From positions 254,001 to 318,000 of the forward strand of contig NZ_JAYKGJ010000002.1 of assembly GCF_036860695.1 (NCBI RefSeq): 64,000 nucleotides of DNA. The letters are read 5' to 3'. Source of the DNA: Rosettibacter firmus. GTDB lineage: Bacteria; Bacteroidota; Ignavibacteria; Ignavibacteriales; Melioribacteraceae. Positions within the stretch are counted from its first letter, which is position 1, and each line of letters begins with the position of its first letter. The position numbers were made by a program, and so were the translations under genes. Below, one piece after another: positions 1-64,000 of this stretch. Under the pieces are notes generated by a model. The model ran no database searches and was not told the origin of the DNA. It was given only the letters and a program-made list of their open reading frames with translations.

Positions 1-2
1 AT

Positions 3-536
3 GCTGCGGGTATTGTTGAAAATGGAAAAGATGTAGTTCAATATTTAAATCCTGTATTCTGGAATACATCCTGGTTTAAGATGAGACCACCACATACATT
101 AGGAATTTTATGTAATCCAGAACATCCAATTTTTAATTATTTCCCTACAGAATTTCATAGCAATTTACAATGGTGGGAAATATTGAATCGACAGCAGGTT
201 ATGAATCTTGAACTCTTCCCGCCCGAATTTAAACCACTTATCCAGCCAATTGATACATGGTTTCTAAATCGCCGTCTTGCAGTTTTATTCGAAGCAAAAG
301 TATTGAATGGTAAAATTATAGTTTGTAGTTCAGATCTTCAAAATAATGAAGAAAGACCTGTAGCAAAACAATTATTATATAGTATCACGCAATATATGTT
401 ATCAGATAAATTCAATCCTGAATATAAAGTTGATTATTCTATTATCGAAGAACTCTTTGAAAAGAAAGAAAGACCACCTGCAATAAATTTTTATACAAAA
501 CAAAGTACAGATGATTTAAAACCAAATATTAAATAA
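3..536 (+). CDS. C-terminal part of a large GH2-like glycoside hydrolase (5' end outside window)
   Basis: The frame is open from base 3, before the first in-frame ATG at 81, so this is the last 177 codons of a gene that begins before the window. The visible protein has the segments WMRPPHT-like (KMRPPHTLG), NLQWWE, LNRQQVMNLE and QPIDTWFLNRRLAVLFEAKV. These resemble the C-terminal jelly-roll region of large sugar-binding GH2-type proteins (beta-galactosidase-like) of Bacteroidetes and relatives. This region carries no catalytic residues, so substrate is unknown. Its position immediately before a rhamnogalacturonan locus suggests a role in trimming pectin side chains. That role is inferred from context only. 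No terminator is visible before the next gene. Confidence 0.7.
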   Translation, partial: AAGIVENGKDVVQYLNPVFWNTSWFKMRPPHTLGILCNPEHPIFNYFPTEFHSNLQWWEILNRQQVMNLELFPPEFKPLIQPIDTWFLNRRLAVLFEAKVLNGKIIVCSSDLQNNEERPVAKQLLYSITQYMLSDKFNPEYKVDYSIIEELFEKKERPPAINFYTKQSTDDLKPNIK

Positions 537-734
537 AAAAGTGAATAACAAATTTTAATATCTCAAAAAGAATAGTAGCTTAAATTTATCTGCAACTATA
601 AAGTATTTTTCATTTCCAGAAAGACAAAAAATTATTTATCATCTTTTTCCCTTAGGGCAATTAAATCTAAGAATCTAATCCTGACAATTTTTAATTCATT
701 TCTAATTTTTATTCAATAAAAAATGGAGGGGAGT

Positions 735-2840
735 ATGAAATCAAGATTTCACTTTTTCATTTTAATTTTAGTATTATCTTTTTACAATTTATTAGCCCAA
801 TATCCGCAAAAGTATGATTCACTAAAATTAGTAGTAATCCCAGCAGAAAAATATCATGCATATCGTCCTGGATTAGAATCAAAAACTGGCGATACTTTTA
901 CAATGGAAGATTCTATTGCAGGCTTTATTGGGAAAGGCTATATGAGAGCCAATATGGCAAAAGGAGATGGTAGTATAACAAATGCAGAGACCATTAATAT
1001 TAAACTTTCTTATAATGTAGAGTTTGTTGATACAGGAGTTTATTATATATGGGCATTTGTATATTTCCCGAATGATAAAAGTGATTCATACTTCTTTGGT
1101 ACCGATGGAAAAGTAGTTGGACAGGTTGCTGGACAACCACGTGGTGTATGGTCATGGCATAAAGGAGATAAAACCATTCATATTGATTCAACAGGTGTTC
1201 ATTCTCTTGATTTCTTTGGTCGTGAACCTAATGCACTTTTAGATCACATTATTATTACTGCAAGTGCTACTTTTGATCCAAATGTAAATAAAGAATGGGA
1301 AAGCTGGGGATTACCAAGTTTCACACAAAAATCTGATACACTTGGTTTAGTAATAATGCCAGCAGAAAAATATGATTTCTATCGTCCAGGTCTGGGTATT
1401 AAGACTGGTGATACTTTTACAATGGAAGATTCAGTTGCAGGCTTTATTGGACAGGGTTATATGAAAGCAAGAATGGCAAAAGGTGATGGGAATATTACAA
1501 ATGCAGAAACAGTAAATATTAAGCTATCATATATTGTAGATTTTGTTAAAACAGGAACTCACTATTTGTGGGCAAATGTATTTTTCCCTGATGGAAACAG
1601 CGATTCATATTTCTTTGGAATTGATGGTAAAGTTGTAGGACAGGTTTCAGGACAACCACGTGGTGTATGGTCATGGCATAAAGGAACTGCAACCTTTGAA
1701 ATTGATACACCTGGTGTCCATTCAATTGATTTCTTTGGACGTGAGCCAAATGCACTTTTAGACCATATCATTATTACACCGAATCCTAATTTCGATCCTA
1801 ATGTAAATAAAGAATGGAAACCTAAAGTTATAGCATTTGTTAGCTTACCTGGTAAAGTTGATCCTGCTACAGGTGAACATTTAGACAAACCATTTATTGA
1901 TGATTTAATAGCTGAAGGTTATGAAGTTTATACTTTATATCATACTTCACTTGAAACGGCACAGCAGAGTTTTATTGATAGTTTGAATTCAGCAGATCTG
2001 GTAATAATTGGACGTTCAGGTTTTAGTGGCGATTTTGGTGGTACACATAAAGTAGCATGGAACAATATTAGATCTCCTTTATTGCTACTTCAACTATGGG
2101 CAGCTCGTAACAATAGATTAAACTGGTTACCTACAGGTACAACAACTTCTTATGATACAGGTGGTGAAATTATAAAAGCAAAAATTGAATTACCTGATGA
2201 TCCAGTTTTCACAGGCGTTAACATTGGTGTTGATAGTACAATTAATTGGTGTACTACTCCTTATGATTTTATGGGAACAACTGATGGTGGTAATGGTGTT
2301 GTGCTGGCACGCGAAGTTAATAGTTTGAATGTTTTATTTGTAAGATGGGAGCCCTGGAAAGAATTTTATAATGGTTCTATTGATCGACCAGCAGGTTATC
2401 GTACTTTAATAGGAAATGGGAATGATCATGCTAATGCAACACTGGGAAGTCCAGTAAACTATTATAATTTCACTCAGGAGTCTAAACGTATTTATCTGAA
2501 CGAAGTTGCTCGTATGGTTCAATTAGGTAAAGTTGAAGAACCAGTTTCTGTGTCAGATGCTAAAAATAATATTCCGTCTAAATATGTTTTATTGCAAAAT
2601 TATCCTAATCCTTTCAATCCCACTACAACTATTGAATTTGGATTACCTGAGAAAAGCAATGTAAAAATTTCTGTTTATGATATTCTTGGGAGATTGGTTA
2701 CTACACTATTAGATAAAAACCTGAATGCTGGTTATCATAAAGTAACATTCAATGCTTCGAATCTTACTTCTGGTGTTTATTTCTATAAAATTGAAGCTGG
2801 TAATTTTGTAAAAGTTAAAAAGCTAATGTTAATCAAATGA
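735..2840 (+). CDS. Secreted T9SS protein with duplicated putative carbohydrate-binding modules
   Basis: I chose the ATG at 735, preceded by GGAGGGG, over the in-frame ATG at 723 that overlaps this ribosome site. Residues 1-21 form a signal peptide ending LLAQ. Two homologous modules follow (about residues 28-188 and 201-361), each opening PAEKY-x(3)-YRPG and closing FDPNVNKEW. Their layout (PAEKY, GYM, DSYFFG-DGKV, GVHSLDFFGREPNALLDHI) recalls CBM6/CBM35-type beta-sandwich sugar binders, which I infer rather than know. A central domain (about 365-610) starts VIAFVSLPGKVD and contains ADLVIIGRSGFSG, resembling a Rossmann-like or ThuA-like fold. The last 80 or so residues are a type IX secretion sorting domain (NYPNPFNPTT, ISVYDILGR, SGVYFYKIEAG). 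It probably acts at the cell surface on pectin-derived polymers. The enzymatic function, if any, is unknown. Confidence 0.8.
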   Translation: MKSRFHFFILILVLSFYNLLAQYPQKYDSLKLVVIPAEKYHAYRPGLESKTGDTFTMEDSIAGFIGKGYMRANMAKGDGSITNAETINIKLSYNVEFVDTGVYYIWAFVYFPNDKSDSYFFGTDGKVVGQVAGQPRGVWSWHKGDKTIHIDSTGVHSLDFFGREPNALLDHIIITASATFDPNVNKEWESWGLPSFTQKSDTLGLVIMPAEKYDFYRPGLGIKTGDTFTMEDSVAGFIGQGYMKARMAKGDGNITNAETVNIKLSYIVDFVKTGTHYLWANVFFPDGNSDSYFFGIDGKVVGQVSGQPRGVWSWHKGTATFEIDTPGVHSIDFFGREPNALLDHIIITPNPNFDPNVNKEWKPKVIAFVSLPGKVDPATGEHLDKPFIDDLIAEGYEVYTLYHTSLETAQQSFIDSLNSADLVIIGRSGFSGDFGGTHKVAWNNIRSPLLLLQLWAARNNRLNWLPTGTTTSYDTGGEIIKAKIELPDDPVFTGVNIGVDSTINWCTTPYDFMGTTDGGNGVVLAREVNSLNVLFVRWEPWKEFYNGSIDRPAGYRTLIGNGNDHANATLGSPVNYYNFTQESKRIYLNEVARMVQLGKVEEPVSVSDAKNNIPSKYVLLQNYPNPFNPTTTIEFGLPEKSNVKISVYDILGRLVTTLLDKNLNAGYHKVTFNASNLTSGVYFYKIEAGNFVKVKKLMLIK
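816..1817 (+). repeat. Tandem intragenic duplication, two copies 519 bases apart
   Basis: Bases 816-1298 and 1335-1817 encode the two modules of the secreted protein and align without length change at a period of 519 bases (173 codons). The closest stretch is 36 identical bases (1131-1166 and 1650-1685) coding for GQPRGVWSWHKG. The rest has diverged mostly at third positions and a few surface residues. This is an internal gene duplication kept under protein-level selection rather than a mobile element. Confidence 0.9.
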
Positions 2841-2924
2841 TTATCATTATAGATAAAATGCTGTAAGTAATTAAGTAATACTGAATATTAATTTCACAGA
2901 AACTTTTCAGAGAGATAAAAGATT

Positions 2925-5900
2925 ATGAAACGATCTGTGCTTAATCTTGTAAATCAAATCTGGTATACTTTGATTTCAATTTTTAGTTTGAATATAATTT
3001 TATTTTGTAATACTGTATCTGCACAGGATCTCAAACCGATTAAATTATCCTGGCTGGGAGGTACGCCCCCATCATTACCTTCTGGAATTAGCTGGGGTGT
3101 ACCTCTCCCAGAAGGAAAGATTAAAACAATTAATCAGTTTCAACTAAAAAATTCCAGAGGAGAAATTCTTCCTTTACAATCATGGCCATTAGCATATTGG
3201 CCAGATGGCTCTATAAAATGGATTGGACTGAGTACAGTTGTTGATGGTAATTCTGATAAAGAATTTGAATTAAGTATTATAAAAAAGTCGAACAATATTT
3301 CTTTAAATAAAAAGATTGAGATAAAAGAAACTGATAAAAATATTCTTATTAATACTGGAATTCTGGAATGTAGTATTCCAAAAAATGGTTATAATCTTTT
3401 TGATTTTATTAAAATCGATGGTAACATAATTTCATCGGGTGGAAGTTTAGTGTGCATTTTGCAGAATGGAGACGATTCAGAAATTGGTACGCAACCTTCA
3501 AAAGAAAAATTTATTGGAGAAATTGAAAAAGTAACAGTTGAACAAAATGGGCCAGTAAGATCAGTAATCAAAATTGAAGGCAAACATGTATCAGAATCTG
3601 GAAATAGACGCTGGTTATCTTTTATTGTTCGACTCTATTTTTATGCAGGATTACAAACGATCAGGATTATTCATACATTTATTTATGATGGTAATCAACA
3701 ATATGATTTTATTCGTGGTTTGGGATTAGTTTTTAATGTCCCACTAAATGAACAATTATATAATCGTCATATTCGTTTTTCTGGAGACGATGGAAGGCTA
3801 TGGGCTGAACCATGTCAACCTTTAACAGGTCGATTTCCACTTGATAGAAATGATAGTATTTATTCAATTCAGTTAACTGGAGAACGCATTGCCGAAATCA
3901 AAACTTTTTCTGAAAGACAACAATTTTTAATTAATAACTGGGCAAGCTGGAACGATTTTAAATTAATTCAACTGAATGCAGATGGATTCAGAATATTAAA
4001 AAGAACAAATGATAAAAGTGCATGGATTGATGCTGGTTACGGTAAACGATCAACAGGTTTGGCTTTTGTTGGAGATGTATCTGGTGGATTGGCTATTTGT
4101 CTTCGTGATTTCTGGCAGTCTTTCCCTTCAGCTTTAGAAATTTCGAATATTAAAAAAGATACTGCACAATTGAAAGTATGGCTCTGGTCTCCCGATGCTG
4201 AAAAAATGGATATGAGACATTATGATACTCTTGCATGGGGACATAATTTAATTGCAAGTTACGAAGATGTTCAACCTGGATTCAGTACAGCAACTGGTGT
4301 TGCACGCACTTCTGAATTATTACTATACGCATCTTTGAATGTTCCTTCTTATGAAATATTGAATAAAATTGCTTTAAAAGGAAATAATCCACCTTTACTT
4401 ACTGTTTCTCCAGAATATATGCATAATATTCCAGTATTCGGCATATGGAGTTTACCTGATCGTAGTTCAAAAATAAAAAGCTGGTTAGAAGATCAACTCG
4501 AAAAAGCTTTTGAATATTATAAACTGGAAGTAGAACAACGTCACTGGTATGGCTTCTGGAATTATGGCGATATACAACATAGCTATGATGCTAAGAGACA
4601 CACATGGAAATATGATATAGGTGGCTATGCGTGGGATAATACTGAACTTATGCCTAATATGTGGTTATGGTATAGTTATTTACGAACAGGTCGACAGGAT
4701 ATATTTAGAATGGCAGAAGCTATGACACGTCATAATAGTGAAGTAGATGTTTATCATCTTGGTGATTTTAAAGGTCTCGGTTCACGACACAATGTGATTC
4801 ATTGGGGATGCGGTGCAAAAGAAGTTCGTATTTCTCAAGCAGCTCTTAAACGTTTCTACTATTACTTAACTACAGATGAACGAACAGGAGATTTAATGCA
4901 CGAAGTTGTTGAAGCTGCAAACGAAGCTATAGGTAAGTATGATCCATTACGTATGATACTTGAAAAAAGTAAATATCCAACTCATGCACGAGTTGGACCA
5001 GATTGGCTTGCACTTGTTGGGAACTGGATGACTGAATGGGAGCGAACAAATGATACTCGTTATCGTGATAGAATTTTAATTGGTGTGAATAGTTTGTATG
5101 AAATGCCTTATGGATTTTTTTCTGGTAAAGATGCTGCATTCGGTTATGATCCCAAGACTTACAAATTATATCGCTTGAATGATAATTCAATTGGTTCAGC
5201 TCATCTTTCAGTGTTAATGGGAGGTCCCGAAGTTGCTTTTGAATTAACTCATTTACTAAAAAATGAAAAGTGGAATAAACTATGGCTTCAATTCTGTAAA
5301 TTATATGCAGCACCAAAAGAAGAAATTCAAAAAGAATTTGGTGTTGAAGCTGAATTGGGTAAACCAGGTTCATGGTATGCAAGATTACCTGCCTATTATG
5401 CAAAAGTTACAGGAGATAAATCTTATGCTGAAAGAGCATGGAAAGAATTTTTTAACTCTGGATCACGATTCCAAACAAATTTTGAAATGGAAAAATTTGA
5501 TGAGATTCAAACCTTACAACCACTTTATGAAATTAAATGGATATCCACCAATAATACTGCACAATGGTGTTTAAATGCAATTGAATTACTTGATATGATT
5601 GGTGATGATATTCCTGAAAATATTCCTTTACCTGATGATAAAATTCAAACTAAGAATTCTGTTAATCAATATGAAAAAAGTGAATTACTTTACGAAGATA
5701 ATTTTGATAAAGATTTGAGTAATTGGATTATAGAAACTAAAAGTTCTCCACACTCTAAAGTTGAAATAAAAAATGGTGAACTGGTTATTGATGTTGAACA
5801 TGGAACGACTGTCTGGTTCAATAAAAAATTATCTGGTAATATCTTGATTGAATATACTCGAAAAGTTATTGTAAATAATGGTTACAACGATCGATTGTCT

Positions 5901-6287
5901 GACCTTAATCAATTCTGGATGGCTACTGATCCACGTAATGAAAATTTATTTACACGAAAAGGAAGTTTTTCTGAGTATGATTCTCTTAGACTTTATTATG
6001 CTGGTATAGGTGGAAATAATAATACTACCACACGTTTTAGAAAATATCAGGGAAATGGTGAACGCACTTTGTTAATCGATTTTCAGGATAAAGAACATCT
6101 ATTACAACCTAACAAAACATATTTCATTCAAATAGTTGTTTATAACAATACAACAAAATTATTTGTTGATGGCAAAGAATATTTTACTTTTACAGACAGC
6201 GATCCACTAACCGAAGGTTATTTTGGTTTTAGAACTGTGAAATCACATCAAGTGATTGACAATTTTAAGGTATATCGACTTAAGTAA
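2925..6287 (+). CDS. PL26-type exo-rhamnogalacturonan lyase with C-terminal DUF6250 domain
   Basis: This 1120-residue protein has a signal peptide (about 1-34, ending VSAQ). The N-terminal part (LSWLGGTPP, ISWGVPLPEG, WPLAYWPDGSIKWIGLS) matches the start of the PcRGLX/PL26 exo-rhamnogalacturonan lyase family. The middle (about 300-900) is rich in aromatic helices typical of its alpha/alpha catalytic region. From about residue 921 (LYEDNFDKDLSNW) to the end it resembles DUF6250, a lectin-like beta-sandwich often fused to pectinases. PL26 enzymes remove unsaturated Rha-GalA disaccharides from rhamnogalacturonan I by beta-elimination. Products would feed the GH105 enzyme and rhamnose pathway downstream. 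The start is preceded by GAGAG. The family call rests on recognised motifs, not a search. Confidence 0.8.
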   Translation: MKRSVLNLVNQIWYTLISIFSLNIILFCNTVSAQDLKPIKLSWLGGTPPSLPSGISWGVPLPEGKIKTINQFQLKNSRGEILPLQSWPLAYWPDGSIKWIGLSTVVDGNSDKEFELSIIKKSNNISLNKKIEIKETDKNILINTGILECSIPKNGYNLFDFIKIDGNIISSGGSLVCILQNGDDSEIGTQPSKEKFIGEIEKVTVEQNGPVRSVIKIEGKHVSESGNRRWLSFIVRLYFYAGLQTIRIIHTFIYDGNQQYDFIRGLGLVFNVPLNEQLYNRHIRFSGDDGRLWAEPCQPLTGRFPLDRNDSIYSIQLTGERIAEIKTFSERQQFLINNWASWNDFKLIQLNADGFRILKRTNDKSAWIDAGYGKRSTGLAFVGDVSGGLAICLRDFWQSFPSALEISNIKKDTAQLKVWLWSPDAEKMDMRHYDTLAWGHNLIASYEDVQPGFSTATGVARTSELLLYASLNVPSYEILNKIALKGNNPPLLTVSPEYMHNIPVFGIWSLPDRSSKIKSWLEDQLEKAFEYYKLEVEQRHWYGFWNYGDIQHSYDAKRHTWKYDIGGYAWDNTELMPNMWLWYSYLRTGRQDIFRMAEAMTRHNSEVDVYHLGDFKGLGSRHNVIHWGCGAKEVRISQAALKRFYYYLTTDERTGDLMHEVVEAANEAIGKYDPLRMILEKSKYPTHARVGPDWLALVGNWMTEWERTNDTRYRDRILIGVNSLYEMPYGFFSGKDAAFGYDPKTYKLYRLNDNSIGSAHLSVLMGGPEVAFELTHLLKNEKWNKLWLQFCKLYAAPKEEIQKEFGVEAELGKPGSWYARLPAYYAKVTGDKSYAERAWKEFFNSGSRFQTNFEMEKFDEIQTLQPLYEIKWISTNNTAQWCLNAIELLDMIGDDIPENIPLPDDKIQTKNSVNQYEKSELLYEDNFDKDLSNWIIETKSSPHSKVEIKNGELVIDVEHGTTVWFNKKLSGNILIEYTRKVIVNNGYNDRLSDLNQFWMATDPRNENLFTRKGSFSEYDSLRLYYAGIGGNNNTTTRFRKYQGNGERTLLIDFQDKEHLLQPNKTYFIQIVVYNNTTKLFVDGKEYFTFTDSDPLTEGYFGFRTVKSHQVIDNFKVYRLK

Positions 6288-6394
6288 ATATTTGATGATA
6301 ATTCCTGATTAGTTTAATTCAAGGAAATTTGCTTGCTAACATAATTTCTTTTAGCTCGTAATTATAAATTAAAAAATTATGCGAGTATTTATTC

Positions 6395-7741
6395 ATGAGA
6401 ACTAAGCACACTTTGTTAATTGTTGAAATAATTTTATTATTATTTTATTCAACAATAATTGCTCAAATTGGTAGAAGGTTTCCATCAGAAAAAAAAGTTA
6501 TAACCGATCCAGTTACTGGTTCTAAATTAATATTCTTAACAAGCACACAGGCAGGGGATTCAAAAATATATCCAACTCATACTCAATGGACTTCAGATGG
6601 CAACTGGATAGTTTTTAGATCTAATCGGGTTCGGCATGAATTAATGGCAGTAAATGAGAACTCAGGTGAAATTGTTCAGGTTACTGAAGGAGGCTATACG
6701 GGAACTCCACTTGTTTCCAGAAAATCTATGAAACTATATTATATGCGAGATTCAAAAGAAAATCCAGGTTCTCGAGAAATTGTTGAGACTAATTTAGAGA
6801 AGCTTTTTAATGATATAAAAACAAATAATTTAAAAGGTGCATCAGAATATCAACACGTTTGCGGAGTTATACCATCGGAATTTGAAGCCTATGGTGATTT
6901 AGCTTTAGATGCAAACGAAGAATGGATATGGTTTCGAGTTGGTCGTAATTATGCAATGAAGTATTTACCAGAAGGAACTAAAATAGAAGGAAACTTTGGT
7001 CCTCGAAATATGGGTGCTGGTCCGTCTGGAATTGCAGGATTTAATGTCAATACTGGAGAGATTAAATATGTTATTTCTGTTCCTTTTCAGATAGGTCACA
7101 TACAAAGTAATCCATGGGTTGCTGGACAAATAATTTTTTGCTGGGAAACTGGAGGTAAATCACCGCAACGAACCTGGATAGTAAATTCAGATGGAACTGG
7201 ATTGAGACCACTCTATCCTGAAGCACCTTATGAATGGGTTACTCACGAAGTTGTTATTACTCCAGATGAAGTTGCTTTCGCTATTATGGGTCATAGAAAA
7301 ATTCCTGGTAATTATAATGATACAACAATCATAAATGATGTGTCTAACTTAGGACAGGAAAAAGAATGGGGAAATACAGGAACAAGAGAAAAACCAACAG
7401 GACTTGCTGTAGTAAATATTAAAACAAAAGAAATGTTTATAGCAGGTCAAATAACATACGGTAGTGGTTTCTGGCATGTTGCTGGTTCTTCCGATGGACG
7501 ATTTTTAGCAGGCGATAATTTTGAAAGAGAAATTTATTTAATAGACAGACAAACTCATGAAATGATTTTACTTTCTGCTGGTCATAAAACTACTGCAAGA
7601 GATCATCCCCATCCTTCTTTTAGTCCAGATGGCACTAAAATTTTAATCCAATCTGCAATGCTTTCTGAAGATGGAAGATCAATGAATCTTTGCATTATCC
7701 CTGTTCCTGATGAATGTTTAAAACGGAATTACAAAAAATAA
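6395..7741 (+). CDS. Oligogalacturonate lyase, PL22 family
   Basis: This is a 448-residue beta-propeller protein with an N-terminal signal peptide (about 1-24, ending TIIAQ). It shows the family opening KKVITDPVTGSKLIFLTS, repeated propeller blades of the TQWTSDGNWIVFRSNR and SFSPDGTKILIQSAML kind, and an HPHPSFSPDG segment near residue 405. In PL22 the His-Pro-His histidines bind the catalytic Mn2+. The enzyme cleaves short oligogalacturonides from the end by beta-elimination to give 4-deoxy-uronate products. Characterised PL22 enzymes are mostly cytoplasmic, so the signal peptide, if real, implies a periplasmic version. The ribosome site is weak, so translation may depend on upstream context. 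It lies between the PL26 and GH105 genes, consistent with one degradation pathway. Confidence 0.85.
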   Translation: MRTKHTLLIVEIILLLFYSTIIAQIGRRFPSEKKVITDPVTGSKLIFLTSTQAGDSKIYPTHTQWTSDGNWIVFRSNRVRHELMAVNENSGEIVQVTEGGYTGTPLVSRKSMKLYYMRDSKENPGSREIVETNLEKLFNDIKTNNLKGASEYQHVCGVIPSEFEAYGDLALDANEEWIWFRVGRNYAMKYLPEGTKIEGNFGPRNMGAGPSGIAGFNVNTGEIKYVISVPFQIGHIQSNPWVAGQIIFCWETGGKSPQRTWIVNSDGTGLRPLYPEAPYEWVTHEVVITPDEVAFAIMGHRKIPGNYNDTTIINDVSNLGQEKEWGNTGTREKPTGLAVVNIKTKEMFIAGQITYGSGFWHVAGSSDGRFLAGDNFEREIYLIDRQTHEMILLSAGHKTTARDHPHPSFSPDGTKILIQSAMLSEDGRSMNLCIIPVPDECLKRNYKK

Positions 7742-7770
7742 ATTATAAAATAGAATAAGGAGGATTAACC

Positions 7771-9015
7771 GTGAAACAAATTGTTTTTCTCATAATTATT
7801 TTCTTTTTGAACTTAATTTCTTTTGCACAAAATGATATTGATGAAATTGTAGTAAGAAGAGTAGCTGATTATATTCTTGAACATGGAGAGTTAGGTTTCA
7901 AAGATATTAATACTGGAAAAATCTATAAATCAACTAAAGAAGTACCAGATGGGGCACAGCTTAGATTCTTAAATCCATTTGGTGAGTGGCATTATACAAA
8001 TGGTGTTTTGAATATGGCATTAATAAACTTATCTAATCTTATGGGTGATAAGAAATATGCAGACTATGCAGCATCGCACATAGCTTTTGGAATGGATAAT
8101 TATAAATATTTTCAAGCTCGTTATAATAAAGAAAAAGATGGACCACATTACATGTTCCCATTTGGTCAACTCTGGACTATGCGTGAACTGGATGACTGTG
8201 GTGCTATGGGAGCCAGCATGATGGATGTTTACGAATTTGTTAAACGTAAAGATTATAAAGAATATATTGAAAATGCTGCTAAACATATTACAGAAAGACA
8301 GGAACGTTTGGATGATGGAACATTGGTTCGAACATTCCCCTACAAAATGACTTTATGGGCAGATGATTTATATATGAGTGTTCCATTTCTTGCAAGAATG
8401 GGAAAATTTTCAGGTGATAAAAAATATTGGGACGATGCAATTCTCCAAATCAAAAATTTTTCAAAATATCTATGGGATGAAAATAAAGAACTATACTGGC
8501 ATTGTTATTATTCCGATTTGAAACGTAATGGTGTTGCACATTGGGGTAGATGTAATGGTTGGGTGATGATGGCTAAAGTGCATCTTTTAAACTTCTTACC
8601 AGAAAATTATCCAGGTAGAGAAGAAGTAATTAAAGATCTCGAAAGACAAATTTTAGGTATTGCAAAATATCAAAGCAAAGAAGGATTATGGCATCAGTTG
8701 CTTGATAAAGAAGATTCTTACTTAGAGTCTTCTTGCACAGCAATGTTTGTTTATTCAATTGCAAGAGCTGTAAATCAAGGATGGATAGATAAACGCTATG
8801 CTTCAATTGCAATTAAAGGATGGGAAGGATTAAAAGCACATAAAATACAACTCGATGGCCAGGTTAAAGATATTTGTGTTGGAACAGGAATCGAAGACAA
8901 TTTAGTTTTTTACTATGAACGCCCTGCACGTTTGAATGAAAAACATGGTTTAGGAGCAGTAATTGATGCAGGAATCGAAATAATTAAATTAAAGAAAACT
9001 TTGAATCAAAAATAG
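7771..9015 (+). CDS. GH105 unsaturated rhamnogalacturonyl hydrolase (YteR/YesR-like)
   Basis: The start is a GTG with a strong AAGGAGG upstream. A signal peptide covers about residues 1-20 (FLNLISFAQ). The rest is an (alpha/alpha)6 barrel with family segments WHYTNGVLNMAL (about 73), WADDLYMSVPFLARMG (about 196, containing the catalytic-type Asp), HWGRCNGWVMMAKV (about 256) and SCTAMFVYSIARAV (about 320). At 414 residues it is slightly longer than cytoplasmic YteR because of the leader. Family members hydrolyse the unsaturated galacturonyl residue that pectin lyases leave on rhamnose or galacturonate oligomers, freeing rhamnose. The next three genes take up and isomerise rhamnose, which supports rhamnogalacturonan rather than heparin-type substrates. 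Confidence 0.88.
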   Translation: MKQIVFLIIIFFLNLISFAQNDIDEIVVRRVADYILEHGELGFKDINTGKIYKSTKEVPDGAQLRFLNPFGEWHYTNGVLNMALINLSNLMGDKKYADYAASHIAFGMDNYKYFQARYNKEKDGPHYMFPFGQLWTMRELDDCGAMGASMMDVYEFVKRKDYKEYIENAAKHITERQERLDDGTLVRTFPYKMTLWADDLYMSVPFLARMGKFSGDKKYWDDAILQIKNFSKYLWDENKELYWHCYYSDLKRNGVAHWGRCNGWVMMAKVHLLNFLPENYPGREEVIKDLERQILGIAKYQSKEGLWHQLLDKEDSYLESSCTAMFVYSIARAVNQGWIDKRYASIAIKGWEGLKAHKIQLDGQVKDICVGTGIEDNLVFYYERPARLNEKHGLGAVIDAGIEIIKLKKTLNQK

Positions 9016-9078
9016 TTGATACTTTCTAATATGATAAGAGTTATTAAAATTTATTAATAAACTTGTATGGAGTTGTAT

Positions 9079-9393
9079 ATGAAAAAAATTGCATTTAAGA
9101 TGAAATTAAAACCTGGTTATAAAGAAGAATATAAACGTAGACACGACCAGATATGGCCAGAATTAAAAGAATTGCTAAAAAATAGTGGAATTAGTGATTA
9201 CTCAATCTTTTTAGATGAAGAAACAAATACACTTTTTGCTGTTCAAAAAGTAGAAGGGGATTCGTCTTCTCAGGATTTAGGTCTTAATCCTGTAGTACAA
9301 AAATGGTGGAAGTACATGGCAGATATTATGGAGACAAATCCCGATTTCTCCCCGATAACAATACCATTAGAAATGGTATTTCACATGGATTAA
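9079..9393 (+). CDS. rhaM: L-rhamnose mutarotase
   Basis: I place the start at 9079, giving 104 residues, the same length as E. coli RhaM. GGAG at 9069-9072 is well spaced for it, whereas the ATG at 9067 overlaps this site. The protein shows the RhaM pattern: MKLKPGYKEEYKRRHDQIWPEL, a ferredoxin-like dimer fold, and WWKYMADIMETNPD near the C-terminus. It interconverts alpha and beta anomers of L-rhamnose so that the isomerase receives its preferred form. It stands 19 bases before rhaT and shortly before rhaA, in what looks like a single rhamnose-uptake operon. Confidence 0.9.
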   Translation: MKKIAFKMKLKPGYKEEYKRRHDQIWPELKELLKNSGISDYSIFLDEETNTLFAVQKVEGDSSSQDLGLNPVVQKWWKYMADIMETNPDFSPITIPLEMVFHMD

Positions 9394-9411
9394 TAAATAA
9401 AAGGTGAATTT

Positions 9412-10452
9412 ATGGAATCATTTATGAGTATTATTCTTATTGCAATCGGCAGTATATGTGCTGCCAGTTTTTATGTACCAATAAAGAAAATTAAAGAATG
9501 GTCATGGGAATCTTATTGGATTGTTCAGGGAATTGTTTCATGGATAATTGCACCATGGGTCTTTGCATACTTTACAGTACCTGAACTTGGAAATGTACTT
9601 GCTAATTCACCTGCTAATGCAATATGGGGAGCAATTATTTTTGGTGCATTGTGGGGAGTTGGTGGACTTACATTTGGTTTAAGTATGCGATATTTAGGTG
9701 TTGGACTCGGTCAATCTGTTGCTCTTGGTTTTACTGCAGCTCTTGGAACTTTAATCCCGCCTTTTGTCTCGGGTAGAAATTTATTTTTAACACACGAAGG
9801 AAGATTAATTCTCTTAGGTGTTGCCGTTTGTGTAACAGGAATAGCTATTGTTGGTTATGCTGGTGTTTTAAGATCTCGTAATATGCCAGAAGAAGATAGA
9901 AAAAAAGCAATAAAAGATTTTGCTTTGAAAAAAGGATTATTAATAGCAGTACTATCGGGATTGATGAGTGCTTGCTTTAATTATGGTATTAATGGAATAC
10001 CAGGTGTTGTCGATGCAGGTTATGTTATTCAGAAAGTAGCAGCTGAGTATAATACTGATCCATTGTTTGTTGTTAATCCAGCATATATTCTTGTAATGTT
10101 TGGAGGATTTTTAACAAACTTTGTTTACTGCATGTACCTGAATTTTAAGAATAAAACTTTTAGTGATTATTATTCTGTTAATAAAAAAGTTCTATTTAAT
10201 AATTTATTGTTCTGTTTATTAGGTGGTACACTCTGGTACTTACAATTCTTTTTCTTTGGTATGGGACAAAGCAAACTTCCACAGGCAATGTTTGTTTTTG
10301 GCTGGAGTATTTTGATGGCTCTTAATATTCTTTTCAGTAATGTATGGGGATTGATTTTAAAAGAGTGGAAAGGTGCTGGAGCTAAAACTATGGCAACTTT
10401 ATTTTTTGGTTTAATAGTTCTTATTCTTTCAACATTTGTAATCAAATTATAA
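9412..10452 (+). CDS. rhaT: L-rhamnose/H+ symporter
   Basis: The 346-residue protein has about ten hydrophobic segments and clear RhaT motifs: ASFYVPIKKIKEWSWESYW near the N-terminus, GALWGVGGLTFGLSMRYLGVGLGQSVALG around 80-105, and GLMSACFNYGI around 186-196. E. coli RhaT has 344 residues. It imports L-rhamnose with protons across the inner membrane. The gene follows rhaM and precedes rhaA by 24 bases, with ribosome sites AAGGTG and GGAGG. It is the only recognised sugar transporter in the pectin region of the window, so uronate uptake genes must lie elsewhere or outside. Confidence 0.92.
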   Translation: MESFMSIILIAIGSICAASFYVPIKKIKEWSWESYWIVQGIVSWIIAPWVFAYFTVPELGNVLANSPANAIWGAIIFGALWGVGGLTFGLSMRYLGVGLGQSVALGFTAALGTLIPPFVSGRNLFLTHEGRLILLGVAVCVTGIAIVGYAGVLRSRNMPEEDRKKAIKDFALKKGLLIAVLSGLMSACFNYGINGIPGVVDAGYVIQKVAAEYNTDPLFVVNPAYILVMFGGFLTNFVYCMYLNFKNKTFSDYYSVNKKVLFNNLLFCLLGGTLWYLQFFFFGMGQSKLPQAMFVFGWSILMALNILFSNVWGLILKEWKGAGAKTMATLFFGLIVLILSTFVIKL

Positions 10453-10476
10453 CTTACAGAATCTTTGGAGGTCTAA

Positions 10477-11748
10477 ATGAAAAATCAAAAAAATATAGAA
10501 CAGGCATATCAAAATGCTAAACAATTATATGCAGACTTGGGTATTGATACAGATCTTGTATTAAAAAAGCTTGATGAAATTGAGATAAGTTTACATTGCT
10601 GGCAAGCTGATGATGTCGGTGGATTTGAAACTCCCGATGCAGAGTTAAGTGGAGGAGGTCTTCAGGTAACAGGTAATTATCCAGGTAAAGCAAGAAATGT
10701 AGAAGAGTTGCGTTCGGATATCGAAAAAGTTATGAGTTTACTACCTGGCAAACAACGTTTGAATCTTCATGCAATATATGGAGATTTTAAAGGTAAAAAA
10801 GTTGATCGTGATCAGATAACAATTGAACATTTTCAAAGCTGGATTGATTGGGCAAAAAAATTAAATATTGGTATGGATTTTAATCCAACCTGTTTTTCGC
10901 ATCCATATGCAGATGATGGGTTTACTCTTTCATGTAAAAATGAAAAACATCGTAAATTCTGGATTGAACATGTTAAACGAACCAGAGAAATAGCTGCAGA
11001 AATAGGCAAACAACTTGGTAAACCTTGTATTAATAATATCTGGATTCCAGATGGTTCAAAAGATATTTCTGTTGACCGCTACACACATCGTGCATTATTA
11101 AAAGATTCACTCGATGAAATTTTCAAAGTCGAATATCCAAAAGATTATTTAAAAGATTCACTTGAAAGTAAATTATTTGGAATTGGTTCAGAATCAATGG
11201 TTGTTGGCTCTCATGAATTTTATTTAGGTTATGCAATTAAAAACAATAAGATGATTTGCATTGATAGTGGACATTTTCATCCTACAGAACAAATTGGAGA
11301 TAAAATTTCAGCTCTCCTTCTTTTTGTTGATGAATTGTTATTACATGTAAGTCGTGGTATTCGCTGGGATAGTGATCATGTTGTTATTTTTAATGATGAA
11401 GTACAATTTTTAGCTCAGGAAATTGTTCGTGCTAATGCTTTAAATAGAGTAAATATTGCTCTTGATTTTTTTGATGCAAGTATAAATCGGATTGGTGCAT
11501 ATGTAATTGGCACAAGAGCTACTCAATTAGCATTATTATATGCACTACTTGAACCAACACATTTATTAAAAGAACTCGAAGAAAAAGGGAAGTATTTTGA
11601 AAGACTTGCTTATATCGAAATAATGAAAACAAAGCCATTCGGGGCAATTTATGATTATTATTGTCTCATCAATAATGTACCTGTTGGAGATTATTACATT
11701 AATGAAATTCAGAAATATGAAAAAGAAGTTTTAAGTAAAAGGAGCTAA
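10477..11748 (+). CDS. rhaA: L-rhamnose isomerase
   Basis: The protein has 423 residues, against 419 in E. coli RhaA. It carries the family signatures ISLHCWQADDVGGFE, GNYPGKARN, MDFNPTCFSHPYADDGFTLS, NIWIPDGSKD, and IDSGHFHPTE, whose acidic and histidine residues bind two metal ions. The TIM-barrel enzyme converts L-rhamnose to L-rhamnulose in the cytoplasm. GGAGG lies seven bases before the ATG. Rhamnulokinase and the aldolase (or an alternative phosphorylated route) are not in the window and may lie upstream of base 1. No terminator is obvious in the 149 bases that follow. Confidence 0.92.
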   Translation: MKNQKNIEQAYQNAKQLYADLGIDTDLVLKKLDEIEISLHCWQADDVGGFETPDAELSGGGLQVTGNYPGKARNVEELRSDIEKVMSLLPGKQRLNLHAIYGDFKGKKVDRDQITIEHFQSWIDWAKKLNIGMDFNPTCFSHPYADDGFTLSCKNEKHRKFWIEHVKRTREIAAEIGKQLGKPCINNIWIPDGSKDISVDRYTHRALLKDSLDEIFKVEYPKDYLKDSLESKLFGIGSESMVVGSHEFYLGYAIKNNKMICIDSGHFHPTEQIGDKISALLLFVDELLLHVSRGIRWDSDHVVIFNDEVQFLAQEIVRANALNRVNIALDFFDASINRIGAYVIGTRATQLALLYALLEPTHLLKELEEKGKYFERLAYIEIMKTKPFGAIYDYYCLINNVPVGDYYINEIQKYEKEVLSKRS

Positions 11749-11897
11749 TATTAATTTATTGCATTCATTTGTATTTATAAGCTTTTGATCATTACAATTC
11801 TTTTTTCGCCGATATTCCCCATAATAATATTTTACATTAAATAAAAGTAAAATTAATTTGTAATGATTTGATAATAATTTTCAATAAGGAAATTACT

Positions 11898-13295
11898 ATG
11901 AATCGTCGTGAAGCAATTAAAAAAACTGTTGGTGTTATAGCATTAACAGCTTTATCACCAGCAGTTACACCATTAATTTTTAGCAGTAAATCAAAAAAGG
12001 AATTTAATGTTTTGAAATTTGGAGCCAGAGGAGATGGTAAAACTCTTGATTCTCCTGCGATTCAAAAAGCAATTGATAATGCACATGCTTCTGGAGGAAA
12101 AGTAATAGTTCCTGAAGGATATAAATTCTTAATTGGCACAATTGAACTTAAAAGTGGTATAGAATTTTTTATTGATCAGGGAGCTGAATTAATTATCAGT
12201 ACAGAACAATCGCATTATAAAAATTCAACTGCATTTTATGCAGATGGTGCAGAAGAACTTATTATTTCAGGTTATGGCAATATAAACGGTCGTGCAGTTG
12301 AATTTATGTCTCATTACGAAGAAGCAAATGAATGGTGGATCCCTAAAGAATGGCGACCTAAAATGTTCATTCTTAAATCCTGTAGAAATCTAACCACAAA
12401 AGAATTTACATTTGGCAATGCTCCTGAATGGGGTTTACATATGCTTGGATGTGAAAATGTATTAGTTGATGGCATTAAAATAAGAAATCTTCTTAATGTC
12501 CCTAATTGTGATGGAATAGATCCAGACCATTGTAGAAATGTTGAAATCAAAAATTGTGATATTGTTTGTGGTGATGATGCAATAGTTATTAAAGCAACAA
12601 AACAGGAAATTGATTATGGCCCTTCATCAAATATTTATGTCCATGATTGTGTACTTGAAACTCAGGACTCAGGTGTAAAAATTGGTACAGAAACAACTTC
12701 TGATATTAACAAAATTACTTTTGAAAATTGTAAGATTAAATCCAGTTGCAGAGGATTAAATATCCAGCTGCGAGATAATGGAGTTGTAAGTGATATTGTT
12801 TTTAGTAATATAGAATTTGTGTCTAAATATCATTCTGATCCATGGTGGGGACGTGGTGAGGCTATTTCGTTTACTGCTATTCCAAGAAATAAAGATACAA
12901 AATGTGGAAAAATTAAAAATGTTATTGTAAAGAATGTAAGTGGCAAAGCTGAAAATAGCATAAGAATTAATGGTACTAAAGAAAGTATTATTGAAAATGT
13001 TCTTTTAGAAAATGTATCTGTTGAGTTTAATAGATGGACAAAATACAAAGGAGGACTATTCGATAACCGTCCCACTACAGTTTATGAACCTATTGAATAT
13101 TGTGATAATCCGGGAATAAGTATCAGGTATGCAAAAGATATCATGATAGTAAATAGTTCAATTAATTGGGGTAATAATATTCCTGAATATTTTAGTAATG
13201 CAATTAAAGTTGAAAATTCTCAAGGTGTCAAAATAAAATCGTTTACTGGCAAATCTGCTAATCCGAATTTATATGAAGATATAGTTTTTCTATAG
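11898..13295 (+). CDS. GH28-family polygalacturonase-like enzyme with twin-arginine leader
   Basis: I prefer the ATG at 11898, preceded by AAGGA, over an in-frame ATG 30 bases earlier. It gives 465 residues beginning MNRREAIKKTVGVIALTAL, a twin-arginine-type leader. A right-handed beta-helix begins at FNVLKFGARGDGKTLD. GH28 catalytic motifs are visible: NCDGIDPD (about 202-209) and GDDAIVIK (about 225-232). The usual third motif (G-H-G) appears as DSGVKIGT and the last (R-I-K) as RGLNIQLRD, so this is a divergent subfamily. It may act on rhamnogalacturonan or another uronic-acid polymer rather than plain polygalacturonate. A TatA gene occurs at 39515-39718. The start region and family are well supported, the substrate is not. 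Confidence 0.85.
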   Translation: MNRREAIKKTVGVIALTALSPAVTPLIFSSKSKKEFNVLKFGARGDGKTLDSPAIQKAIDNAHASGGKVIVPEGYKFLIGTIELKSGIEFFIDQGAELIISTEQSHYKNSTAFYADGAEELIISGYGNINGRAVEFMSHYEEANEWWIPKEWRPKMFILKSCRNLTTKEFTFGNAPEWGLHMLGCENVLVDGIKIRNLLNVPNCDGIDPDHCRNVEIKNCDIVCGDDAIVIKATKQEIDYGPSSNIYVHDCVLETQDSGVKIGTETTSDINKITFENCKIKSSCRGLNIQLRDNGVVSDIVFSNIEFVSKYHSDPWWGRGEAISFTAIPRNKDTKCGKIKNVIVKNVSGKAENSIRINGTKESIIENVLLENVSVEFNRWTKYKGGLFDNRPTTVYEPIEYCDNPGISIRYAKDIMIVNSSINWGNNIPEYFSNAIKVENSQGVKIKSFTGKSANPNLYEDIVFL

Positions 13296-13306
13296 GAGTG
13301 TAATTT

Positions 13307-14431
13307 ATGAAAAAATTGTTAGCATGTATATTTGTTTTCCTTTTCTCTTTTTCAGGATTTTATCTTGATAGAGAAGATGTAACATTTCCGGTATTTCAAT
13401 TTCCGCATGATCGCATTCCAGTTATTGATGGTAATCCTGATGATTGGGCAATAGTTCCAGAATCATATACAATAGGTATTGAACAAGCCTGGGAAGATTC
13501 TGGTAAACAGGATTCTATTAATAAAAAAAATCTTGATTTTAAAGTAAAAGTTGGATGGGTAAAAGGATTAAATAGACTTTATTTTTTATACGAAGCTTAC
13601 GATGATTTCTGGAATTTTTGTCGCAACGATCATCATAATGATATTTTTGAAGTTGTGGTTGATGGCGATTTGTCAGGTGGTCCCCTTGTTGACCATGCAC
13701 ATTATAAAGTATGGACTCCAGAAGCTGTTGGAACTGATCGTGTTAAATTAGATCCACGAATTACTCCAGAAGATGAACACTGGTTGATTCACGGAGTTCA
13801 TGCACAGAATTATCATATTTTTACTCCACCAGGGAAAAAAGATTGGTGTATGGTCTGGGGTATTCAGCCCTGGATTAAAGAATTTCCTTATGCTCTTTCT
13901 GCTTGCAAATATAATTTCACAAGGACAGGCCAATCTGGTAAATTAATTTTAGAATTTTATATAACTGTCTTTGATTATGCCCCTGCTGATGGACCTGCCA
14001 GAGCAGTCGAATCAAAATTTGAAGAGAATAAATTAATTGGTTTATCATGGGCGGTGATTGATTATGATGATTCTACTTCAACAAGCCACAATGGATTCTG
14101 GAATCTATCACGTCATCATACAATGTATGGAAATGCATCTTATCTATGTTTATTCAAATTAATGCCACTCTTACCAGAATTTTTACCAAAATTGAAAGCA
14201 AACTGGAGTTTTAAAGTTATTGACTTTGAAAAGAGAATTGTTGCTTTTAAAGATCTCTCAATCGGTAATATAAAAAAATGGAAATGGGATTTTGGAGATG
14301 GAAATTATTCTTATGAACAGAATCCTGTTTATCAATACAAAAAAGGTGGTGATTATAATGTTACACTTTATATCGAAGGTCCTGATGGCAAAGATCAATT
14401 AACTAAAGTTTGGGATGTTAGTTTTAAGTAA
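13307..14431 (+). CDS. Secreted CBM9-like protein with C-terminal PKD domain
   Basis: The 374-residue protein starts with a short signal peptide (about 1-19). Residues 34-280 resemble family-9 carbohydrate-binding or DOMON-type beta-sandwich domains: IPVIDGNPDDWAIVP, LYFLYEAYDDFWNF and NDIFEVVVDGDLSGG are typical of sugar-binding proteins of this kind. From about residue 290 there is a PKD domain with the hallmark KWKWDFGDGNYSYEQNPVYQY. No enzymatic motif or T9SS tail is seen. It follows the GH28 gene by 11 bases with GGAG before the ATG, so it is probably co-transcribed and may bind pectin fragments at the cell surface. This role is inference. Confidence 0.7.
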   Translation: MKKLLACIFVFLFSFSGFYLDREDVTFPVFQFPHDRIPVIDGNPDDWAIVPESYTIGIEQAWEDSGKQDSINKKNLDFKVKVGWVKGLNRLYFLYEAYDDFWNFCRNDHHNDIFEVVVDGDLSGGPLVDHAHYKVWTPEAVGTDRVKLDPRITPEDEHWLIHGVHAQNYHIFTPPGKKDWCMVWGIQPWIKEFPYALSACKYNFTRTGQSGKLILEFYITVFDYAPADGPARAVESKFEENKLIGLSWAVIDYDDSTSTSHNGFWNLSRHHTMYGNASYLCLFKLMPLLPEFLPKLKANWSFKVIDFEKRIVAFKDLSIGNIKKWKWDFGDGNYSYEQNPVYQYKKGGDYNVTLYIEGPDGKDQLTKVWDVSFK

Positions 14432-14527
14432 TTTTAAAATGTGAATAATTTATTAAACTAACTTATATTGGAATAAAAAAAATAATGTGTAAAGATCTAT
14501 TACCATAAATGAATTTTAGAGGTTAAT

Positions 14528-16378
14528 ATGTTAAGAAAAATTGTGGTGAATTTAATATTTCTCTTTCTTTTTTCTTCAATTTATTCCCAAAATTTAATTA
14601 GTGAAAAAACTGATTTAATTACCAACATACTTAATCGAAAATTTATATCATTAAATGGTAGATGGAATTATATAATTGATCCATATGAAAATGGTTACTA
14701 TAATTACAGACGCCAGCCATATGATGCTACAGGAGAAGATCTAAGAGGATTCTATGCAAATTATAAACCAAAAGATAAAACAGAAAGAGTAGAATATGAT
14801 TTCGATTTGTCACCTGCAATGACAATACCTGGTGATTGGAATTCTCAGGTTAATGAATTAAAATTTTATGAAGGTACAATCTGGTTTAAAAGAAATTTTG
14901 TTATAAATAAAAAGGATGATAAAAGATATTTCCTTTATTTTGGTGCTGTTAACTATGAAGCACATGTTTACTTAAATGGGAAAAAACTTGGTGTCCATGT
15001 TGGTGGTTTTACTCCATTTAATTTTGAGGTGACACAATACCTTAAAAATGGAGATAATTTTATTATAGTAAAAGTTGATAATACAAGAAGATTGGATGGA
15101 GTTCCAACTGTAAATACAGATTGGTGGAATTATGGTGGTATTACACGAGATGTATTATTGATCGAAACAAATCAAACATTCATTAAAGATTTCTTAATTC
15201 AATTGAAAAAAGATAACAACAAATTAATAGAAGGTTTTGTACAATTAGATGGCATTAATAAAAAACAAAAAATAAATATCACAATTCCATTAGCTGGAGT
15301 TCAATATAAATTTAATACTGATGAAAATGGTTTTGCAAAATTCAATATCCCTGTAAAGAATTTAAAACTCTGGTCTCCCGAAACTCCTTTTCTTTACGAT
15401 GTAAATATCATTGCAGAAACAGATACTTTAAAAGATCAAATTGGATTCCGTACAATTGCAGTAAGTGGAACAGATATTTTATTGAATGGAAAACCAATTT
15501 ATCTAAGAGGAATTTGTATACATGAAGAAAATCCTTTAAAGACAGGTAGAGCTTACTCAGAAGGAGAAGCATTTATGTTATTAAACTGGGCAAAGGAATT
15601 AAATTGTAATTACGTTCGATTGGCACATTATCCACACAATGAATATATGATAAGAACAGCTGAAAAATTGGGATTGCTGGTCTGGGAAGAAATTCCAGTC
15701 TATTGGACAATTCAATGGGAGAATAAGGAAACTTTACAAAATGCTATTAATCAGTTAACAGACATGATTATTCGAGATAGAAATAGAGCAAATGTTATTA
15801 TATGGTCTATTGGCAACGAAACACCAGTGACAGAACAAAGAATAAATTTTATGAGAACTCTTGCAGAAAAAGCACGTCAATTAGATAGCACAAGATTAAT
15901 CTCCGCAGCACTTGAAGTTCATTCACTAAAAGAAGATCCCACAACTTATGTTATCGATGATCCACTGGGAGAATATCTTGATGTTTTATCATTTAATGAA
16001 TATATAGGATGGTATGATGGCAAACCAGATAAATGCGATAAATTAAAATGGCAATTCAAATACAATAAACCAGTTTTGATAAGTGAAACAGGAGCAGGTG
16101 CTCTTCAGGGATTTTATGCAGATAGTGTAACTGTGTGGTCAGAAGATTATCAGGAATATTTTTTCAAGAAGCAATTGAATATGATTAAAAATCAAAAGCA
16201 AATTAAAGGATTAACTCCATGGATACTTGTGGATTTTAGATCGCCAAGAAGACAACATCCAGTTTATCAAAACTACTGGAATCGTAAAGGATTAATTTCA
16301 AGTTCAGGCATTAAGAAAAAAGCTTTTTATGTTTTGAAAAAATATTATGATGAAATTGAAAATACCAGTAAGCATTGA
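14528..16378 (+). CDS. GH2 beta-glucuronidase-like glycoside hydrolase
   Basis: The protein has 616 residues with a signal peptide at about 1-20 (IYSQ). It follows GH2 architecture: a sugar-binding domain (WNYIIDPYENG to VKVDNTRRLDGVP), an immunoglobulin-like domain, then the TIM barrel. The acid/base Glu is E431 in WSIGNETP and the nucleophile Glu is E520 in ISETGAG, a spacing close to that of E. coli GusA. Near the end NRKG (N585, K587) matches the N-x-K-G motif that holds the substrate carboxylate in beta-glucuronidases. The likely role is removal of terminal beta-linked glucuronate or another uronate from pectin side chains. AGAGG precedes the ATG. Periplasmic location is inferred. Confidence 0.85.
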   Translation: MLRKIVVNLIFLFLFSSIYSQNLISEKTDLITNILNRKFISLNGRWNYIIDPYENGYYNYRRQPYDATGEDLRGFYANYKPKDKTERVEYDFDLSPAMTIPGDWNSQVNELKFYEGTIWFKRNFVINKKDDKRYFLYFGAVNYEAHVYLNGKKLGVHVGGFTPFNFEVTQYLKNGDNFIIVKVDNTRRLDGVPTVNTDWWNYGGITRDVLLIETNQTFIKDFLIQLKKDNNKLIEGFVQLDGINKKQKINITIPLAGVQYKFNTDENGFAKFNIPVKNLKLWSPETPFLYDVNIIAETDTLKDQIGFRTIAVSGTDILLNGKPIYLRGICIHEENPLKTGRAYSEGEAFMLLNWAKELNCNYVRLAHYPHNEYMIRTAEKLGLLVWEEIPVYWTIQWENKETLQNAINQLTDMIIRDRNRANVIIWSIGNETPVTEQRINFMRTLAEKARQLDSTRLISAALEVHSLKEDPTTYVIDDPLGEYLDVLSFNEYIGWYDGKPDKCDKLKWQFKYNKPVLISETGAGALQGFYADSVTVWSEDYQEYFFKKQLNMIKNQKQIKGLTPWILVDFRSPRRQHPVYQNYWNRKGLISSSGIKKKAFYVLKKYYDEIENTSKH

Positions 16379-16643
16379 GAACTAAAAATGGGAACAAGGT
16401 AAGAAAATCAACGAAAATATAATCAAGCTAAATTTTATTCAAAGAAGAACATTTAATTTTTTTATTCTTTAAAATCAATTTATACAGCTTATTTCATTGA
16501 AATTAACAGAACTCTGCGTTTCTTAAGAATTTCCCTATCAATAATTAATCATCTCTATTACACATCCTTTATTTCACTTCTTGATTTTAGAACCTATGCT
16601 TATTATTTTGGTATAACATAAAACTTAGAAAACGGAGGTTATT

Positions 16644-17063
16644 ATGGCTTCGGAAGATAATGGCTTGGGAAAAGGTTTATTAATTGGTTTTTTAACTGGT
16701 GCAGCTGTTGGTTCTATAATTGCATTATTATTTGCACCTAAATCTGGCAAAGAATTAAGAGAAGATATTAAGAAAAAGTCTCAGGATTTTATGGAAGATG
16801 CCGAAACTTATTTATCTTCTGCAAAAGAAAAAGCTACACAATTAATTAATGAGGGTAAAAAAAAATCTGAAAAACTTGTTGCTGAAGCTAAAGAGAAAGT
16901 AGATGCCCTTTTAAGTGAAGCAGAAAAAATTTTAAGCGAAGCAAAAGATAAGGCAGGAAATGTTGTACAATCAACAAAAGAAAAAGTTGAAAAAGAAGGG
17001 GAGAGATTAAAAACTGCAATAAAAGCCGGGGTTGATACATATCGAACCGAAAAAGAAGCTTGA
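16644..17063 (+). CDS. YtxH-domain envelope protein
   Basis: The protein has 139 residues. A glycine-rich hydrophobic segment (about 10-31, LLIGFLTGAAVGSIIALLFAP) is followed by KSGKELREDI, the hallmark of YtxH/gas-vesicle-like proteins. The rest is a highly charged, Lys/Glu/Ala-rich helix with heptad-like repeats (KEKATQLINEGKKKSEKLVAEAKEKV), predicted coiled coil. YtxH proteins are small membrane-associated proteins often linked to stress, with no known reaction. CGGAGG precedes the ATG. The gene ends three bases before the next one, which also has one N-terminal membrane segment and an amphipathic tail, so the two probably work as a pair. Confidence 0.8.
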   Translation: MASEDNGLGKGLLIGFLTGAAVGSIIALLFAPKSGKELREDIKKKSQDFMEDAETYLSSAKEKATQLINEGKKKSEKLVAEAKEKVDALLSEAEKILSEAKDKAGNVVQSTKEKVEKEGERLKTAIKAGVDTYRTEKEA

Positions 17064-17066
17064 TAA

Positions 17067-17450
17067 ATGGATATTGTCATTAATATTTTATTAGTTATTC
17101 TTATTATTTCTGCTTCTGTATTATGTATATATTTAATATTTACACTTAAAAGTCTTATACGAGAAGCAGAGGCAATTAGAAAAGATGTGCATGATATTGT
17201 TGAAAAAGCTCTTCCAGTGCTGGAGAACTTGAATGATGTTTCGAATCGTGCATCGAGAGTTGTAAGTGATATAGAAAATTACTGGGAAGAGGTTGATAGT
17301 TCAATAAAAAAAATTAAAGAGAAAATTGCTAACTTCACTTCACTAAAAACATTTCAAGGGAATGATAATCCTGCAAAGGATTTTATAAAAAATCTACGTG
17401 CTCTTTTCAAAGGCATATCAACTTTTTGGCAAACATTTAAGAAAAAATAA
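17067..17450 (+). CDS. DUF948-like membrane-anchored protein
   Basis: The 127-residue protein has one N-terminal transmembrane segment (about 4-27) followed by a long helix (SLIREAEAIRKDVHDIVEKALPVLENLNDVSNRASRVVSDI). This is the layout of DUF948-type proteins, which usually stand next to YtxH proteins, as here. The C-terminal third is lysine-rich. Its function is unknown. It is translated directly after the YtxH gene, and the EF-G gene follows after 29 bases. Confidence 0.65.
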   Translation: MDIVINILLVILIISASVLCIYLIFTLKSLIREAEAIRKDVHDIVEKALPVLENLNDVSNRASRVVSDIENYWEEVDSSIKKIKEKIANFTSLKTFQGNDNPAKDFIKNLRALFKGISTFWQTFKKK

Positions 17451-17479
17451 TTTTGGTTCTAAAGTAAGGAGAAATAATC

Positions 17480-19576
17480 TTGAAAGAGTTCAATGCAGAA
17501 TCAATAAGAAACTTAGCATTAATCGGTCATGGTGGAAGTGGCAAAACTTCTATTTCTGAATTATTATTATTTACAACGGGACAAATTAACAGAATAGGAA
17601 AAATTGAAGAAGGAAATACTGTATCTGACTTTAATCAAAATGAGATTGAAAGACAAATTTCCATAGCCGCTTCTACCTTAAATATGGAATGGAATAGTAC
17701 TAAAGTTAATTTAATTGATACTCCGGGATTCCCGGATTTTATTGGTCAGGTAATTTCTAGTTTATATGTAGTTGATGTTGCTGTCTCTGTAATTAAAAGT
17801 GCAGAAGGTGTTGAAGTAGGTACAGAATTAACCTGGGATTATGTAAAAAAATATAAGCTTCCTGCTGCAATAATTATCAACAAAGTTGATAATGAACATT
17901 CCAAGTTTTTTGATACCGTACAAATGGCAAAAAACCGATTGAGTCCAGATGTAACTGTTGTTGCTTTTCCAGTTAAAGAAGGAGTTAATTTTAATTCCAT
18001 TATTGATTTAATAAAAATGAAAATGGTGACTTACGATGCTCCTGGTACTAAAAAGATTAGCGAAAGTGAAATACCAGCTGAATTGATGGATAAAGCTAAA
18101 AAATTAAGAGAAGAACTGATTGAAAAAGTTGCGGAATCTGATGAAGAGTTGATGAACAAGTTTTTTGAAGAAGGCACATTAAGCGAAGATGATTTAAATA
18201 AAGGTATTAAAGCTGCAATTATTAAAAAAGGATTAATTCCTGTATTTCCATTTGCAGCTACAAAAGGTGTTGGTGCTAATACTTTCCTTGATTTTATTGT
18301 TCATTACTTCCCGGCACCAAATGAAAGAGAACCTATCGAAGCTTTAATGAAAGAAGGAAATACAAAAGTAAAAGTAAATTGTGACGCAAACGGTGAACCA
18401 GTTTTGTTTATCTTTAAATCTCTTTCAGAACAACATGTTGGCGAATTATCTATCTTTAAAATTTATTCAGGAACGTTAACACCTGGAATAGATTTAATTA
18501 ATACACATAAAAATAAAGTTGAAAGATTAGGTCAGCTATTTACACTAAATGGTAGAAATAGAACTGAAGTAAGTAAACTATATGCAGGTGATATAGGTGC
18601 AGTAGTTAAATTGAAAGATAGTCACACTGGCGATACTCTTTGCTCAAAGAACTTTACAGTTGTTCTTCCAGAAATTGAATATCCAGAACCTGTAATTCGT
18701 TTTGCTGTAAAACCAAAAGCTAAAGGTGACGAAGATAAAATTTCCGCTGCATTGCATACTGCACACGAAGAAGAACCTACATTAATATCAAAGTATGATC
18801 CAGAAATTTCTCAGACAGTAATTGCAGGACAGGGAGAACTTCAATTAAATCTTGCTATAAAACTTCTTAAAGATCGATATGGAGTTGATGTGGATTTAGT
18901 TGAACCAAAAATTCCATATCGCGAGACAATTAAAGGTGTTTGTGAAGATGCAGAATATAAACACAAAAAACAATCAGGTGGACGTGGTCAATATGGTCAT
19001 GTACATTTGAAATTGGAACCACTTCCACGTGGTGCCGGTTTTGAATTTGTTGATGCAATTGTTGGTGGTGTTGTACCTGGACGATTTGTACCTGCGGTTG
19101 AAAAGGGACTCAGAGAAACTATGGCAAAAGGGATTCTAACTGGAAGTAAAGTTGTTGATATTAGAGTAACCTTATTTGATGGTACACATCATCCGGTCGA
19201 TTCTGATGAAATTTCATTTAAAATTGCTGCATCTCAAGCCTTTAAAAAAGGTTTCCTTGAAGCTAAACCAGTTCTCCTTGAACCAATTTATGACGTAACC
19301 ATCAAAATTCCAGAAGAATTTATGGGTGATGTAATGGGCGATATATCAAGTAGACGTGGTAAAATTCAGGGTATGGATTCAGAAAGTCCTTTCCAGATAA
19401 TTAAAGCAAAAATTCCACTTGCAGAATTGCATAAATATTCAACTCAATTGCGTAGTTTAACTTCTGGAAGAGGAATGTTCACAATGAGCTTTTCTCATTA
19501 CGAAGAAGTACCAAAAGAAATCGAAGCAAAAATTATTGAAGAATATCAAAAACAAAAAGAAGAAGAAGCAGAATAA
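17480..19576 (+). CDS. fusA: Elongation factor G paralogue (EF-G2 type)
   Basis: The start is TTG with AAGGAG upstream. The 698-residue protein has the full EF-G layout: G domain with P-loop GHGGSGKTS (about 13-21), switch region DTPGFPDF (about 78-85) and NKVD (about 135), then domains II, III, IV and V (last part PEEFMGDVMGDISSRRGKIQGM). Canonical EF-G has GHIDAGKT and a conserved EYMEQE region. The GHGGSGKT loop and shorter switch I mark this as the second EF-G class common in Bacteroidetes/Chlorobi. Such paralogues may act in recycling or in translation under special conditions rather than main elongation. A hairpin terminator follows. Confidence 0.88.
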   Translation: MKEFNAESIRNLALIGHGGSGKTSISELLLFTTGQINRIGKIEEGNTVSDFNQNEIERQISIAASTLNMEWNSTKVNLIDTPGFPDFIGQVISSLYVVDVAVSVIKSAEGVEVGTELTWDYVKKYKLPAAIIINKVDNEHSKFFDTVQMAKNRLSPDVTVVAFPVKEGVNFNSIIDLIKMKMVTYDAPGTKKISESEIPAELMDKAKKLREELIEKVAESDEELMNKFFEEGTLSEDDLNKGIKAAIIKKGLIPVFPFAATKGVGANTFLDFIVHYFPAPNEREPIEALMKEGNTKVKVNCDANGEPVLFIFKSLSEQHVGELSIFKIYSGTLTPGIDLINTHKNKVERLGQLFTLNGRNRTEVSKLYAGDIGAVVKLKDSHTGDTLCSKNFTVVLPEIEYPEPVIRFAVKPKAKGDEDKISAALHTAHEEEPTLISKYDPEISQTVIAGQGELQLNLAIKLLKDRYGVDVDLVEPKIPYRETIKGVCEDAEYKHKKQSGGRGQYGHVHLKLEPLPRGAGFEFVDAIVGGVVPGRFVPAVEKGLRETMAKGILTGSKVVDIRVTLFDGTHHPVDSDEISFKIAASQAFKKGFLEAKPVLLEPIYDVTIKIPEEFMGDVMGDISSRRGKIQGMDSESPFQIIKAKIPLAELHKYSTQLRSLTSGRGMFTMSFSHYEEVPKEIEAKIIEEYQKQKEEEAE

Positions 19577-19596
19577 ATTATTTCTATTTAATTTTG

Positions 19597-19621
19597 AGGC
19601 GGAATTATTTCCGCCTTTTTT
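19597..19621 (+). terminator. Rho-independent terminator after the EF-G gene
   Basis: An 8-base-pair stem, AGGCGGAA (19597-19604) with TTCCGCCT (19609-19616), encloses a four-base loop and is followed by a run of T. It is one of the few G+C-rich stems in this A+T-rich region and lies 20 bases after the stop codon. Confidence 0.9.
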
Positions 19622-19636
19622 ATTTATAGGAGATAT

Positions 19637-20155
19637 ATGAAAAGACTCTGGTCTCCCTGGCGATCACAATATATTGAATCTTTTATAAGAAAAAAGAATA
19701 ATAACGAATGCATTTTTTGTAATGCAGTTAACGAAAATATCAATGATGATAATTGCTTGAAAGTATTCGAAGGTAAATTATGTTATGTGATGTTAAATTT
19801 ATATCCATACAATAGTGGTCATGTAATGGTTATTCCACATCGTCATATTTCTTCATTCAGTCAATTAACTTCAGAAGAGATGATTGAAATAATGGAAACT
19901 GTTAAATTGACACTGGAAGCACTTGATATTACAATGAAACCACATGGTTATAACTACGGTGCAAATCTTGGAAAAGCAGCTGGAGCTGGTATAGATGACC
20001 ACATCCATTTTCATGTTGTGCCGAGATGGGATGGCGATACAAACTTTATTCCTGTTCTTGGAGAAGTAAAAGTAATATCTCAGGATTTACTTCAAACAAA
20101 AAAAAATTTAATTAACGCATTTGAAAAGATAATTAATAAAAAAAATGAAAAATAA
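19637..20155 (+). CDS. HIT-family nucleotide hydrolase/transferase
   Basis: The 172-residue protein opens MKRLWSPWRSQYI and carries a zinc-type CIFC cluster (about 30-33). The histidine-triad motif HIHFHVVPRW lies near residues 121-130. This combination is typical of the diadenosine-polyphosphate hydrolase / AP4A phosphorylase branch of HIT proteins, which act in the cytoplasm on nucleotide polyphosphates. AGGAGAT precedes the ATG. It overlaps the next gene by 11 bases, so the two are translationally coupled. The exact substrate is not readable from sequence. Confidence 0.85.
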   Translation: MKRLWSPWRSQYIESFIRKKNNNECIFCNAVNENINDDNCLKVFEGKLCYVMLNLYPYNSGHVMVIPHRHISSFSQLTSEEMIEIMETVKLTLEALDITMKPHGYNYGANLGKAAGAGIDDHIHFHVVPRWDGDTNFIPVLGEVKVISQDLLQTKKNLINAFEKIINKKNEK

Positions 20156-21302
20156 AATTAATGTTCTCGTAGCTCCAAATAGTTTTAAAGAATGTGCAGA
20201 TTCTGTTGAACTTGTAAAATTATTTGAAATCTCTTTTGATAAAATTCTTAAAAGCAATATTAAACCATATGTTGATTTTATTTATAAACCAATCTCCGAT
20301 GGAGGAGATGGATTTTTAGAAGTATGTAAATACCATTTCGGTTTAGAAAAACTTCATTTTGAAATTTCTAATCCACATAACAATGAAAAATTTTTATGCC
20401 CTGTCGGTTATTGGGAAGAAAAAAAATTATTATTTATTGAATCTGCAGAGGTTCTGGGATTTAAAAAAATACCAGAAGAATTTCGTAATCCAATGGTGCT
20501 CTCTTCAAAAGGAATGGGAGAACTTTTACTCCAGATACTTGATGGATGCGAAAATGGTTTAATTGATATTGAAAAGATATTAATAGGAATTGGAGGAACA
20601 GGAACAAATGACCTCGGTCTCGGAATGATGGAAGTATTTGGACTGGAATTATATGATAAAGAAAATAATAAATTAGAAGTAATTCCAAAAAATTTTGAAT
20701 TAGCTCAAAAAATTGTTGTACCAGAAATTCAACTGCCTTTTAAAATAGAAACTATAATAGATGTTCAAAATCCTTTACTCGGTAATAAAGGTGCAATCAA
20801 AGCTTTTGCTCGTCAAAAAGGAGCAAAAGAAGAAGATATAATTCATCTTGAAAAAGGTTTTCAAAACATTCTAAAAGAGCTTGAACTTGATAATGAATTT
20901 ATTTCTAAACTAAGTGGAGCAGGTGGAGGATTAGCAGCAGGATTTAAAATATTTTTTAATGCCGAAGAAATGTATGCAACTGATTTTATCAAAAATAATC
21001 TCAATATAAATTCTGAAAGTAGTATCTATAATCTTGTTATAACAGGAGAAGGAAAATTTGATTTCCAGAGCCAGATGAATAAAGGTTCTATGATAATTGC
21101 AAATGAATTTACAAAAAAGAATATTCCTGTTTTTATTGTTTGTGGCGAAGCAAATGTAAATTTACCTGATGATGAAAATATTCGTGTTATAGAATTAGCT
21201 GAATATTTTGATACTACAGAAGAATCAATTAAAAATATCGACCTTGGTATTGAAATAGCATGTAAACAAATAATTAAATTTATTACAAAACTTATTGAAT
21301 AA
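20145..21302 (+). CDS. Glycerate kinase (GlxK/GarK type)
   Basis: The 385-residue protein has the type-I glycerate kinase signatures VLVAPNSFKECADSVEL at the N-terminus, PISDGGDGFLEV (about 48-59), a glycine-rich IGIGGTGTNDLGLGM (about 146-160), SGAGGGLAAG (about 259-268) and TGEGKFDFQSQMNKG (about 300-314). It phosphorylates D-glycerate to a phosphoglycerate, feeding glycolysis. Its start lies within the end of the HIT gene. Glycerate can come from hexuronate or aldarate breakdown, but a link to the pectin locus is only a suggestion. Confidence 0.88.
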   Translation: MKNKINVLVAPNSFKECADSVELVKLFEISFDKILKSNIKPYVDFIYKPISDGGDGFLEVCKYHFGLEKLHFEISNPHNNEKFLCPVGYWEEKKLLFIESAEVLGFKKIPEEFRNPMVLSSKGMGELLLQILDGCENGLIDIEKILIGIGGTGTNDLGLGMMEVFGLELYDKENNKLEVIPKNFELAQKIVVPEIQLPFKIETIIDVQNPLLGNKGAIKAFARQKGAKEEDIIHLEKGFQNILKELELDNEFISKLSGAGGGLAAGFKIFFNAEEMYATDFIKNNLNINSESSIYNLVITGEGKFDFQSQMNKGSMIIANEFTKKNIPVFIVCGEANVNLPDDENIRVIELAEYFDTTEESIKNIDLGIEIACKQIIKFITKLIE

Positions 21303-21307
21303 ATAAA

Positions 21308-22237
21308 GTGACAAAAATGGAAAATGAATTTGAGAAAATAGAAAGGGTAAAAGTAGCAGCACTTGATGAAATTCTTGGTAAAAAATTTCCTGTCCTTGAT
21401 GATGGTTTTATTCGAGTAATTGACTATATGGGTTCAGATGAATCGATTGTTCAGGCTGCAAGAGTTTCTTATGGAAAAGGAACAAAAAAAGTTAGCGAAG
21501 ATAGAGCTTTAATAAGATATTTATTACGTAATAGACATACAACACCATTTGAAATGTGTGAAATTAAATTTCATGTTCGAGTACCAATGGATACATGGCG
21601 TCAATGGATTAGACATCGCACTGCAAATGTTAATGAATATTCAACACGATACTCAATTGCAATAGATGCTACACAAAAAACCAGTCCAACTCAATGGCGT
21701 ATTCAAGCTAAAGATAATAAACAGGGGAGTGATGGTTTTTTAAATGAAGAAATTGGTAAAAAACTTTCTCAACGCGAAGAAGAACTTCAAAATTTTGCAC
21801 GAGAAATATACCAGGAAAGACTTGAACTTGGTGTTGCTCGTGAACAGGCAAGAAAAGATTTGCCACTTTCAACTTACACAGAAGCTTACTGGAAAATTGA
21901 TCTTCATAACCTTTTGCATTTTTTATCTCTTAGAATGGATTCTCATGCACAATATGAAATTCGTAGTTATGCAAATGTAATAGGGAACGAAATTGTTTCT
22001 CGCTGGTGTCCAATAACATGGGAAGCATTTCAGGATTATCAGATGAACTCACTTTCACTCTCTGCTAATGAAATTAAAATTGTTAATGCAATAATTCATA
22101 ATAAAATTGATGATGCTTTAAAAATTGCTAAAGAATTAGGCTGGTTAAATAAAATTGAAAATAGACTGGTGCGTAACAGAGAAAGAAATGAATTTGAAGA
22201 AAAATTGGAACGCCTGGGATTGCAAAAACCATGGTGA
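21308..22237 (+). CDS. thyX: Flavin-dependent thymidylate synthase
   Basis: The frame begins at GTG 21308, with an alternative ATG at 21317. The 309-residue protein has the defining RHR-x7-S motif as RHRTANVNEYS (about 101-111) followed by TRYS. It also has HTTPFEMCEIKFHVRVPMDTWRQW before it, and the C-terminal LRMDSHAQYEIRSYA segment that binds FAD and dUMP. The enzyme methylates dUMP to dTMP using methylenetetrahydrofolate and FAD/NADPH and returns tetrahydrofolate rather than dihydrofolate. It has about 40 extra residues at the C-terminus relative to Thermotoga ThyX. folA follows after 174 bases. Confidence 0.93.
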   Translation: MTKMENEFEKIERVKVAALDEILGKKFPVLDDGFIRVIDYMGSDESIVQAARVSYGKGTKKVSEDRALIRYLLRNRHTTPFEMCEIKFHVRVPMDTWRQWIRHRTANVNEYSTRYSIAIDATQKTSPTQWRIQAKDNKQGSDGFLNEEIGKKLSQREEELQNFAREIYQERLELGVAREQARKDLPLSTYTEAYWKIDLHNLLHFLSLRMDSHAQYEIRSYANVIGNEIVSRWCPITWEAFQDYQMNSLSLSANEIKIVNAIIHNKIDDALKIAKELGWLNKIENRLVRNRERNEFEEKLERLGLQKPW

Positions 22238-22411
22238 GTTAATTTTTTCAATTAATCGACTAAATATTAAGATTCTCGTAGTGTGATACACTTCATGAAA
22301 TTACCGATTAAATTAACTATGCGATTAATGGTAAGAATATAATAAAGTAAAGTTTATTATAATTGTTACTCAGGAGAATAAAATAATATTAAAAAATTTT
22401 TTAGAAGTAAT

Positions 22412-22891
22412 TTGAAAAAGATAATAATAGCGGCTGTATCAGAAAATTTTGTGATAGGTAAGAATGGTAGAATTCCCTGGCATAATAAAGAAGAAATCGC
22501 ACATTTTCGTAAAACTACCACTGGATTTCCAGTTTTAATGGGAAGAAAAACTTTTGAATCGATTGGAAATCCATTAAAAGATAGAATTAATATTGTCATA
22601 ACTCACAATAAATTTTATAATCAACAATTTCCACAAGTACTTGTTTTTGATTCAATTACCAGTGCTTTAGAATATTGTGAAAAAAAATTTGAAAAAGTTT
22701 TTATAATTGGTGGAGAAAGTATTTTTAATCAAACAATTTTAATAGCTGATGAAATTATATTATCGAAAATGAAATTCAATATTGATGGAGATGCACACTT
22801 TCCATATTTTGAACTAAATCAATGGGAATTAAGTTCTGTTGAAGATTTTAAAGATTTTACAATTTATCATTATATTAAAAAACAAAATTAG
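22412..22891 (+). CDS. folA: Dihydrofolate reductase
   Basis: The likely start is TTG (MKKIIIAAVSENFVIG). The 159 residues show DHFR landmarks: AAVSENFVIGKNGRIPWHNKEE with the conserved W, acidic E near 26-27, TTTGFPVLMGRKTFESIG for cofactor binding, and FIIGGESIFNQ. It reduces dihydrofolate to tetrahydrofolate with NADPH. The length is that of a normal monofunctional DHFR. It ends exactly where mutL begins. DHFR beside ThyX is notable because ThyX does not produce dihydrofolate. Confidence 0.92.
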   Translation: MKKIIIAAVSENFVIGKNGRIPWHNKEEIAHFRKTTTGFPVLMGRKTFESIGNPLKDRINIVITHNKFYNQQFPQVLVFDSITSALEYCEKKFEKVFIIGGESIFNQTILIADEIILSKMKFNIDGDAHFPYFELNQWELSSVEDFKDFTIYHYIKKQN

Positions 22892-24745
22892 TTGAGAATC
22901 ACATTGAATAATAAAATAAAAATATTACCAGAAAATGTTGCAAACAAAATAGCAGCTGGCGAAGTTGTTAATCGTCCCGAATCTGTTGTTAAAGAATTAC
23001 TCGAAAATTCAATAGATGCAGGAGCAAATAAAATTGATGTGATTATAAAAAATGCAGGTAAATCTTTAATTCAGGTGGTTGATGATGGTATTGGTATGAG
23101 CGAAGAAGATGCTGTGCTTTGTGTTCAACGACACGCAACAAGTAAAATTTCTACAATAGAAGATCTCGAAGCAATTTCAACTTTTGGTTTCAGGGGCGAA
23201 GCCTTAGCTTCAATTGCAGCAGTAAGCCAGTTTGAGTTGAAAACTAAAAGAGAAGAAGATGAATTAGGTACCATAATTAAAATTGAAGGAGATGGAAATC
23301 TTCTTGTTGAAAAAGGATCTTTCCCTCGTGGGACTTCAGTATCTGTTAAGAATTTATTTTTTAATGTTCCAGCAAGAAGAAATTTTTTAAAAAGTAACGC
23401 AACAGAATTAAAACATATTATTGATGCGTTTAAAAGATCTGCACTAAGTCATCCAGAAATAAGTTTTAAATTTTACAATGAAGATGACTTAATATTCGAT
23501 TTCCCTGCTTGCTCAATTCATGAACGAATGAAAGCAATCTTTGCAGAAAATATAATTGATGCTCTCCTCGAAGTTAAAGAGTTAACAGATTATATAAGTT
23601 TAACTGGCTTCGTTACTAAACCTGCTTATTTACAAAAGAGTAAAGGCGAACAATATTTCTTTTTGAATAAAAGATATGTAACAAATAAAATAATTAATCA
23701 TGCTGTCTATAGTGCCTATGAAAATATTCTTGAAAAAGGTGATTATCCATTCTTTGTTTTATTTATGACAATCGATCCTCATAAAGTAGATGTTAATGTG
23801 CATCCTTCGAAACTCGAAGTTAAATTTGATGATGAAAGAGAAATTTATGCATTTGTACACGCTGTAATTAAAAAAACACTTGGTAGTTATGATTTAGTGC
23901 CAAATGTTTCACTTGAAGGGAATACTACTGATGTAACTATGAAATTTCAGAATTTCAAATCAATTGAAAAGGAAGATTTTAGCGATAGACCATTTAGTAA
24001 ACAATTTGAATCAAAAAGAACACCAATCTTTAGTGAAGATGATATTGAACGTTTATTCGGAAATTTAAACAAAGATATAAAAGCTGCTGCATCACCTTCA
24101 GAAGTTCCTCATCCATTTGAATCAAAACAAATTGAAATTACTCATCAATTCGATGGCACTACAAATTCAGAAGCGGATTCTCCTTTTATTGTAATGCTAC
24201 ATAATAAATATATTTTATCTCAAATTAAAAGTGGTTTGATGATTATTGATGCTCACGTTGCTCACGAAAGAATCTTATACGAACAAGCATTACAGTCTTT
24301 TGATGCAAATATACCTTTTTCACAACAATTACTTTTTCCACAATCAATTCAACTTGATCCAGCTGATTATCAATTAGCAAAAGATCTCGAACCATACTTA
24401 ACTAATCTTGGCTTTGTTATAAAATTCAAAGCAAAAAATGTAATTGATGTGATCGGGATTCCATCAGACATAAAAGCTCAACACGAAATTGATATTTTAC
24501 TTGATATACTTCACGAATTTCGTAAAAATCAACAGGAAAAAAGGCTCGATATTAAAGATAATCTTGCAAAATCATATTCGTGTAAAGCAGCAATCAAAGC
24601 AGGTGATAAATTAAATGAAAGAGAAATGAGAATACTTGTCGATAAATTATTTGCAACTTCAATGCCTTATGTTTGTCCACACGGTAGACCAATTATAATA
24701 AAAATACCTATAGAAGAATTTGATAAACGTTTTGGAAGAACATAA
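22892..24745 (+). CDS. mutL: DNA mismatch repair protein, endonuclease type
   Basis: The start is TTG directly after the folA stop, with a further TTG four codons later. The 617 residues comprise an N-terminal GHKL ATPase (IAAGEVVNRPESVVKELLEN, DAGANKI, DDGIGM, GFRGEALASI, TSVSVKNLFFNVPARR) and a C-terminal dimerisation/nuclease domain. The latter has DAHVAHERILYE (about 453-464), a variant of the D-Q-H-A-x2-E-x4-E metal motif, plus SCKAAIKAG and CPHGRP. These show a nicking MutL, as expected in bacteria without MutH. It couples MutS mismatch detection to strand incision. The gap to the next gene is 11 bases. Confidence 0.93.
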   Translation: MRITLNNKIKILPENVANKIAAGEVVNRPESVVKELLENSIDAGANKIDVIIKNAGKSLIQVVDDGIGMSEEDAVLCVQRHATSKISTIEDLEAISTFGFRGEALASIAAVSQFELKTKREEDELGTIIKIEGDGNLLVEKGSFPRGTSVSVKNLFFNVPARRNFLKSNATELKHIIDAFKRSALSHPEISFKFYNEDDLIFDFPACSIHERMKAIFAENIIDALLEVKELTDYISLTGFVTKPAYLQKSKGEQYFFLNKRYVTNKIINHAVYSAYENILEKGDYPFFVLFMTIDPHKVDVNVHPSKLEVKFDDEREIYAFVHAVIKKTLGSYDLVPNVSLEGNTTDVTMKFQNFKSIEKEDFSDRPFSKQFESKRTPIFSEDDIERLFGNLNKDIKAAASPSEVPHPFESKQIEITHQFDGTTNSEADSPFIVMLHNKYILSQIKSGLMIIDAHVAHERILYEQALQSFDANIPFSQQLLFPQSIQLDPADYQLAKDLEPYLTNLGFVIKFKAKNVIDVIGIPSDIKAQHEIDILLDILHEFRKNQQEKRLDIKDNLAKSYSCKAAIKAGDKLNEREMRILVDKLFATSMPYVCPHGRPIIIKIPIEEFDKRFGRT

Positions 24746-24756
24746 ATAATATTTAG

Positions 24757-25638
24757 ATGGACTCTTTGAAAAAAATAATTTTGTATCTGAGATTAATACG
24801 GATTACTAACTGGCTGAAAAATATTTTTGTATTTGTACCACTTGTTTTTTCAAAACATCTATTCAACTTAGATTATTTTTATAAAGCAGTAATTGCTTTT
24901 CTTATTTTTTCTTTTGCATCAAGTCTTGTTTATGTTTTTAATGACATAGTCGATGTTGAAAGAGATCGAGTTCATCCTGTCAAAAAAAATAGACCTCTTG
25001 CAGCTAATTTGTTAAGCTTACAGGAAGCAAAGATTATATTAATTATTTTATCTCTTCTTACTATTACTTTATGTATTACTATCTGGAATGAATTTGTATA
25101 TGTTGTTTTTATATATATCCTTATTAATATTTTTTATTCATTGTACTTGAAAAATATAGTTATTGTTGATGTTTTTTGTATAGCTGCAGGTTTTATGCTA
25201 CGTGTTATTGGTGGTGCATTAATAATCTCAGTTTATATTTCTAACTGGCTTATACTTACTACACTATTTTTATCTTTGTTCTTAGCAATAATGAAAAGAA
25301 GGTTAGAATTTATTAGTTATCAAAAAATTGAAATGCAGCGAGAAGTGCTGAATAAATATACACTTAATTTTATTGATCAAATGGTTTCTCTTACATCGGC
25401 AGGAGTTGTTATATCATATGCTTTGTATACAGTTGCATCGAGAACTATTTTATTATTTGGTACAGAAAAATTAATTTATACAACAATCTTTGTTTTGTTT
25501 GGAATTTTTCGTTATATGTATATAGCTTTTAAAGAAAATAAAGGGGAAAATGTTATTGAAGTATTATTAATAGATAAACCAATGATTTTTAATTTATTAC
25601 TTTATATCGTTACTACATTATTAATAATTTACTTCTAA
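24757..25638 (+). CDS. UbiA-family prenyltransferase (decaprenyl-phosphate phosphoribosyltransferase-like)
   Basis: The 293-residue membrane protein has about eight hydrophobic helices. The first polyprenyl-binding motif is NDIVDVERDRVHPVKKNRPLA (about 62-82), where the two aspartate clusters and the P-x-K-x-x-RP ending are characteristic of the DPPR-synthase branch rather than UbiA or MenA. Related enzymes transfer phosphoribose from PRPP to polyprenyl phosphate, giving the donor for arabinose/ribose units in glycans. This substrate is inferred from the motif. The gene lies between mutL and a CNNM-type gene with tight spacing. Confidence 0.78.
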   Translation: MDSLKKIILYLRLIRITNWLKNIFVFVPLVFSKHLFNLDYFYKAVIAFLIFSFASSLVYVFNDIVDVERDRVHPVKKNRPLAANLLSLQEAKIILIILSLLTITLCITIWNEFVYVVFIYILINIFYSLYLKNIVIVDVFCIAAGFMLRVIGGALIISVYISNWLILTTLFLSLFLAIMKRRLEFISYQKIEMQREVLNKYTLNFIDQMVSLTSAGVVISYALYTVASRTILLFGTEKLIYTTIFVLFGIFRYMYIAFKENKGENVIEVLLIDKPMIFNLLLYIVTTLLIIYF

Positions 25639-25643
25639 ATAAT

Positions 25644-26879
25644 ATGATTGATGAGATACTTGGATTAATAATATTACTATTTCTTAGTGCATTTTTTTCA
25701 TCTTCTGAAATAGCTTACATTATAGCAAATAAAATAAAAATAGAGTTGCGAGCAAGAAAAGGAAATATTTATGCTAAAAATGCCTACTATTTTGTAAAAA
25801 ATCCTGATAACTTCTTTTCAACAATTCTAATCTCAAATAATATAGTAAACATTGCATTTGCTTCAATAATCTCATTCTTTTTGATTACATATTTTAATCT
25901 GGAAGAATTTGAGATACTTTTATTATCTTCATTTCTAATTCTACTATTTGGAGAGTTGATACCAAAATATCTTGGGACTGAACTTGCAGATTTACTCATT
26001 TTAATTTCATCAATACCACTTAGAATAATTTCATTATTGCTTTATCCTTTATCAAAAATTACGAGTAACATTTCTTTAATAATAAATAAAATGGGAAAAA
26101 TTGAAGAAGAAAATATATTAACTGTTGTTGATAGAGAAGATATACAGAATTTAATCGAAGAGAGTACTAAAGCAAAAAAAATTGACGAAGAACAATCTGA
26201 TATAATTTATAAAGTAATCGAAATTAAAGAACAAAAAGTTTACGAAGCAATGACTCCAAGAACTGATATAGTAGGAGTAGACATCAATAGCACAATTGAA
26301 GAAGTAATTGAAAAGTTTATAGAATCTGGTTATTCAAAACTTATTGTATATGAAGAAAATCTTGATAACATCAAAGGGATGGTTTTGATTAAAGATCTAT
26401 TCAATATGCCAGATAACTTAAGGTCAATAATGCGAGAAGTTGTTTTTGTTCCAGAAACCAAAAAAAGTCTTGAAATGCTGAATGAATTTCTTGAAAAACA
26501 ATTTTCTATTGCTGTAGTTGTTGATGAGTTTGGTGGCACCGCTGGAATTGTAACAATGGAAGATTTGATAGAAGAATTATTTGGTGAAATTAGAGATGAA
26601 TATGATGTTGAAGAGAAAATAGTGAAAAAAATTAATAATAATACTTTTATATTAAGTGGTAAAGTTGAAATAGATTATCTTAATGAAGAATTAAATTTTG
26701 GAATTGAAGAAGGTGAATATGAAACAATAGCTGGTTATGTAACTACAAAATTAGGAAGAATCCCGCTTAAAGGGGAATCATTCAAAATAGACCACTTTAC
26801 TATTCTTATTCTTAAATCAAGCAAAACAAAAATTGATTTAATGAAAGTTATTGTTGAACTCGAAACCAGAGAAAGTTAA
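25644..26879 (+). CDS. CNNM/CorC-type membrane protein with CBS pair (hemolysin family)
   Basis: The 411-residue protein has an N-terminal DUF21/CNNM membrane domain (about 1-150) with FFSSSEIAYI and NPDNFFSTILISNNIVNIAFAS. A CBS pair follows (about 200-320, containing MTPRTDIVGVD and VVDEFGGTAGIVTMEDLIEELFGEIRDE), then the small CorC/HlyC domain (about 330-408). Family members are linked to magnesium or cobalt efflux or homeostasis. The old haemolysin name does not imply toxicity. The start codon ATG stands five bases after the previous stop, consistent with one operon running from folA. Confidence 0.88.
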   Translation: MIDEILGLIILLFLSAFFSSSEIAYIIANKIKIELRARKGNIYAKNAYYFVKNPDNFFSTILISNNIVNIAFASIISFFLITYFNLEEFEILLLSSFLILLFGELIPKYLGTELADLLILISSIPLRIISLLLYPLSKITSNISLIINKMGKIEEENILTVVDREDIQNLIEESTKAKKIDEEQSDIIYKVIEIKEQKVYEAMTPRTDIVGVDINSTIEEVIEKFIESGYSKLIVYEENLDNIKGMVLIKDLFNMPDNLRSIMREVVFVPETKKSLEMLNEFLEKQFSIAVVVDEFGGTAGIVTMEDLIEELFGEIRDEYDVEEKIVKKINNNTFILSGKVEIDYLNEELNFGIEEGEYETIAGYVTTKLGRIPLKGESFKIDHFTILILKSSKTKIDLMKVIVELETRES

Positions 26880-26941
26880 CCTTCATTTATCTTACAGGTG
26901 GATAAATCAAAAATTCTTTATCTTTGAAAATAAATAATTGA

Positions 26942-28096
<1,155 letters not shown>

Positions 28097-28099
28097 AAA

Positions 28100-28411
28100 A
28101 TGAACCTATTATTTGCAATGGCACCTCCACCAAATGGACAGGGTGGTGCAGGTAGTTTAATAAGCACATTAATAATGTTTGGTGCAATCTTCTTGATATT
28201 CTATTTTATGATTATACGACCACAACAAAAAAGAGCAAAAGAAAGAGAAAAGCTTTTAGCATCAGTGCAAAAGGGCGATAAAGTAATTCTTAGTAGTGGA
28301 CTCTATGGAACAGTTGCCCAGTTAGATGAAAAAACTGTTTTAATAGATGTAGGTAATAATGTTAAAATGAAATTTGATCGTTCAGCTATTGTAACAATTC
28401 TTAAAGATTAA
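28100..28411 (+). CDS. yajC: Sec translocon accessory subunit YajC
   Basis: The 103-residue protein has a single membrane helix (about 20-41), then IIRPQQKRAKEREKLLASVQKGDKVILSSGLYGTV, the conserved YajC cytoplasmic segment. It associates with SecDF and YidC at the inner membrane. GAGG precedes the ATG. SecD and SecF are not in the window. A hairpin follows the stop. Confidence 0.93.
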   Translation: MNLLFAMAPPPNGQGGAGSLISTLIMFGAIFLIFYFMIIRPQQKRAKEREKLLASVQKGDKVILSSGLYGTVAQLDEKTVLIDVGNNVKMKFDRSAIVTILKD

Positions 28412-28424
28412 TCTTGTATTCATA

Positions 28425-28459
28425 AAGATTGCCTTAATCTCTTTGATTAAGGCAGTCTT
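28425..28459 (+). terminator. Hairpin terminator after yajC
   Basis: A 15-base-pair stem (28425-28439 with 28445-28459, one G-T pair) encloses a five-base loop; the core is GCCTTAATC with GATTAAGGC. The T-run after it is short (CTTATAATTTC), so termination may be partial. Confidence 0.75.
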
Positions 28460-28478
28460 ATAATTTCAAAGGAGGAAT

Positions 28479-29369
28479 ATGAAAGAACTTAGTATCAAAC
28501 AAAATTTTCTTGGAATAGAAAAAAAGTATTCTAATTATGAAAATTCTCAAATTGTAATTTTGCCAGTCCCATTGGAAAAAACTGTTAGTTATGGGAAAGG
28601 TACAGGTAAAGGACCTATTGAAATACTAAAAGCTTCTCACTATGTAGAATTTTATGATGAAGAGATGAAAAGAGAATTATGTTTCGAGAAAGGGATTTGT
28701 ACACTGGAATTAATGAATCTACAGAAATTATCTATTGAAAAATCGTTACAAAAAATCCATAAAGAAGTAGCAAAACATATTGACGAAGGAAAATTTGTTG
28801 TAACACTCGGAGGTGAGCATTCTTTGTCAGCTGCACCTATTATGGCATATAATGAAAGATTTCCGAATTTATCAATTCTTCAGATTGATGCACATTCTGA
28901 TTTAAGAGATAGCTATGAAGGTTCAAAATATTCTCATGCAAGTGTTATGGCTCGTGTTGCGGAATTTAATTCTAATATTGTTCAGGTTGGAATACGTGCA
29001 CAATGCATTGAAGAGTTGGATTTAAAAAGAAAAAAAGGAATTAAAACTTTTTATGCTCGAGAAATTAAAATGGGAATGTACGGAGAAAATTGGCAGGAGA
29101 TTGTTGCAAACAACTTAACAGAAAATGTTTATATTACATTTGATGTTGATGGTCTGGATCCCTCTCTAATTCCAGCTACTGGAACTCCAGAACCTGGTGG
29201 TTTATTCTGGGATGAAACAATGAATCTTCTTAAAATAGTTGGATCAGAAAAAAATATTGTGGGTTTTGATGTAGTTGAATTAGCACCAACAAAATTTCAT
29301 CCATCATCAAATTTTGTTGCTGCGAAACTTACTTATAAAATGTTGAATTATGCATTTATTGGAAGATAA
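28479..29369 (+). CDS. speB: Agmatinase/arginase-family ureohydrolase
   Basis: The 296-residue protein carries the binuclear manganese motifs GGEHSLS (about 108-114), DAHSDLRD (about 132-139) and DVDGLDPS (about 223-230), with SHASVM between. The length and GTGKGP loop suit agmatinase, which splits agmatine to putrescine and urea, but arginase-like relatives share these motifs. AAAGGAGG precedes the ATG. It is the last housekeeping gene before the restriction-modification pair. Confidence 0.85.
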   Translation: MKELSIKQNFLGIEKKYSNYENSQIVILPVPLEKTVSYGKGTGKGPIEILKASHYVEFYDEEMKRELCFEKGICTLELMNLQKLSIEKSLQKIHKEVAKHIDEGKFVVTLGGEHSLSAAPIMAYNERFPNLSILQIDAHSDLRDSYEGSKYSHASVMARVAEFNSNIVQVGIRAQCIEELDLKRKKGIKTFYAREIKMGMYGENWQEIVANNLTENVYITFDVDGLDPSLIPATGTPEPGGLFWDETMNLLKIVGSEKNIVGFDVVELAPTKFHPSSNFVAAKLTYKMLNYAFIGR

Positions 29370-29401
29370 AAAATATTGATAATGATTTGTAAGGTTATGA
29401 A

Positions 29402-30202
29402 ATGAAAAGTAAAATTTACTTCAAAACAGGAAATATTGAAATAATTAATGATGATTATTTAACTACTGATTTGATAAATGATGAATCAATAGACTTGGTT
29501 ATCACATCACCACCTTACAATGTAGATATAAAATATAATTCTTATACAGATGATATTGATTATAAAAAATATTTAGAATTTACACATAAATGGCTTGAGA
29601 AGACATATCAACTGTTAAAAAGTGATGGAAGGTTTTGCCTAAATATTCCACTTGATAAAAATAAAGGTGGGCAACAGAGTGTTTATGCAGATATTGTTAC
29701 TATAGCAAAAGAAGTTGGTTTTAAATATCATTCAACTATAGTCTGGAACGAACAAAATATATCAAGAAGAACTGCATGGGGTTCGTGGCTATCTGCTAGT
29801 GCACCGTATGTAATTGCTCCTGTTGAAATGATTGTAGTGTTATATAAGAAAAAGTGGAAAAAAATAAGCGGTAGTAAAAAGTCTGATATAACAAAAAGTG
29901 AATTTATTGAATGGACTAATGGAGTCTGGAATTTTATGGGTGAAAGTAAAAAAAGAATTGGGCATCCTGCTCCATTTCCGTTAGAATTACCAAAAAGATG
30001 TATAAAATTATTCAGTTATGTAGGTGATATTATTTTGGATCCATTTTTAGGAAGTGGTACTACATTGATTGCATGTAATTTAACAAATAGAAAAGGGATA
30101 GGTATTGAAGTTGATAAAAATTATTGTGAATTGGCTAAAAAAAGAATTTTGAAAGAATCTATGTCTTATCAACTTACTTTAAATTCTATTTTGGAGATAT
30201 AA
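29402..30202 (+). CDS. Site-specific DNA methyltransferase (TSPPY class)
   Basis: The 266-residue protein has motif IV TSPPYN (about 36-41) near the N-terminus and the SAM-binding motif DPFLGSGTTLIACNLTNRKGIGIEVD (about 213-238) near the C-terminus, the beta-class order. TSPPY usually marks N4-cytosine methyltransferases, but some N6-adenine enzymes share it. No target-recognition specificity can be read. The HNH gene begins immediately after the stop codon, so the two form a two-gene type II restriction-modification unit. The local sequence is especially rich in A-runs compared with neighbouring genes, which fits recent acquisition but does not prove it. Confidence 0.9.
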   Translation: MKSKIYFKTGNIEIINDDYLTTDLINDESIDLVITSPPYNVDIKYNSYTDDIDYKKYLEFTHKWLEKTYQLLKSDGRFCLNIPLDKNKGGQQSVYADIVTIAKEVGFKYHSTIVWNEQNISRRTAWGSWLSASAPYVIAPVEMIVVLYKKKWKKISGSKKSDITKSEFIEWTNGVWNFMGESKKRIGHPAPFPLELPKRCIKLFSYVGDIILDPFLGSGTTLIACNLTNRKGIGIEVDKNYCELAKKRILKESMSYQLTLNSILEI

Positions 30203-30799
30203 ATGAAAAATAAAAGTATAAACGATCTTGTAATGGAGTTTTTTAAAAATCATCCCAAGCAAGATTTACCACATGGACCAGTAGTAGATTGGGTAGAAGA
30301 AGAGTATAAAAAAATATATAATAAAAAACCACGAGATGTATGGAGACAAATAAGAATGCTTCATCAATTAGGTAAATTAATTAAGGTTAAAAAAGGTATA
30401 TATAGATATGACCCCGATTATGTTCAAAATAAAAATATTTATGATTTTTCACAAAAAATGAAAGAAAAAATATTTAAAAGAGATAACTACAAATGTGTTG
30501 TTTGTGGAAGAGGTATTAATGATGGGGTTGAAATATGTGTTGATCATATAATACCAAAAGATAAAGGTGGGAAAAATATATTATCAAATGGTCAAACATT
30601 ATGTATGGAACATAATTTATTGAAAAAAAATTATTCTCAGACAGAAGCAGGAAAAAGATATTTTATTAAAATTTACAAACAAGCATTAAAAAATAAAGAC
30701 GAACGTATGGTAAAATTTTGTAAAGATGTTTTTGATATCTATGATAAATATGAAATAAATGGACATATTAGTAGACCTAATGGTAAAAAGAAAAATTAA
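30203..30799 (+). CDS. HNH endonuclease, probable restriction enzyme partner
   Basis: The 198-residue protein starts directly at the stop of the methyltransferase gene, with GGAGAT upstream. Residues 1-75 look like a small helical DNA-binding domain (VWRQIRMLHQLGKLIKVKKGIYRYD, a winged-helix-like layout ending in a beta hairpin). Residues about 85-135 form an HNH nuclease: CVVC (97-100), VDHIIPKDKGGKN (113-125) with the catalytic His, and CMEHN (about 134-138) completing the zinc-binding cysteines. It most likely cuts the unmethylated form of the site protected by its neighbour. Recognition sequence is unknown. Confidence 0.82.
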   Translation: MKNKSINDLVMEFFKNHPKQDLPHGPVVDWVEEEYKKIYNKKPRDVWRQIRMLHQLGKLIKVKKGIYRYDPDYVQNKNIYDFSQKMKEKIFKRDNYKCVVCGRGINDGVEICVDHIIPKDKGGKNILSNGQTLCMEHNLLKKNYSQTEAGKRYFIKIYKQALKNKDERMVKFCKDVFDIYDKYEINGHISRPNGKKKN

Positions 30800-30957
30800 A
30801 ACTTTTTATTAATTAAACACGATGAGGATAAAGAAAAAATAATTATTTAAAACTTTGTATTAACTACTAATAATAATTCAGAGAATAATATTTAAATATA
30901 AATTAAGAACAATATTTCTTAAAGTTGTTTATAAATAGAATTTTCAAAAAGCTTATT

Positions 30958-32283
30958 ATGACTGAGGGAAAATTGAAAAAATTACTTTTAATTCTACTAA
31001 TATTATTCTCCTTTATAAATATTTCTGCTCAAAAAATTTATTATGGAAATATTGAAGGAGAAATAGATTTAGGTATAGCTCCGTATGTAAAAAGAGTTAT
31101 ATCCGAAGCAGAAAAGAACAACGCAAATGCTGTAGTTTTTAGAATCAATACATTTGGTGGTAGAATTGATGCAGCAACTCAAATTAAAGATGCTATTCTA
31201 AATAGCAAAGTAAAAACTATTGCTTTTGTTGATAAAAGAGCAATATCTGCTGGTGCTTTAATTGCACTTTCTTGCGAAAAAATAGTAATGGTTCCTGGTG
31301 CATCTATGGGAGCTACAACTGTTGTTGATGTTTCAGGTCAAAAGCAATCTGAAAAATATCAATCATATATGCGCTCAGAAATGCGTTCTACTGCCGAAAA
31401 AAATGGTAGAAGAACTGATATTGCTCAAGGTATGGTTGATGAAAGTATTGTTGTTCCAGACTTGCAGGATGATAGCACAAAACTAATAACTTTAACTTCA
31501 GAAGAAGCTCTCAAATATAAAATGGCAGATACAGTTGTTGCATCGTTTGAAGAATTAAAAAAGGCTTTTGGATATAATAATGCAGAGGTTATTAATGTAA
31601 CTTCAAACTGGGCAGAAGATTTGGTAAGATTCTTAAATAATCCCATTGTTTCGTCTTTACTTATTATGCTTGGTCTGATAGGCTTGTATACTGAAATTAA
31701 AACTCCAGGTTGGGGATTACCGGGCACCTTAGGCATTGTATGTTTAGCTCTCTTTTTTGGTTCAGGTTATATTTTACAAATTGCTTCAATTATAGAAATA
31801 TTGATATTTGCTCTTGGAGTTATTCTACTTTTGGTTGAAATATTTGTGATACCTGGCTTTGGAATTTTTGGTATAATCGGAATTATTTTAATGATTGCTG
31901 GTTTATTTCTGGGATTACTTTCTGACTTTTCTTTTGTTGATTGGAATTTAATCTCATATGCAATTATACAACTTGCTATAACTTTTATTGGTACAGGCAT
32001 TATAATTTTAGCATTAATAAAATATTTACCTAAAGCCAGTATGTTTAATAAATTAATATTACAGGAAAGTGTAAAAGAAAAATCGGGTTACGCATTAAAA
32101 GAAAAATTTGTAAATCTCATTGGTAAAGAAGGGATTGCTTTAACTGACTTACGTCCTGCGGGAACTGCTCTGATAGATGGAGAAAGAATAGATGTTGTAA
32201 CCGAAGGAGATTTTATTACCAATAATTCAGTTATTATTGTTAAAAAAGTTGAAGGTTCAAAAATTGTTGTTGGAAAAAAATAA
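30958..32283 (+). CDS. nfeD: Long-form NfeD protein (ClpP-class membrane serine protease)
   Basis: I use the ATG at 30958, giving 441 residues. A TTG at 30973 with GAGGG just before is also possible, and the frame stays open a little further upstream. A signal/anchor segment (about 5-24, ending NISAQ) precedes a ClpP-like domain with FRINTFGGRIDAA, AISAGALIALS (Ser) and a following lysine region. Several membrane helices (about 220-340) and a C-terminal OB-fold (GKEGIALTDLRPAGTALIDG, about 375-440) follow. Long NfeD proteins cleave stomatin-type membrane proteins and usually sit beside a stomatin/SPFH gene. None is visible here. Confidence 0.85.
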   Translation: MTEGKLKKLLLILLILFSFINISAQKIYYGNIEGEIDLGIAPYVKRVISEAEKNNANAVVFRINTFGGRIDAATQIKDAILNSKVKTIAFVDKRAISAGALIALSCEKIVMVPGASMGATTVVDVSGQKQSEKYQSYMRSEMRSTAEKNGRRTDIAQGMVDESIVVPDLQDDSTKLITLTSEEALKYKMADTVVASFEELKKAFGYNNAEVINVTSNWAEDLVRFLNNPIVSSLLIMLGLIGLYTEIKTPGWGLPGTLGIVCLALFFGSGYILQIASIIEILIFALGVILLLVEIFVIPGFGIFGIIGIILMIAGLFLGLLSDFSFVDWNLISYAIIQLAITFIGTGIIILALIKYLPKASMFNKLILQESVKEKSGYALKEKFVNLIGKEGIALTDLRPAGTALIDGERIDVVTEGDFITNNSVIIVKKVEGSKIVVGKK

Positions 32284-32345
32284 GAACACAGACAATCGTA
32301 ATATTTATCTTAATTGATTTTTTGTTTTATGATTGTCTGTGTTCT
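32283..32345. terminator. Long-loop inverted repeat between convergent genes
   Basis: AGAACACAGACAATC (32283-32297) is exactly complementary to 32331-32345. The 33-base loop is A+T-rich. It stands between nfeD (+) and the lipoprotein gene (-), as a bidirectional terminator would. The loop is unusually long and no long T-run follows on the + side (CTCTTATT). Confidence 0.7.
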
Positions 32346-32351
32346 CTCTTA

Positions 32352-33377
32352 TTAAAGTAACTCGATTATATTTTTATTCAAAGTATAATCTTTACGAACA
32401 GCTTTTCTTAATTTTTGTGTTTCATCTCTTACTTCCAGAGTTGCTACAATTTCTACACTTGTTTCTGTTTCTGCTTTAATTAAAATTCCTTTATCGATAT
32501 TAAATAGAATATTTCCTGAACCTGATATTTTAGGATCATTGAAATTATATTTAATCCCATTATCTTCACCTTTTTTATTGCCTGTCCAGGTGCACGATAA
32601 ATTAGCACTTAATTTTGCAGCTTTATCATTATTTATTTTAAAGAAATCTTCTACTTTGTAAGTAATTGTATTATCAATTTTAAAGATACTTAATTGACCT
32701 GGATAATTTTTTTGCCAGGTAGAATCTTTAGCTAAAGATTTTTTTGGTAATTCTCTAAAAAGTAATTGAGTGATTGGTTTTATTAATGCATCCCCAAGAT
32801 TTTTAGCAAATTGTGATTTTTGTTCTGCAGTTAAATTTTGTTTTTGAGGCTGCAAAGAATTCATTTTATCGATAATCTTATCAAGTCTTGATACTTCAAT
32901 TACTTCTCCTTTTTCACTTACTCTTGCACGATATGGAGTGTTATGAATGGATAAATATTCAAAATACTTTTGTTGTTCTTCTGGAGTTAATTTTACATTG
33001 GAATCAAAAGTAATTTTTTGACCATTTATATCTGCATTAATTTTTAATGAAGAAATATTTAAAGATAATTCTGCAGTTTTGTCATCATCAACATCAAGAA
33101 CTTCAATATCAAATATGTAAGTAGTAGTTTGATTAGATTTCGATTGCATTAAAGAATCGGCTTGAATACTTTCAAATGTTGATGTGATAGCAGTAAGCTT
33201 GTATTTAAGTTTATCGCCCTTTTCAAATTTGTAGCGAAGAGAAACTTTTTCGCCTTTTAGATCAATACTTTCCAGTTTAGCCTTTGAAATATCTCCACTG
33301 TACTTTTCTTCTTTTTTACTACAAGAAGTGATAAGAAGAATAGAAATTAATAGAACTAATAAATATACATTTTTCAT
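32352..33377 (-). CDS. Lipoprotein resembling DUF6263
   Basis: The 341-residue protein begins MKNVYLLVLLISILLITSC, a lipoprotein signal with Cys19 as the lipidation site. The mature part is beta-rich. KGEKVSLRYKFEKGDKLKYKLT near the start and the WQKNYPGQL and GNILFNIDKGILIKAETE segments further on match the general layout of DUF6263 lipoproteins. Their function is unknown. It is probably anchored in the outer or inner membrane facing the periplasm. ndk follows upstream on the same strand with a 36-base gap, so co-transcription is likely. Confidence 0.7.
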   Translation of the reverse strand: MKNVYLLVLLISILLITSCSKKEEKYSGDISKAKLESIDLKGEKVSLRYKFEKGDKLKYKLTAITSTFESIQADSLMQSKSNQTTTYIFDIEVLDVDDDKTAELSLNISSLKINADINGQKITFDSNVKLTPEEQQKYFEYLSIHNTPYRARVSEKGEVIEVSRLDKIIDKMNSLQPQKQNLTAEQKSQFAKNLGDALIKPITQLLFRELPKKSLAKDSTWQKNYPGQLSIFKIDNTITYKVEDFFKINNDKAAKLSANLSCTWTGNKKGEDNGIKYNFNDPKISGSGNILFNIDKGILIKAETETSVEIVATLEVRDETQKLRKAVRKDYTLNKNIIELL

Positions 33378-33413
33378 ATTATCTCTTTTTATTGTTTGAT
33401 TAAAATATTTTTG

Positions 33414-33848
33414 TTAATTCCATCCATTGATTTCAAGAAGTTCTTTTCTTGAGAAAAAATGAGCTATTTCTTTTAATGCATTTTCATTTGAATCGGAACC
33501 GTGAACAATATTTTCCTGAATATTATCTGCATAAAGTTTTCTTATTGTTCCTTCTTCAGCTTTTGCTGGATCGGTAGCCCCAATTAATTTTCTAAACTCT
33601 TCAACTGCATTTTCTTTTTCAAGTACAATTGGAACACATGGACCTGAAGTCATATATGCAATTAAGTCATTAAAGAAAGGTCTTTCTTTATGGATTTCAT
33701 AAAATCCTTTTGCAGAATCAGGTGTTAGTCTTACCATTTTCATTGCAAGTATTTTAAAGCCAGCGTCCTGTATATGTGAAATAACTTTTCCAATTAAATT
33801 TTTTCTTACACAATCAGGTTTAAGAATAGCTAAAGTTTTGTTACTCAA
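33414..33848 (-). CDS. ndk: Nucleoside diphosphate kinase
   Basis: The start is TTG (reading [12 protein letters not shown]) preceded by AAGGAG. The 144-residue protein has the phosphorylated active-site histidine in [12 protein letters not shown] (about residue 117), plus [36 protein letters not shown] and [12 protein letters not shown]. It moves the terminal phosphate from NTPs to NDPs. It is 25 bases downstream of sucD, with which it physically and metabolically pairs in some bacteria through GTP/ATP exchange. Confidence 0.96.
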
Positions 33849-33873
33849 TTTTCTCTCCTTATTTGTTATTAAA

Positions 33874-34845
33874 TTATTTTACTTTGCTTTTTAATTTTTT
33901 ATTTGACTTCTTTTTATTAGAAGAATTTTTAAGACTAATTTTTTTATTTAATTTTTTTGTTGATTTAATTTTATCAAGTACTCTTTTCATTGTAATACCA
34001 ATTTCAGCAGGACTTTCAACAACATGAATGCCTGCTCTTTTCATTGCTGCCATTTTTTCAGCAGCAGTTCCTTTGCCACCAGAAATTATTGCGCCTGCAT
34101 GTCCCATCCTACGTCCCGGAGGGGCAGTTCTACCAGCAATAAAACCAACTACAGGTTTTTTAACATACTTTTTAATGAATTCGGCAGCTTCTTCTTCTGC
34201 ATTCCCTCCAATTTCGCCAATCATTATTATAGCTTCAGTATCAGGATCTTCATTAAATAATTTTATAATATCAATAAATCGTGAACCAATAATTGGATCG
34301 CCACCAATGCCTACACAAGTAGATTGACCAATACCTAAATCTGTAAGTTGTTTAACTGCTTCATAAGTTAGAGTTCCACTTCTTGAAACTATTCCAACTT
34401 TTCCTTTTTTATGAATATATCCAGGCATAATTCCGATTTTAGCTTTACCTGGAGAAATTATACCAGGGCAATTTGGACCAATTAATCGTACATCTTTACC
34501 ATTTAATGAATGATATACAGAAATCATATCTTTAATTGGAATGCCTTCTGTAATGCAAACTATAAGTTTAATACCAGCATTTGCTGCTTCTAAAATTGCA
34601 TCGGCTGCAAAAGCTGGGGGTACAAATATTGCAGAAGCATTGGCTTTTGTAGCTTTCACTGCTTCTGATACAGTATTGAATATCGGAATATCTGTGTCCT
34701 CAAATTTTTGTCCACCTTTTCCAGGAGTTACACCAGCTACTACTTTTGTTCCATATTCTAACATCTGTCGAGTATGAAAAGAACCTTCGCTGCCAGTTAT
34801 TCCTTGAACTATTACTTTTGTTTTTTTATCCAGCAAAATACTCAT
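33874..34845 (-). CDS. sucD: Succinyl-CoA ligase, alpha subunit
   Basis: I choose the ATG at 34845 ([21 protein letters not shown]), preceded by AAGGA, because SucD normally starts there. The frame is open 32 codons further upstream, but that lysine-rich part is probably not translated. The protein has the CoA-binding Rossmann domain, GPNCPGI (about 120), GDPIIGS, and the phosphohistidine loop [17 protein letters not shown] (about 245-262). It makes succinyl-CoA or succinate with phosphorylation of ADP/GDP. Of 323 residues, the last 30 or so form a Lys/Asn/Ser-rich tail absent from ordinary 290-residue SucD. The beta-subunit gene is not in the window. Confidence 0.92.
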
Positions 34846-34977
34846 GGTTTTATCCTTAGTGTATTTGTTTAATTTTTTATTTACAAAATTAAGAAAACCT
34901 TTTAAATAAACTTTATAAAATTTCTTTTTGATCTTATTCATTTAATGTAAATTTGTTTTTTAAAAAAGGAGGTTTTA

Positions 34978-35331
34978 ATGGAAAATAGTTTTGGTATAAC
35001 TGGTTTTATTTTTAATGATGATATTCAATGGGAAAATGTTGGAGATGGAGTTAGAAGAAAAATAATGGCTTATGATAAAGACTTGATGCTTACTGCAGTT
35101 GAATTCAAAAAAGGTGCTATAGGATATGTTCATAAACATCCACATAAACAAGTAACTTATATAGTTAAAGGAGCTTTTGAAGTTACCATCGAAAATCAAA
35201 AGAAAATCCAGAAAGCTGGTGATGTATTTTTTATTCCTTCAAATGTTGAACATGGTGTTGTATCTCTTGAAGAAGATAGCCTATTAATTGATGTATTTAA
35301 TCCATACCGTGAAGATTTTATTAAAAAGTAA
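34978..35331 (+). CDS. Single-domain cupin protein
   Basis: The 117-residue protein has cupin motif 1 as HKHPHKQVTYIVKGAFEVTI (about 44-63) and motif 2 GDVFFIPSNVEHGV (about 80-93), with conserved histidines that would bind a metal ion. AAAAGGAGG precedes the ATG. Similar small cupins act in sugar or uronate metabolism (for example KdgF in pectin breakdown). KdgF-like activity on unsaturated uronates would fit the adjacent pectin island. This link is an inference. Confidence 0.75.
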   Translation: MENSFGITGFIFNDDIQWENVGDGVRRKIMAYDKDLMLTAVEFKKGAIGYVHKHPHKQVTYIVKGAFEVTIENQKKIQKAGDVFFIPSNVEHGVVSLEEDSLLIDVFNPYREDFIKK

Positions 35332-35357
35332 ATCACAAATTCAAAAAAGAATAAGCC

Positions 35358-36164
35358 ATGATTTATATTAAAAAAATTCTGTTCACAATTTTTATAATTG
35401 TGTTTGTAACTAACTTTTATGCACAGGAAAATAAAATAAAAATATGGAATGGTTTAGCTCCGGGTACAGGAGATACATTAAATAACGAAACTTATGTTGA
35501 TGGTCGCTTCAGAAATATTTATCAACCAGAATTAACAGCTTTTCTATTAGATAATAGAACAATAAATACTCCTACAATTATTATTTTCCCTGGAGGAGGC
35601 TATACTCATCTTGCATATGAAAAGGAAGGATTAAAAGTTGCAAAATTCCTTAATAGTAATGGAATAAATGCTTTCATACTTAAGTACAGGCTTAATGAAA
35701 ATCTTGCACTTATTGATGCACAAAGAGCAGTTAAATTTATAAGAGCAAAGGCAAGAGAATTTAATATTAATCCAGATAAAATTGGAATTATGGGTTTTTC
35801 TGCTGGAGGACATTTAGCAGCAAATATGATTATTAGTGAAAATAAAAATTATATCAATGATAATATTGATTCCATGAATCATATCCCCAATTTTGTTGTA
35901 CTTATTTATCCATGGCTTCAGAATCTATACAAAGAAGTTAAAAATACTTTCCCACCAACTTTTTTTATTCATGCTTCGGACGATACACGAGTTCCTGTTG
36001 AGCAGAGTATAAATTTTTATAATGAATTGATTAAAAAGAATACAAATGTTGAAATGCATATTTACAACAAAGGTGGACATGGTTTTGGAATGGAAAAAGA
36101 AAGAGGAAGATCAGCTTCCTGGGGAAATATTTTTCTTGAATGGTTAAATTCAATTGAGTATTAA
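35358..36164 (+). CDS. Secreted alpha/beta hydrolase, acetyl-esterase-like
   Basis: The 268-residue protein has a signal peptide (about 1-22, FYAQ). It shows the oxyanion segment FPGGGYTHLA (about 75-84), the nucleophile elbow GFSAGGHLA (about 145-153), the acid DDTRVPVEQS (about 204) and the base GGHGFG (about 236). It resembles bifunctional acetylxylan/feruloyl esterase-type enzymes that deacetylate plant polymers. Because a PL10 lyase and a GDSL hydrolase follow, pectin or rhamnogalacturonan deacetylation is the most likely role. The ribosome site is weak. Confidence 0.78.
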   Translation: MIYIKKILFTIFIIVFVTNFYAQENKIKIWNGLAPGTGDTLNNETYVDGRFRNIYQPELTAFLLDNRTINTPTIIIFPGGGYTHLAYEKEGLKVAKFLNSNGINAFILKYRLNENLALIDAQRAVKFIRAKAREFNINPDKIGIMGFSAGGHLAANMIISENKNYINDNIDSMNHIPNFVVLIYPWLQNLYKEVKNTFPPTFFIHASDDTRVPVEQSINFYNELIKKNTNVEMHIYNKGGHGFGMEKERGRSASWGNIFLEWLNSIEY

Positions 36165-36177
36165 ATAAGGATTATTT

Positions 36178-37335
36178 ATGAAAAAATTAATTTGTCTTTT
36201 ATTCATTTATTCCAACTTATTATTTGCACAAACAAATTATCCTGATGTTTCTGGATTTCAAAATAGTGCACATCACTGGTACGATATTTATTCTGACGAA
36301 AATGTAATTAATCCTCGTCCTGGTCATCCTCGATATAAACCTGAAAATGTAAAAGAAATTGCAGATAATATTTTGCTTTATCAAAAAGAAAATGGTGGCT
36401 GGCCTAAAAATTATGATATGCTTGCAATATTAACTGAAGAGCAAAAAGATTCTTTAAGAAAAGCAAAGAATCAATTGAATACTACATTCGATAACTGGAC
36501 TACACATACACAGATTGAATATTTAGCTCAAGCCTATCTTTTAATTGGTGATGATAGATATAAAGAAGCTTGTCTTAAAGGAATTGATTTCATCCTTTCT
36601 GCACAATATCCAAATGGTGGATGGCCACAGTTTTATCCAGATACAAGTGGATATAGAAAATATATTACTTTTAATGATGGTGTAATGAGTGGAATAATGA
36701 AAGTACTTTATAATATTGTAATGAATAAACCACAATATGCTTTTGTAGATTCTGTAAGAAAAGAAAAAGTAAAAAAAGCTTTTGAAAAAGGTCTCGATTG
36801 TATTTTAAAAACTCAGATTAATGATAATGGAAAACTTACTGCGTGGCCACAACAAGCTGATAATGTAGGCTTATTTCCGCAGTGGGCAAGAAATTTTGAA
36901 CCTCCCTCAATCTGTAATGCAGAAAGTGCAGAAGTGGTCTTATTTTTAATGAGTATCGAGAATCCTTCGAAAGAAATTATTAATGCAGTTCAAAGTGCTG
37001 TTAAATGGTTTGATGAATCTAAAATTAATGGGATAAGAATTGTTGAAAAAAAGATTGAACCAAAAAAATACTATTATAGTACTTTTGATTATGATCGCAT
37101 TGTGATTAACGATTCTACAGCTCCACCAATCTGGACAAGATATTATGAATTAAAAACGCATCGCCCTTTGTTTTGCAATCGTGATAGAAAAGTTGTTTAC
37201 TCGTTAGCAGAAGTTGAACATGAACGAAGAGCAGGCTACACATGGTATACATATGCACCTCAAGAAGTATTGAATAAATATCCTGAATGGCAAAAAAAAT
37301 ATGCACCTAATGAAAATGTTCTAAATAAAAAATGA
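36178..37335 (+). CDS. Pectate lyase, PL10 family
   Basis: The 385-residue protein has a signal peptide (about 1-18, LLFAQ). PL10 features include ENGGWPKNYDM, TFDNWTTHTQIEYLAQAY, QYPNGGWPQFYPD, FNDGVMSGIM, TAWPQQAD, RNFEPPSICNAESAEV and the end RPLFCNRDRKVVYSLAEVEHERRAGYTWY. These form the (alpha/alpha)3 toroid and the active-site arginine/aspartate groups. It cleaves de-esterified homogalacturonan by beta-elimination, calcium dependent, in the periplasm or outside. AAGG stands eight bases before the ATG. The GDSL gene follows seven bases after the stop. Confidence 0.93.
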   Translation: MKKLICLLFIYSNLLFAQTNYPDVSGFQNSAHHWYDIYSDENVINPRPGHPRYKPENVKEIADNILLYQKENGGWPKNYDMLAILTEEQKDSLRKAKNQLNTTFDNWTTHTQIEYLAQAYLLIGDDRYKEACLKGIDFILSAQYPNGGWPQFYPDTSGYRKYITFNDGVMSGIMKVLYNIVMNKPQYAFVDSVRKEKVKKAFEKGLDCILKTQINDNGKLTAWPQQADNVGLFPQWARNFEPPSICNAESAEVVLFLMSIENPSKEIINAVQSAVKWFDESKINGIRIVEKKIEPKKYYYSTFDYDRIVINDSTAPPIWTRYYELKTHRPLFCNRDRKVVYSLAEVEHERRAGYTWYTYAPQEVLNKYPEWQKKYAPNENVLNKK

Positions 37336-37342
37336 GTTAATA

Positions 37343-38005
37343 ATGAAAACAAAATTTATTTTGTTATTACTGTCAATTATTACATTGAGTGGATTTATGT
37401 TAATTAATCAAAAATCAAAATACAGGATTTTATGCTTTGGAGATTCTATCACTTATGGTGCAGGTGTAGAAGGGAATGGATGGGTTGAGCAAATAGCTAA
37501 TAAATATGATAATCTTATTATGATAAATGAAGGCAGGAAAGGAAGAAAGACAGCAGATAAAGAAGAATTACTTCCTATTTTAGAAAAACATAAAGATGTT
37601 GATTTAATTTTAATTTTACTTGGAGTGAATGATTTAAAAAATGGTAATGACAGTCTTGTTAATTCCTGTGTATTAAATATGAAATGGATGATCACACAGA
37701 TTAAAAATAAGCTTCCAGATACAAAAATTTTATTGCTCTCCCCCTGCAGTATTAGCTTGGAAACCATGACTGATTTAAATAAACAAAAGAAATATAATGA
37801 GAACACATATCAATCATTAATCAAACTCGAAAAAGAGTATGAAAAATTAGCTAACGAAGAGAATATCTATTTTATGAGTTTATTTAATGTTGTATCATTA
37901 AAAAATTTTTATGATGGAGTTCATCCAGATTTAGCTGGTCATAAAGAAATAGCAGAAAAAGTTTCTGAGAAAATTAGTTCCATTTTAGAATTAAAAATTG
38001 ATTAG
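37343..38005 (+). CDS. SGNH/GDSL-type esterase
   Basis: The 220-residue protein has a signal or anchor segment (about 4-22). Block I is FGDSITYGAGVEGNGW (about 33-48) with the catalytic Ser. Block III is LLGVNDL (about 93), and block V is YDGVHPDLAGH with Asp and His (about 192-202). Such SGNH hydrolases often remove acetyl groups from rhamnogalacturonan or other plant sugars. It stands after PL10, in the second pectin island. The short upstream region and GAG site suggest translation coupled to PL10. Confidence 0.8.
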   Translation: MKTKFILLLLSIITLSGFMLINQKSKYRILCFGDSITYGAGVEGNGWVEQIANKYDNLIMINEGRKGRKTADKEELLPILEKHKDVDLILILLGVNDLKNGNDSLVNSCVLNMKWMITQIKNKLPDTKILLLSPCSISLETMTDLNKQKKYNENTYQSLIKLEKEYEKLANEENIYFMSLFNVVSLKNFYDGVHPDLAGHKEIAEKVSEKISSILELKID

Positions 38006-38012
38006 ATTGATT

Positions 38013-38063
38013 ATGGACATCACAAAGTTATAAAAAAGATCGGCTAAAATTTGTGATGTTCAT
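38013..38063. terminator. Bidirectional hairpin between convergent operons
   Basis: ATGGACATCACAAA (38013-38026) pairs with TTTGTGATGTTCAT (38050-38063) over 14 positions with one G-T pair, with a 23-base loop. It lies between the GDSL gene (+) and gatA (-). A TTTTAATT run follows on the + side. Confidence 0.7.
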
Positions 38064-38099
38064 TTTAATTGTGGTATCAAAAATTAATCGTAATATTTT

Positions 38100-39518
38100 T
38101 TAGTTATAGTTCATGATTAATTTTGTTAACTGGAGTAGTTTCAGTTCTTCAAATTGATTTGCCATTAGTTGCATTCCTATTGGTAATCCGTCTTTATTTT
38201 TAGCAATAGGAATGTTTATACCAGGAATACCAGCAAGATTTGCAGAAGTTGTATATATATCACTCAAATACATTTCAAGTGGATCAGATGATTTTTCTCC
38301 AATCTTAAAAGCTACTGTTGGAGTTGTTGGTGTAAGAATTATATCGACTGATTTAAAAGCTTCAATGAAATCATTCTTTAATAATCTTCTAACTTTTTGA
38401 GCTTTTCGATAATAAGCATCGTAATATCCAGCAGAAAGAACGTATGTTCCCAGCATAATTCTTCTTTTCACTTCTTTGCCAAATCCCTGACTTCGAGATT
38501 CTGTATACATCTCAATTAAATTACTTGATTGTTCAGCTCTAAATCCATAATGAGCACCTTCGTAGCGTGATAAATTTGATGAAGCCTCCGCTGTTGTTAA
38601 TATGTAGTATGTAGCAATAGCATATTCAGTATGGGGAAGAGATATTTGAAAAATTTGATGACCATTCGATTTTAATTTTTCAATTTGTTCTTCAATTGCA
38701 TTTTTAATTTCGTTATCGAGACCTTCCCCAAAATATTCATTGGGAATTCCAATCTTAAATTTTTTATCTGTAAAAAGGTTTTTAGAGAAATCGGGTACAG
38801 GTAAATCATAACTTGTAGAATCTTTTTCATCTTTTCCAGAAATTACTTCCAATACAAGAGCGATATCTTCAATAGATTTTGCAAAGGGACCAATTGTATC
38901 GAACGAAGATGCAAAAGCAGTTAATCCATATCTTGATACTCTACCATAAGTTGGTTTTAGACCAAGAATACCACAAAAAGCTGCAGGTTGACGTATTGAA
39001 CCACCTGTATCGGTACCAAGTGAAACATCGCATAAATCGGCTGCAACTGCAACAGCCGAACCTCCACTTGATCCTCCAGAAACACGTGAATTATCATGTG
39101 GATTTAATACAGGACCAAATGCAGAATTTTCGTTCGATGAACCCATTGCAAACTCATCACAATTAGTTTTGCCAATAATAATGGCATCTTCGTCGATTAA
39201 TTTTTGAACAGCTGTTGCAGTATAAATTGAAATGAAGTTCCTTAAAATATTAGATGAACAGGTCATTGGTTTATTTTTTAGAGCAAGAACATCTTTAATT
39301 GCTATAACCATTCCAGCAAGTTTTCCAGCATTTCCATTTTTAATTTTATTTTCTATTAATTCAGCTTGCTGGATGCAATCATTAAATACAAAATTATAGC
39401 AATTGAGTTTTGAATTTTCTTCAATTCTTTTTAAGAAATAGTTAACATTTTCAATAAGAGATAATTTACCTTCTCTAATTTGAGATAATTTTTCAAAATG
39501 ATTTTTATATTCTTTCAA
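38100..39518 (-). CDS. gatA: Asp/Glu-tRNA amidotransferase subunit A
   Basis: The start is TTG overlapping the tatA stop (TTGA). The 472-residue amidase has the Lys-cisSer-Ser catalytic set: [11 protein letters not shown] (about 73), [20 protein letters not shown] and [17 protein letters not shown] (about 150-185). GatA supplies ammonia from glutamine to correct misacylated Glu-tRNAGln or Asp-tRNAAsn, working with GatB and GatC, neither of which is in the window. It ends the psd-to-gatA operon before a bidirectional hairpin. Confidence 0.94.
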
Positions 39519-39718
39519 GATTTATCACCCTTATTATCTTTGTCTTCAATGTTATCTATTGATTTGATATCATCTTCGACTTCACGAAGTGCTTTTTTGA
39601 ATTCACGCATTCCTTTGCCAATTCCTTGTGCTAATTCTGGTATTTTCTTGGCACCGAAAAGTAAAAGAACAACAAGAACAATTATCAATATCTCAGAAGC
39701 TCCTAAATTACCAAACAT
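39515..39718 (-). CDS. tatA: Twin-arginine translocase subunit TatA/E
   Basis: The 67-residue protein has one N-terminal membrane helix (about 6-22) with [38 protein letters not shown], the TatA hinge and amphipathic helix, then an acidic tail. GGAGGA precedes the ATG. It exports folded proteins with twin-arginine leaders, such as the GH28 candidate at 11898. TatC is not in the window. Confidence 0.94.
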
Positions 39719-39733
39719 AAATTCCTCCTATTA

Positions 39734-40438
39734 TTACTTTTGATTCACAAAAATATTTTCAGCTATAGATTTAAAGATTAAAGAACCATCAGTTCTTTTG
39801 AGAATAGGGTCGCAAGCTCGTTCGGGATGCGGCATCATTCCAAGTACATTCCCATTTTTGTTTATTATTCCGGCTATGTTCTTAATTGAACCGTTTGGAT
39901 TAAACTCACTGGAGACTTTCCCTTCTTTTGAAGAATATTTAAATACAATTTGATTATTTTCTTCAAGAGATTTAATAGTTTCATCATCGGCATAATAGTT
40001 ACCTTCGCCATGTGCTATTGGAATTTTAATTACATCCTGTTTAATCGAGCTTGTAAATATTGTATTCTTGTTTTCAACTTTTAAATAAACATCTTTACAA
40101 ATGAATTTAAGTGAGCGATTTTTTTGCATGGCTCCAGGTAGTAATCCCGTTTCAAGCAGAATTTGAAATCCATTACAAATTCCTAAAACAATACCTCCAT
40201 TGTTTGCAAATTTTATTACTTCTTCCATAACAGGAGAAAATTTTGCAATAGCTCCTGTTCTTAAATAATCTCCATAAGAAAATCCTCCGGGTAAAATTAT
40301 CACATCGCAATCTTTGAGATCTCTTTCTTTATGCCATATAAATTCTGCATTGTAGCCTAATACTTTTTTAGTTGCATAATAGGCATCGTGATCGCAATTA
40401 GCACCGGGGAATATTATAACACCAAATTTAGGTTTCAT
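39734..40438 (-). CDS. purQ: FGAM synthase glutaminase subunit PurQ
   Basis: The 234-residue class-I glutamine amidotransferase has [32 protein letters not shown], the nucleophile [18 protein letters not shown] (Cys near 89) and PHPERACDP (His/Glu near 209-211), with AHGEGNY between. It feeds ammonia to PurL in purine synthesis. The ATG overlaps the purS stop as ATGA, indicating coupling. PurL, the catalytic subunit, is not in the window. Confidence 0.95.
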
Positions 40439-40686
40439 TTTACTTCTTCAATTGTATATTCGAAATCTTCCATTATTGGGTTAGATAATAATTTCTGGCT
40501 ATATTCAAGTACTTCTTTTTCAGCAGCTTCTCTGTCGTTTGTATCAACAAAAAATTCTATATACTTACCAATTCTTGTATTTTTAACATTATTAAAGCCA
40601 AGTAATTTTGCACCTTGTTCAACTGCTTTCCCTTCAGGGTCAAGAATAGTTGGTCTTCGTTTAACAATTACAACTGCTTTAAACAA
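40435..40686 (-). CDS. purS: FGAM synthase subunit PurS
   Basis: The apparent start is TTG ([19 protein letters not shown]). The 83 residues match PurS: the [21 protein letters not shown] segment and FEYTIEEV end. It forms a small scaffold with PurQ and PurL in the three-part FGAM synthase. It lies 17 bases after pssA. Confidence 0.92.
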
Positions 40687-40703
40687 TTTTATACTCCATA
40701 GAT

Positions 40704-41423
40704 TTAGTTTCTAATTTTATTTAATAATAAATAAAGATGATTAAAAATACCAAATAGAACAATTGTTAAAAAGACAAAGAAAAGAAATTTACCATTAGTA
40801 AGTATAGCAGAAAATAAAATTAAAATTAGAATAAGAGAGATTAATAATTTTTCAATAAATTTTTTATTACTCAATTTAGGTAAAGCTCTATATTTAATTT
40901 TGCTTACCATTAATAAAGATAAAATTATTATAAGTGGAAAAATTATATAGCTATAAGGTTTAATCACTTCGTTATCTATATAGTAAGAATAAATTAAAGT
41001 AGAGATAGTTAATGCTGCAAGAGGAATTGGGAGTCCAGTGAAGTCACTTTTTGTTTTTAAATCTTCGATTAATATATTAAATCTTGCAAGTCGCATTGCA
41101 CCAGCAATTAATAAAAATGAACTTAGAATAATTCCAACAAAATCGAATTGAAAAGCATAAGCCTTATAAACAAGGAAAGAAGGAGCAGCACCAAAACTTA
41201 CAATATCAGAAAGAGAATCGAGTTCGACACCAAATCTACTTGAGGTATCGAGCAGTCTTGCTATTAAACCATCAATTGTGTCGAAAATAGCAGCTGTTAT
41301 TATAAATATAGCAGCTAATTTATAATTTTCTTGAGAAGTGTAAATAATAGAGATGAATCCGCAAAAAATATTTAAAGAAGTGATGAAATTTGCAATAATT
41401 GATTTTGTAAGTAATTTATTCAT
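40704..41423 (-). CDS. pssA: CDP-diacylglycerol-serine O-phosphatidyltransferase
   Basis: I choose the ATG at 41423 (MNKLLTKSIIANFITSLN), which overlaps the psd stop by eight bases, over an ATG 48 bases upstream inside psd. The 239-residue membrane protein carries the CDP-alcohol motif DG-x2-AR-x8-G-x3-D-x3-D as DGLIARLLDTSSRFGVELDS then LSDIVSFG (about 47-75). It makes phosphatidylserine, which the neighbouring psd product converts to phosphatidylethanolamine. Several hydrophobic helices follow the motif. Confidence 0.92.
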   Translation of the reverse strand: MNKLLTKSIIANFITSLNIFCGFISIIYTSQENYKLAAIFIITAAIFDTIDGLIARLLDTSSRFGVELDSLSDIVSFGAAPSFLVYKAYAFQFDFVGIILSSFLLIAGAMRLARFNILIEDLKTKSDFTGLPIPLAALTISTLIYSYYIDNEVIKPYSYIIFPLIIILSLLMVSKIKYRALPKLSNKKFIEKLLISLILILILFSAILTNGKFLFFVFLTIVLFGIFNHLYLLLNKIRN

Positions 41424-42069
41424 TAGGATACTCGAAAATAATTGTTTCGCCTGCTTTGACTCTATCACCAACTTTTACTTTTAGAATCCATTTCTTCGGA
41501 ACAATTATATCAGAACGGCTTCCAAATTTAATCATCCCAAATCTTTCACCTGCTTTTACTGTATCTCCCGGTCTTATATTGAATACAATTCTTCGAGCAA
41601 TATATCCTGCAATTTGAGTAAATAAAACTTTGCCATATTTGCTTGTAATACCAATTTCAGTTCTTTCGTTTCTTAAATCTGCTTTATCGTGGAATGCTAC
41701 TAAGTAATTACCTTTGACATAATTTAAATAATCAATTGTACCACTTATTGGAATTCTATTTACGTGAACATCTAATGGCGACATAAAAATTGATACTTGA
41801 ATAGCATTATCATTTAAAAATCTTTTTTCAAAAACTTCTCTAATACTAATAATTTTACCATCAGCAGAAGAAACAATAATATTTTCCTGAGCTGGTGTAT
41901 TCCTTTCAGGATCTCTAAAAAAATTTATATTAAATAGTAAGAATAAAATTCCAACAATAAGTAGTGTGAATTTTATATAATTATTGTTAATAAAAAAAGA
42001 GGCAATAATAATTACCAGAGAAATTGAAGCAAGAATAACAAAAGTATTGATGCCATACTTAGTAATCAT
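41416..42069 (-). CDS. psd: Phosphatidylserine decarboxylase proenzyme (short form)
   Basis: The 217-residue protein has two N-terminal membrane segments (about 8-45), then FFRDPERNTPAQENIIVSSADGKI, SIFMSPLDVHVNRIPISG, and the self-cleavage site FGSRSDI (about 181-187) in place of the LGST of the long E. coli form. Cleavage before Ser makes a pyruvoyl cofactor for decarboxylation. The short FGSR type is common in Bacteroidetes/Chlorobi and archaea. It heads the operon psd-pssA-purS-purQ-tatA-gatA. Confidence 0.93.
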   Translation of the reverse strand: MITKYGINTFVILASISLVIIIASFFINNNYIKFTLLIVGILFLLFNINFFRDPERNTPAQENIIVSSADGKIISIREVFEKRFLNDNAIQVSIFMSPLDVHVNRIPISGTIDYLNYVKGNYLVAFHDKADLRNERTEIGITSKYGKVLFTQIAGYIARRIVFNIRPGDTVKAGERFGMIKFGSRSDIIVPKKWILKVKVGDRVKAGETIIFEYPNE

Positions 42070-42189
42070 TAGTCACTTGAATTTATGAATATCGATTGCA
42101 AATCTAATATTTTCTTACTTTAATTTCTTGTAATAATTTTTTTTGGTAATTTTGTTGTGAAAAATTAAATAAATGATTGTGGAGGTTAA

Positions 42190-42516
42190 ATGAATTTTAA
42201 TATGCAGAGTATGTTAAAGCAAATTCAGAAGATGCAGGAAGAAATGGCTAAAGTTCAAGCTGAACTTGAGAATAAAACTGTTACTGAAGAAAGTGGTGGG
42301 GGAATGGTAAAAGTTGTAGCCAATGGTAAAAAAGAAATTATATCTATTACTATAGATGAAGAGATTCTTAAAAGTGGCGATAAAGAAATGCTTGAGGATT
42401 TAATTGTTGCTGCTGTTAATAAAGCTTTGCAATCTGCTGGTAAATTAGCTGAAGAAGAAATTGGAAATATTACAAAAGGAATATTACCACCAGGTTTTAA
42501 TATCCCCGGATTATAA
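42190..42516 (+). CDS. YbaB/EbfC-family nucleoid-associated protein
   Basis: The 108-residue protein opens MQSMLKQIQKMQEEMAKVQAEL and includes the GGGMVKVVANGKKEIISITIDEEI segment. It ends with NITKGILPPGFNIPGL, all typical of YbaB. These small dimers bind DNA and are commonly encoded just before recR, as here. GGAGG precedes the ATG. The recR start follows the stop by two bases. Confidence 0.92.
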   Translation: MNFNMQSMLKQIQKMQEEMAKVQAELENKTVTEESGGGMVKVVANGKKEIISITIDEEILKSGDKEMLEDLIVAAVNKALQSAGKLAEEEIGNITKGILPPGFNIPGL

Positions 42517-42518
42517 CA

Positions 42519-43115
42519 TTGTTAATAGCTGAACCTTTACAAAGAGCAATAGAAGAACTGAGCAAACTCCCTTCAATTGGTAAAAAAACTGCTCAGAGAT
42601 TAGCTCTTCATATTTTGAAGAGTGATGAAAGTAGTGTAAATGCACTTATTCAATCATTATCCGATTTGAAAACAAAAATTCGTTTCTGTGAAGAATGTTT
42701 TAATATCTCAGTAGCTGAAAAATGTGATATATGTCTAAGTCCAAAACGAGATCACTCAATTATATGTGTAGTTGAAGAAGCAAGTGATATTATAGCAATA
42801 GAAAAAACCAATGAGTATAATGGATTATATCACGTGTTAGGAGGTGTACTTAATCCCCTTGCAAATGTAACTGAAGAACAACTTCATATTAAAGAATTAA
42901 TTTCCAGAGTTGAAAAGGGAGGCATTCAAGAAGTAATACTTGCCTTAAATCCTGATACTGAAGGAGACACAACTTCACTTTATTTAATTAAGTTATTAAA
43001 AGAATATCCAATCAAAATTTCACGAATAGCTCGAGGTTTACCAATCGGTGGTGATCTTGAATTTGCTGATCCAGCAACAATAGGCAGAGCATTTATTGGA
43101 AGAATTACATTGTGA
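42519..43115 (+). CDS. recR: Recombination protein RecR
   Basis: The start is TTG (MLIAEPLQRAIEELSKLPSIG). The 198-residue protein has an HhH segment LPSIGKKTAQRLALHIL, a zinc finger with C-x2-C and C-x2-C (CEEC, CDIC, about 57-71), and a Toprim domain from CVVEEASDIIAIE to ALNPDTEGDTTSLYL. RecR works with RecF and RecO to load RecA at gaps. Its last codons overlap the next gene (GTGATG). Confidence 0.95.
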   Translation: MLIAEPLQRAIEELSKLPSIGKKTAQRLALHILKSDESSVNALIQSLSDLKTKIRFCEECFNISVAEKCDICLSPKRDHSIICVVEEASDIIAIEKTNEYNGLYHVLGGVLNPLANVTEEQLHIKELISRVEKGGIQEVILALNPDTEGDTTSLYLIKLLKEYPIKISRIARGLPIGGDLEFADPATIGRAFIGRITL

Positions 43116-43849
43116 TGAAAAGCTGGTATAAAGAATGGTTTGAATCACAGGATTATCTTAAAGTTTATAACCATCGTGATTTTGAAGAAGCTCAAAAGTT
43201 CTCCGATCTAATTCTGTCCGTAACAAATATTAAAAAAGGTTCAAGAATACTTGATGCAGCATGTGGTTCTGGTAGACATGCAATTTATTTTGCACTCAAA
43301 GGTTATGATGTGTATGGATTTGATTTGAGTAGAAATTTATTGAATATAGCAAAAGAAAATTCGATGCTTTTTAATACAAAATTAAATTTGATTTTAGCTG
43401 ATATAAGAAAAATTTGTTTTAATAGTAATTTCGATTTAATTCTTAATTTATTTACAAGTTTTGGCTACTTTGAAACTGATGAAGAAAATTTTAGTTTTAT
43501 AAGAAGAGCTTATAATTTTTTAAATAAAAATGGTTATTATGTAATTGATTATTTTAATAAAACATATCTGGAAAATAATTTAGTACCACAATCAGAAAAA
43601 ATGATTGATGATACAAAGATTATAGAAAAAAGAAAAATTGTAGAAGATAGAGTAATAAAAGAGATAATTATTAAAAGCAATGAATCTGAGAAAAGATATT
43701 TTGAATCTGTCAAATTATATGAACCTGAGAGGATTATTAATGAATTTAAAACTACTGGTTATAGATTATTTAAAATGTGGGGAGATTATGACGGTCATGA
43801 TTTTAGTAAAAATGTTTCTCCAAGGATAATTTTATTTTTTCAAAAATGA
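43112..43849 (+). CDS. Class I SAM-dependent methyltransferase
   Basis: The likely start is the GTG overlapping the recR stop, with an ATG three bases on. The 245 residues have the SAM motif I ILDAACGSGRHAIYFALKG (about 46-64), then GFDLSRNLLNIA and LNLFTSFGYFE (motif IV region). It looks like a small-molecule or lipid/protein methyltransferase of the Methyltransf_25/11 kind. The substrate is not known. The final codon overlaps the lipoprotein start (ATGA). Confidence 0.8.
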   Translation: MMKSWYKEWFESQDYLKVYNHRDFEEAQKFSDLILSVTNIKKGSRILDAACGSGRHAIYFALKGYDVYGFDLSRNLLNIAKENSMLFNTKLNLILADIRKICFNSNFDLILNLFTSFGYFETDEENFSFIRRAYNFLNKNGYYVIDYFNKTYLENNLVPQSEKMIDDTKIIEKRKIVEDRVIKEIIIKSNESEKRYFESVKLYEPERIINEFKTTGYRLFKMWGDYDGHDFSKNVSPRIILFFQK

Positions 43850-44430
43850 GATATAAAAATTTTTATATAGTGAACTTATTAACTATAATACTAATTTCAT
43901 GTGATATATTTACAACCAGATCACCTGAAGTACCTGATAGACCGAGTTCAAATTTTTTAGCAGCTACTTCTCCCGAAATTCTTTTTAATAATTTCAAATC
44001 TTCAATTGAAGAAAAAGTTGTAGAAAATTATATAGCCTGTTTTGTCGATACGTCTTATCTAAAAAAGAAATATAATTTTATACCTGCTGTTGGTTCAACT
44101 GCATTGTATCCAATCTTAAATAATTGGTCAATAAATGAAGAAAAACAATACTTTTTAAATCTTGTTTCTAAATTACAACAGGGGAAAAATATTGAACTTA
44201 AACTTACAAATACACAGAAAAATATTTTTGGTGATAGTGCAATTTATTATTTTGATTATGAGTTAATTATAAATTCTAATAACCAGCTAATCGGTGGAAC
44301 ATTTAAGGGGACTGCACAATTCAAAATATTTTCAGATAATAGAGAACAATGGTCAATTGTAGAGTGGCAGGATATTAAAAAAGAAAATTATTTATGCTGG
44401 AGTGATTTAAAGGGGAGGACTTCCTATTAA
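43846..44430 (+). CDS. Small lipoprotein, first of a related pair
   Basis: The 194-residue protein opens with a lipoprotein signal (LLTIILISC; Cys19). The mature part (SPEILFNNFKSSIEEKVV, then CFVDTSYL, FGDSAIYYFDYELII and WSIVEWQDI) shares its order of features with the next gene product. I infer an NTF2/SnoaL-like cone fold for both. No function is recognised. It overlaps the methyltransferase gene, and the following gene appears to overlap its stop, so the group is co-translated. Confidence 0.7.
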   Translation: MRYKNFYIVNLLTIILISCDIFTTRSPEVPDRPSSNFLAATSPEILFNNFKSSIEEKVVENYIACFVDTSYLKKKYNFIPAVGSTALYPILNNWSINEEKQYFLNLVSKLQQGKNIELKLTNTQKNIFGDSAIYYFDYELIINSNNQLIGGTFKGTAQFKIFSDNREQWSIVEWQDIKKENYLCWSDLKGRTSY

Positions 44431-44920
44431 AAAATATTTATTCATATTGTTAGCAATTTTATTAAGTAGCTGTATTAATCCATTCGCACCTAAAATTGAT
44501 GAAGAATTAAGCAGTTCTCAAAGTTTGATAAGTGATTTGTCGAATGTAGAGGGAGTATTTAAAAATTTTCAGTATGCGTATACTTTTAAAGATACACTTA
44601 TTTATAGTCAACTTTTAGATAAGGACTTTACTTTTACTTATAGAGATTATAATATTGGTGCTGATGTTAGCTGGGGAAGAGATGAAGAAATGAGAGTTAC
44701 TTATGGATTGTTCCAGAATACACAGAGACTTGACTTAGTGTGGAATAATGTAATAATGATCAGTGGTGATTCCACACATGTAGTAAGAAGTTTTAATTTA
44801 ACTATTACTTTTAATCCAACTGATATAGTTTACATAGATGGTAAAGTAAATCTTGAATTAAAGAAAGATATTAATAATAAATGGAAAATAGTTCACTGGA
44901 TTGATGAATCAAATTTCTAA
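44426..44920 (+). CDS. Small lipoprotein, second of the pair, with likely ATT start
   Basis: In this frame the first standard start is TTG at 44447, but it would yield a signal without a charged N-terminus. Codon ATT at 44426, seven bases after GGAGG (44414-44418), gives MKKYLFILLAILLSSC, a textbook lipoprotein leader with Cys16. I therefore place the start there (164 residues). The mature part parallels the previous protein: VFKNFQYAYTFKDTLIYSQL, DFTFTY, SWGRDEEMRV, GDSTHVVRSFNL and WKIVHWIDE. Function is unknown. ftsX follows five bases later. Confidence 0.65.
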   Translation: MKKYLFILLAILLSSCINPFAPKIDEELSSSQSLISDLSNVEGVFKNFQYAYTFKDTLIYSQLLDKDFTFTYRDYNIGADVSWGRDEEMRVTYGLFQNTQRLDLVWNNVIMISGDSTHVVRSFNLTITFNPTDIVYIDGKVNLELKKDINNKWKIVHWIDESNF

Positions 44921-44925
44921 ACAAA

Positions 44926-45786
44926 ATGATTACTTTTTATTTCAAAGAAGCATTCAGGATATTGAAACGTTCACCATTTGCATCAATTGTAATAATTTCT
45001 ATTACTACAATAGCAATTTTAATGACAAGTTTTTCTATAATAGTTCTGCAATTATCCAATATATTATCACAAAAAATTAAAAAGAGTATTGAAATTACTG
45101 CTTTCCTGAACAATACAATTGATTCTTCTCGAATAAGTGCAATTCAAAATGAATTATTAGCACAACCGAATATTATGACTGTTAAGTTTATTAGCAAAGA
45201 AGATGCAATTCAAGAATTTATTAAAGATACAGGTGAAGATTTTAGAGATGTTCTAACAGAAAATCCTTTACCACCATCATTTATAATAAAATTTAAACCA
45301 GAAAAAATATCCTATGAGAACATTAACTACGAGATAAACAGAATTAGAAGCATTGCTGGAGTTTCAGAAGTAATTTATGATTATGATTTTATAGTAAAAA
45401 TTTTGAGATACCTGAAATCAGGTCAAATTCTGGTATATATATTTTCGATATTACTAATTTTACTTTCTATTTATTTAGTTTACACGCATAGCAGAATTCA
45501 AATAGAAGCAAATAAAAATCTGTATCAAACAATGAAATTAGTTGGAGCTAAACTTTCTACAATAAAAATTCCAATTGTTCTAAATGGAGTAATAATAGGT
45601 TTAATTTCAAGTATATTGTGCATTGGAATAAATTATATTATACAAATATTATTGATTAGTTTAATTAATAATATTAAATTTGATTTGGTAATTAAGGGCG
45701 CTTATTTGATTTCTTTTTCAGGCGGGATAATATTAGGAATATTAGGTAGTTATTTATCATTTAAAACAATTAATTTCTTTAACTGA
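44926..45786 (+). CDS. ftsX: Cell-division ABC-transporter permease-like protein FtsX
   Basis: The 286-residue protein has one N-terminal membrane helix (about 19-45) after EAFRILKRSPFA, then a large external domain (IEITAFLNN, VKFISKEDAIQEFIKDTG, NPLPPSFIIKF) and three C-terminal helices. This is the FtsX layout. FtsX with FtsE controls peptidoglycan hydrolases at the divisome. FtsE is not adjacent here, as in many Bacteroidetes relatives. The upstream lipoproteins may be its partners, which is only an inference. Confidence 0.88.
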   Translation: MITFYFKEAFRILKRSPFASIVIISITTIAILMTSFSIIVLQLSNILSQKIKKSIEITAFLNNTIDSSRISAIQNELLAQPNIMTVKFISKEDAIQEFIKDTGEDFRDVLTENPLPPSFIIKFKPEKISYENINYEINRIRSIAGVSEVIYDYDFIVKILRYLKSGQILVYIFSILLILLSIYLVYTHSRIQIEANKNLYQTMKLVGAKLSTIKIPIVLNGVIIGLISSILCIGINYIIQILLISLINNIKFDLVIKGAYLISFSGGIILGILGSYLSFKTINFFN

Positions 45787-45809
45787 AGTTTTTTAGCACG
45801 AGGGCTTAT

Positions 45810-46337
45810 ATGAGCAGAAACAAATTTCTAATTCTCTTTTTTTACTTCCTTTTATTTACTGTGGTTTTAGGACAGGTTAAAGATTATGAACTTGGAGCTT
45901 CAGTTTTACCGAATAGATATACTCAACAATCAGGTTTTTTTGATTTTTCTGATCCAGAATCTGTAAATATTAAAGTTTCTGTATGGGGCTTTGTTAGATA
46001 TCCAGGGAAATATGTAGTGCCAATTTATACAACTGTTATTGATTTATTATCTTATGCTGGTGGTCCCACAGATGCTGCACATCTTGATGATTTAAGAATA
46101 TATCGTGTTAATGAAGATTCAACACAAGTACTAATAAAAGTTGATTATAACGATATCATGTATGAGAATAAATTAACTAAAGCTTATAAAAAACCACCAA
46201 GTCTTGAAGCAGGAGATATTCTGGTTGTTCCAGGTTCACCACGCTTGTATGCACGTGATAAAGTTAGCATCTGGGTTTCTATAATGAGTGCTTTAATTTC
46301 TTTATCAATTCTTATACTTAACATTACAAGAAATTAG
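45810..46337 (+). CDS. SLBB-domain exopolysaccharide export-like protein
   Basis: The 175-residue protein has a signal peptide (about 1-23), an SLBB domain (SVWGFVRYPGKYVVPIYTT, LLSYAGGPTDAAHLDDLRIYR, LEAGDILVVPGSP, about 50-145) and a C-terminal membrane helix (about 151-170). It lacks the Poly_export N-terminal domain of full Wza-type proteins. The autokinase gene follows. It probably takes part in polymer export or its control. GAGGG precedes the ATG. Confidence 0.8.
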   Translation: MSRNKFLILFFYFLLFTVVLGQVKDYELGASVLPNRYTQQSGFFDFSDPESVNIKVSVWGFVRYPGKYVVPIYTTVIDLLSYAGGPTDAAHLDDLRIYRVNEDSTQVLIKVDYNDIMYENKLTKAYKKPPSLEAGDILVVPGSPRLYARDKVSIWVSIMSALISLSILILNITRN

Positions 46338-46347
46338 AGAGGGCAAT

Positions 46348-48576
46348 GTGGAATCTAATAATAAAGAATATCAGGAATTAAACTCTTTCCGGGAAATTAT
46401 TAATTTAATTAGACTTAATGTTGGTATAATATTGACTATAGGCTTAACCGGGTTGATTATTGGTATAGTATATGCAATTAATGCTCCAAATATTTATAAA
46501 TCTACTACTACAATTAAAATAACAAAACCACAGGGAAGTATATTAAACTCACCTTTAATTCCAGAATTTCAAGATTATGGAAGTGATCGTTTTATTGCAA
46601 ACGAAATTGAAGTTCTTAAAAGCTATAAACTAAGAGAAAAAGTAGCTAATGCTTTAGTAGATAGTTTTAAAATTTCAAGAACTAAAGATACTTTCCATAT
46701 TATAGTTGATAGGGCGGGCCAAAAAAAATTTACTGTACTATTACCGAATGAAGAAATTATAGAAAAATTAGGAAAAGTAGTAGATATTGAACAAAAGCGA
46801 GGACTTGATATTGTTGTAATTAATGCAGAATCACCATCACCAAAAGAAGCTGCAATAATAGCACAAAGTTATGCTACAGCATATCTTGAGTTGAATCTTG
46901 AATATAATCGCAAACAATTGACAGCCATAAAGAATTTTTTAGCTCAACAAAGGGAAGAAAAACTTTCTGAACTAGCACAAGTAGAAGAAGCCTTACGAAA
47001 TTATCAAGAACAAAAAGGTATTGTGCAATTACCAGAACAAGCTCGAACTTTGATTGAACAAACCGCAGATTTTGAATCAAAAATGAATGCTACAAAAATT
47101 GATTTAACTATTGCAGAAAAAACTCTTAATCAATATAAATCAGAACTTGCTAAAAAAGATCCTAATATTAATGACTATATTGAAAGCTTTGCCACAGAAC
47201 CTTACATAAAAAATTTACAATTGCAGATTGCAGATTTGATGACACAAAAAGATAGAGCAATATCATCAAGTAAAGATTCTCGTAAAAAAGATGAAATTAT
47301 TAAAGAGTTTGATGCAAAAATTAGTGATTTAAAAGAAAGACTGAATAGTCAATTATCTGTCTATCGTGCTGGAATTTTAGCTGCAAGTCCTGATGAGATA
47401 AAAGAATTGACAAAAAAAGTTCTTGATGAAGAAGTTAAATATCAATCAATGCTGGCTTCGTATAAAAAATTAAAAGAAATTGTAGATGATTATGACAAGA
47501 GATTAAGTCGTCTACCAACAAGTTCAATAGATCTTGCTCGATTAACCAGACAACAATCTGCATATGAAAAATTATATTTGCAGGTAGAAGAAAAATATCA
47601 GGAAGCAATAATTAATGAACAATCTGTTCCAGGCAATGTATTGATTATTGATCCTGCATTAGTTCCTATTATTCCATCCAAACCTAATAGACCTCTAATA
47701 GTTGCAATAGGATTATTTTTAGGTTTTGGGATTGGTTTTGGAATTGCATTTGTAAGGAGTCGTTTTGATAATACTGTCAAAACACCAGAAGATATTCAAA
47801 ATAGAAATATTAATATTCTTGCCTGGATTCCTCAAATTGAAGGATTGAACAATACAAATAAAGAGCTTGAATTTATTGTTGCAAAAAAGCCAGATGCAAG
47901 TGCTAGCGAAGCATATAGAGCTTTAAGAACCAGAATTAAATTTTCTAAAATTGATAAAGAAAATTTGAAAACTATTCTTGTTACATCCTCAAGAGCACTT
48001 GAAGGGAAAACTACTACATCAATTAACCTTGCAGGTAGTCTTGCTCTTGCTAACTTCAAAACTTTAATACTGGATGCTGACTTAAGAAAACCGAGAGTAC
48101 ATTCAATATTTAATGAAAAGAGATTTCCTGGTCTTACTGATTATTTCTTTGGTCAATCAACATATGAGCAAATCTTGCGATCATCAGGTATAAATAATTT
48201 GTACTACATAAGTGCAGGGACGATACCTCCGAATCCATCGGAAATACTTGGTTCTACACAAATGGAATCATTTCTCGAGAAACTCAAAAAAGATTTTGAT
48301 TATATTATTCTCGATTCTGCCCCATTAATTGCTGTAACTGATTCAGAAATTTTAGCTCAATATGTTGATGGGACAATTTTAGTGGTATCTGCTAATAATA
48401 CGGAGATTGATTTGTTAGAAAAATCTGTAGATATTTTAAAACGAGATTCTATTAGTTTCTTAGGTGTTGTCTTGAATAATTTTACTTACAGAAGTGGATA
48501 TAGTTCATATTATAAATACTATTATTATTATGCAAATCCTACCAATGGTTCAAAGAAAAGCAAGGTAAAAGCTTAA
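46348..48576 (+). CDS. Wzc-like polysaccharide copolymerase/tyrosine autokinase
   Basis: The start is GTG with GAGAGGG upstream. The 742 residues comprise a Wzz-type chain-length domain (membrane helix about 29-49, long periplasmic coiled coil about 190-430, second helix about 450-475) and a cytoplasmic BY-kinase. The kinase has Walker A SSRALEGKTTTSINLA (about 548-563), Walker A' ILDADLRKPRVH and a Walker B-like DYIILDSAPL. The C-terminus is tyrosine-rich (YRSGYSSYYKYYYYY), the autophosphorylated cluster. It controls length and export of an exopolysaccharide or capsule. UXS follows directly. Confidence 0.93.
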   Translation: MESNNKEYQELNSFREIINLIRLNVGIILTIGLTGLIIGIVYAINAPNIYKSTTTIKITKPQGSILNSPLIPEFQDYGSDRFIANEIEVLKSYKLREKVANALVDSFKISRTKDTFHIIVDRAGQKKFTVLLPNEEIIEKLGKVVDIEQKRGLDIVVINAESPSPKEAAIIAQSYATAYLELNLEYNRKQLTAIKNFLAQQREEKLSELAQVEEALRNYQEQKGIVQLPEQARTLIEQTADFESKMNATKIDLTIAEKTLNQYKSELAKKDPNINDYIESFATEPYIKNLQLQIADLMTQKDRAISSSKDSRKKDEIIKEFDAKISDLKERLNSQLSVYRAGILAASPDEIKELTKKVLDEEVKYQSMLASYKKLKEIVDDYDKRLSRLPTSSIDLARLTRQQSAYEKLYLQVEEKYQEAIINEQSVPGNVLIIDPALVPIIPSKPNRPLIVAIGLFLGFGIGFGIAFVRSRFDNTVKTPEDIQNRNINILAWIPQIEGLNNTNKELEFIVAKKPDASASEAYRALRTRIKFSKIDKENLKTILVTSSRALEGKTTTSINLAGSLALANFKTLILDADLRKPRVHSIFNEKRFPGLTDYFFGQSTYEQILRSSGINNLYYISAGTIPPNPSEILGSTQMESFLEKLKKDFDYIILDSAPLIAVTDSEILAQYVDGTILVVSANNTEIDLLEKSVDILKRDSISFLGVVLNNFTYRSGYSSYYKYYYYYANPTNGSKKSKVKA

Positions 48577-48579
48577 TTT

Positions 48580-49527
48580 ATGCATAAAAAAGTTGCTGTA
48601 GTTACTGGTGGAGCAGGTTTCCTTGGCTCTCATTTATGCGATCGACTTATTAATGAAGGTATGAAAGTTATCTGTCTTGATAACCTTTTAACTGGCAGAA
48701 TAGAGAACATAGAGCATTTATTTGGTAACGAGAATTTTCAATTTATAAAACTGGATGTTACAAATTACATTCATGTACCTTCTAAAGTAGATTATGTATT
48801 ACATTTTGCTTCTCCAGCTAGTCCAATTGATTATTTAAAATTACCAATTCAAACATTAAAAGTTGGTTCACTTGGAACTCATAAAGCACTTGGACTTGCC
48901 AAAGAAAAGAATGCAATTTTTTTATTGGCATCTACTTCAGAGGTTTATGGTGATCCACTTGTTCATCCACAAAGTGAAGACTACTGGGGCAATGTAAATC
49001 CAGTTGGTCCACGTGGAGTGTATGACGAAGCAAAAAGATTTGCTGAAGCTATGACAATGGCTTATCATCGTTACCATGGCCTTCAAACAAGAATTGTAAG
49101 AATATTTAATACTTATGGACCTCGTATGCGTATTGATGATGGGAGAGCATTACCAACTTTTTTTTCACAGGCTTTAAAAGGGGAAGATGTTACTGTTTAT
49201 GGTGATGGTAGTCAAACTCGAAGCTTTTGTTATGTGGATGATTTAATAGAGGGAATCTTTAGATTATTGATGTCAAATGAAGTTTATCCTGTTAACATAG
49301 GTAATCCAGAGGAAATAACATTAAAAGAATTTGCAGAAGAAGTTATTAAACTTTGTAATTCGAAAAGTAAAATTGTATTTAAAGAGTTACCTCAAGATGA
49401 TCCTAAAGTTCGTCAGCCTGATATTACACGTGCGAAAAAGATTCTTAATTGGGAACCAAAAATTAGTAGAGCTGAAGGTTTGAAGTTAACTTTAGAATAT
49501 TTTAAGAAAATGTTATTTAAAGAGTAA
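48580..49527 (+). CDS. UDP-glucuronate decarboxylase (UXS-like)
   Basis: The 315-residue short-chain dehydrogenase-type protein has the NAD loop [18 protein letters not shown], the catalytic region [15 protein letters not shown], and [17 protein letters not shown] with the Tyr-x3-Lys pair. The segment YWGNVNP and [19 protein letters not shown]-like end are typical of UXS enzymes, which turn UDP-glucuronate into UDP-xylose. It would supply a sugar nucleotide for the exopolysaccharide. It starts three bases after the kinase stop. The 252 bases that follow hold no gene. Confidence 0.88.
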
Positions 49528-49731
49528 TTGAATAAACGTATCCTGCCAGTTATGTCTTATCTTTTATACCAATTCTATAAGTAATTTTTAAAAATTTATA
49601 TTAAAGTCAACTGATAAATTAGTAAGAATTAAAAAAATAAGTAAAATTTCAAAAAATATTTCAATTATAACTGGTATGAATTCTCAAAGTAAATAAGTTA
49701 TTAAAAAGCATATCAAATTTATTTAAAATAA

Positions 49732-49759
49732 AAAGTCCCGCATAATGTTGCGGGACTTT
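49732..49759 (-). terminator. Terminator of groESL
   Basis: AAAGTCCCGCA (49732-49742) pairs perfectly with TGCGGGACTTT (49749-49759), an 11-base-pair stem with a six-base loop. On the - strand it is followed by a T-rich run (TTTTATTTTAAA). It starts 20 bases after the groEL stop. Confidence 0.93.
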
Positions 49760-49779
49760 CGGAAGGAGGGAAGTTATGA

Positions 49780-51423
<1,644 letters not shown>

Positions 51424-51452
51424 TTATTCAAACTTTTTGATTTATTAATAAT

Positions 51453-51752
51453 TTATTTTTTAATAATACCATAAATATCACTTTCACGCATAATTAAATA
51501 TTCTTCGCCATCAATTTTTACTTCGGTACCGGAATATTTACCATATAAAACGGTATCACCTACTTTTACATTCATAGCAATTAATTTTCCGTCTTCAGTA
51601 ATTCTACCTTCGCCAACTGCGACTACTGTGCCCTCAATTGGTTTTTCTTTTGCTGTATCGGGAAGAATTATACCACCTTTTGTGGTCTCTTCTGCTTCTT
51701 TTGGCTTTACAATTACTCTATCTGCCAAAGGTTTAATTTTGAATTCTGCCAT
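51453..51752 (-). CDS. groS: Co-chaperonin GroES
   Basis: The 99-residue protein matches Gro[46 protein letters not shown] with the mobile loop, and [36 protein letters not shown]. It caps GroEL. AAGGAGG precedes the ATG. Expression is controlled through the CIRCE operator upstream. Confidence 0.98.
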
Positions 51753-51776
51753 AAGTTACCTCCTTTTTAATTTTAA

Positions 51777-51803
51777 TTAGCACTCTTATTAAGCGAGTGC
51801 TAA
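51777..51803 (-). promoter_or_regulatory. CIRCE operator for groESL
   Basis: TTAGCACTC (51777-51785) and GAGTGCTAA (51795-51803), separated by nine bases, form a perfect CIRCE inverted repeat. HrcA binds it and represses groESL until heat shock. It sits 25 bases before the groES start and overlaps the putative -10 element. hrcA itself is not in the window. Confidence 0.97.
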
Positions 51804-51830
51804 AATATATTTTTTGTTCATTTTTGTCAA
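51802..51830 (-). promoter_or_regulatory. Sigma-70-type promoter of groESL
   Basis: On the - strand a TTGACA -35 element (51825-51830) and a TATTTT -10 element (51802-51807) are separated by 17 bases, immediately upstream of CIRCE. This would place the transcription start within the operator, the arrangement expected for HrcA repression. Confidence 0.7.
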
Positions 51831-52088
51831 GTTATAACCATAAAATTGTTGAATTTTAGCTATATTTTATGATTAGTATAAAAAATTATAATAAATTAAA
51901 TTTTATAAGTAGGTATGAAAGATAGATAATTTTAAGGTAAGTTATTTATCTAAATTTCAAAAATTATCCCTCTTATAATCTATTTCATTAGTTATGTCAA
52001 AAAAGTTTATATGTTTTATAAATTTTTTAAAGTCACTTATAGACAGAGATATTTTAGTGTTATTTTAATAATTAATATTGTGAAAGTC
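51831..52088. other. A+T-rich gap without a gene
   Basis: Between the groESL promoter and the end of purB I see no open frame, RNA gene or strong hairpin. The DNA is almost all A and T with scattered short poly-T runs. Confidence 0.6.
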
Positions 52089-53393
52089 TCAATTTTCCTT
52101 TTCAACACTTCTTGCAAAAATATAGTCTATATTTTTTAGCATTAATTCCGGATTAAAAATTTCATCAAGTTCTTTATTAGAGAGATATTTTTTTATTGTA
52201 TCAGTATTTTGTAGTTCATCCTTCAGATTCTTTGATTTATCCTGCCAAACATTCATAGCTGAGTTCTGAACTAATTGATAAGCTTCTTCGCGTGTCATCC
52301 CTTTTTCGACTAGCTTTAATAATACTGTTTGGGAAAAGATTAATCCTCTTGTTAAGTTAAGATTTTTTAACATGTTTTCGGGATAGATAATTAATTTATC
52401 TATTAGATTTATAGCTAAATTAAGTGCATAATCAAGAGCAATACAACTATCAGGAATTATTATTCTTTCTACTGATGAATGTGAAATATCCCTTTCGTGC
52501 CACAAAGCAACATTTTCAAGTGCAGCTATAGAGTTTGCTCTCAATAGACGAGCAATGCCAGTTATTCTTTCGCTAATAATCGGATTTCTTTTATGTGGCA
52601 TTGCAGAAGAGCCTTTCTGTCCCTTAGAAAAATATTCTTCTGCTTCAAGAACTTCTGTTCTTTGAAGATGACGAATCTCAATAGCAATTTTTTCTAATGA
52701 TGTTCCTATAATTGAAAGAGTTGTTAAAAATTCTGCGTGTCTATCTCTTTGCACAACTTGAGTTGCAACTGGCTCAGGTTTTAATCCTAAATTTTTACAA
52801 ACATATTCTTCAACTTCAGGCGATAGATGTTCAAATGTACCAACTGCACCGGATATTTTTCCAACACTTATAGATTCAATAGCTTTGTTCATTCTTTCAA
52901 TATTTCTTTTTGCTTCTTCGTACCACAATGCAAATTTTAATCCCATTGAGTATGCTTCTGCATGAACTCCATGACTTCTTCCAACGCAAAGAGTTCTTTT
53001 ATGTTCTAAAGCCCTTCTTTTTAATACATTTTTAAGTTGTTCTAAATCATCAAGTAAAATTTCACCAGCTTTTTTCATTTGATAGGCAAGTGCTGTATCT
53101 AAAATATCTGAAGAAGTCATTCCATAATGGATGTGACGTGATGAAGGTCCAACATTTTCTGCTACATTTGTTAAGAAAGCAATTACATCGTGTTTGGTTG
53201 TTTCTTCGATTTCTAAAATACGATTTATGTCGAATTTAGCTCTGGATTTAATTTCGTCTAAATCTTCTTTTGGAATTTGGTCAAGATTATATCTTGCTTC
53301 GCAGGCTAAAATTTCAATTTTAAGCCAGGTTTCGTATTTAAATTGATCTTCCCAGATTTTACCCATTTGGGGACGAGTATAACGAGGAATCAT
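52089..53393 (-). CDS. purB: Adenylosuccinate lyase
   Basis: The 434-residue protein has the fumarase-superfamily signature GSSAMPHKRNPI (about 262-273), HYGMTSSDILDTALAY (about 84-99) and GRSHGVHAEAYSMGLK (about 138-153), with the catalytic Ser and His loops. It splits adenylosuccinate to AMP and SAICAR to AICAR, in purine synthesis. The start ATG overlaps the htrA stop by four bases. Confidence 0.95.
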   Translation of the reverse strand: MIPRYTRPQMGKIWEDQFKYETWLKIEILACEARYNLDQIPKEDLDEIKSRAKFDINRILEIEETTKHDVIAFLTNVAENVGPSSRHIHYGMTSSDILDTALAYQMKKAGEILLDDLEQLKNVLKRRALEHKRTLCVGRSHGVHAEAYSMGLKFALWYEEAKRNIERMNKAIESISVGKISGAVGTFEHLSPEVEEYVCKNLGLKPEPVATQVVQRDRHAEFLTTLSIIGTSLEKIAIEIRHLQRTEVLEAEEYFSKGQKGSSAMPHKRNPIISERITGIARLLRANSIAALENVALWHERDISHSSVERIIIPDSCIALDYALNLAINLIDKLIIYPENMLKNLNLTRGLIFSQTVLLKLVEKGMTREEAYQLVQNSAMNVWQDKSKNLKDELQNTDTIKKYLSNKELDEIFNPELMLKNIDYIFARSVEKEN

Positions 53394-54574
53394 CTGCGCT
53401 CCAGTTTCATTTTTTTTGTAAGATATTTATTGTCTCTTAATATTTTTACTTCGATTACATCATTTGGTCTAAATTCTTGAAGAATCCCAATCAATGTATT
53501 TTCATTATTAACTTTAAAATTATTTATCCCAAGTATTATATCATAAACTTGAAGGCCAGCTTTTTGAGCGGGTGAATTTTTTGCTACTTGTGTTATAATA
53601 ACTCCGTGTGAGCTTTTCAGATTATAAGCTTTTGCAATTGATGGATCAATTGTCTGTACACTTAATCCAGTCCAGAAATTTCTATCGATTTTACCATTAG
53701 ATTTGAGTTCATTTATTATTCTTTTGATTTTATTAACAGGAATAGCAAAACCCACACCTATATTTCCAGCGGAACCCTGAGTAGTATAAATTAAAGTGTT
53801 CATACCAATTAATTCTCCGTTTGAATTGACAAGTGGTCCTCCACTATTTCCTGAGTTAATTGCAGCATCTGTTTGTAACATATCAACATAGTATCTATTA
53901 TTTGCAGCGCCAAGATTCATTCCTTTAGCAGAAATAACTCCAACTGTAACAGTAGGTTGATCGTTAATATCGAATAAACCAAATGGATTGCCTAAAGCAA
54001 TTACCCACTCGCCAATTAAAATATCATCGGAATTTCCCAGTTTAATATATGGAAGATTATGTGCATCAATTTTTAATAGACATATATCTGATGCCTGATC
54101 TGTTCCAACAATTTTTGCTTCGTATTGTGAACCATCTGTTAATGTTACAATAATTTCTACAGCATTTCCTGCTACATGATCGTTTGTTAATATGTATCCA
54201 TCTGGAGAAATAATTGCACCTGAACCAAGACTTCTAATTTGCTGATTATAAACACGATCACCAAAAAATTGTCTAAAGAATGGATCTATTGAAAAAATAT
54301 CTCGATACTGTCTTATTTCTATAACATTGATTCCTACAACAGCAGGACTTACCTGAGCTACTGTTTTTGTTATTATGGTTTCTCTTTCATTGGAAATATT
54401 TTGATTTATTTGTTGTCTTTGTAAAGTATTAATTACTGTAAAATTATCATCATTGAATAATGAACTAAAATAATTATCATGAGAGCCGTGTTTAGTTATT
54501 AAAAAAGCAAAAAGTGCAGACGTAATAATTAGTGTCGTTGCAGATGATAATATAACAATTTTCCATTTATTCAT
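53390..54574 (-). CDS. HtrA/DegP-type periplasmic serine protease
   Basis: The 394-residue protein has an N-terminal membrane anchor (about 5-25), the trypsin-like triad His in TNDHVAG (about 132), Asp in ASDICLLKI (about 163), and Ser in NSGNSGGPL (about 243), plus one C-terminal PDZ domain (about 295-390, SHGVIITQVAKNSPAQKAGL). It degrades or refolds damaged envelope proteins. It has one PDZ, as in DegS-like forms, rather than two. It overlaps plsY by eight bases and purB by four. Confidence 0.92.
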   Translation of the reverse strand: MNKWKIVILSSATTLIITSALFAFLITKHGSHDNYFSSLFNDDNFTVINTLQRQQINQNISNERETIITKTVAQVSPAVVGINVIEIRQYRDIFSIDPFFRQFFGDRVYNQQIRSLGSGAIISPDGYILTNDHVAGNAVEIIVTLTDGSQYEAKIVGTDQASDICLLKIDAHNLPYIKLGNSDDILIGEWVIALGNPFGLFDINDQPTVTVGVISAKGMNLGAANNRYYVDMLQTDAAINSGNSGGPLVNSNGELIGMNTLIYTTQGSAGNIGVGFAIPVNKIKRIINELKSNGKIDRNFWTGLSVQTIDPSIAKAYNLKSSHGVIITQVAKNSPAQKAGLQVYDIILGINNFKVNNENTLIGILQEFRPNDVIEVKILRDNKYLTKKMKLERR

Positions 54575-55205
54575 TTTCTTTTTCCCTCGTCTTTAAATTT
54601 TGCCTGGCAAAATATTCTTTAATTGGTTTAATGTGCTTTATTAAAATAATTAATAACATTAACGAAACCAGTATACTAAATTCTAAATTTGAATTTGCGG
54701 AAGGATTGGTATATTTATTCATTATTTCTGAAGAAGAAAATGAAAGAGCTCCAGTTAATAAAGTTGCACTGAAATTTCCGAAATGAATATTTCTTCTAAA
54801 TGCATACGAAATTAACCACAACAAAATCCATATTCCTAAAATTGGTAGCGATAATAAAGATGCTCCACCTGCTGCAGTAGCCAGACCTCTACCACCTCTA
54901 AACTTTATCCAGAATGAAAAACAATGGCTAAATACTGCCCCAATTAAACTTATCATAATTATTGAGAATTCATTTCCAAATAAATTTTTCACAATATACA
55001 CAGTTAAAAAGCCCTTAAGAAAATCAATAATAAATACCAGTAAACCAAGTGTTCTGGATTGAGTTACTTCAAATGAGTTCATTGCTCCAACGTTACCAGT
55101 GCCTGCTTTTGTTATATCAATATTTTTAATCTTTTTAAGAATTAAATATGCTGTTGGGAATGAACCAATGATTATACCTATTAGAGCGCTAAAAATGTAT
55201 GACAT
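54567..55205 (-). CDS. plsY: Glycerol-3-phosphate acyltransferase PlsY
   Basis: The 212-residue membrane protein has the three PlsY cytoplasmic motifs: IIGSFPTAYLILK near the N-terminus, TGNVGAMNSF (about 37-46), and KFRGGRGLATAAG (about 104-116). It uses acyl-phosphate (made by PlsX) to acylate glycerol-3-phosphate, the first step of phospholipid synthesis. It heads the operon plsY-htrA-purB, facing away from glgP, with a shared 187-base upstream region. Confidence 0.93.
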   Translation of the reverse strand: MSYIFSALIGIIIGSFPTAYLILKKIKNIDITKAGTGNVGAMNSFEVTQSRTLGLLVFIIDFLKGFLTVYIVKNLFGNEFSIIMISLIGAVFSHCFSFWIKFRGGRGLATAAGGASLLSLPILGIWILLWLISYAFRRNIHFGNFSATLLTGALSFSSSEIMNKYTNPSANSNLEFSILVSLMLLIILIKHIKPIKEYFARQNLKTREKENE

Positions 55206-55392
55206 AATTTATCTCAAAAGTTTGTAAGCAAATTTAATAAAAAATCATTTATTAATTTTTATAGTGCTTTATAATGATATTTTCTGAAAGTATAAATTTA
55301 TTTTAATCCAACAAAAAACTTAAATCATTTGTTTGCAGTTCAAATAAAATTATTAAATTTGATTTTATAAAAAATATTAACGGAGTAAATAA

Positions 55393-57960
55393 ATGATTAA
55401 ATATATTGGCAGATTTAATGTAGTTCCATCACTGCCACCTAAACTGGAACCATTACGAGAGATAGTTTATAATTTATACTGGACATGGCATTATGATGCT
55501 ATAGATCTTTTAAGAAGATTAGATCCTAAGTTATGGGAAGAAACTTATCACAATCCTGTTTTAATGCTTGGCAGGATTAGCCAGGAAAGATTAAATGAAG
55601 TAGCTAATGATGATAGCTTTATTTCTCATATGAAACGAGTTTTTGATCAATTGAAAATTTATAAAGAAGAAAAAACATGGTATCAAAAAAATTATGGTTA
55701 TGATAAGGAAAATGTAATAGCTTATTTTTCTGCTGAGTATGGATTAACAGAATCATTACAAATTTATTCAGGGGGACTTGGAGTACTTGCTGGTGATCAT
55801 TTAAAATCTTCGAGTGATTTAGGATTACCTTTAGTTGGTGTTGGTTTGTGTTACAAAGAAGGTTATTTACAACAATATTTAACATCTGATGGCTGGCAGC
55901 AAGAAAAGTATGAAATTACAGATTTTTATAATCAGCCAATGACACTTGTAATGAACAACGATAAAACACCTCTAAAAATTGAATTAAATTTTCCAGGAAG
56001 AAATGTTTATGTTCAAGTATGGAAAATAATGGTAGGTAGAGTTCCGCTTTATTTATTGGATACAAATGTTCCCGAAAACAATGAAGAAGATAGAAAAATT
56101 ACTCGCACTCTTTATGGTGGTACAATTGAAACAAGAATTCAACAGGAAATTGTTTTAGGAATAGGTGGAATTCGTGCATTATATGCTATGGGAATTAAAC
56201 CACTTGTTTGTCATATGAATGAAGGACACTCAGCTTTTCTTGCACTGGAAAGAATTCGTCTTTTAATGCAACAATATAATCTTTCTTTTGAAGAAGCCAG
56301 AGATATTAATTTTTACTCAAATGTATTTACTACTCATACTCCAGTTCCTGCAGGAATTGATATATTCCCCAATGAATTGATTGAAAAATATTTTGGTAAC
56401 TATTACCGTAATGAATTAAAAATTAGTGATAAAACTTTTTATAGTCTTGGTACTATTATAAAAGATAAACCACCAAGTAGTTATAATATGGCTCATCTTG
56501 CAATGAATATGGCAGGTTTTGTAAATGGTGTAAGTAAACTACATGGTAAAGTATCAAAAAAAATGTGGCAAGCAGGTTTTATTGATATTCCGTTTGATGA
56601 AATACCTATTGACTACGTAACTAATGGTGTTCATACGCATTCACATTTATCGAATGACATGCAAGAATTGTTATATAGATATTTAGGTGAAAAATTTATG
56701 CGTGATCCATCTGATAAAGAAATATGGAATCGAATTGATGATATACCTGATGAAGAATTATGGCGTACACACGAAAGAAGAAGAGAACGTCTCGTTGCTT
56801 TTGCCAGAAATAGACTAAGAAAACAGATAATCGAAAAAGGTGGTTCTGTTTCAGAAATTAATGCTGCTAAAGAAGTTCTTGATGCACAGGCTTTAACTAT
56901 TGGATTTGCAAGAAGATTTGTTGCTTATAAAAGAGCAACCCTTATATTTCGCGATATAGAACGATTAGCAAGTATTTTATGTAATCCAAATTATCCAGTT
57001 CAAATAATTTTTGCCGGGAAAGCTCATCCAAGAGATGAAGAAGGAAAAAAGATCATTCAAGAAGTAATTGCACTAAGTAAAGAACCTCACTTAAGAAAAA
57101 AGATAGTATTTATTGAAAACTATGATATGAATATTGCAAGATATATGGTAGAAGGATGTGATGTATGGCTTAATACTCCACGTCGACCACTCGAAGCAAG
57201 TGGAACTTCTGGAATGAAAGTAATTGCAAATGGTGGATTAAATTTTAGTGTCCTCGATGGTTGGTGGGACGAAGCATATGACCACGATGTGGGCTGGAAA
57301 ATTGGGAATGGTGAAGAATACGATAATCCCGGCTATCAAGACGAAATTGAATCGAGATTAATTTATGAAATACTTGAAAAAGAAATTGTTCCATTATTTT
57401 ATACTCGCGGCGAAGATAAATTACCTCGGGGCTGGATTAGTATGATGAAAAATTCTATGAAAAAATTAGGACCAATTTATAATACACACAGAATGGTTCA
57501 AGAATATGCTCAAAAATTCTATTTTAAAGCATACGAAAAAAGACTGTATTTGATGAACAATAACTGGAAAAAGGCAAAAGAATTTACTGCATGGAAACAA
57601 AAAGTTATTCAAAACTGGGATAAAGTTAAATTTGTTAGTATTTCTGAAGAACAAAAAGGAGTTGATTTAAAAGTTGGTAATAAATATCAAATATATGCTG
57701 AAGTTGAACTTGGAGATTTGACTCCAAATGATGTTGATGTTCAAATTTATTATGGTAAAGTTGATAATGGCTCAGACCAGTTAACAAATTATGTGAATAT
57801 GGTATACGTTCCTAAAAAACAAAAATCAAATGTTTATTTTTATCGTGGCGAAATTGATTGTAAACATACTGGACAATTCGGATTTACATTACGCATTTTG
57901 CCAAAACACGAATTGATGATTAGTAATTTTGAATTAGGACTTATTCGTTGGGCTCAATAA
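55393..57960 (+). CDS. glgP: Alpha-glucan phosphorylase (GT35, DUF3417-containing form)
   Basis: The 855-residue protein begins with the DUF3417-type N-terminal domain (LPPKLEPLREIVYNLYWTWHYDAIDLLRRLDP) and continues with FSAEYGLTESLQIYSGGLGVLAGDHLKSSSDLG, CHMNEGHSAF, and the pyridoxal phosphate lysine region RRPLEASGTSGMKVIANGGLN (Lys near 614). It removes glucose-1-phosphate from glycogen or maltodextrins. A C-terminal extension of about 120 residues (VKFVSISEEQKGVDLKVGNKYQIYAEVELGDL) is beta-rich. CGGAG precedes the ATG. Confidence 0.95.
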   Translation: MIKYIGRFNVVPSLPPKLEPLREIVYNLYWTWHYDAIDLLRRLDPKLWEETYHNPVLMLGRISQERLNEVANDDSFISHMKRVFDQLKIYKEEKTWYQKNYGYDKENVIAYFSAEYGLTESLQIYSGGLGVLAGDHLKSSSDLGLPLVGVGLCYKEGYLQQYLTSDGWQQEKYEITDFYNQPMTLVMNNDKTPLKIELNFPGRNVYVQVWKIMVGRVPLYLLDTNVPENNEEDRKITRTLYGGTIETRIQQEIVLGIGGIRALYAMGIKPLVCHMNEGHSAFLALERIRLLMQQYNLSFEEARDINFYSNVFTTHTPVPAGIDIFPNELIEKYFGNYYRNELKISDKTFYSLGTIIKDKPPSSYNMAHLAMNMAGFVNGVSKLHGKVSKKMWQAGFIDIPFDEIPIDYVTNGVHTHSHLSNDMQELLYRYLGEKFMRDPSDKEIWNRIDDIPDEELWRTHERRRERLVAFARNRLRKQIIEKGGSVSEINAAKEVLDAQALTIGFARRFVAYKRATLIFRDIERLASILCNPNYPVQIIFAGKAHPRDEEGKKIIQEVIALSKEPHLRKKIVFIENYDMNIARYMVEGCDVWLNTPRRPLEASGTSGMKVIANGGLNFSVLDGWWDEAYDHDVGWKIGNGEEYDNPGYQDEIESRLIYEILEKEIVPLFYTRGEDKLPRGWISMMKNSMKKLGPIYNTHRMVQEYAQKFYFKAYEKRLYLMNNNWKKAKEFTAWKQKVIQNWDKVKFVSISEEQKGVDLKVGNKYQIYAEVELGDLTPNDVDVQIYYGKVDNGSDQLTNYVNMVYVPKKQKSNVYFYRGEIDCKHTGQFGFTLRILPKHELMISNFELGLIRWAQ

Positions 57961-57973
57961 ATTTAAGGTGGAT

Positions 57974-58864
57974 ATGTTTTTAGAAACTCTTGATTTAAGA
58001 ATTAATGATGTTATAATTTATTCGAAAAATCAATTTAACTTTCATGATAATTTTAAAATCATTTATAAAAATGAAAAAATAAAAAGACCCTATCCAATTA
58101 ACTACTTTGAAGTGTGCAATTATATTAAAGATCCATCTCCCAAAAATTTAATTGTCTATAGATTATTAACAAATGTTAATGATTTAAATGCATATACGAC
58201 CAAGTATGGATATTTTATTAAGATTAATGATGAAATTGAGCTCGTATACTTTGATCCTGTTTTTGCAATTAAAGACTTGCACCATCTTAAGTTTAATTTT
58301 GATCCAGAGCTATTTCGTTTTAGAATTCAGCAGATTGGATTGACTTCTATAACTCGCTGGGAAAAAGAACCAAACTTTGCAGAAATTTATAGCTTCGATT
58401 TAACTGCAGTTGAAACACAAACACAAAACGATAAAATTTTTGTTGATGCAATTTTCGCTTTCGATGAAACTTATAATGATGAAGAATATAATAACACAGA
58501 TTTTTCAGTAAAATCGAAAACTAATTCTGTAATCGATGATACCGCTGATAATGGTGGTCTCAATATTGTAAAAGAAGATAGTGAGATATCGAAAAGAAAT
58601 CTTGATAATTTTAGTAAACCTAATACTCCATCATCAAATGAATTTCAAATTTTGAGAGAAGAAATTATATCACTTCTTAAACAGGCTTTAGCATTACCAG
58701 AAAACCATACAACATCAAATTTGACAAATAAAAAAGAAGTGGATATTAAGAAAGATGAAATTCATCATGGAAATAATTTATTGGATTTATTCAAAACATC
58801 AAGAACATTGAATCTTGATAAATTACAAAGGGAAAATATTATACTAAAATTAAGTAAATCATAG
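57974..58864 (+). CDS. Protein of unknown function downstream of glgP
   Basis: I place the start at ATG 57974 (AAGG at 57965), giving 296 residues; a GTG at 57968 would overlap the ribosome site. No family is recognised. The first two-thirds are mixed alpha/beta with many aromatic residues, resembling a globular domain, with no signal peptide or membrane helix. The C-terminal third is Asn/Ser/Lys-rich and poorly ordered, with one helix (EEIISLLKQALALPE). It begins 13 bases after glgP, so it is probably co-transcribed and may be connected to glycogen. That is context only. Confidence 0.6.
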   Translation: MFLETLDLRINDVIIYSKNQFNFHDNFKIIYKNEKIKRPYPINYFEVCNYIKDPSPKNLIVYRLLTNVNDLNAYTTKYGYFIKINDEIELVYFDPVFAIKDLHHLKFNFDPELFRFRIQQIGLTSITRWEKEPNFAEIYSFDLTAVETQTQNDKIFVDAIFAFDETYNDEEYNNTDFSVKSKTNSVIDDTADNGGLNIVKEDSEISKRNLDNFSKPNTPSSNEFQILREEIISLLKQALALPENHTTSNLTNKKEVDIKKDEIHHGNNLLDLFKTSRTLNLDKLQRENIILKLSKS

Positions 58865-59074
58865 TTTTTTTATTTTCATATTTTTTTTATAATTGGAATA
58901 AGTTTTAATACATTTTTGCAGAAGGGCATATTCATTTCTACACAAAACAAAATATTCTTTTAAAAAATTATATTATCGATAAGTATTTTTGTATGCCTAA
59001 TAATGTGGTATGTCTTTTATAAATTACAAAAGTCTATAATAATTTTTTTATTTATTAAAAAGTGGGGCAAATAA

Positions 59075-60451
59075 ATGAACTATAAAAAAGAATTACTTGA
59101 GAAAATCAAATCAAAGAAAGCAGTAATAGGAATTATTGGAATGGGATATGTTGGTTTACCATTAGGATTGACATTTGCAAAAAAAGATTTTTTTGTTCTT
59201 GGTTTCGATATAGATGACAATAAAACTGTCTTATTAAATTCAGGAAAGAGTTACATAAAACACATAGATGCAAAAATTATTAAAGAATTAGTAGATAAAA
59301 AGAAATTTGAAGCAACAAGCGATTTTACAAGATTACCAGAATGCGATGCTATTATTATTTGTGTACCAACTCCATTAAACGAACATCGTGAACCAGACAT
59401 GACATTTGTAGAAAATACAGCAAAAACCATTCAAAAATATTTAAGAAAAGGTCAATTAATTTCACTTGAAAGTACAACCTATCCTGGTACAACAGAAGAA
59501 TTGCTATTACCATTATTTGAATCTGCTCCAAATGTTAGATTACCAATAACAAACTCGAGCGAGTTTATTACAAACAATCAAAAATTAATTGTTGGTAAAG
59601 ATTTCTTTCTTGCATTTAGTCCAGAGCGAGAAGACCCTGGAAATAAAGATTTTTCAACCAGTACAATTCCTAAAATTGTTGGTGGCGTTACAAAAGCATG
59701 TCAGGAAGTTGCAGTTTCTCTTTATAATCAGATTGTTACTAAAACAGTACCTGTATCATCACCAAGAGTTGCAGAAGCAGCTAAGCTACTGGAAAACATT
59801 TATCGATCCGTTAATATTGCATTAGTTAATGAATTAAAAATGGTCTTCGAAAAAATGAATATTGATATATGGGAAGTAATAGATGCTGCTAAAACAAAAC
59901 CATTTGGATTTCAGGCATTTTATCCTGGACCTGGTCTTGGGGGACATTGTATTCCTATCGATCCATTTTATCTTACATGGAAAGCTCGAGAATATGAAGT
60001 TAATACTAAATTTATTGAATTGGCTGGAGAAATTAATACATTTCAACCTTATCATGTTGTTGAAAAAGCAATTGAAGTATTAAATGAACATCATAAAACA
60101 TTGAAAGGGAGTAAGATTTTAATACTCGGAGTTGCCTATAAAAAAAATATAGATGATATGCGTGAATCTCCTTCTTTGAAATTAATTGAAATACTAAGAG
60201 ATAAAGGGGCAGAAGTTGATTACAACGATCCATATTTACCTAAACTACCGCCTACAAGAAAATACAAATATGATTTAATTTCTGTTGAATTAAGAAAGGA
60301 TTTAATCAGGTTGTATGATTTATTAATCTTAGCTACAGATCATGATGATTATGATTATGATTTTATTCGAAAACATGCTAAACTTATACTTGATACTCGT
60401 AATGCATTTAAAATCAAGGGATTGAAAGAAGACAATATTTATAAAGCTTGA
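59075..60451 (+). CDS. UDP-N-acetylhexosamine 6-dehydrogenase (WbpA/WecC-like)
   Basis: The 458-residue nucleotide-sugar dehydrogenase has the NAD motif GIIGMGYVGLPLGLTFAKK, FDIDDNKTVLLNSG, CVPTPLNEHREPD, STTYPGTTEE, FSPEREDPGN, and the catalytic-Cys loop PGPGLGGHCIPIDPFYL. The PERxDPG and GGHCIP segments point to the UDP-GlcNAc/UDP-ManNAc 6-dehydrogenase group rather than UDP-glucose dehydrogenase. It oxidises C6 to a uronate. The next gene is a WbpB-like oxidoreductase. GTGGGG precedes the ATG. Confidence 0.88.
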   Translation: MNYKKELLEKIKSKKAVIGIIGMGYVGLPLGLTFAKKDFFVLGFDIDDNKTVLLNSGKSYIKHIDAKIIKELVDKKKFEATSDFTRLPECDAIIICVPTPLNEHREPDMTFVENTAKTIQKYLRKGQLISLESTTYPGTTEELLLPLFESAPNVRLPITNSSEFITNNQKLIVGKDFFLAFSPEREDPGNKDFSTSTIPKIVGGVTKACQEVAVSLYNQIVTKTVPVSSPRVAEAAKLLENIYRSVNIALVNELKMVFEKMNIDIWEVIDAAKTKPFGFQAFYPGPGLGGHCIPIDPFYLTWKAREYEVNTKFIELAGEINTFQPYHVVEKAIEVLNEHHKTLKGSKILILGVAYKKNIDDMRESPSLKLIEILRDKGAEVDYNDPYLPKLPPTRKYKYDLISVELRKDLIRLYDLLILATDHDDYDYDFIRKHAKLILDTRNAFKIKGLKEDNIYKA

Positions 60452-60504
60452 AAATGGAGATTTATATAATCACGAAATTATAAAACTAATAATCAAGAAA
60501 AGAT

Positions 60505-61422
60505 ATGTATAATTTTGCTATAACTGGAGTTGCAGGTTACATTGCCCCAAAACATCTACAGGCAATCAAAGAAACTGGAAACAATCTTGTTGCTGCATTA
60601 GATCCACATGATTCAGTTGGAATTTTAGATCAGTATTTCCCAGATGCAAGTTTTTTTGTTGAGTTTGAAAGATTCGAAAGACATCTTGATTTATTAAGAA
60701 GAAAATCTGATTCCGAAAGAGTTCATTATCTCAGCATTTGTTCACCAAATTTTCTTCACGATTCTCATATTAGATTGGCTCTAAGAATTGGTGCAAATGC
60801 AATATGTGAAAAACCAATTGTTCTTAATCCATGGAATCTTGATGCTCTTGAAAAAATTGAAAATGAAACTGGTAGAAAAGTTTTTACTGTATTGCAATTA
60901 AGATTACATCCTTCAATACTGGAATTAAAAAATAAAGTTGAAAATGAAATTAGAAAAAATCCTGCTTTTAAATTTAATATCACACTTGATTATATAACTT
61001 CAAGAGGATTGTGGTATGATTTTTCGTGGAAAGGAGTGTTAGAAAAATCAGGTGGACTTGCAACAAATATTGGTATTCATTTCTTTGATATGCTTATATG
61101 GATTTTTGGTGAACCACTTCATAGTTCTGTAATTCAAAATCAAAAAAGATCGATGCGAGGAGAACTGGAATTAAAAAATGCTAATGTTAAATGGCATTTA
61201 TCTATTAATTATGAAGATTTACCAGAAATTGCTAAGAGAAATAATAAAAGAACATTTCGTTCAATTAAAATTAATGATGAAGAATTTGAGTTTACAGAAG
61301 GTTTTACAAATCTTCATACGCTCGTTTATAAAAACACACTTGATGGAAAAGGATTTTCAATTAATGATGCTCGTCCTTCTATAGAACTTGTATATAAAAT
61401 CAGGAATAATATAAATTTTTGA
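60505..61422 (+). CDS. Gfo/Idh/MocA-family oxidoreductase (WbpB/WlbA-like)
   Basis: The 305-residue protein has an NAD-binding start (FAITGVAGYIAPKHLQAI), the family motif ICEKPIVLNPWNL (about 99-111) with the EKP catalytic lysine, and RLHPSILELK. These fit the WbpB/WlbA enzymes that oxidise UDP-GlcNAcA at C3 on the way to diacetamido-uronic sugars. It follows the WbpA-like gene after 53 bases. The next enzymes (WbpE aminotransferase, WbpD acetyltransferase) are not in the window. Confidence 0.82.
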   Translation: MYNFAITGVAGYIAPKHLQAIKETGNNLVAALDPHDSVGILDQYFPDASFFVEFERFERHLDLLRRKSDSERVHYLSICSPNFLHDSHIRLALRIGANAICEKPIVLNPWNLDALEKIENETGRKVFTVLQLRLHPSILELKNKVENEIRKNPAFKFNITLDYITSRGLWYDFSWKGVLEKSGGLATNIGIHFFDMLIWIFGEPLHSSVIQNQKRSMRGELELKNANVKWHLSINYEDLPEIAKRNNKRTFRSIKINDEEFEFTEGFTNLHTLVYKNTLDGKGFSINDARPSIELVYKIRNNINF

Positions 61423-61468
61423 TTGATATCGAATTTTATTTGTTAATACACACGATTAAAAATTTATA

Positions 61469-63025
61469 CTAAGTTTCTACTTTAAAAATTGAATCAAGAA
61501 CTGTCCCATCCACCCATTTAACAATTGCAACAACTTTTGATTTATCGAATTTTGGTTTCTCTGGTTTTCCACCACAAATTTCATAAACTTCTTTTTGGAT
61601 TTCTTTAATAGTGCGGAGAGGTAGCGAAGATTTTTTTACTTTATTTATTAAATCTTTTCTTCTTGGATTTATAGCAATTCCACGTTCTGTTATAATAACA
61701 TCAATTAATTCTCCAGGACCACATAATGTAGTAACTTCATCAACTATGATCGGTATTCTATCTCGAAATGATGGAACTGCAAGAATTGTGCATTTAGCAA
61801 ATAAACAATTTTGCCATCCACCAATACCATGAAGCAAATATCCATCTGAATGTGTAACAACATTAGCATTGAAATTAATATCAACTTCGGTTGCACCAAG
61901 AACTACTGCATCCACTAAAGTTGAAAAATTTCCTTTTGTGTGGAAATTGTAGCTTGTGAAGGGGGATGTCATAATATGATTTGGATTTTCTCTCATCGAA
62001 CGAACACCTTCAAGATCAAAAGTTTGACCATCGAGAATATAATCTGTTAATCCTTCTTCGAGTAACACTACAAGATATTTTGTAGAACCTCCACGCACGA
62101 ATCGAGCTTTAATACCTTTTGATTTCATCTTTTCTTTTAAGAAAGGAATGAATGCAAGGCTTGTGCCCCCAGCTCCAGCTTGAAAAGAAAATCCATCTTT
62201 AATTATTCCTGCAACATCTAAAAACTCTGCTATGTATTCAGCAATAAGTAATCTATCTGGACTTTTTGTTATTTCAGTTGTACCACTCACAATTTTTGAA
62301 GGATCTCCGAGCGATTCAACTTCAACAACATAATCAACATTATTACCTTGAATCTGCCAAGGTATACACGGGAAAGGTACAAGATTATCAGTAACTACTA
62401 TTACTTTATCAGCATAAAGTGAATCAGCTAATGCAAAACCCAATCCACCAAACGCAGATTTTCCATAAAGTCCATTAGCATTACCAAATTCATCTGCTGT
62501 TGGAGCAGCAATTACAGCAATGTCGATGTGAACTTCGCCATCTTGAATTGCTTGATATCTTCCACCATGTGATCTTAAAACACCAATACCTTTCATTTTT
62601 CCTTCACTTACAAATTTTCCAAGAGGTCCATTCATACTTCCTTCTATGTGATGAATAGTTCCATCTTCAAGATAAGGTATTAAATGAGAATGAACAGGAA
62701 ATGATGCACTGGGGAACCATCTTAGATTTTTTATTCCCATTGAATGAATGACATCGAATAAATAGTTAGTTAAAGTATCGCCATCTCTTAAATGGTGGTG
62801 TGTTGATATTGTCATCCCATCTTTTAATCCACACTTCTTTAAAGCTTCTTTTAAGTTTTTAACTACTTTATTTCCATTTGCAGGATAATCTATACAACTA
62901 CTAATTTGAGGAGCTGCTTTTTTACCAGATGGTTTATATTTATTTACACCTTTAAAAGGGATTTGTGATACTCCATTAACTTTATCGGGGACCAATCTTC
63001 CTATTTCATTTTTAATAAGTTTCAT
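61469..63025 (-). CDS. citF: Citrate lyase alpha subunit (citrate CoA-transferase)
   Basis: The 518-residue protein matches CitF: STHHHLRDGDTLTNYLFDVI, GRYQAIQDGEVHIDIAVIAAPTADEFGN, and ERGIAINPRRKDLI near the C-terminus. It transfers the CoA-type group between acetyl-ACP and citrate before CitE cleaves citryl-ACP. It is 41 bases downstream of citE. The acyl-carrier subunit CitD and ligase CitC are not visible and probably lie beyond 64000. It ends 46 bases from the convergent WbpB-like gene. Confidence 0.93.
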   Translation of the reverse strand: MKLIKNEIGRLVPDKVNGVSQIPFKGVNKYKPSGKKAAPQISSCIDYPANGNKVVKNLKEALKKCGLKDGMTISTHHHLRDGDTLTNYLFDVIHSMGIKNLRWFPSASFPVHSHLIPYLEDGTIHHIEGSMNGPLGKFVSEGKMKGIGVLRSHGGRYQAIQDGEVHIDIAVIAAPTADEFGNANGLYGKSAFGGLGFALADSLYADKVIVVTDNLVPFPCIPWQIQGNNVDYVVEVESLGDPSKIVSGTTEITKSPDRLLIAEYIAEFLDVAGIIKDGFSFQAGAGGTSLAFIPFLKEKMKSKGIKARFVRGGSTKYLVVLLEEGLTDYILDGQTFDLEGVRSMRENPNHIMTSPFTSYNFHTKGNFSTLVDAVVLGATEVDINFNANVVTHSDGYLLHGIGGWQNCLFAKCTILAVPSFRDRIPIIVDEVTTLCGPGELIDVIITERGIAINPRRKDLINKVKKSSLPLRTIKEIQKEVYEICGGKPEKPKFDKSKVVAIVKWVDGTVLDSIFKVET

Positions 63026-63066
63026 AATTTTCTAAAATTTATTGATTACTAATTTTCTTAAAAAGG

Positions 63067-63990
63067 CTAATTATTTTTTTGTAACCATTTCGGTTCAAGC
63101 AATCCATATTGAATTGCGAATTCAATAGTTTTTTGTGCCCGTTTTACTACTGGAGCATCAATCATTTTACTTCCTAAAGTTGTTACACCAGAGCCTTTCT
63201 TTTTTGCTTCTTCAAATGCAAGTGTAATTTTTTTTGCTTTTTCAATTTCATTTTGAGTAGGAGCAAAAGCTTCGTGAATAATTTTTATTTGGCGAGGGTG
63301 TATACAACCTTTACCTTCAAAACCAAGTGATTTTGCTTCTAATGTACTTTTTCGTAAACTTTCCATATCATTTACATCAGAAAAAACAGAATCAATTGCC
63401 TGAATGCCTATAGATTTTGCTGCGTTTACAATTGCACATCTTGCATAAAAACTTTCTTTGCCTTCAAGAGTTCTTTCTACTCCTATATCTGCAGTATAAT
63501 CTTCTAATCCTATTGTTAATGCACAAATTAAATCTGATGCTGTTGCTATTTCTTGAAGATTTTCAATTCCCATTGCACTTTCAATTATTGGAAGAAGGTA
63601 AATAGTATCAGAAATATTATGCTGAGTTTTTATAATATTGATTTCTTCTTCTACATCTTTTACTGTAACAGATGATTCGCATTTAGGGATTAATATAACA
63701 TGAACATTATGAGGAATTACAAAATGTAAATCATCCAAGCCTTCAGGTAATTGATTTATACGAACCATACGTTCTGCACCATAAAAATCAACTGAGCGAA
63801 GTGCATTTCTTACAAGATATCTTGCATTGTTTTTTTCTGAAGGAGCTACACTATCTTCAAGGTCAAGAATAATTGCATCAGGTTTATGTAAGCCAGCATT
63901 TATAAAAAATTTTGGTTCGTTGCCTGGTAAATAAAGTCTACTTCTTCTTATACTATCCTTTTCGGTTTTATATAAGTTGTTTTTATTCAT
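63067..63990 (-). CDS. citE: Citrate lyase beta subunit
   Basis: The 307-residue HpcH/HpaI-type protein has RRSRLYLPGNEPKFF, DAIILDLEDSVAPSEKNNARYLVRNAL, RINQL, LPIIESAMGIEN and GLEDYTADIGVERT, the metal and substrate loops of CitE. It cleaves citryl-ACP to oxaloacetate and acetyl-ACP. CitE-like malyl-CoA lyases share these motifs, but the adjacent citF supports citrate lyase. The ATG lies ten bases from the window edge and may overlap an upstream gene. Confidence 0.9.
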   Translation of the reverse strand: MNKNNLYKTEKDSIRRSRLYLPGNEPKFFINAGLHKPDAIILDLEDSVAPSEKNNARYLVRNALRSVDFYGAERMVRINQLPEGLDDLHFVIPHNVHVILIPKCESSVTVKDVEEEINIIKTQHNISDTIYLLPIIESAMGIENLQEIATASDLICALTIGLEDYTADIGVERTLEGKESFYARCAIVNAAKSIGIQAIDSVFSDVNDMESLRKSTLEAKSLGFEGKGCIHPRQIKIIHEAFAPTQNEIEKAKKITLAFEEAKKKGSGVTTLGSKMIDAPVVKRAQKTIEFAIQYGLLEPKWLQKNN

Positions 63991-64000
63991 AGGGAATAAA

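Follow-up and report, generated by a model that had tools for sequence, protein, structure and literature searches.

The question raised by the stretch of Rosettibacter firmus DNA analysed here (64,000 nucleotides of contig NZ_JAYKGJ010000002.1, positions 254,001 to 318,000, called the window below) is what a secreted modular protein of 701 amino acids, encoded on the forward strand at 735-2840, does among the genes for pectin degradation that surround it. Binding modules specific for rhamnogalacturonan-I (RG-I) are few, and little is known of how pectin is retained at the surface of T9SS bacteria that lack the classical lipoprotein binding proteins.

The ORF list and translation showed a frame without internal stop, with a second in-frame ATG at 723. 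In order, the protein presents a signal peptide, MKSRFHFFILILVLSFYNLLA (735-797, judged by eye from the translation and without lipobox cysteine), two copies of a module of 165 residues which we call PAEKY (807-1301 and 1326-1820), a Rossmann-like domain (about 1815-2534) and a T9SS type A C-terminal sorting domain (2601-2828), all on the forward strand. The tail is recognized by both PF18962 (E=6.6e-15, 55.6 bits for a cut-off of 27) and TIGR04183 (E=7.9e-14, 51.4 bits for a cut-off of 23), and the PorU sortase of the T9SS is present in the same genome (977.8 bits for a cut-off of 420). The protein thus combines the sorting domain, the Sec signal (by eye) and the genomic sortase of a type A cargo, as the first-pass annotation, which had named it a T9SS protein, proposed. 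That annotation also described a central Rossmann-like domain: it is central in the protein, with the precision that it comes after both modules. The Pfam scan found no known catalytic family in the 701 residues, GH115 included, and a search of genome contigs with the whole protein returned only T9SS tails.

The surrounding genes had been read as a pectin or rhamnogalacturonan setting, and PL11, PL9, PL26, PL22, GH106, GH28, GH105, RhaT and RhaA around the gene bear this out. Downstream, on the forward strand, follow a PL26-type rhamnogalacturonan lyase (PcRGLX) with a C-terminal DUF6250 (2925-6287, Pfam scan), an oligogalacturonate lyase-like protein of PL22 (Pectate_lyase22; 6395-7741, domain scan) and, from the neighbour scan, a GH88/GH105 unsaturated glucuronyl/rhamnogalacturonyl hydrolase (7771-9015), the rhamnose symporter RhaT with the rhamnose isomerase RhaA (9412-11748) and a GH28 (11868-13295), then a PKD protein and a GH2. 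Upstream, on the same strand within the 20 kb preceding the window (locus L101), come a SusC-like TonB receptor, an unnamed T9SS protein, an esterase, PL11 and GH31, continuing with PL9, PL22, GH106 and GH2. By its gene content, this is a predicted RG-I utilisation cluster, including rhamnose uptake and isomerisation. The genome G188, from the same bacterial family and another genus, retains most of the cluster, with genes about 60-82% identical one by one, and an orthologue of the 701-residue protein.

Several other features of these clusters deserve mention. At L101:263-5014 the SusC-like receptor is followed, instead of SusD, by a T9SS-tailed protein of 566 amino acids, whose tail is its only Pfam family and which is 62% identical in G188; it may stand in for SusD or for a surface glycan-binding protein. 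Between GH28 and GH2 (13307-14431), a protein of 374 amino acids carries one C-terminal PKD and about 300 residues without Pfam match. In G143, a genome of another family, DUF6250 is found on a GDSL esterase (L095:5051-6745) adjoining a PL26 devoid of it, whereas in the window it is part of PL26 itself; this distribution suggests that DUF6250 is a mobile module which possibly binds pectin. Finally, near its module protein the G188 cluster has a GH115 gene that includes a GH115_C domain of its own (L094:13609-16080); the window's cluster, as far as scanned, yielded no GH115 gene.

The two PAEKY modules are the products of a duplication. The best ungapped self-offset of the gene is exactly 519 bases with 79% DNA identity, against 35% for the next best offset, so that the repeat is far beyond chance and the exact 519-base period noted earlier is confirmed; at the protein level the modules are 76% identical over 165 residues. 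The modules had also been said to end with a 36-base identical stretch. The stretch exists (1131-1166, forward strand, with its twin at 1650-1685), but its position is internal, about two thirds to three quarters into the module, and the identical match near the module end is one of 18 bases (1281-1298). Since 3% of shuffles, in which codon columns were shuffled, produce a run of at least 36 bases, it is only mildly unusual. One may ask whether the repeat is simply recent noise in an orphan or decaying gene without function, all the more so as searches of the genus's two other genomes, 79% and 94% complete, failed to find the protein and gave only one weak partial match each. We judge this highly improbable: the frame of 701 codons is open, the orthologue of G188 lies in a largely conserved cluster of another genus, and the two copies differ by a dN of about 0.15 for a dS of about 0.70, a ratio of about 0.2 which means that purifying selection keeps both. 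The dS of 0.70 between the modules, compared with saturation toward G188, points to a duplication of late date or to gene conversion, at odds with the protein tree, which groups module 1 with the G188 module (97/80, short branch).

The distribution of the module was followed in a sample of over 1,000 Bacteroidota genomes across several searches, plus plasmids and viral contigs. Its strict form was found in four genomes of this sample: that of the window, G188, and G143 and G283, which both belong to another family. The two other members of the genus, one of them only 79% complete, yielded no strict match. The arrangement differs between them. The orthologue of G188 contains one module and two Rossmann domains, the window protein two modules and one Rossmann domain, and in G143 and G283 a single module is the N-terminal part of an enzyme that continues with a PL9 right-handed beta-helix (PF22842, 3.5e-80 and 8.4e-80) and ends in the T9SS tail. 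Through this fusion the module family belongs to carbohydrate-active enzymes, even though PL9 is absent from the window protein. The PL9 of its own genome is a separate, module-free gene situated a few kilobases upstream (L101:11528-13183) and is 59-60% identical to the PL9 of G143 and G283. Judged from these homologies, module and lyase form one protein in G143 and G283 and two proteins of one predicted cluster in the window genome. Together, cluster and fusion make for a strong link to pectin. Both pectate lyases and an RG lyase, BT4170, are classed in PL9 (PMC6627557, PMC8787155), and the PL9 of the window genome shows a weak match, below cut-off (6.5e-5), to the BT_4170-like C-terminal family.

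Pectin context accompanies the close form of the module in all four genomes, and distant relatives are also attached to GH9 enzymes and PKD-containing proteins. These relatives, about 30% identical, were found in G178 (at least three copies), in G255 (with PKD-like repeats) and, as the only two records from the plasmid search, in Persicobacter plasmid proteins annotated GH9. Viral contigs held no relatives of either the module or the Rossmann domain; a PHROGs tail-protein match to part of the module (E 0.006) was taken as beta-sandwich noise. In G178, two neighbouring secreted proteins (L097:8099-11702) together carry at least four GH115_C-like modules, three of them on the larger protein, which has no recognised catalytic domain.

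What fold the module adopts was approached through these distant relatives, called here the bridge family. On the whole window protein, the Pfam model of GH115_C (PF17829), the C-terminal domain of GH115 alpha-glucuronidases, reaches 22.9 bits, below its cut-off of 24.1, and single modules 16.5 and 14.0 bits. Compared directly by hhalign, strict modules and GH115_C match weakly (9%, the last 92 columns only), whereas strict modules match the bridge family at 99.8% over 157 columns, and the bridge family matches real GH115_C domains at 97.5% over 145 columns; the link to GH115_C thus depends on the bridge family. Each of the 11 bridge modules that were scanned has a PF17829 match with an E value no higher than 0.01 (best 1.7e-15), the match of the family to PF17829 being full-length, and one of them also matches CBM_35, weakly. 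When compared with the PDB, the bridge profile finds weakly the CBM6/CBM35 structures 5fui (0.0012), 2vzp (0.010), 1uxz (0.047) and 2w47 (0.27), together with GH98 C-terminal regions (0.00025). Among these, 2vzp is the uronate-binding Chi-CBM35 and 2w47 is Rhe-CBM35, of a rhamnogalacturonan acetylesterase, with which the window modules have the pectin context in common. This chain of profiles makes a CBM6/CBM35-type beta-sandwich the most likely fold of the module. The strict modules themselves, or a profile including those of the window, gave nothing credible in sequence and profile searches of the PDB, and the window modules no significant match to a CBM6/CBM35 family model or solved member. 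The structure predicted with the two window sequences as input consists mostly of strands, with a pLDDT of 36.

The modules resemble GH115_C in their C-terminal signature (IDxxGxHxxxFxxREPxxLLDHIxIT against IxxxGxHxLxIWxxDPGxxxxKIVI) and differ from it by a family-specific stretch, RPGxxKxGDxF...GYMKAxMAxGDGSxxNAE. The tree separates them, with 100/100 support, from both the bridge modules and GH115_C, as a clade whose long stem measures 1.62 changes per column. The clade keeps the AE near the start and the D near the end that it shares with CBM35/CBM6, but has neither the Glu that opens the usual EAE start nor the early Trp seen in its relatives. On these comparisons the modules are a separate branch which no curated family in Pfam takes above its cut-off. 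The proposal of a new carbohydrate-binding family stands in part: the modules have their own clade below the Pfam cut-off, but as distant members of the GH115_C / CBM6-CBM35 group they have a fold with relatives.

The kinship with GH115_C raises the idea that the modules are structural, serving oligomerisation or as spacers without binding sugar. In the four-domain GH115 enzymes, the C-terminal domain is located at the interface of the dimer, where it contacts the other protomer's binding site (PMC13059095). GH115_C being the nearest curated family, and the PAEKY clade having lost the Glu and Trp mentioned above, such a role is conceivable, but we hold it to be unlikely, because the bridge family has its nearest solved structures among sugar-binding modules of CBM6/CBM35 and because duplication in the window protein and a position N-terminal to the PL9 lyase elsewhere are typical CBM behaviour. 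To our knowledge, moreover, dimerisation through GH115_C is described only for GH115 enzymes. Sugar binding is the preferred function of the modules, and BT0996-C of Bacteroides thetaiotaomicron offers a comparison: this CBM6/35-like beta-sandwich from a pectin-degrading system lacks the canonical site residues and binds polygalacturonate (PMC9843283). BT0996-C, which belongs to an RG-II enzyme, is rich in lysine (PMC9843283), whereas the window modules have an acidic pI (4.2-5.5) and are found in an RG-I cluster, so that its binding mode is not simply transferable; no sequence match between the two was found.

For the Rossmann-like domain, Pfam offers no family at E up to 10, apart from one unrelated weak match in a G158 copy, and a PDB sequence search with the family gave nothing credible. 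A profile of 13 relatives nevertheless aligned with ThuA proteins (PF06283) of related genomes with an hhalign probability of 87% (E 3.7e-6) over 186 columns, most of the domain, against 0.1-0.2% for unrelated control profiles. The D/HPVFTG and the late G-D/G-H motifs are aligned, at a profile-alignment identity of about 13%. As the Pfam cut-off of ThuA (33.4 bits) is not reached, the earlier label of ThuA-like is fair as remote homology and not as membership. A ThuA match was also lacking in the window's own genome, and the window-type domain is further distinguished by being secreted and often arranged in tandem pairs. Its structure predicted from a single sequence had a pLDDT of 36; a fold search on this model and on that of the module, of the same pLDDT, returned antibodies and unrelated folds, no CBM, and was disregarded.

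Relatives of the domain are known in six further genomes, no plasmid record containing any. Beyond G188 these are G158, G485, G514, G564 and G624, all of one other family and about 30% identical; four of the five contain a tandem pair, and G564 has a lone copy, whose gene extends as far as the end of the contig. Behind the pair of G158 come a LamG domain and a beta-helix region, an arrangement that G624 and G514, judged by sequence, seem to share. In G158 and G485, the two genomes whose loci were Pfam-scanned for neighbours, the tandem-pair T9SS protein comes directly after SusC and SusD, in the company of a pectinesterase, a GH105-type GH88-family protein, a DUF4861 protein and a GSDH protein. 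The DUF4861 proteins directly adjoin the tandem Rossmann protein in both pectin clusters (L110:13249-14478, L166:7022-8293). One pectin cluster contains, besides a tandem-pair protein, a T9SS protein of 340 amino acids beside SusC/SusD with a single, very distant Rossmann copy (L166:16645-17667, E 3e-6). A hybrid origin of the window domain from the two domains of G188 was not supported, the site pattern being mixed.

Could this domain be catalytic, acting on pectin fragments while the two modules serve as targeting CBMs? Modules of CBM type are usually attached to enzymes, and in G143 and G283 the module precedes a PL9 lyase. Moreover, 23 columns are invariant across 12 Rossmann copies, many of them polar (R67, S71, D73, R98, R101, D151, W178, R196, D204, Y216 and T220 are the invariant polar residues), as would be expected of an active site and of a binding pocket alike. 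A modular enzyme is nonetheless a possibility that we regard with some doubt, since Pfam finds no catalytic family in the domain, tandem pairs as seen in four further genomes and in G188 are unusual for catalytic domains, and the place directly after SusD in the scanned pectin clusters is the usual slot of a surface glycan-binding protein. We know of no ThuA-related domain with an established glycan-cleaving activity.

We favour, with moderate confidence, a T9SS-exported surface pectin-binding protein of the RG-I cluster. The T9SS would export the protein to the cell surface, where the two CBM6/CBM35-type modules, a divergent subfamily related to GH115_C, would bind the pectin backbone or the ends made by lyases, their duplication raising avidity, and the ThuA-like Rossmann domain would provide a second, non-catalytic binding surface. 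Together, the modules and the Rossmann domain would hold the substrate near the PL9, PL11 and PL26 lyases and the TonB-dependent uptake barrel. The pectin-binding reading draws on anatomy, homology, the secretion signal, gene context and the PL9 fusion elsewhere; from these we infer sugar binding, its ligand, the absence of catalysis and the capture role. That either part is repeatedly duplicated (two modules and one Rossmann domain in the window protein, one and two in G188) fits avidity better than catalysis. More tentatively, PAEKY may constitute a new CBM family for the RG-I backbone, or for the unsaturated ends left by PL9, PL11 and PL26, and the ThuA-related tandem a second, so far unrecognised fold that the T9SS exports in pectin loci of Bacteroidota and that binds or modifies pectin.

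For the organism, these sequence comparisons indicate that the protein probably helps to hold pectin for the neighbouring enzymes. Two uncharacterised domains with a consistent pectin context are now named, one of which, the module, is fused to PL9 in one lineage and carried in another by a separate protein near the equivalent lyase, so that a role as helper of the lyase is directly testable.

Follow-up and report, generated by a model that had tools for sequence, protein, structure and literature searches.

At positions 43846-44920 of the window, the 64-kb stretch of the Rosettibacter firmus genome that was analyzed, two tandem genes for NTF2-like lipoprotein paralogs precede ftsX, all on the forward strand. 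The upstream gene (43846..44430) ends in the stop TAA at 44428-44430, the downstream gene (44426..44920, stop TAA at 44918-44920) codes for a 164-residue protein, and ftsX follows at 44926..45786. A profile comparison of the upstream and downstream families (probability 95.4, E 2e-8) identifies the upstream gene, likewise predicted to encode a lipoprotein, as a diverged tandem paralog of its neighbor. The Pfam profile SnoaL_3 (PF13474) matched the downstream protein below its gathering cut-off (E 0.0022; 18.8 bits against 22). A Foldseek search with an AlphaFold2 model of this protein (pLDDT 75.8, pTM 0.63) returned 372 matches at E <=0.001, e.g. 3rob chain A (TMq 0.62), with identities to NTF2-like structures of 8-20% among the 50 of these 372 matches that were listed, and on this model the protein is predicted to adopt the NTF2-like alpha+beta fold and to belong to that superfamily. 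Its predicted fold thus matches that of the NTF2-like and SnoaL-like proteins, from which it differs in being a lipoprotein and in its sub-threshold SnoaL_3 score. Inspection of the leader and lipobox predicts that the downstream product is a bacterial lipoprotein; the lipobox cysteine (L-S-S-C, residue 16, codon 44471..44473) is invariant, and the mean column identity over the 29 aligned sequences is 66%. A homolog of the upstream gene is present in 89 of 90 orthologous loci and ftsX in 88 of 90, and the lipoprotein pair possibly has an envelope-related role.

The boundary between the two lipoprotein genes reads AAAGGGGAGGACTTCCTATTAAAAAATAT. A Shine-Dalgarno (SD) sequence, GGGGAGG (44412..44418, with GGAGG at 44414-44418), lies within the 3' end of the upstream gene and is followed, after a 7-nt spacer (44419-44425), by an ATT at 44426..44428, whose final T at 44428 doubles as the T of the upstream TAA, giving the five-base overlap ATTAA (44426..44430). 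The original prediction of an ATT start at 44426, seven bases past GGAGG and overlapping the previous stop, is confirmed in these particulars. An in-frame TAA at 44408..44410 closes the downstream frame five codons 5' of the ATT, and between this stop and a TTG at 44447..44449 the frame has no ATG, GTG or TTG. The product initiated at ATT would be I/M-KKYLFILLAILLSSC-INPFAP..., and inspection together with a count of lysines and arginines bears out the lipoprotein leader that had been read from it, with a basic n-region, a hydrophobic core and the lipobox cysteine. The duplex of GGGGAGG with an assumed anti-SD has a computed energy of -11.1 kcal/mol; a search for 16S rRNA in the assembly itself found none, and in the two of four relatives tried from which a 16S sequence was obtained it ends in GGATCACCTCCTTTCT, the standard anti-SD. 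The predicted RNA structure at the junction is not more stable than that of shuffled sequences (z 0.57 and 1.44). The segment GGGGAGGACTTCCTA (44412-44427) could fold into a small hairpin that covers the SD and whose matching arm is mostly absent from the relatives inspected.

We found the downstream gene in 90 of 97 genomes searched, comprising this genome and relatives of the same order, and a wider search, over 391 genomes of the class, recovered it in 372. All 90 best loci were read and classified by a fixed rule based on the actual stop of the upstream homolog, which returned 59 loci with ATT in a 5-nt overlap, 10 with TTG in a 4-nt TTGA overlap and 21 with neither. Two of the latter (L070, L075) carry ATTAA in the same geometry, the upstream reading being interrupted farther up, and one locus (L029) was lost to a contig edge. 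Hence the exact ATT 5-nt overlap occurs in 61 of 89 readable loci, that of the window included, and is missing from 28. The remaining 19 loci were assigned by hand, resulting in ATG in six, TTG in one, a doubtful TTG in one, a contig edge in one, ATT with an 8-nt overlap in two (L068, L084), ATC with an 8-nt overlap in two (L043, L087) and a non-overlapping ATT in one (L061), with five (L019, L048, L063, L069, L083) set aside without a start type. A second collection, of named relatives including Melioribacter, Stygiobacter and Ignavibacterium, comprised the best 80 of 284 named loci, 53 of which match loci already counted at every position of the 300 nt compared; these were scored through the upstream frame, as ATT followed by a lysine codon always spells ATTAA. 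The 27 further loci yielded 21 ATT overlaps, 2 TTGA overlaps and 4 others, bringing the ATT overlap to 82 of 116 loci. One of the 21 (L196) has an extra ATG two codons 3' of the ATT and may start there instead, and Stygiobacter electus 09-Me has the ATT overlap and lacks any canonical codon from the in-frame stop to the lipobox. The comparison with orthologs that had been proposed as a check thus finds the same near-cognate codon conserved at this position in most readable loci of both collections.

The region between the upstream in-frame stop and the lipobox offers little else as a start. In 24 of the 90 loci it contains no ATG, GTG or TTG, and an in-frame stop lies at most six codons 5' of the ATT in 49 of the 59 rule-classified loci. 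Leaders counted from the ATT are 12-20 residues long and carry a lysine or arginine within residues 2-6 in 59 of 61 ATT loci, a count inflated by the overlaps seen, in which codon 2 must begin with AA or AG and so favors Lys, Arg, Asn or Ser. A canonical codon between ATT and the cysteine is present in 33 of these loci, is followed by a lysine or arginine in the next five residues in none (0/33), and would give a leader of at most 12 residues in 32 of the 33; no usable canonical start is thus found in place of the ATT. An SD-like motif of at least 4 bases precedes the start-type codon in 63 of 65 ATT rows, 11 of 11 TTG rows and 0 of 6 ATG rows, in a test that accepts any codon of the given type 10-27 codons before the cysteine and that counts among its positive ATT rows L063, a locus set aside without a start type. 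Other lineages have TTG in TTGA (10/90) or a hand-assigned ATG (6/90) near the same place, both of them established start codons. In the control gene ftsX, a canonical codon lies within six codons of the aligned start in all 85 judged loci, a further 3 of its 88 matches having begun too late for judging.

These data also bear on the two objections foreseen in the original prediction. A sequencing error of ATG to ATT, such as the assembly might contain, or a decayed gene, has practically negligible probability, for the same ATT recurs in too many genomes and the protein is conserved to the column identity given above. The alternative start at TTG 44447, a permitted codon in the correct frame, is extremely improbable: it is preceded by no SD motif, its leader MLAILLSSC contains no basic residue, consistent with the positive N-terminus originally said to be lacking, and in two genomes of the same genus the aligned codon is TTT and TTA, with a TTG one codon later in the former. 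The same holds for downstream canonical starts in general, which are largely refuted by the 28 of 61 ATT loci that have none between the ATT and the cysteine. Sequence comparison thus supports the ATT as the start codon with high confidence, along with its geometry, the depth of its conservation and its SD.

The offset at this junction, in which the third base of the start is the first base of the stop, fits only codons ending in T. Accordingly, ATG, GTG and TTG are incapable of a 5-nt overlap, and the ATT and the overlap explain each other because the geometry admits T-ending codons only. The first two bases of the ATT are, in turn, the last two of the final codon of the upstream gene, which in the 68 loci with the stop in phase is TAT in 53, AAT in 6, TAC in 2, AAC in 1 and another codon in 6. 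If kinship between loci is ignored, the 62 NAY codons among them end in T in 59 cases and in C in 3, against an expected NAC share of about 24% (13.9/59) derived from the upstream gene at each of the 59 loci classified by the rule. This retention of the synonymous T follows the downstream ATT rather than the upstream protein, and conservation of the upstream C-terminal residue is disfavored as its cause. Across 84 rows (L019, L029, L048, L063, L069 and L083 being left out), overlapping starts are near-cognate in 65 and canonical in 10 and separated starts near-cognate in 1 and canonical in 8 (Fisher p 8e-6), and both this link and that between ATG and a missing SD comprise 2 to 5 independent contrasts each, for which a sign test is not significant.

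To place these states in a history we used a tree of 109 mature proteins (89 from the order and 20 chosen from the class), obtained by a quick search. All 68 ATT rows fall within one 93-row clade (SH-aLRT 97), together with 17 canonical and 8 unlabelled rows, and 10 changes of start type suffice, versus a mean of 28 in shuffled data. Rooted outside the ATT clade, the best tree can be explained by a single gain of the ATT and about nine later losses; these losses are a property of that tree, because its well-supported branches force only one change and 41 of its 105 inner branches are open. Four of the class-level rows, members of one further family, also show an ATT overlapping TAA or TAG, while the other 16, labelled canonical, have a canonical codon in the leader, several of them in ATGA, GTGA or TTGA. 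The outgroup sequence CTATTGA (L239, L240, L244) already holds ATTGA, and the path may have led by a one-base frame change from TTGA to an ATTGA overlap, and then by one substitution to ATTAA.

Within the genome the site stands apart as far as sampled. A scan of both strands of the window and a further 400 kb of this genome (L250-L269), requiring two open frames of at least 80 codons, recovered 61 5-nt configurations of a T-ending codon with a stop, of which 11 have ATT. An SD-like motif accompanies 2 of these 11. Since an ATG precedes the one other than 44426 by two codons, the ATT at 44426 alone, within these 464 kb, combines a 5-nt overlap and an SD with the lack of any canonical start a short way upstream. 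A second scan, of 373 long ORFs in the 464 kb, found 12 in which a strong SD precedes ATT or ATA but no canonical start; besides 44426, each of these has a canonical codon near or, on our reading, lies inside a coding frame. A general rise of ATT starts was not found in the 464 kb, about 14% of the genome, and 44426 is a special site rather than a genome habit. A canonical start with an SD of at least 5 bases at 5-9 nt is present in just 74 of the 373 long ORFs; the genome thus seems poor in strong SDs, which makes the GGAGG before 44426 itself notable.

The reading we favor for the above observations is that the ATT is a weak start supplied with ribosomes by termination-reinitiation. The second of the tandem NTF2-like lipoproteins would begin at ATT 44426, where a ribosome that has terminated the first at TAA 44428-44430 would find itself beside the strong internal SD GGAGG and within reach of the ATT, and would re-initiate there with fMet-tRNA. 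The output of the second protein would consequently be in step with that of the first, but lower. The ATT would be retained because an ATG in its place would destroy the upstream stop, turning TAA into GAA, and escape to TTGA or to a free ATG would require a frame change or a new site. What we infer from this arrangement is initiation at the ATT, its coupling to the upstream gene through re-initiation, the reduced output and the cause of retention, as well as any control by initiation factor IF3, and we regard the account as a whole, of a start fed by termination-reinitiation and held by the shared stop base, as very probable. Against it count the 28 readable loci lacking the exact overlap, among them L019 and L083 with ACT, and the efficiency of ATT, put at about 0.3% of that of ATG (Hecht et al. 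2017, cited in PMC10666635). The start lies within the -8 to +6 nt of the upstream stop given in PMC10666635 for termination-reinitiation pairs, and with its -5 overlap and ATT it departs from the standard -4, -1 or -8 overlap with a canonical start; hence it is a variant rather than a standard member of that class. A programmed +1 frameshift close to the 3' end of the upstream gene, fusing both proteins without initiation at the ATT, would agree with the downstream frame being +1 to the upstream one and with the internal SD just 5', but it is highly improbable, as the fusion would bury the leader and the invariant lipobox cysteine, the 10 TTGA loci have a different frame relation, and a further 8 loci show canonical starts and no overlap between the genes.

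Retention through the shared base would explain the ATT in most loci. It does not explain the ATT or ATC starts in 8-nt overlaps (L068, L084, L043, L087) or the non-overlapping ATT of L061, so that a weak start may also be selected as such, e.g. for control by IF3. Seven loci have a likely ATT or ATC start in an 8-nt overlap (these four and L170, L186 and L189, the last three known from the listing of named loci), and near-cognate starts thus likely persist beyond the 5-nt geometry. Well-characterized non-canonical starts are few, infC, the gene for IF3, with its AUU or AUC start, being the usual example. We examined infC in 30 of 55 matching genomes of the order (L091-L120), three of which could not be read by the script; in 21 of the 27 readable loci no canonical codon precedes the conserved start region and the gene begins with ATC or ATT, and six have such a codon. 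Control as in infC would mean that IF3 rejects the AUU, that the ratio of the lipoproteins follows the IF3 level and that the overlap is secondary. The persistence of ATT or ATC where the stop has moved and the infC genes of this order are in keeping with this, as are two precedents, namely the reported repression by IF3 of the GTC start of Streptomyces sigR (PMC5472188) and a report that overexpressed IF3 lowers re-initiation. However, about nine lineages have swapped ATT for TTG or ATG on the best tree, which a required control would resist, the effect of IF3 on re-initiation is reportedly weaker when an SD is present, as at this junction, and such control is without a known physiological reason. 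We consider IF3 control unlikely as the primary explanation and retain the ATT start fed by termination-reinitiation and held by the shared base.

Both infC and sigR resemble the present case in having a conserved start outside the canonical set. infC is autoregulated by its own product, whereas the product here is an NTF2-like lipoprotein and the start of its gene overlaps an upstream stop. The sigR start, GTC in 32 of 34 species and GTT in the other two, likewise has a strong SD, and differs in its codon, in belonging to a regulator and in having IF3 control shown experimentally; the excerpts of PMC5472188 used here describe no 5-nt overlap. The -4 (ATGA) and -1 (TAATG) gene pairs, coupled by termination-reinitiation, that are treated by Huber et al. 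2023 (PMC10666635) share the operon logic and distance range of this junction but not its -5 overlap; a -4 pair, TTGA, is the main alternative state in this lipoprotein family. According to the portions of that survey considered here, canonical starts preclude a -5 overlap, an arrangement over 1,000 times less frequent than -4, and ATT could permit it. In the titles and abstract openings of the open-licence literature we found neither a conserved ATT start in Ignavibacteria nor a conserved -5 overlap.

The alignments thus point to two conserved features in combination, a near-cognate start and a stop-start overlap whose length is otherwise excluded. Most of the order, as sampled, would have preserved a non-canonical start in a gene outside the translation machinery, and in a natural 5-nt overlap that the large genome survey, in the portions cited, treats as excluded and that gene callers restricted to ATG, GTG and TTG cannot report. 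Two questions become testable: whether terminating ribosomes take AUU more readily than free 30S subunits do, and whether a poor start codon can be locked in through bases that it shares with a stop. As a more speculative extension, which we think doubtful, ATGA and TAATG might be joined by the ATTAA overlap as a third kind of stop-start coupler, maintained as a translational device: rejection of its near-cognate start by IF3 would set a low ratio of the two tandem lipoproteins, adjustable through IF3, and the device would have lasted while the order diverged. Two of the loci set aside, L019 and L083, keep the overlap but read ACT instead of ATT (ACTGA and ACTAA, respectively); the former has no convincing alternative start and the latter perhaps uses a GTG.
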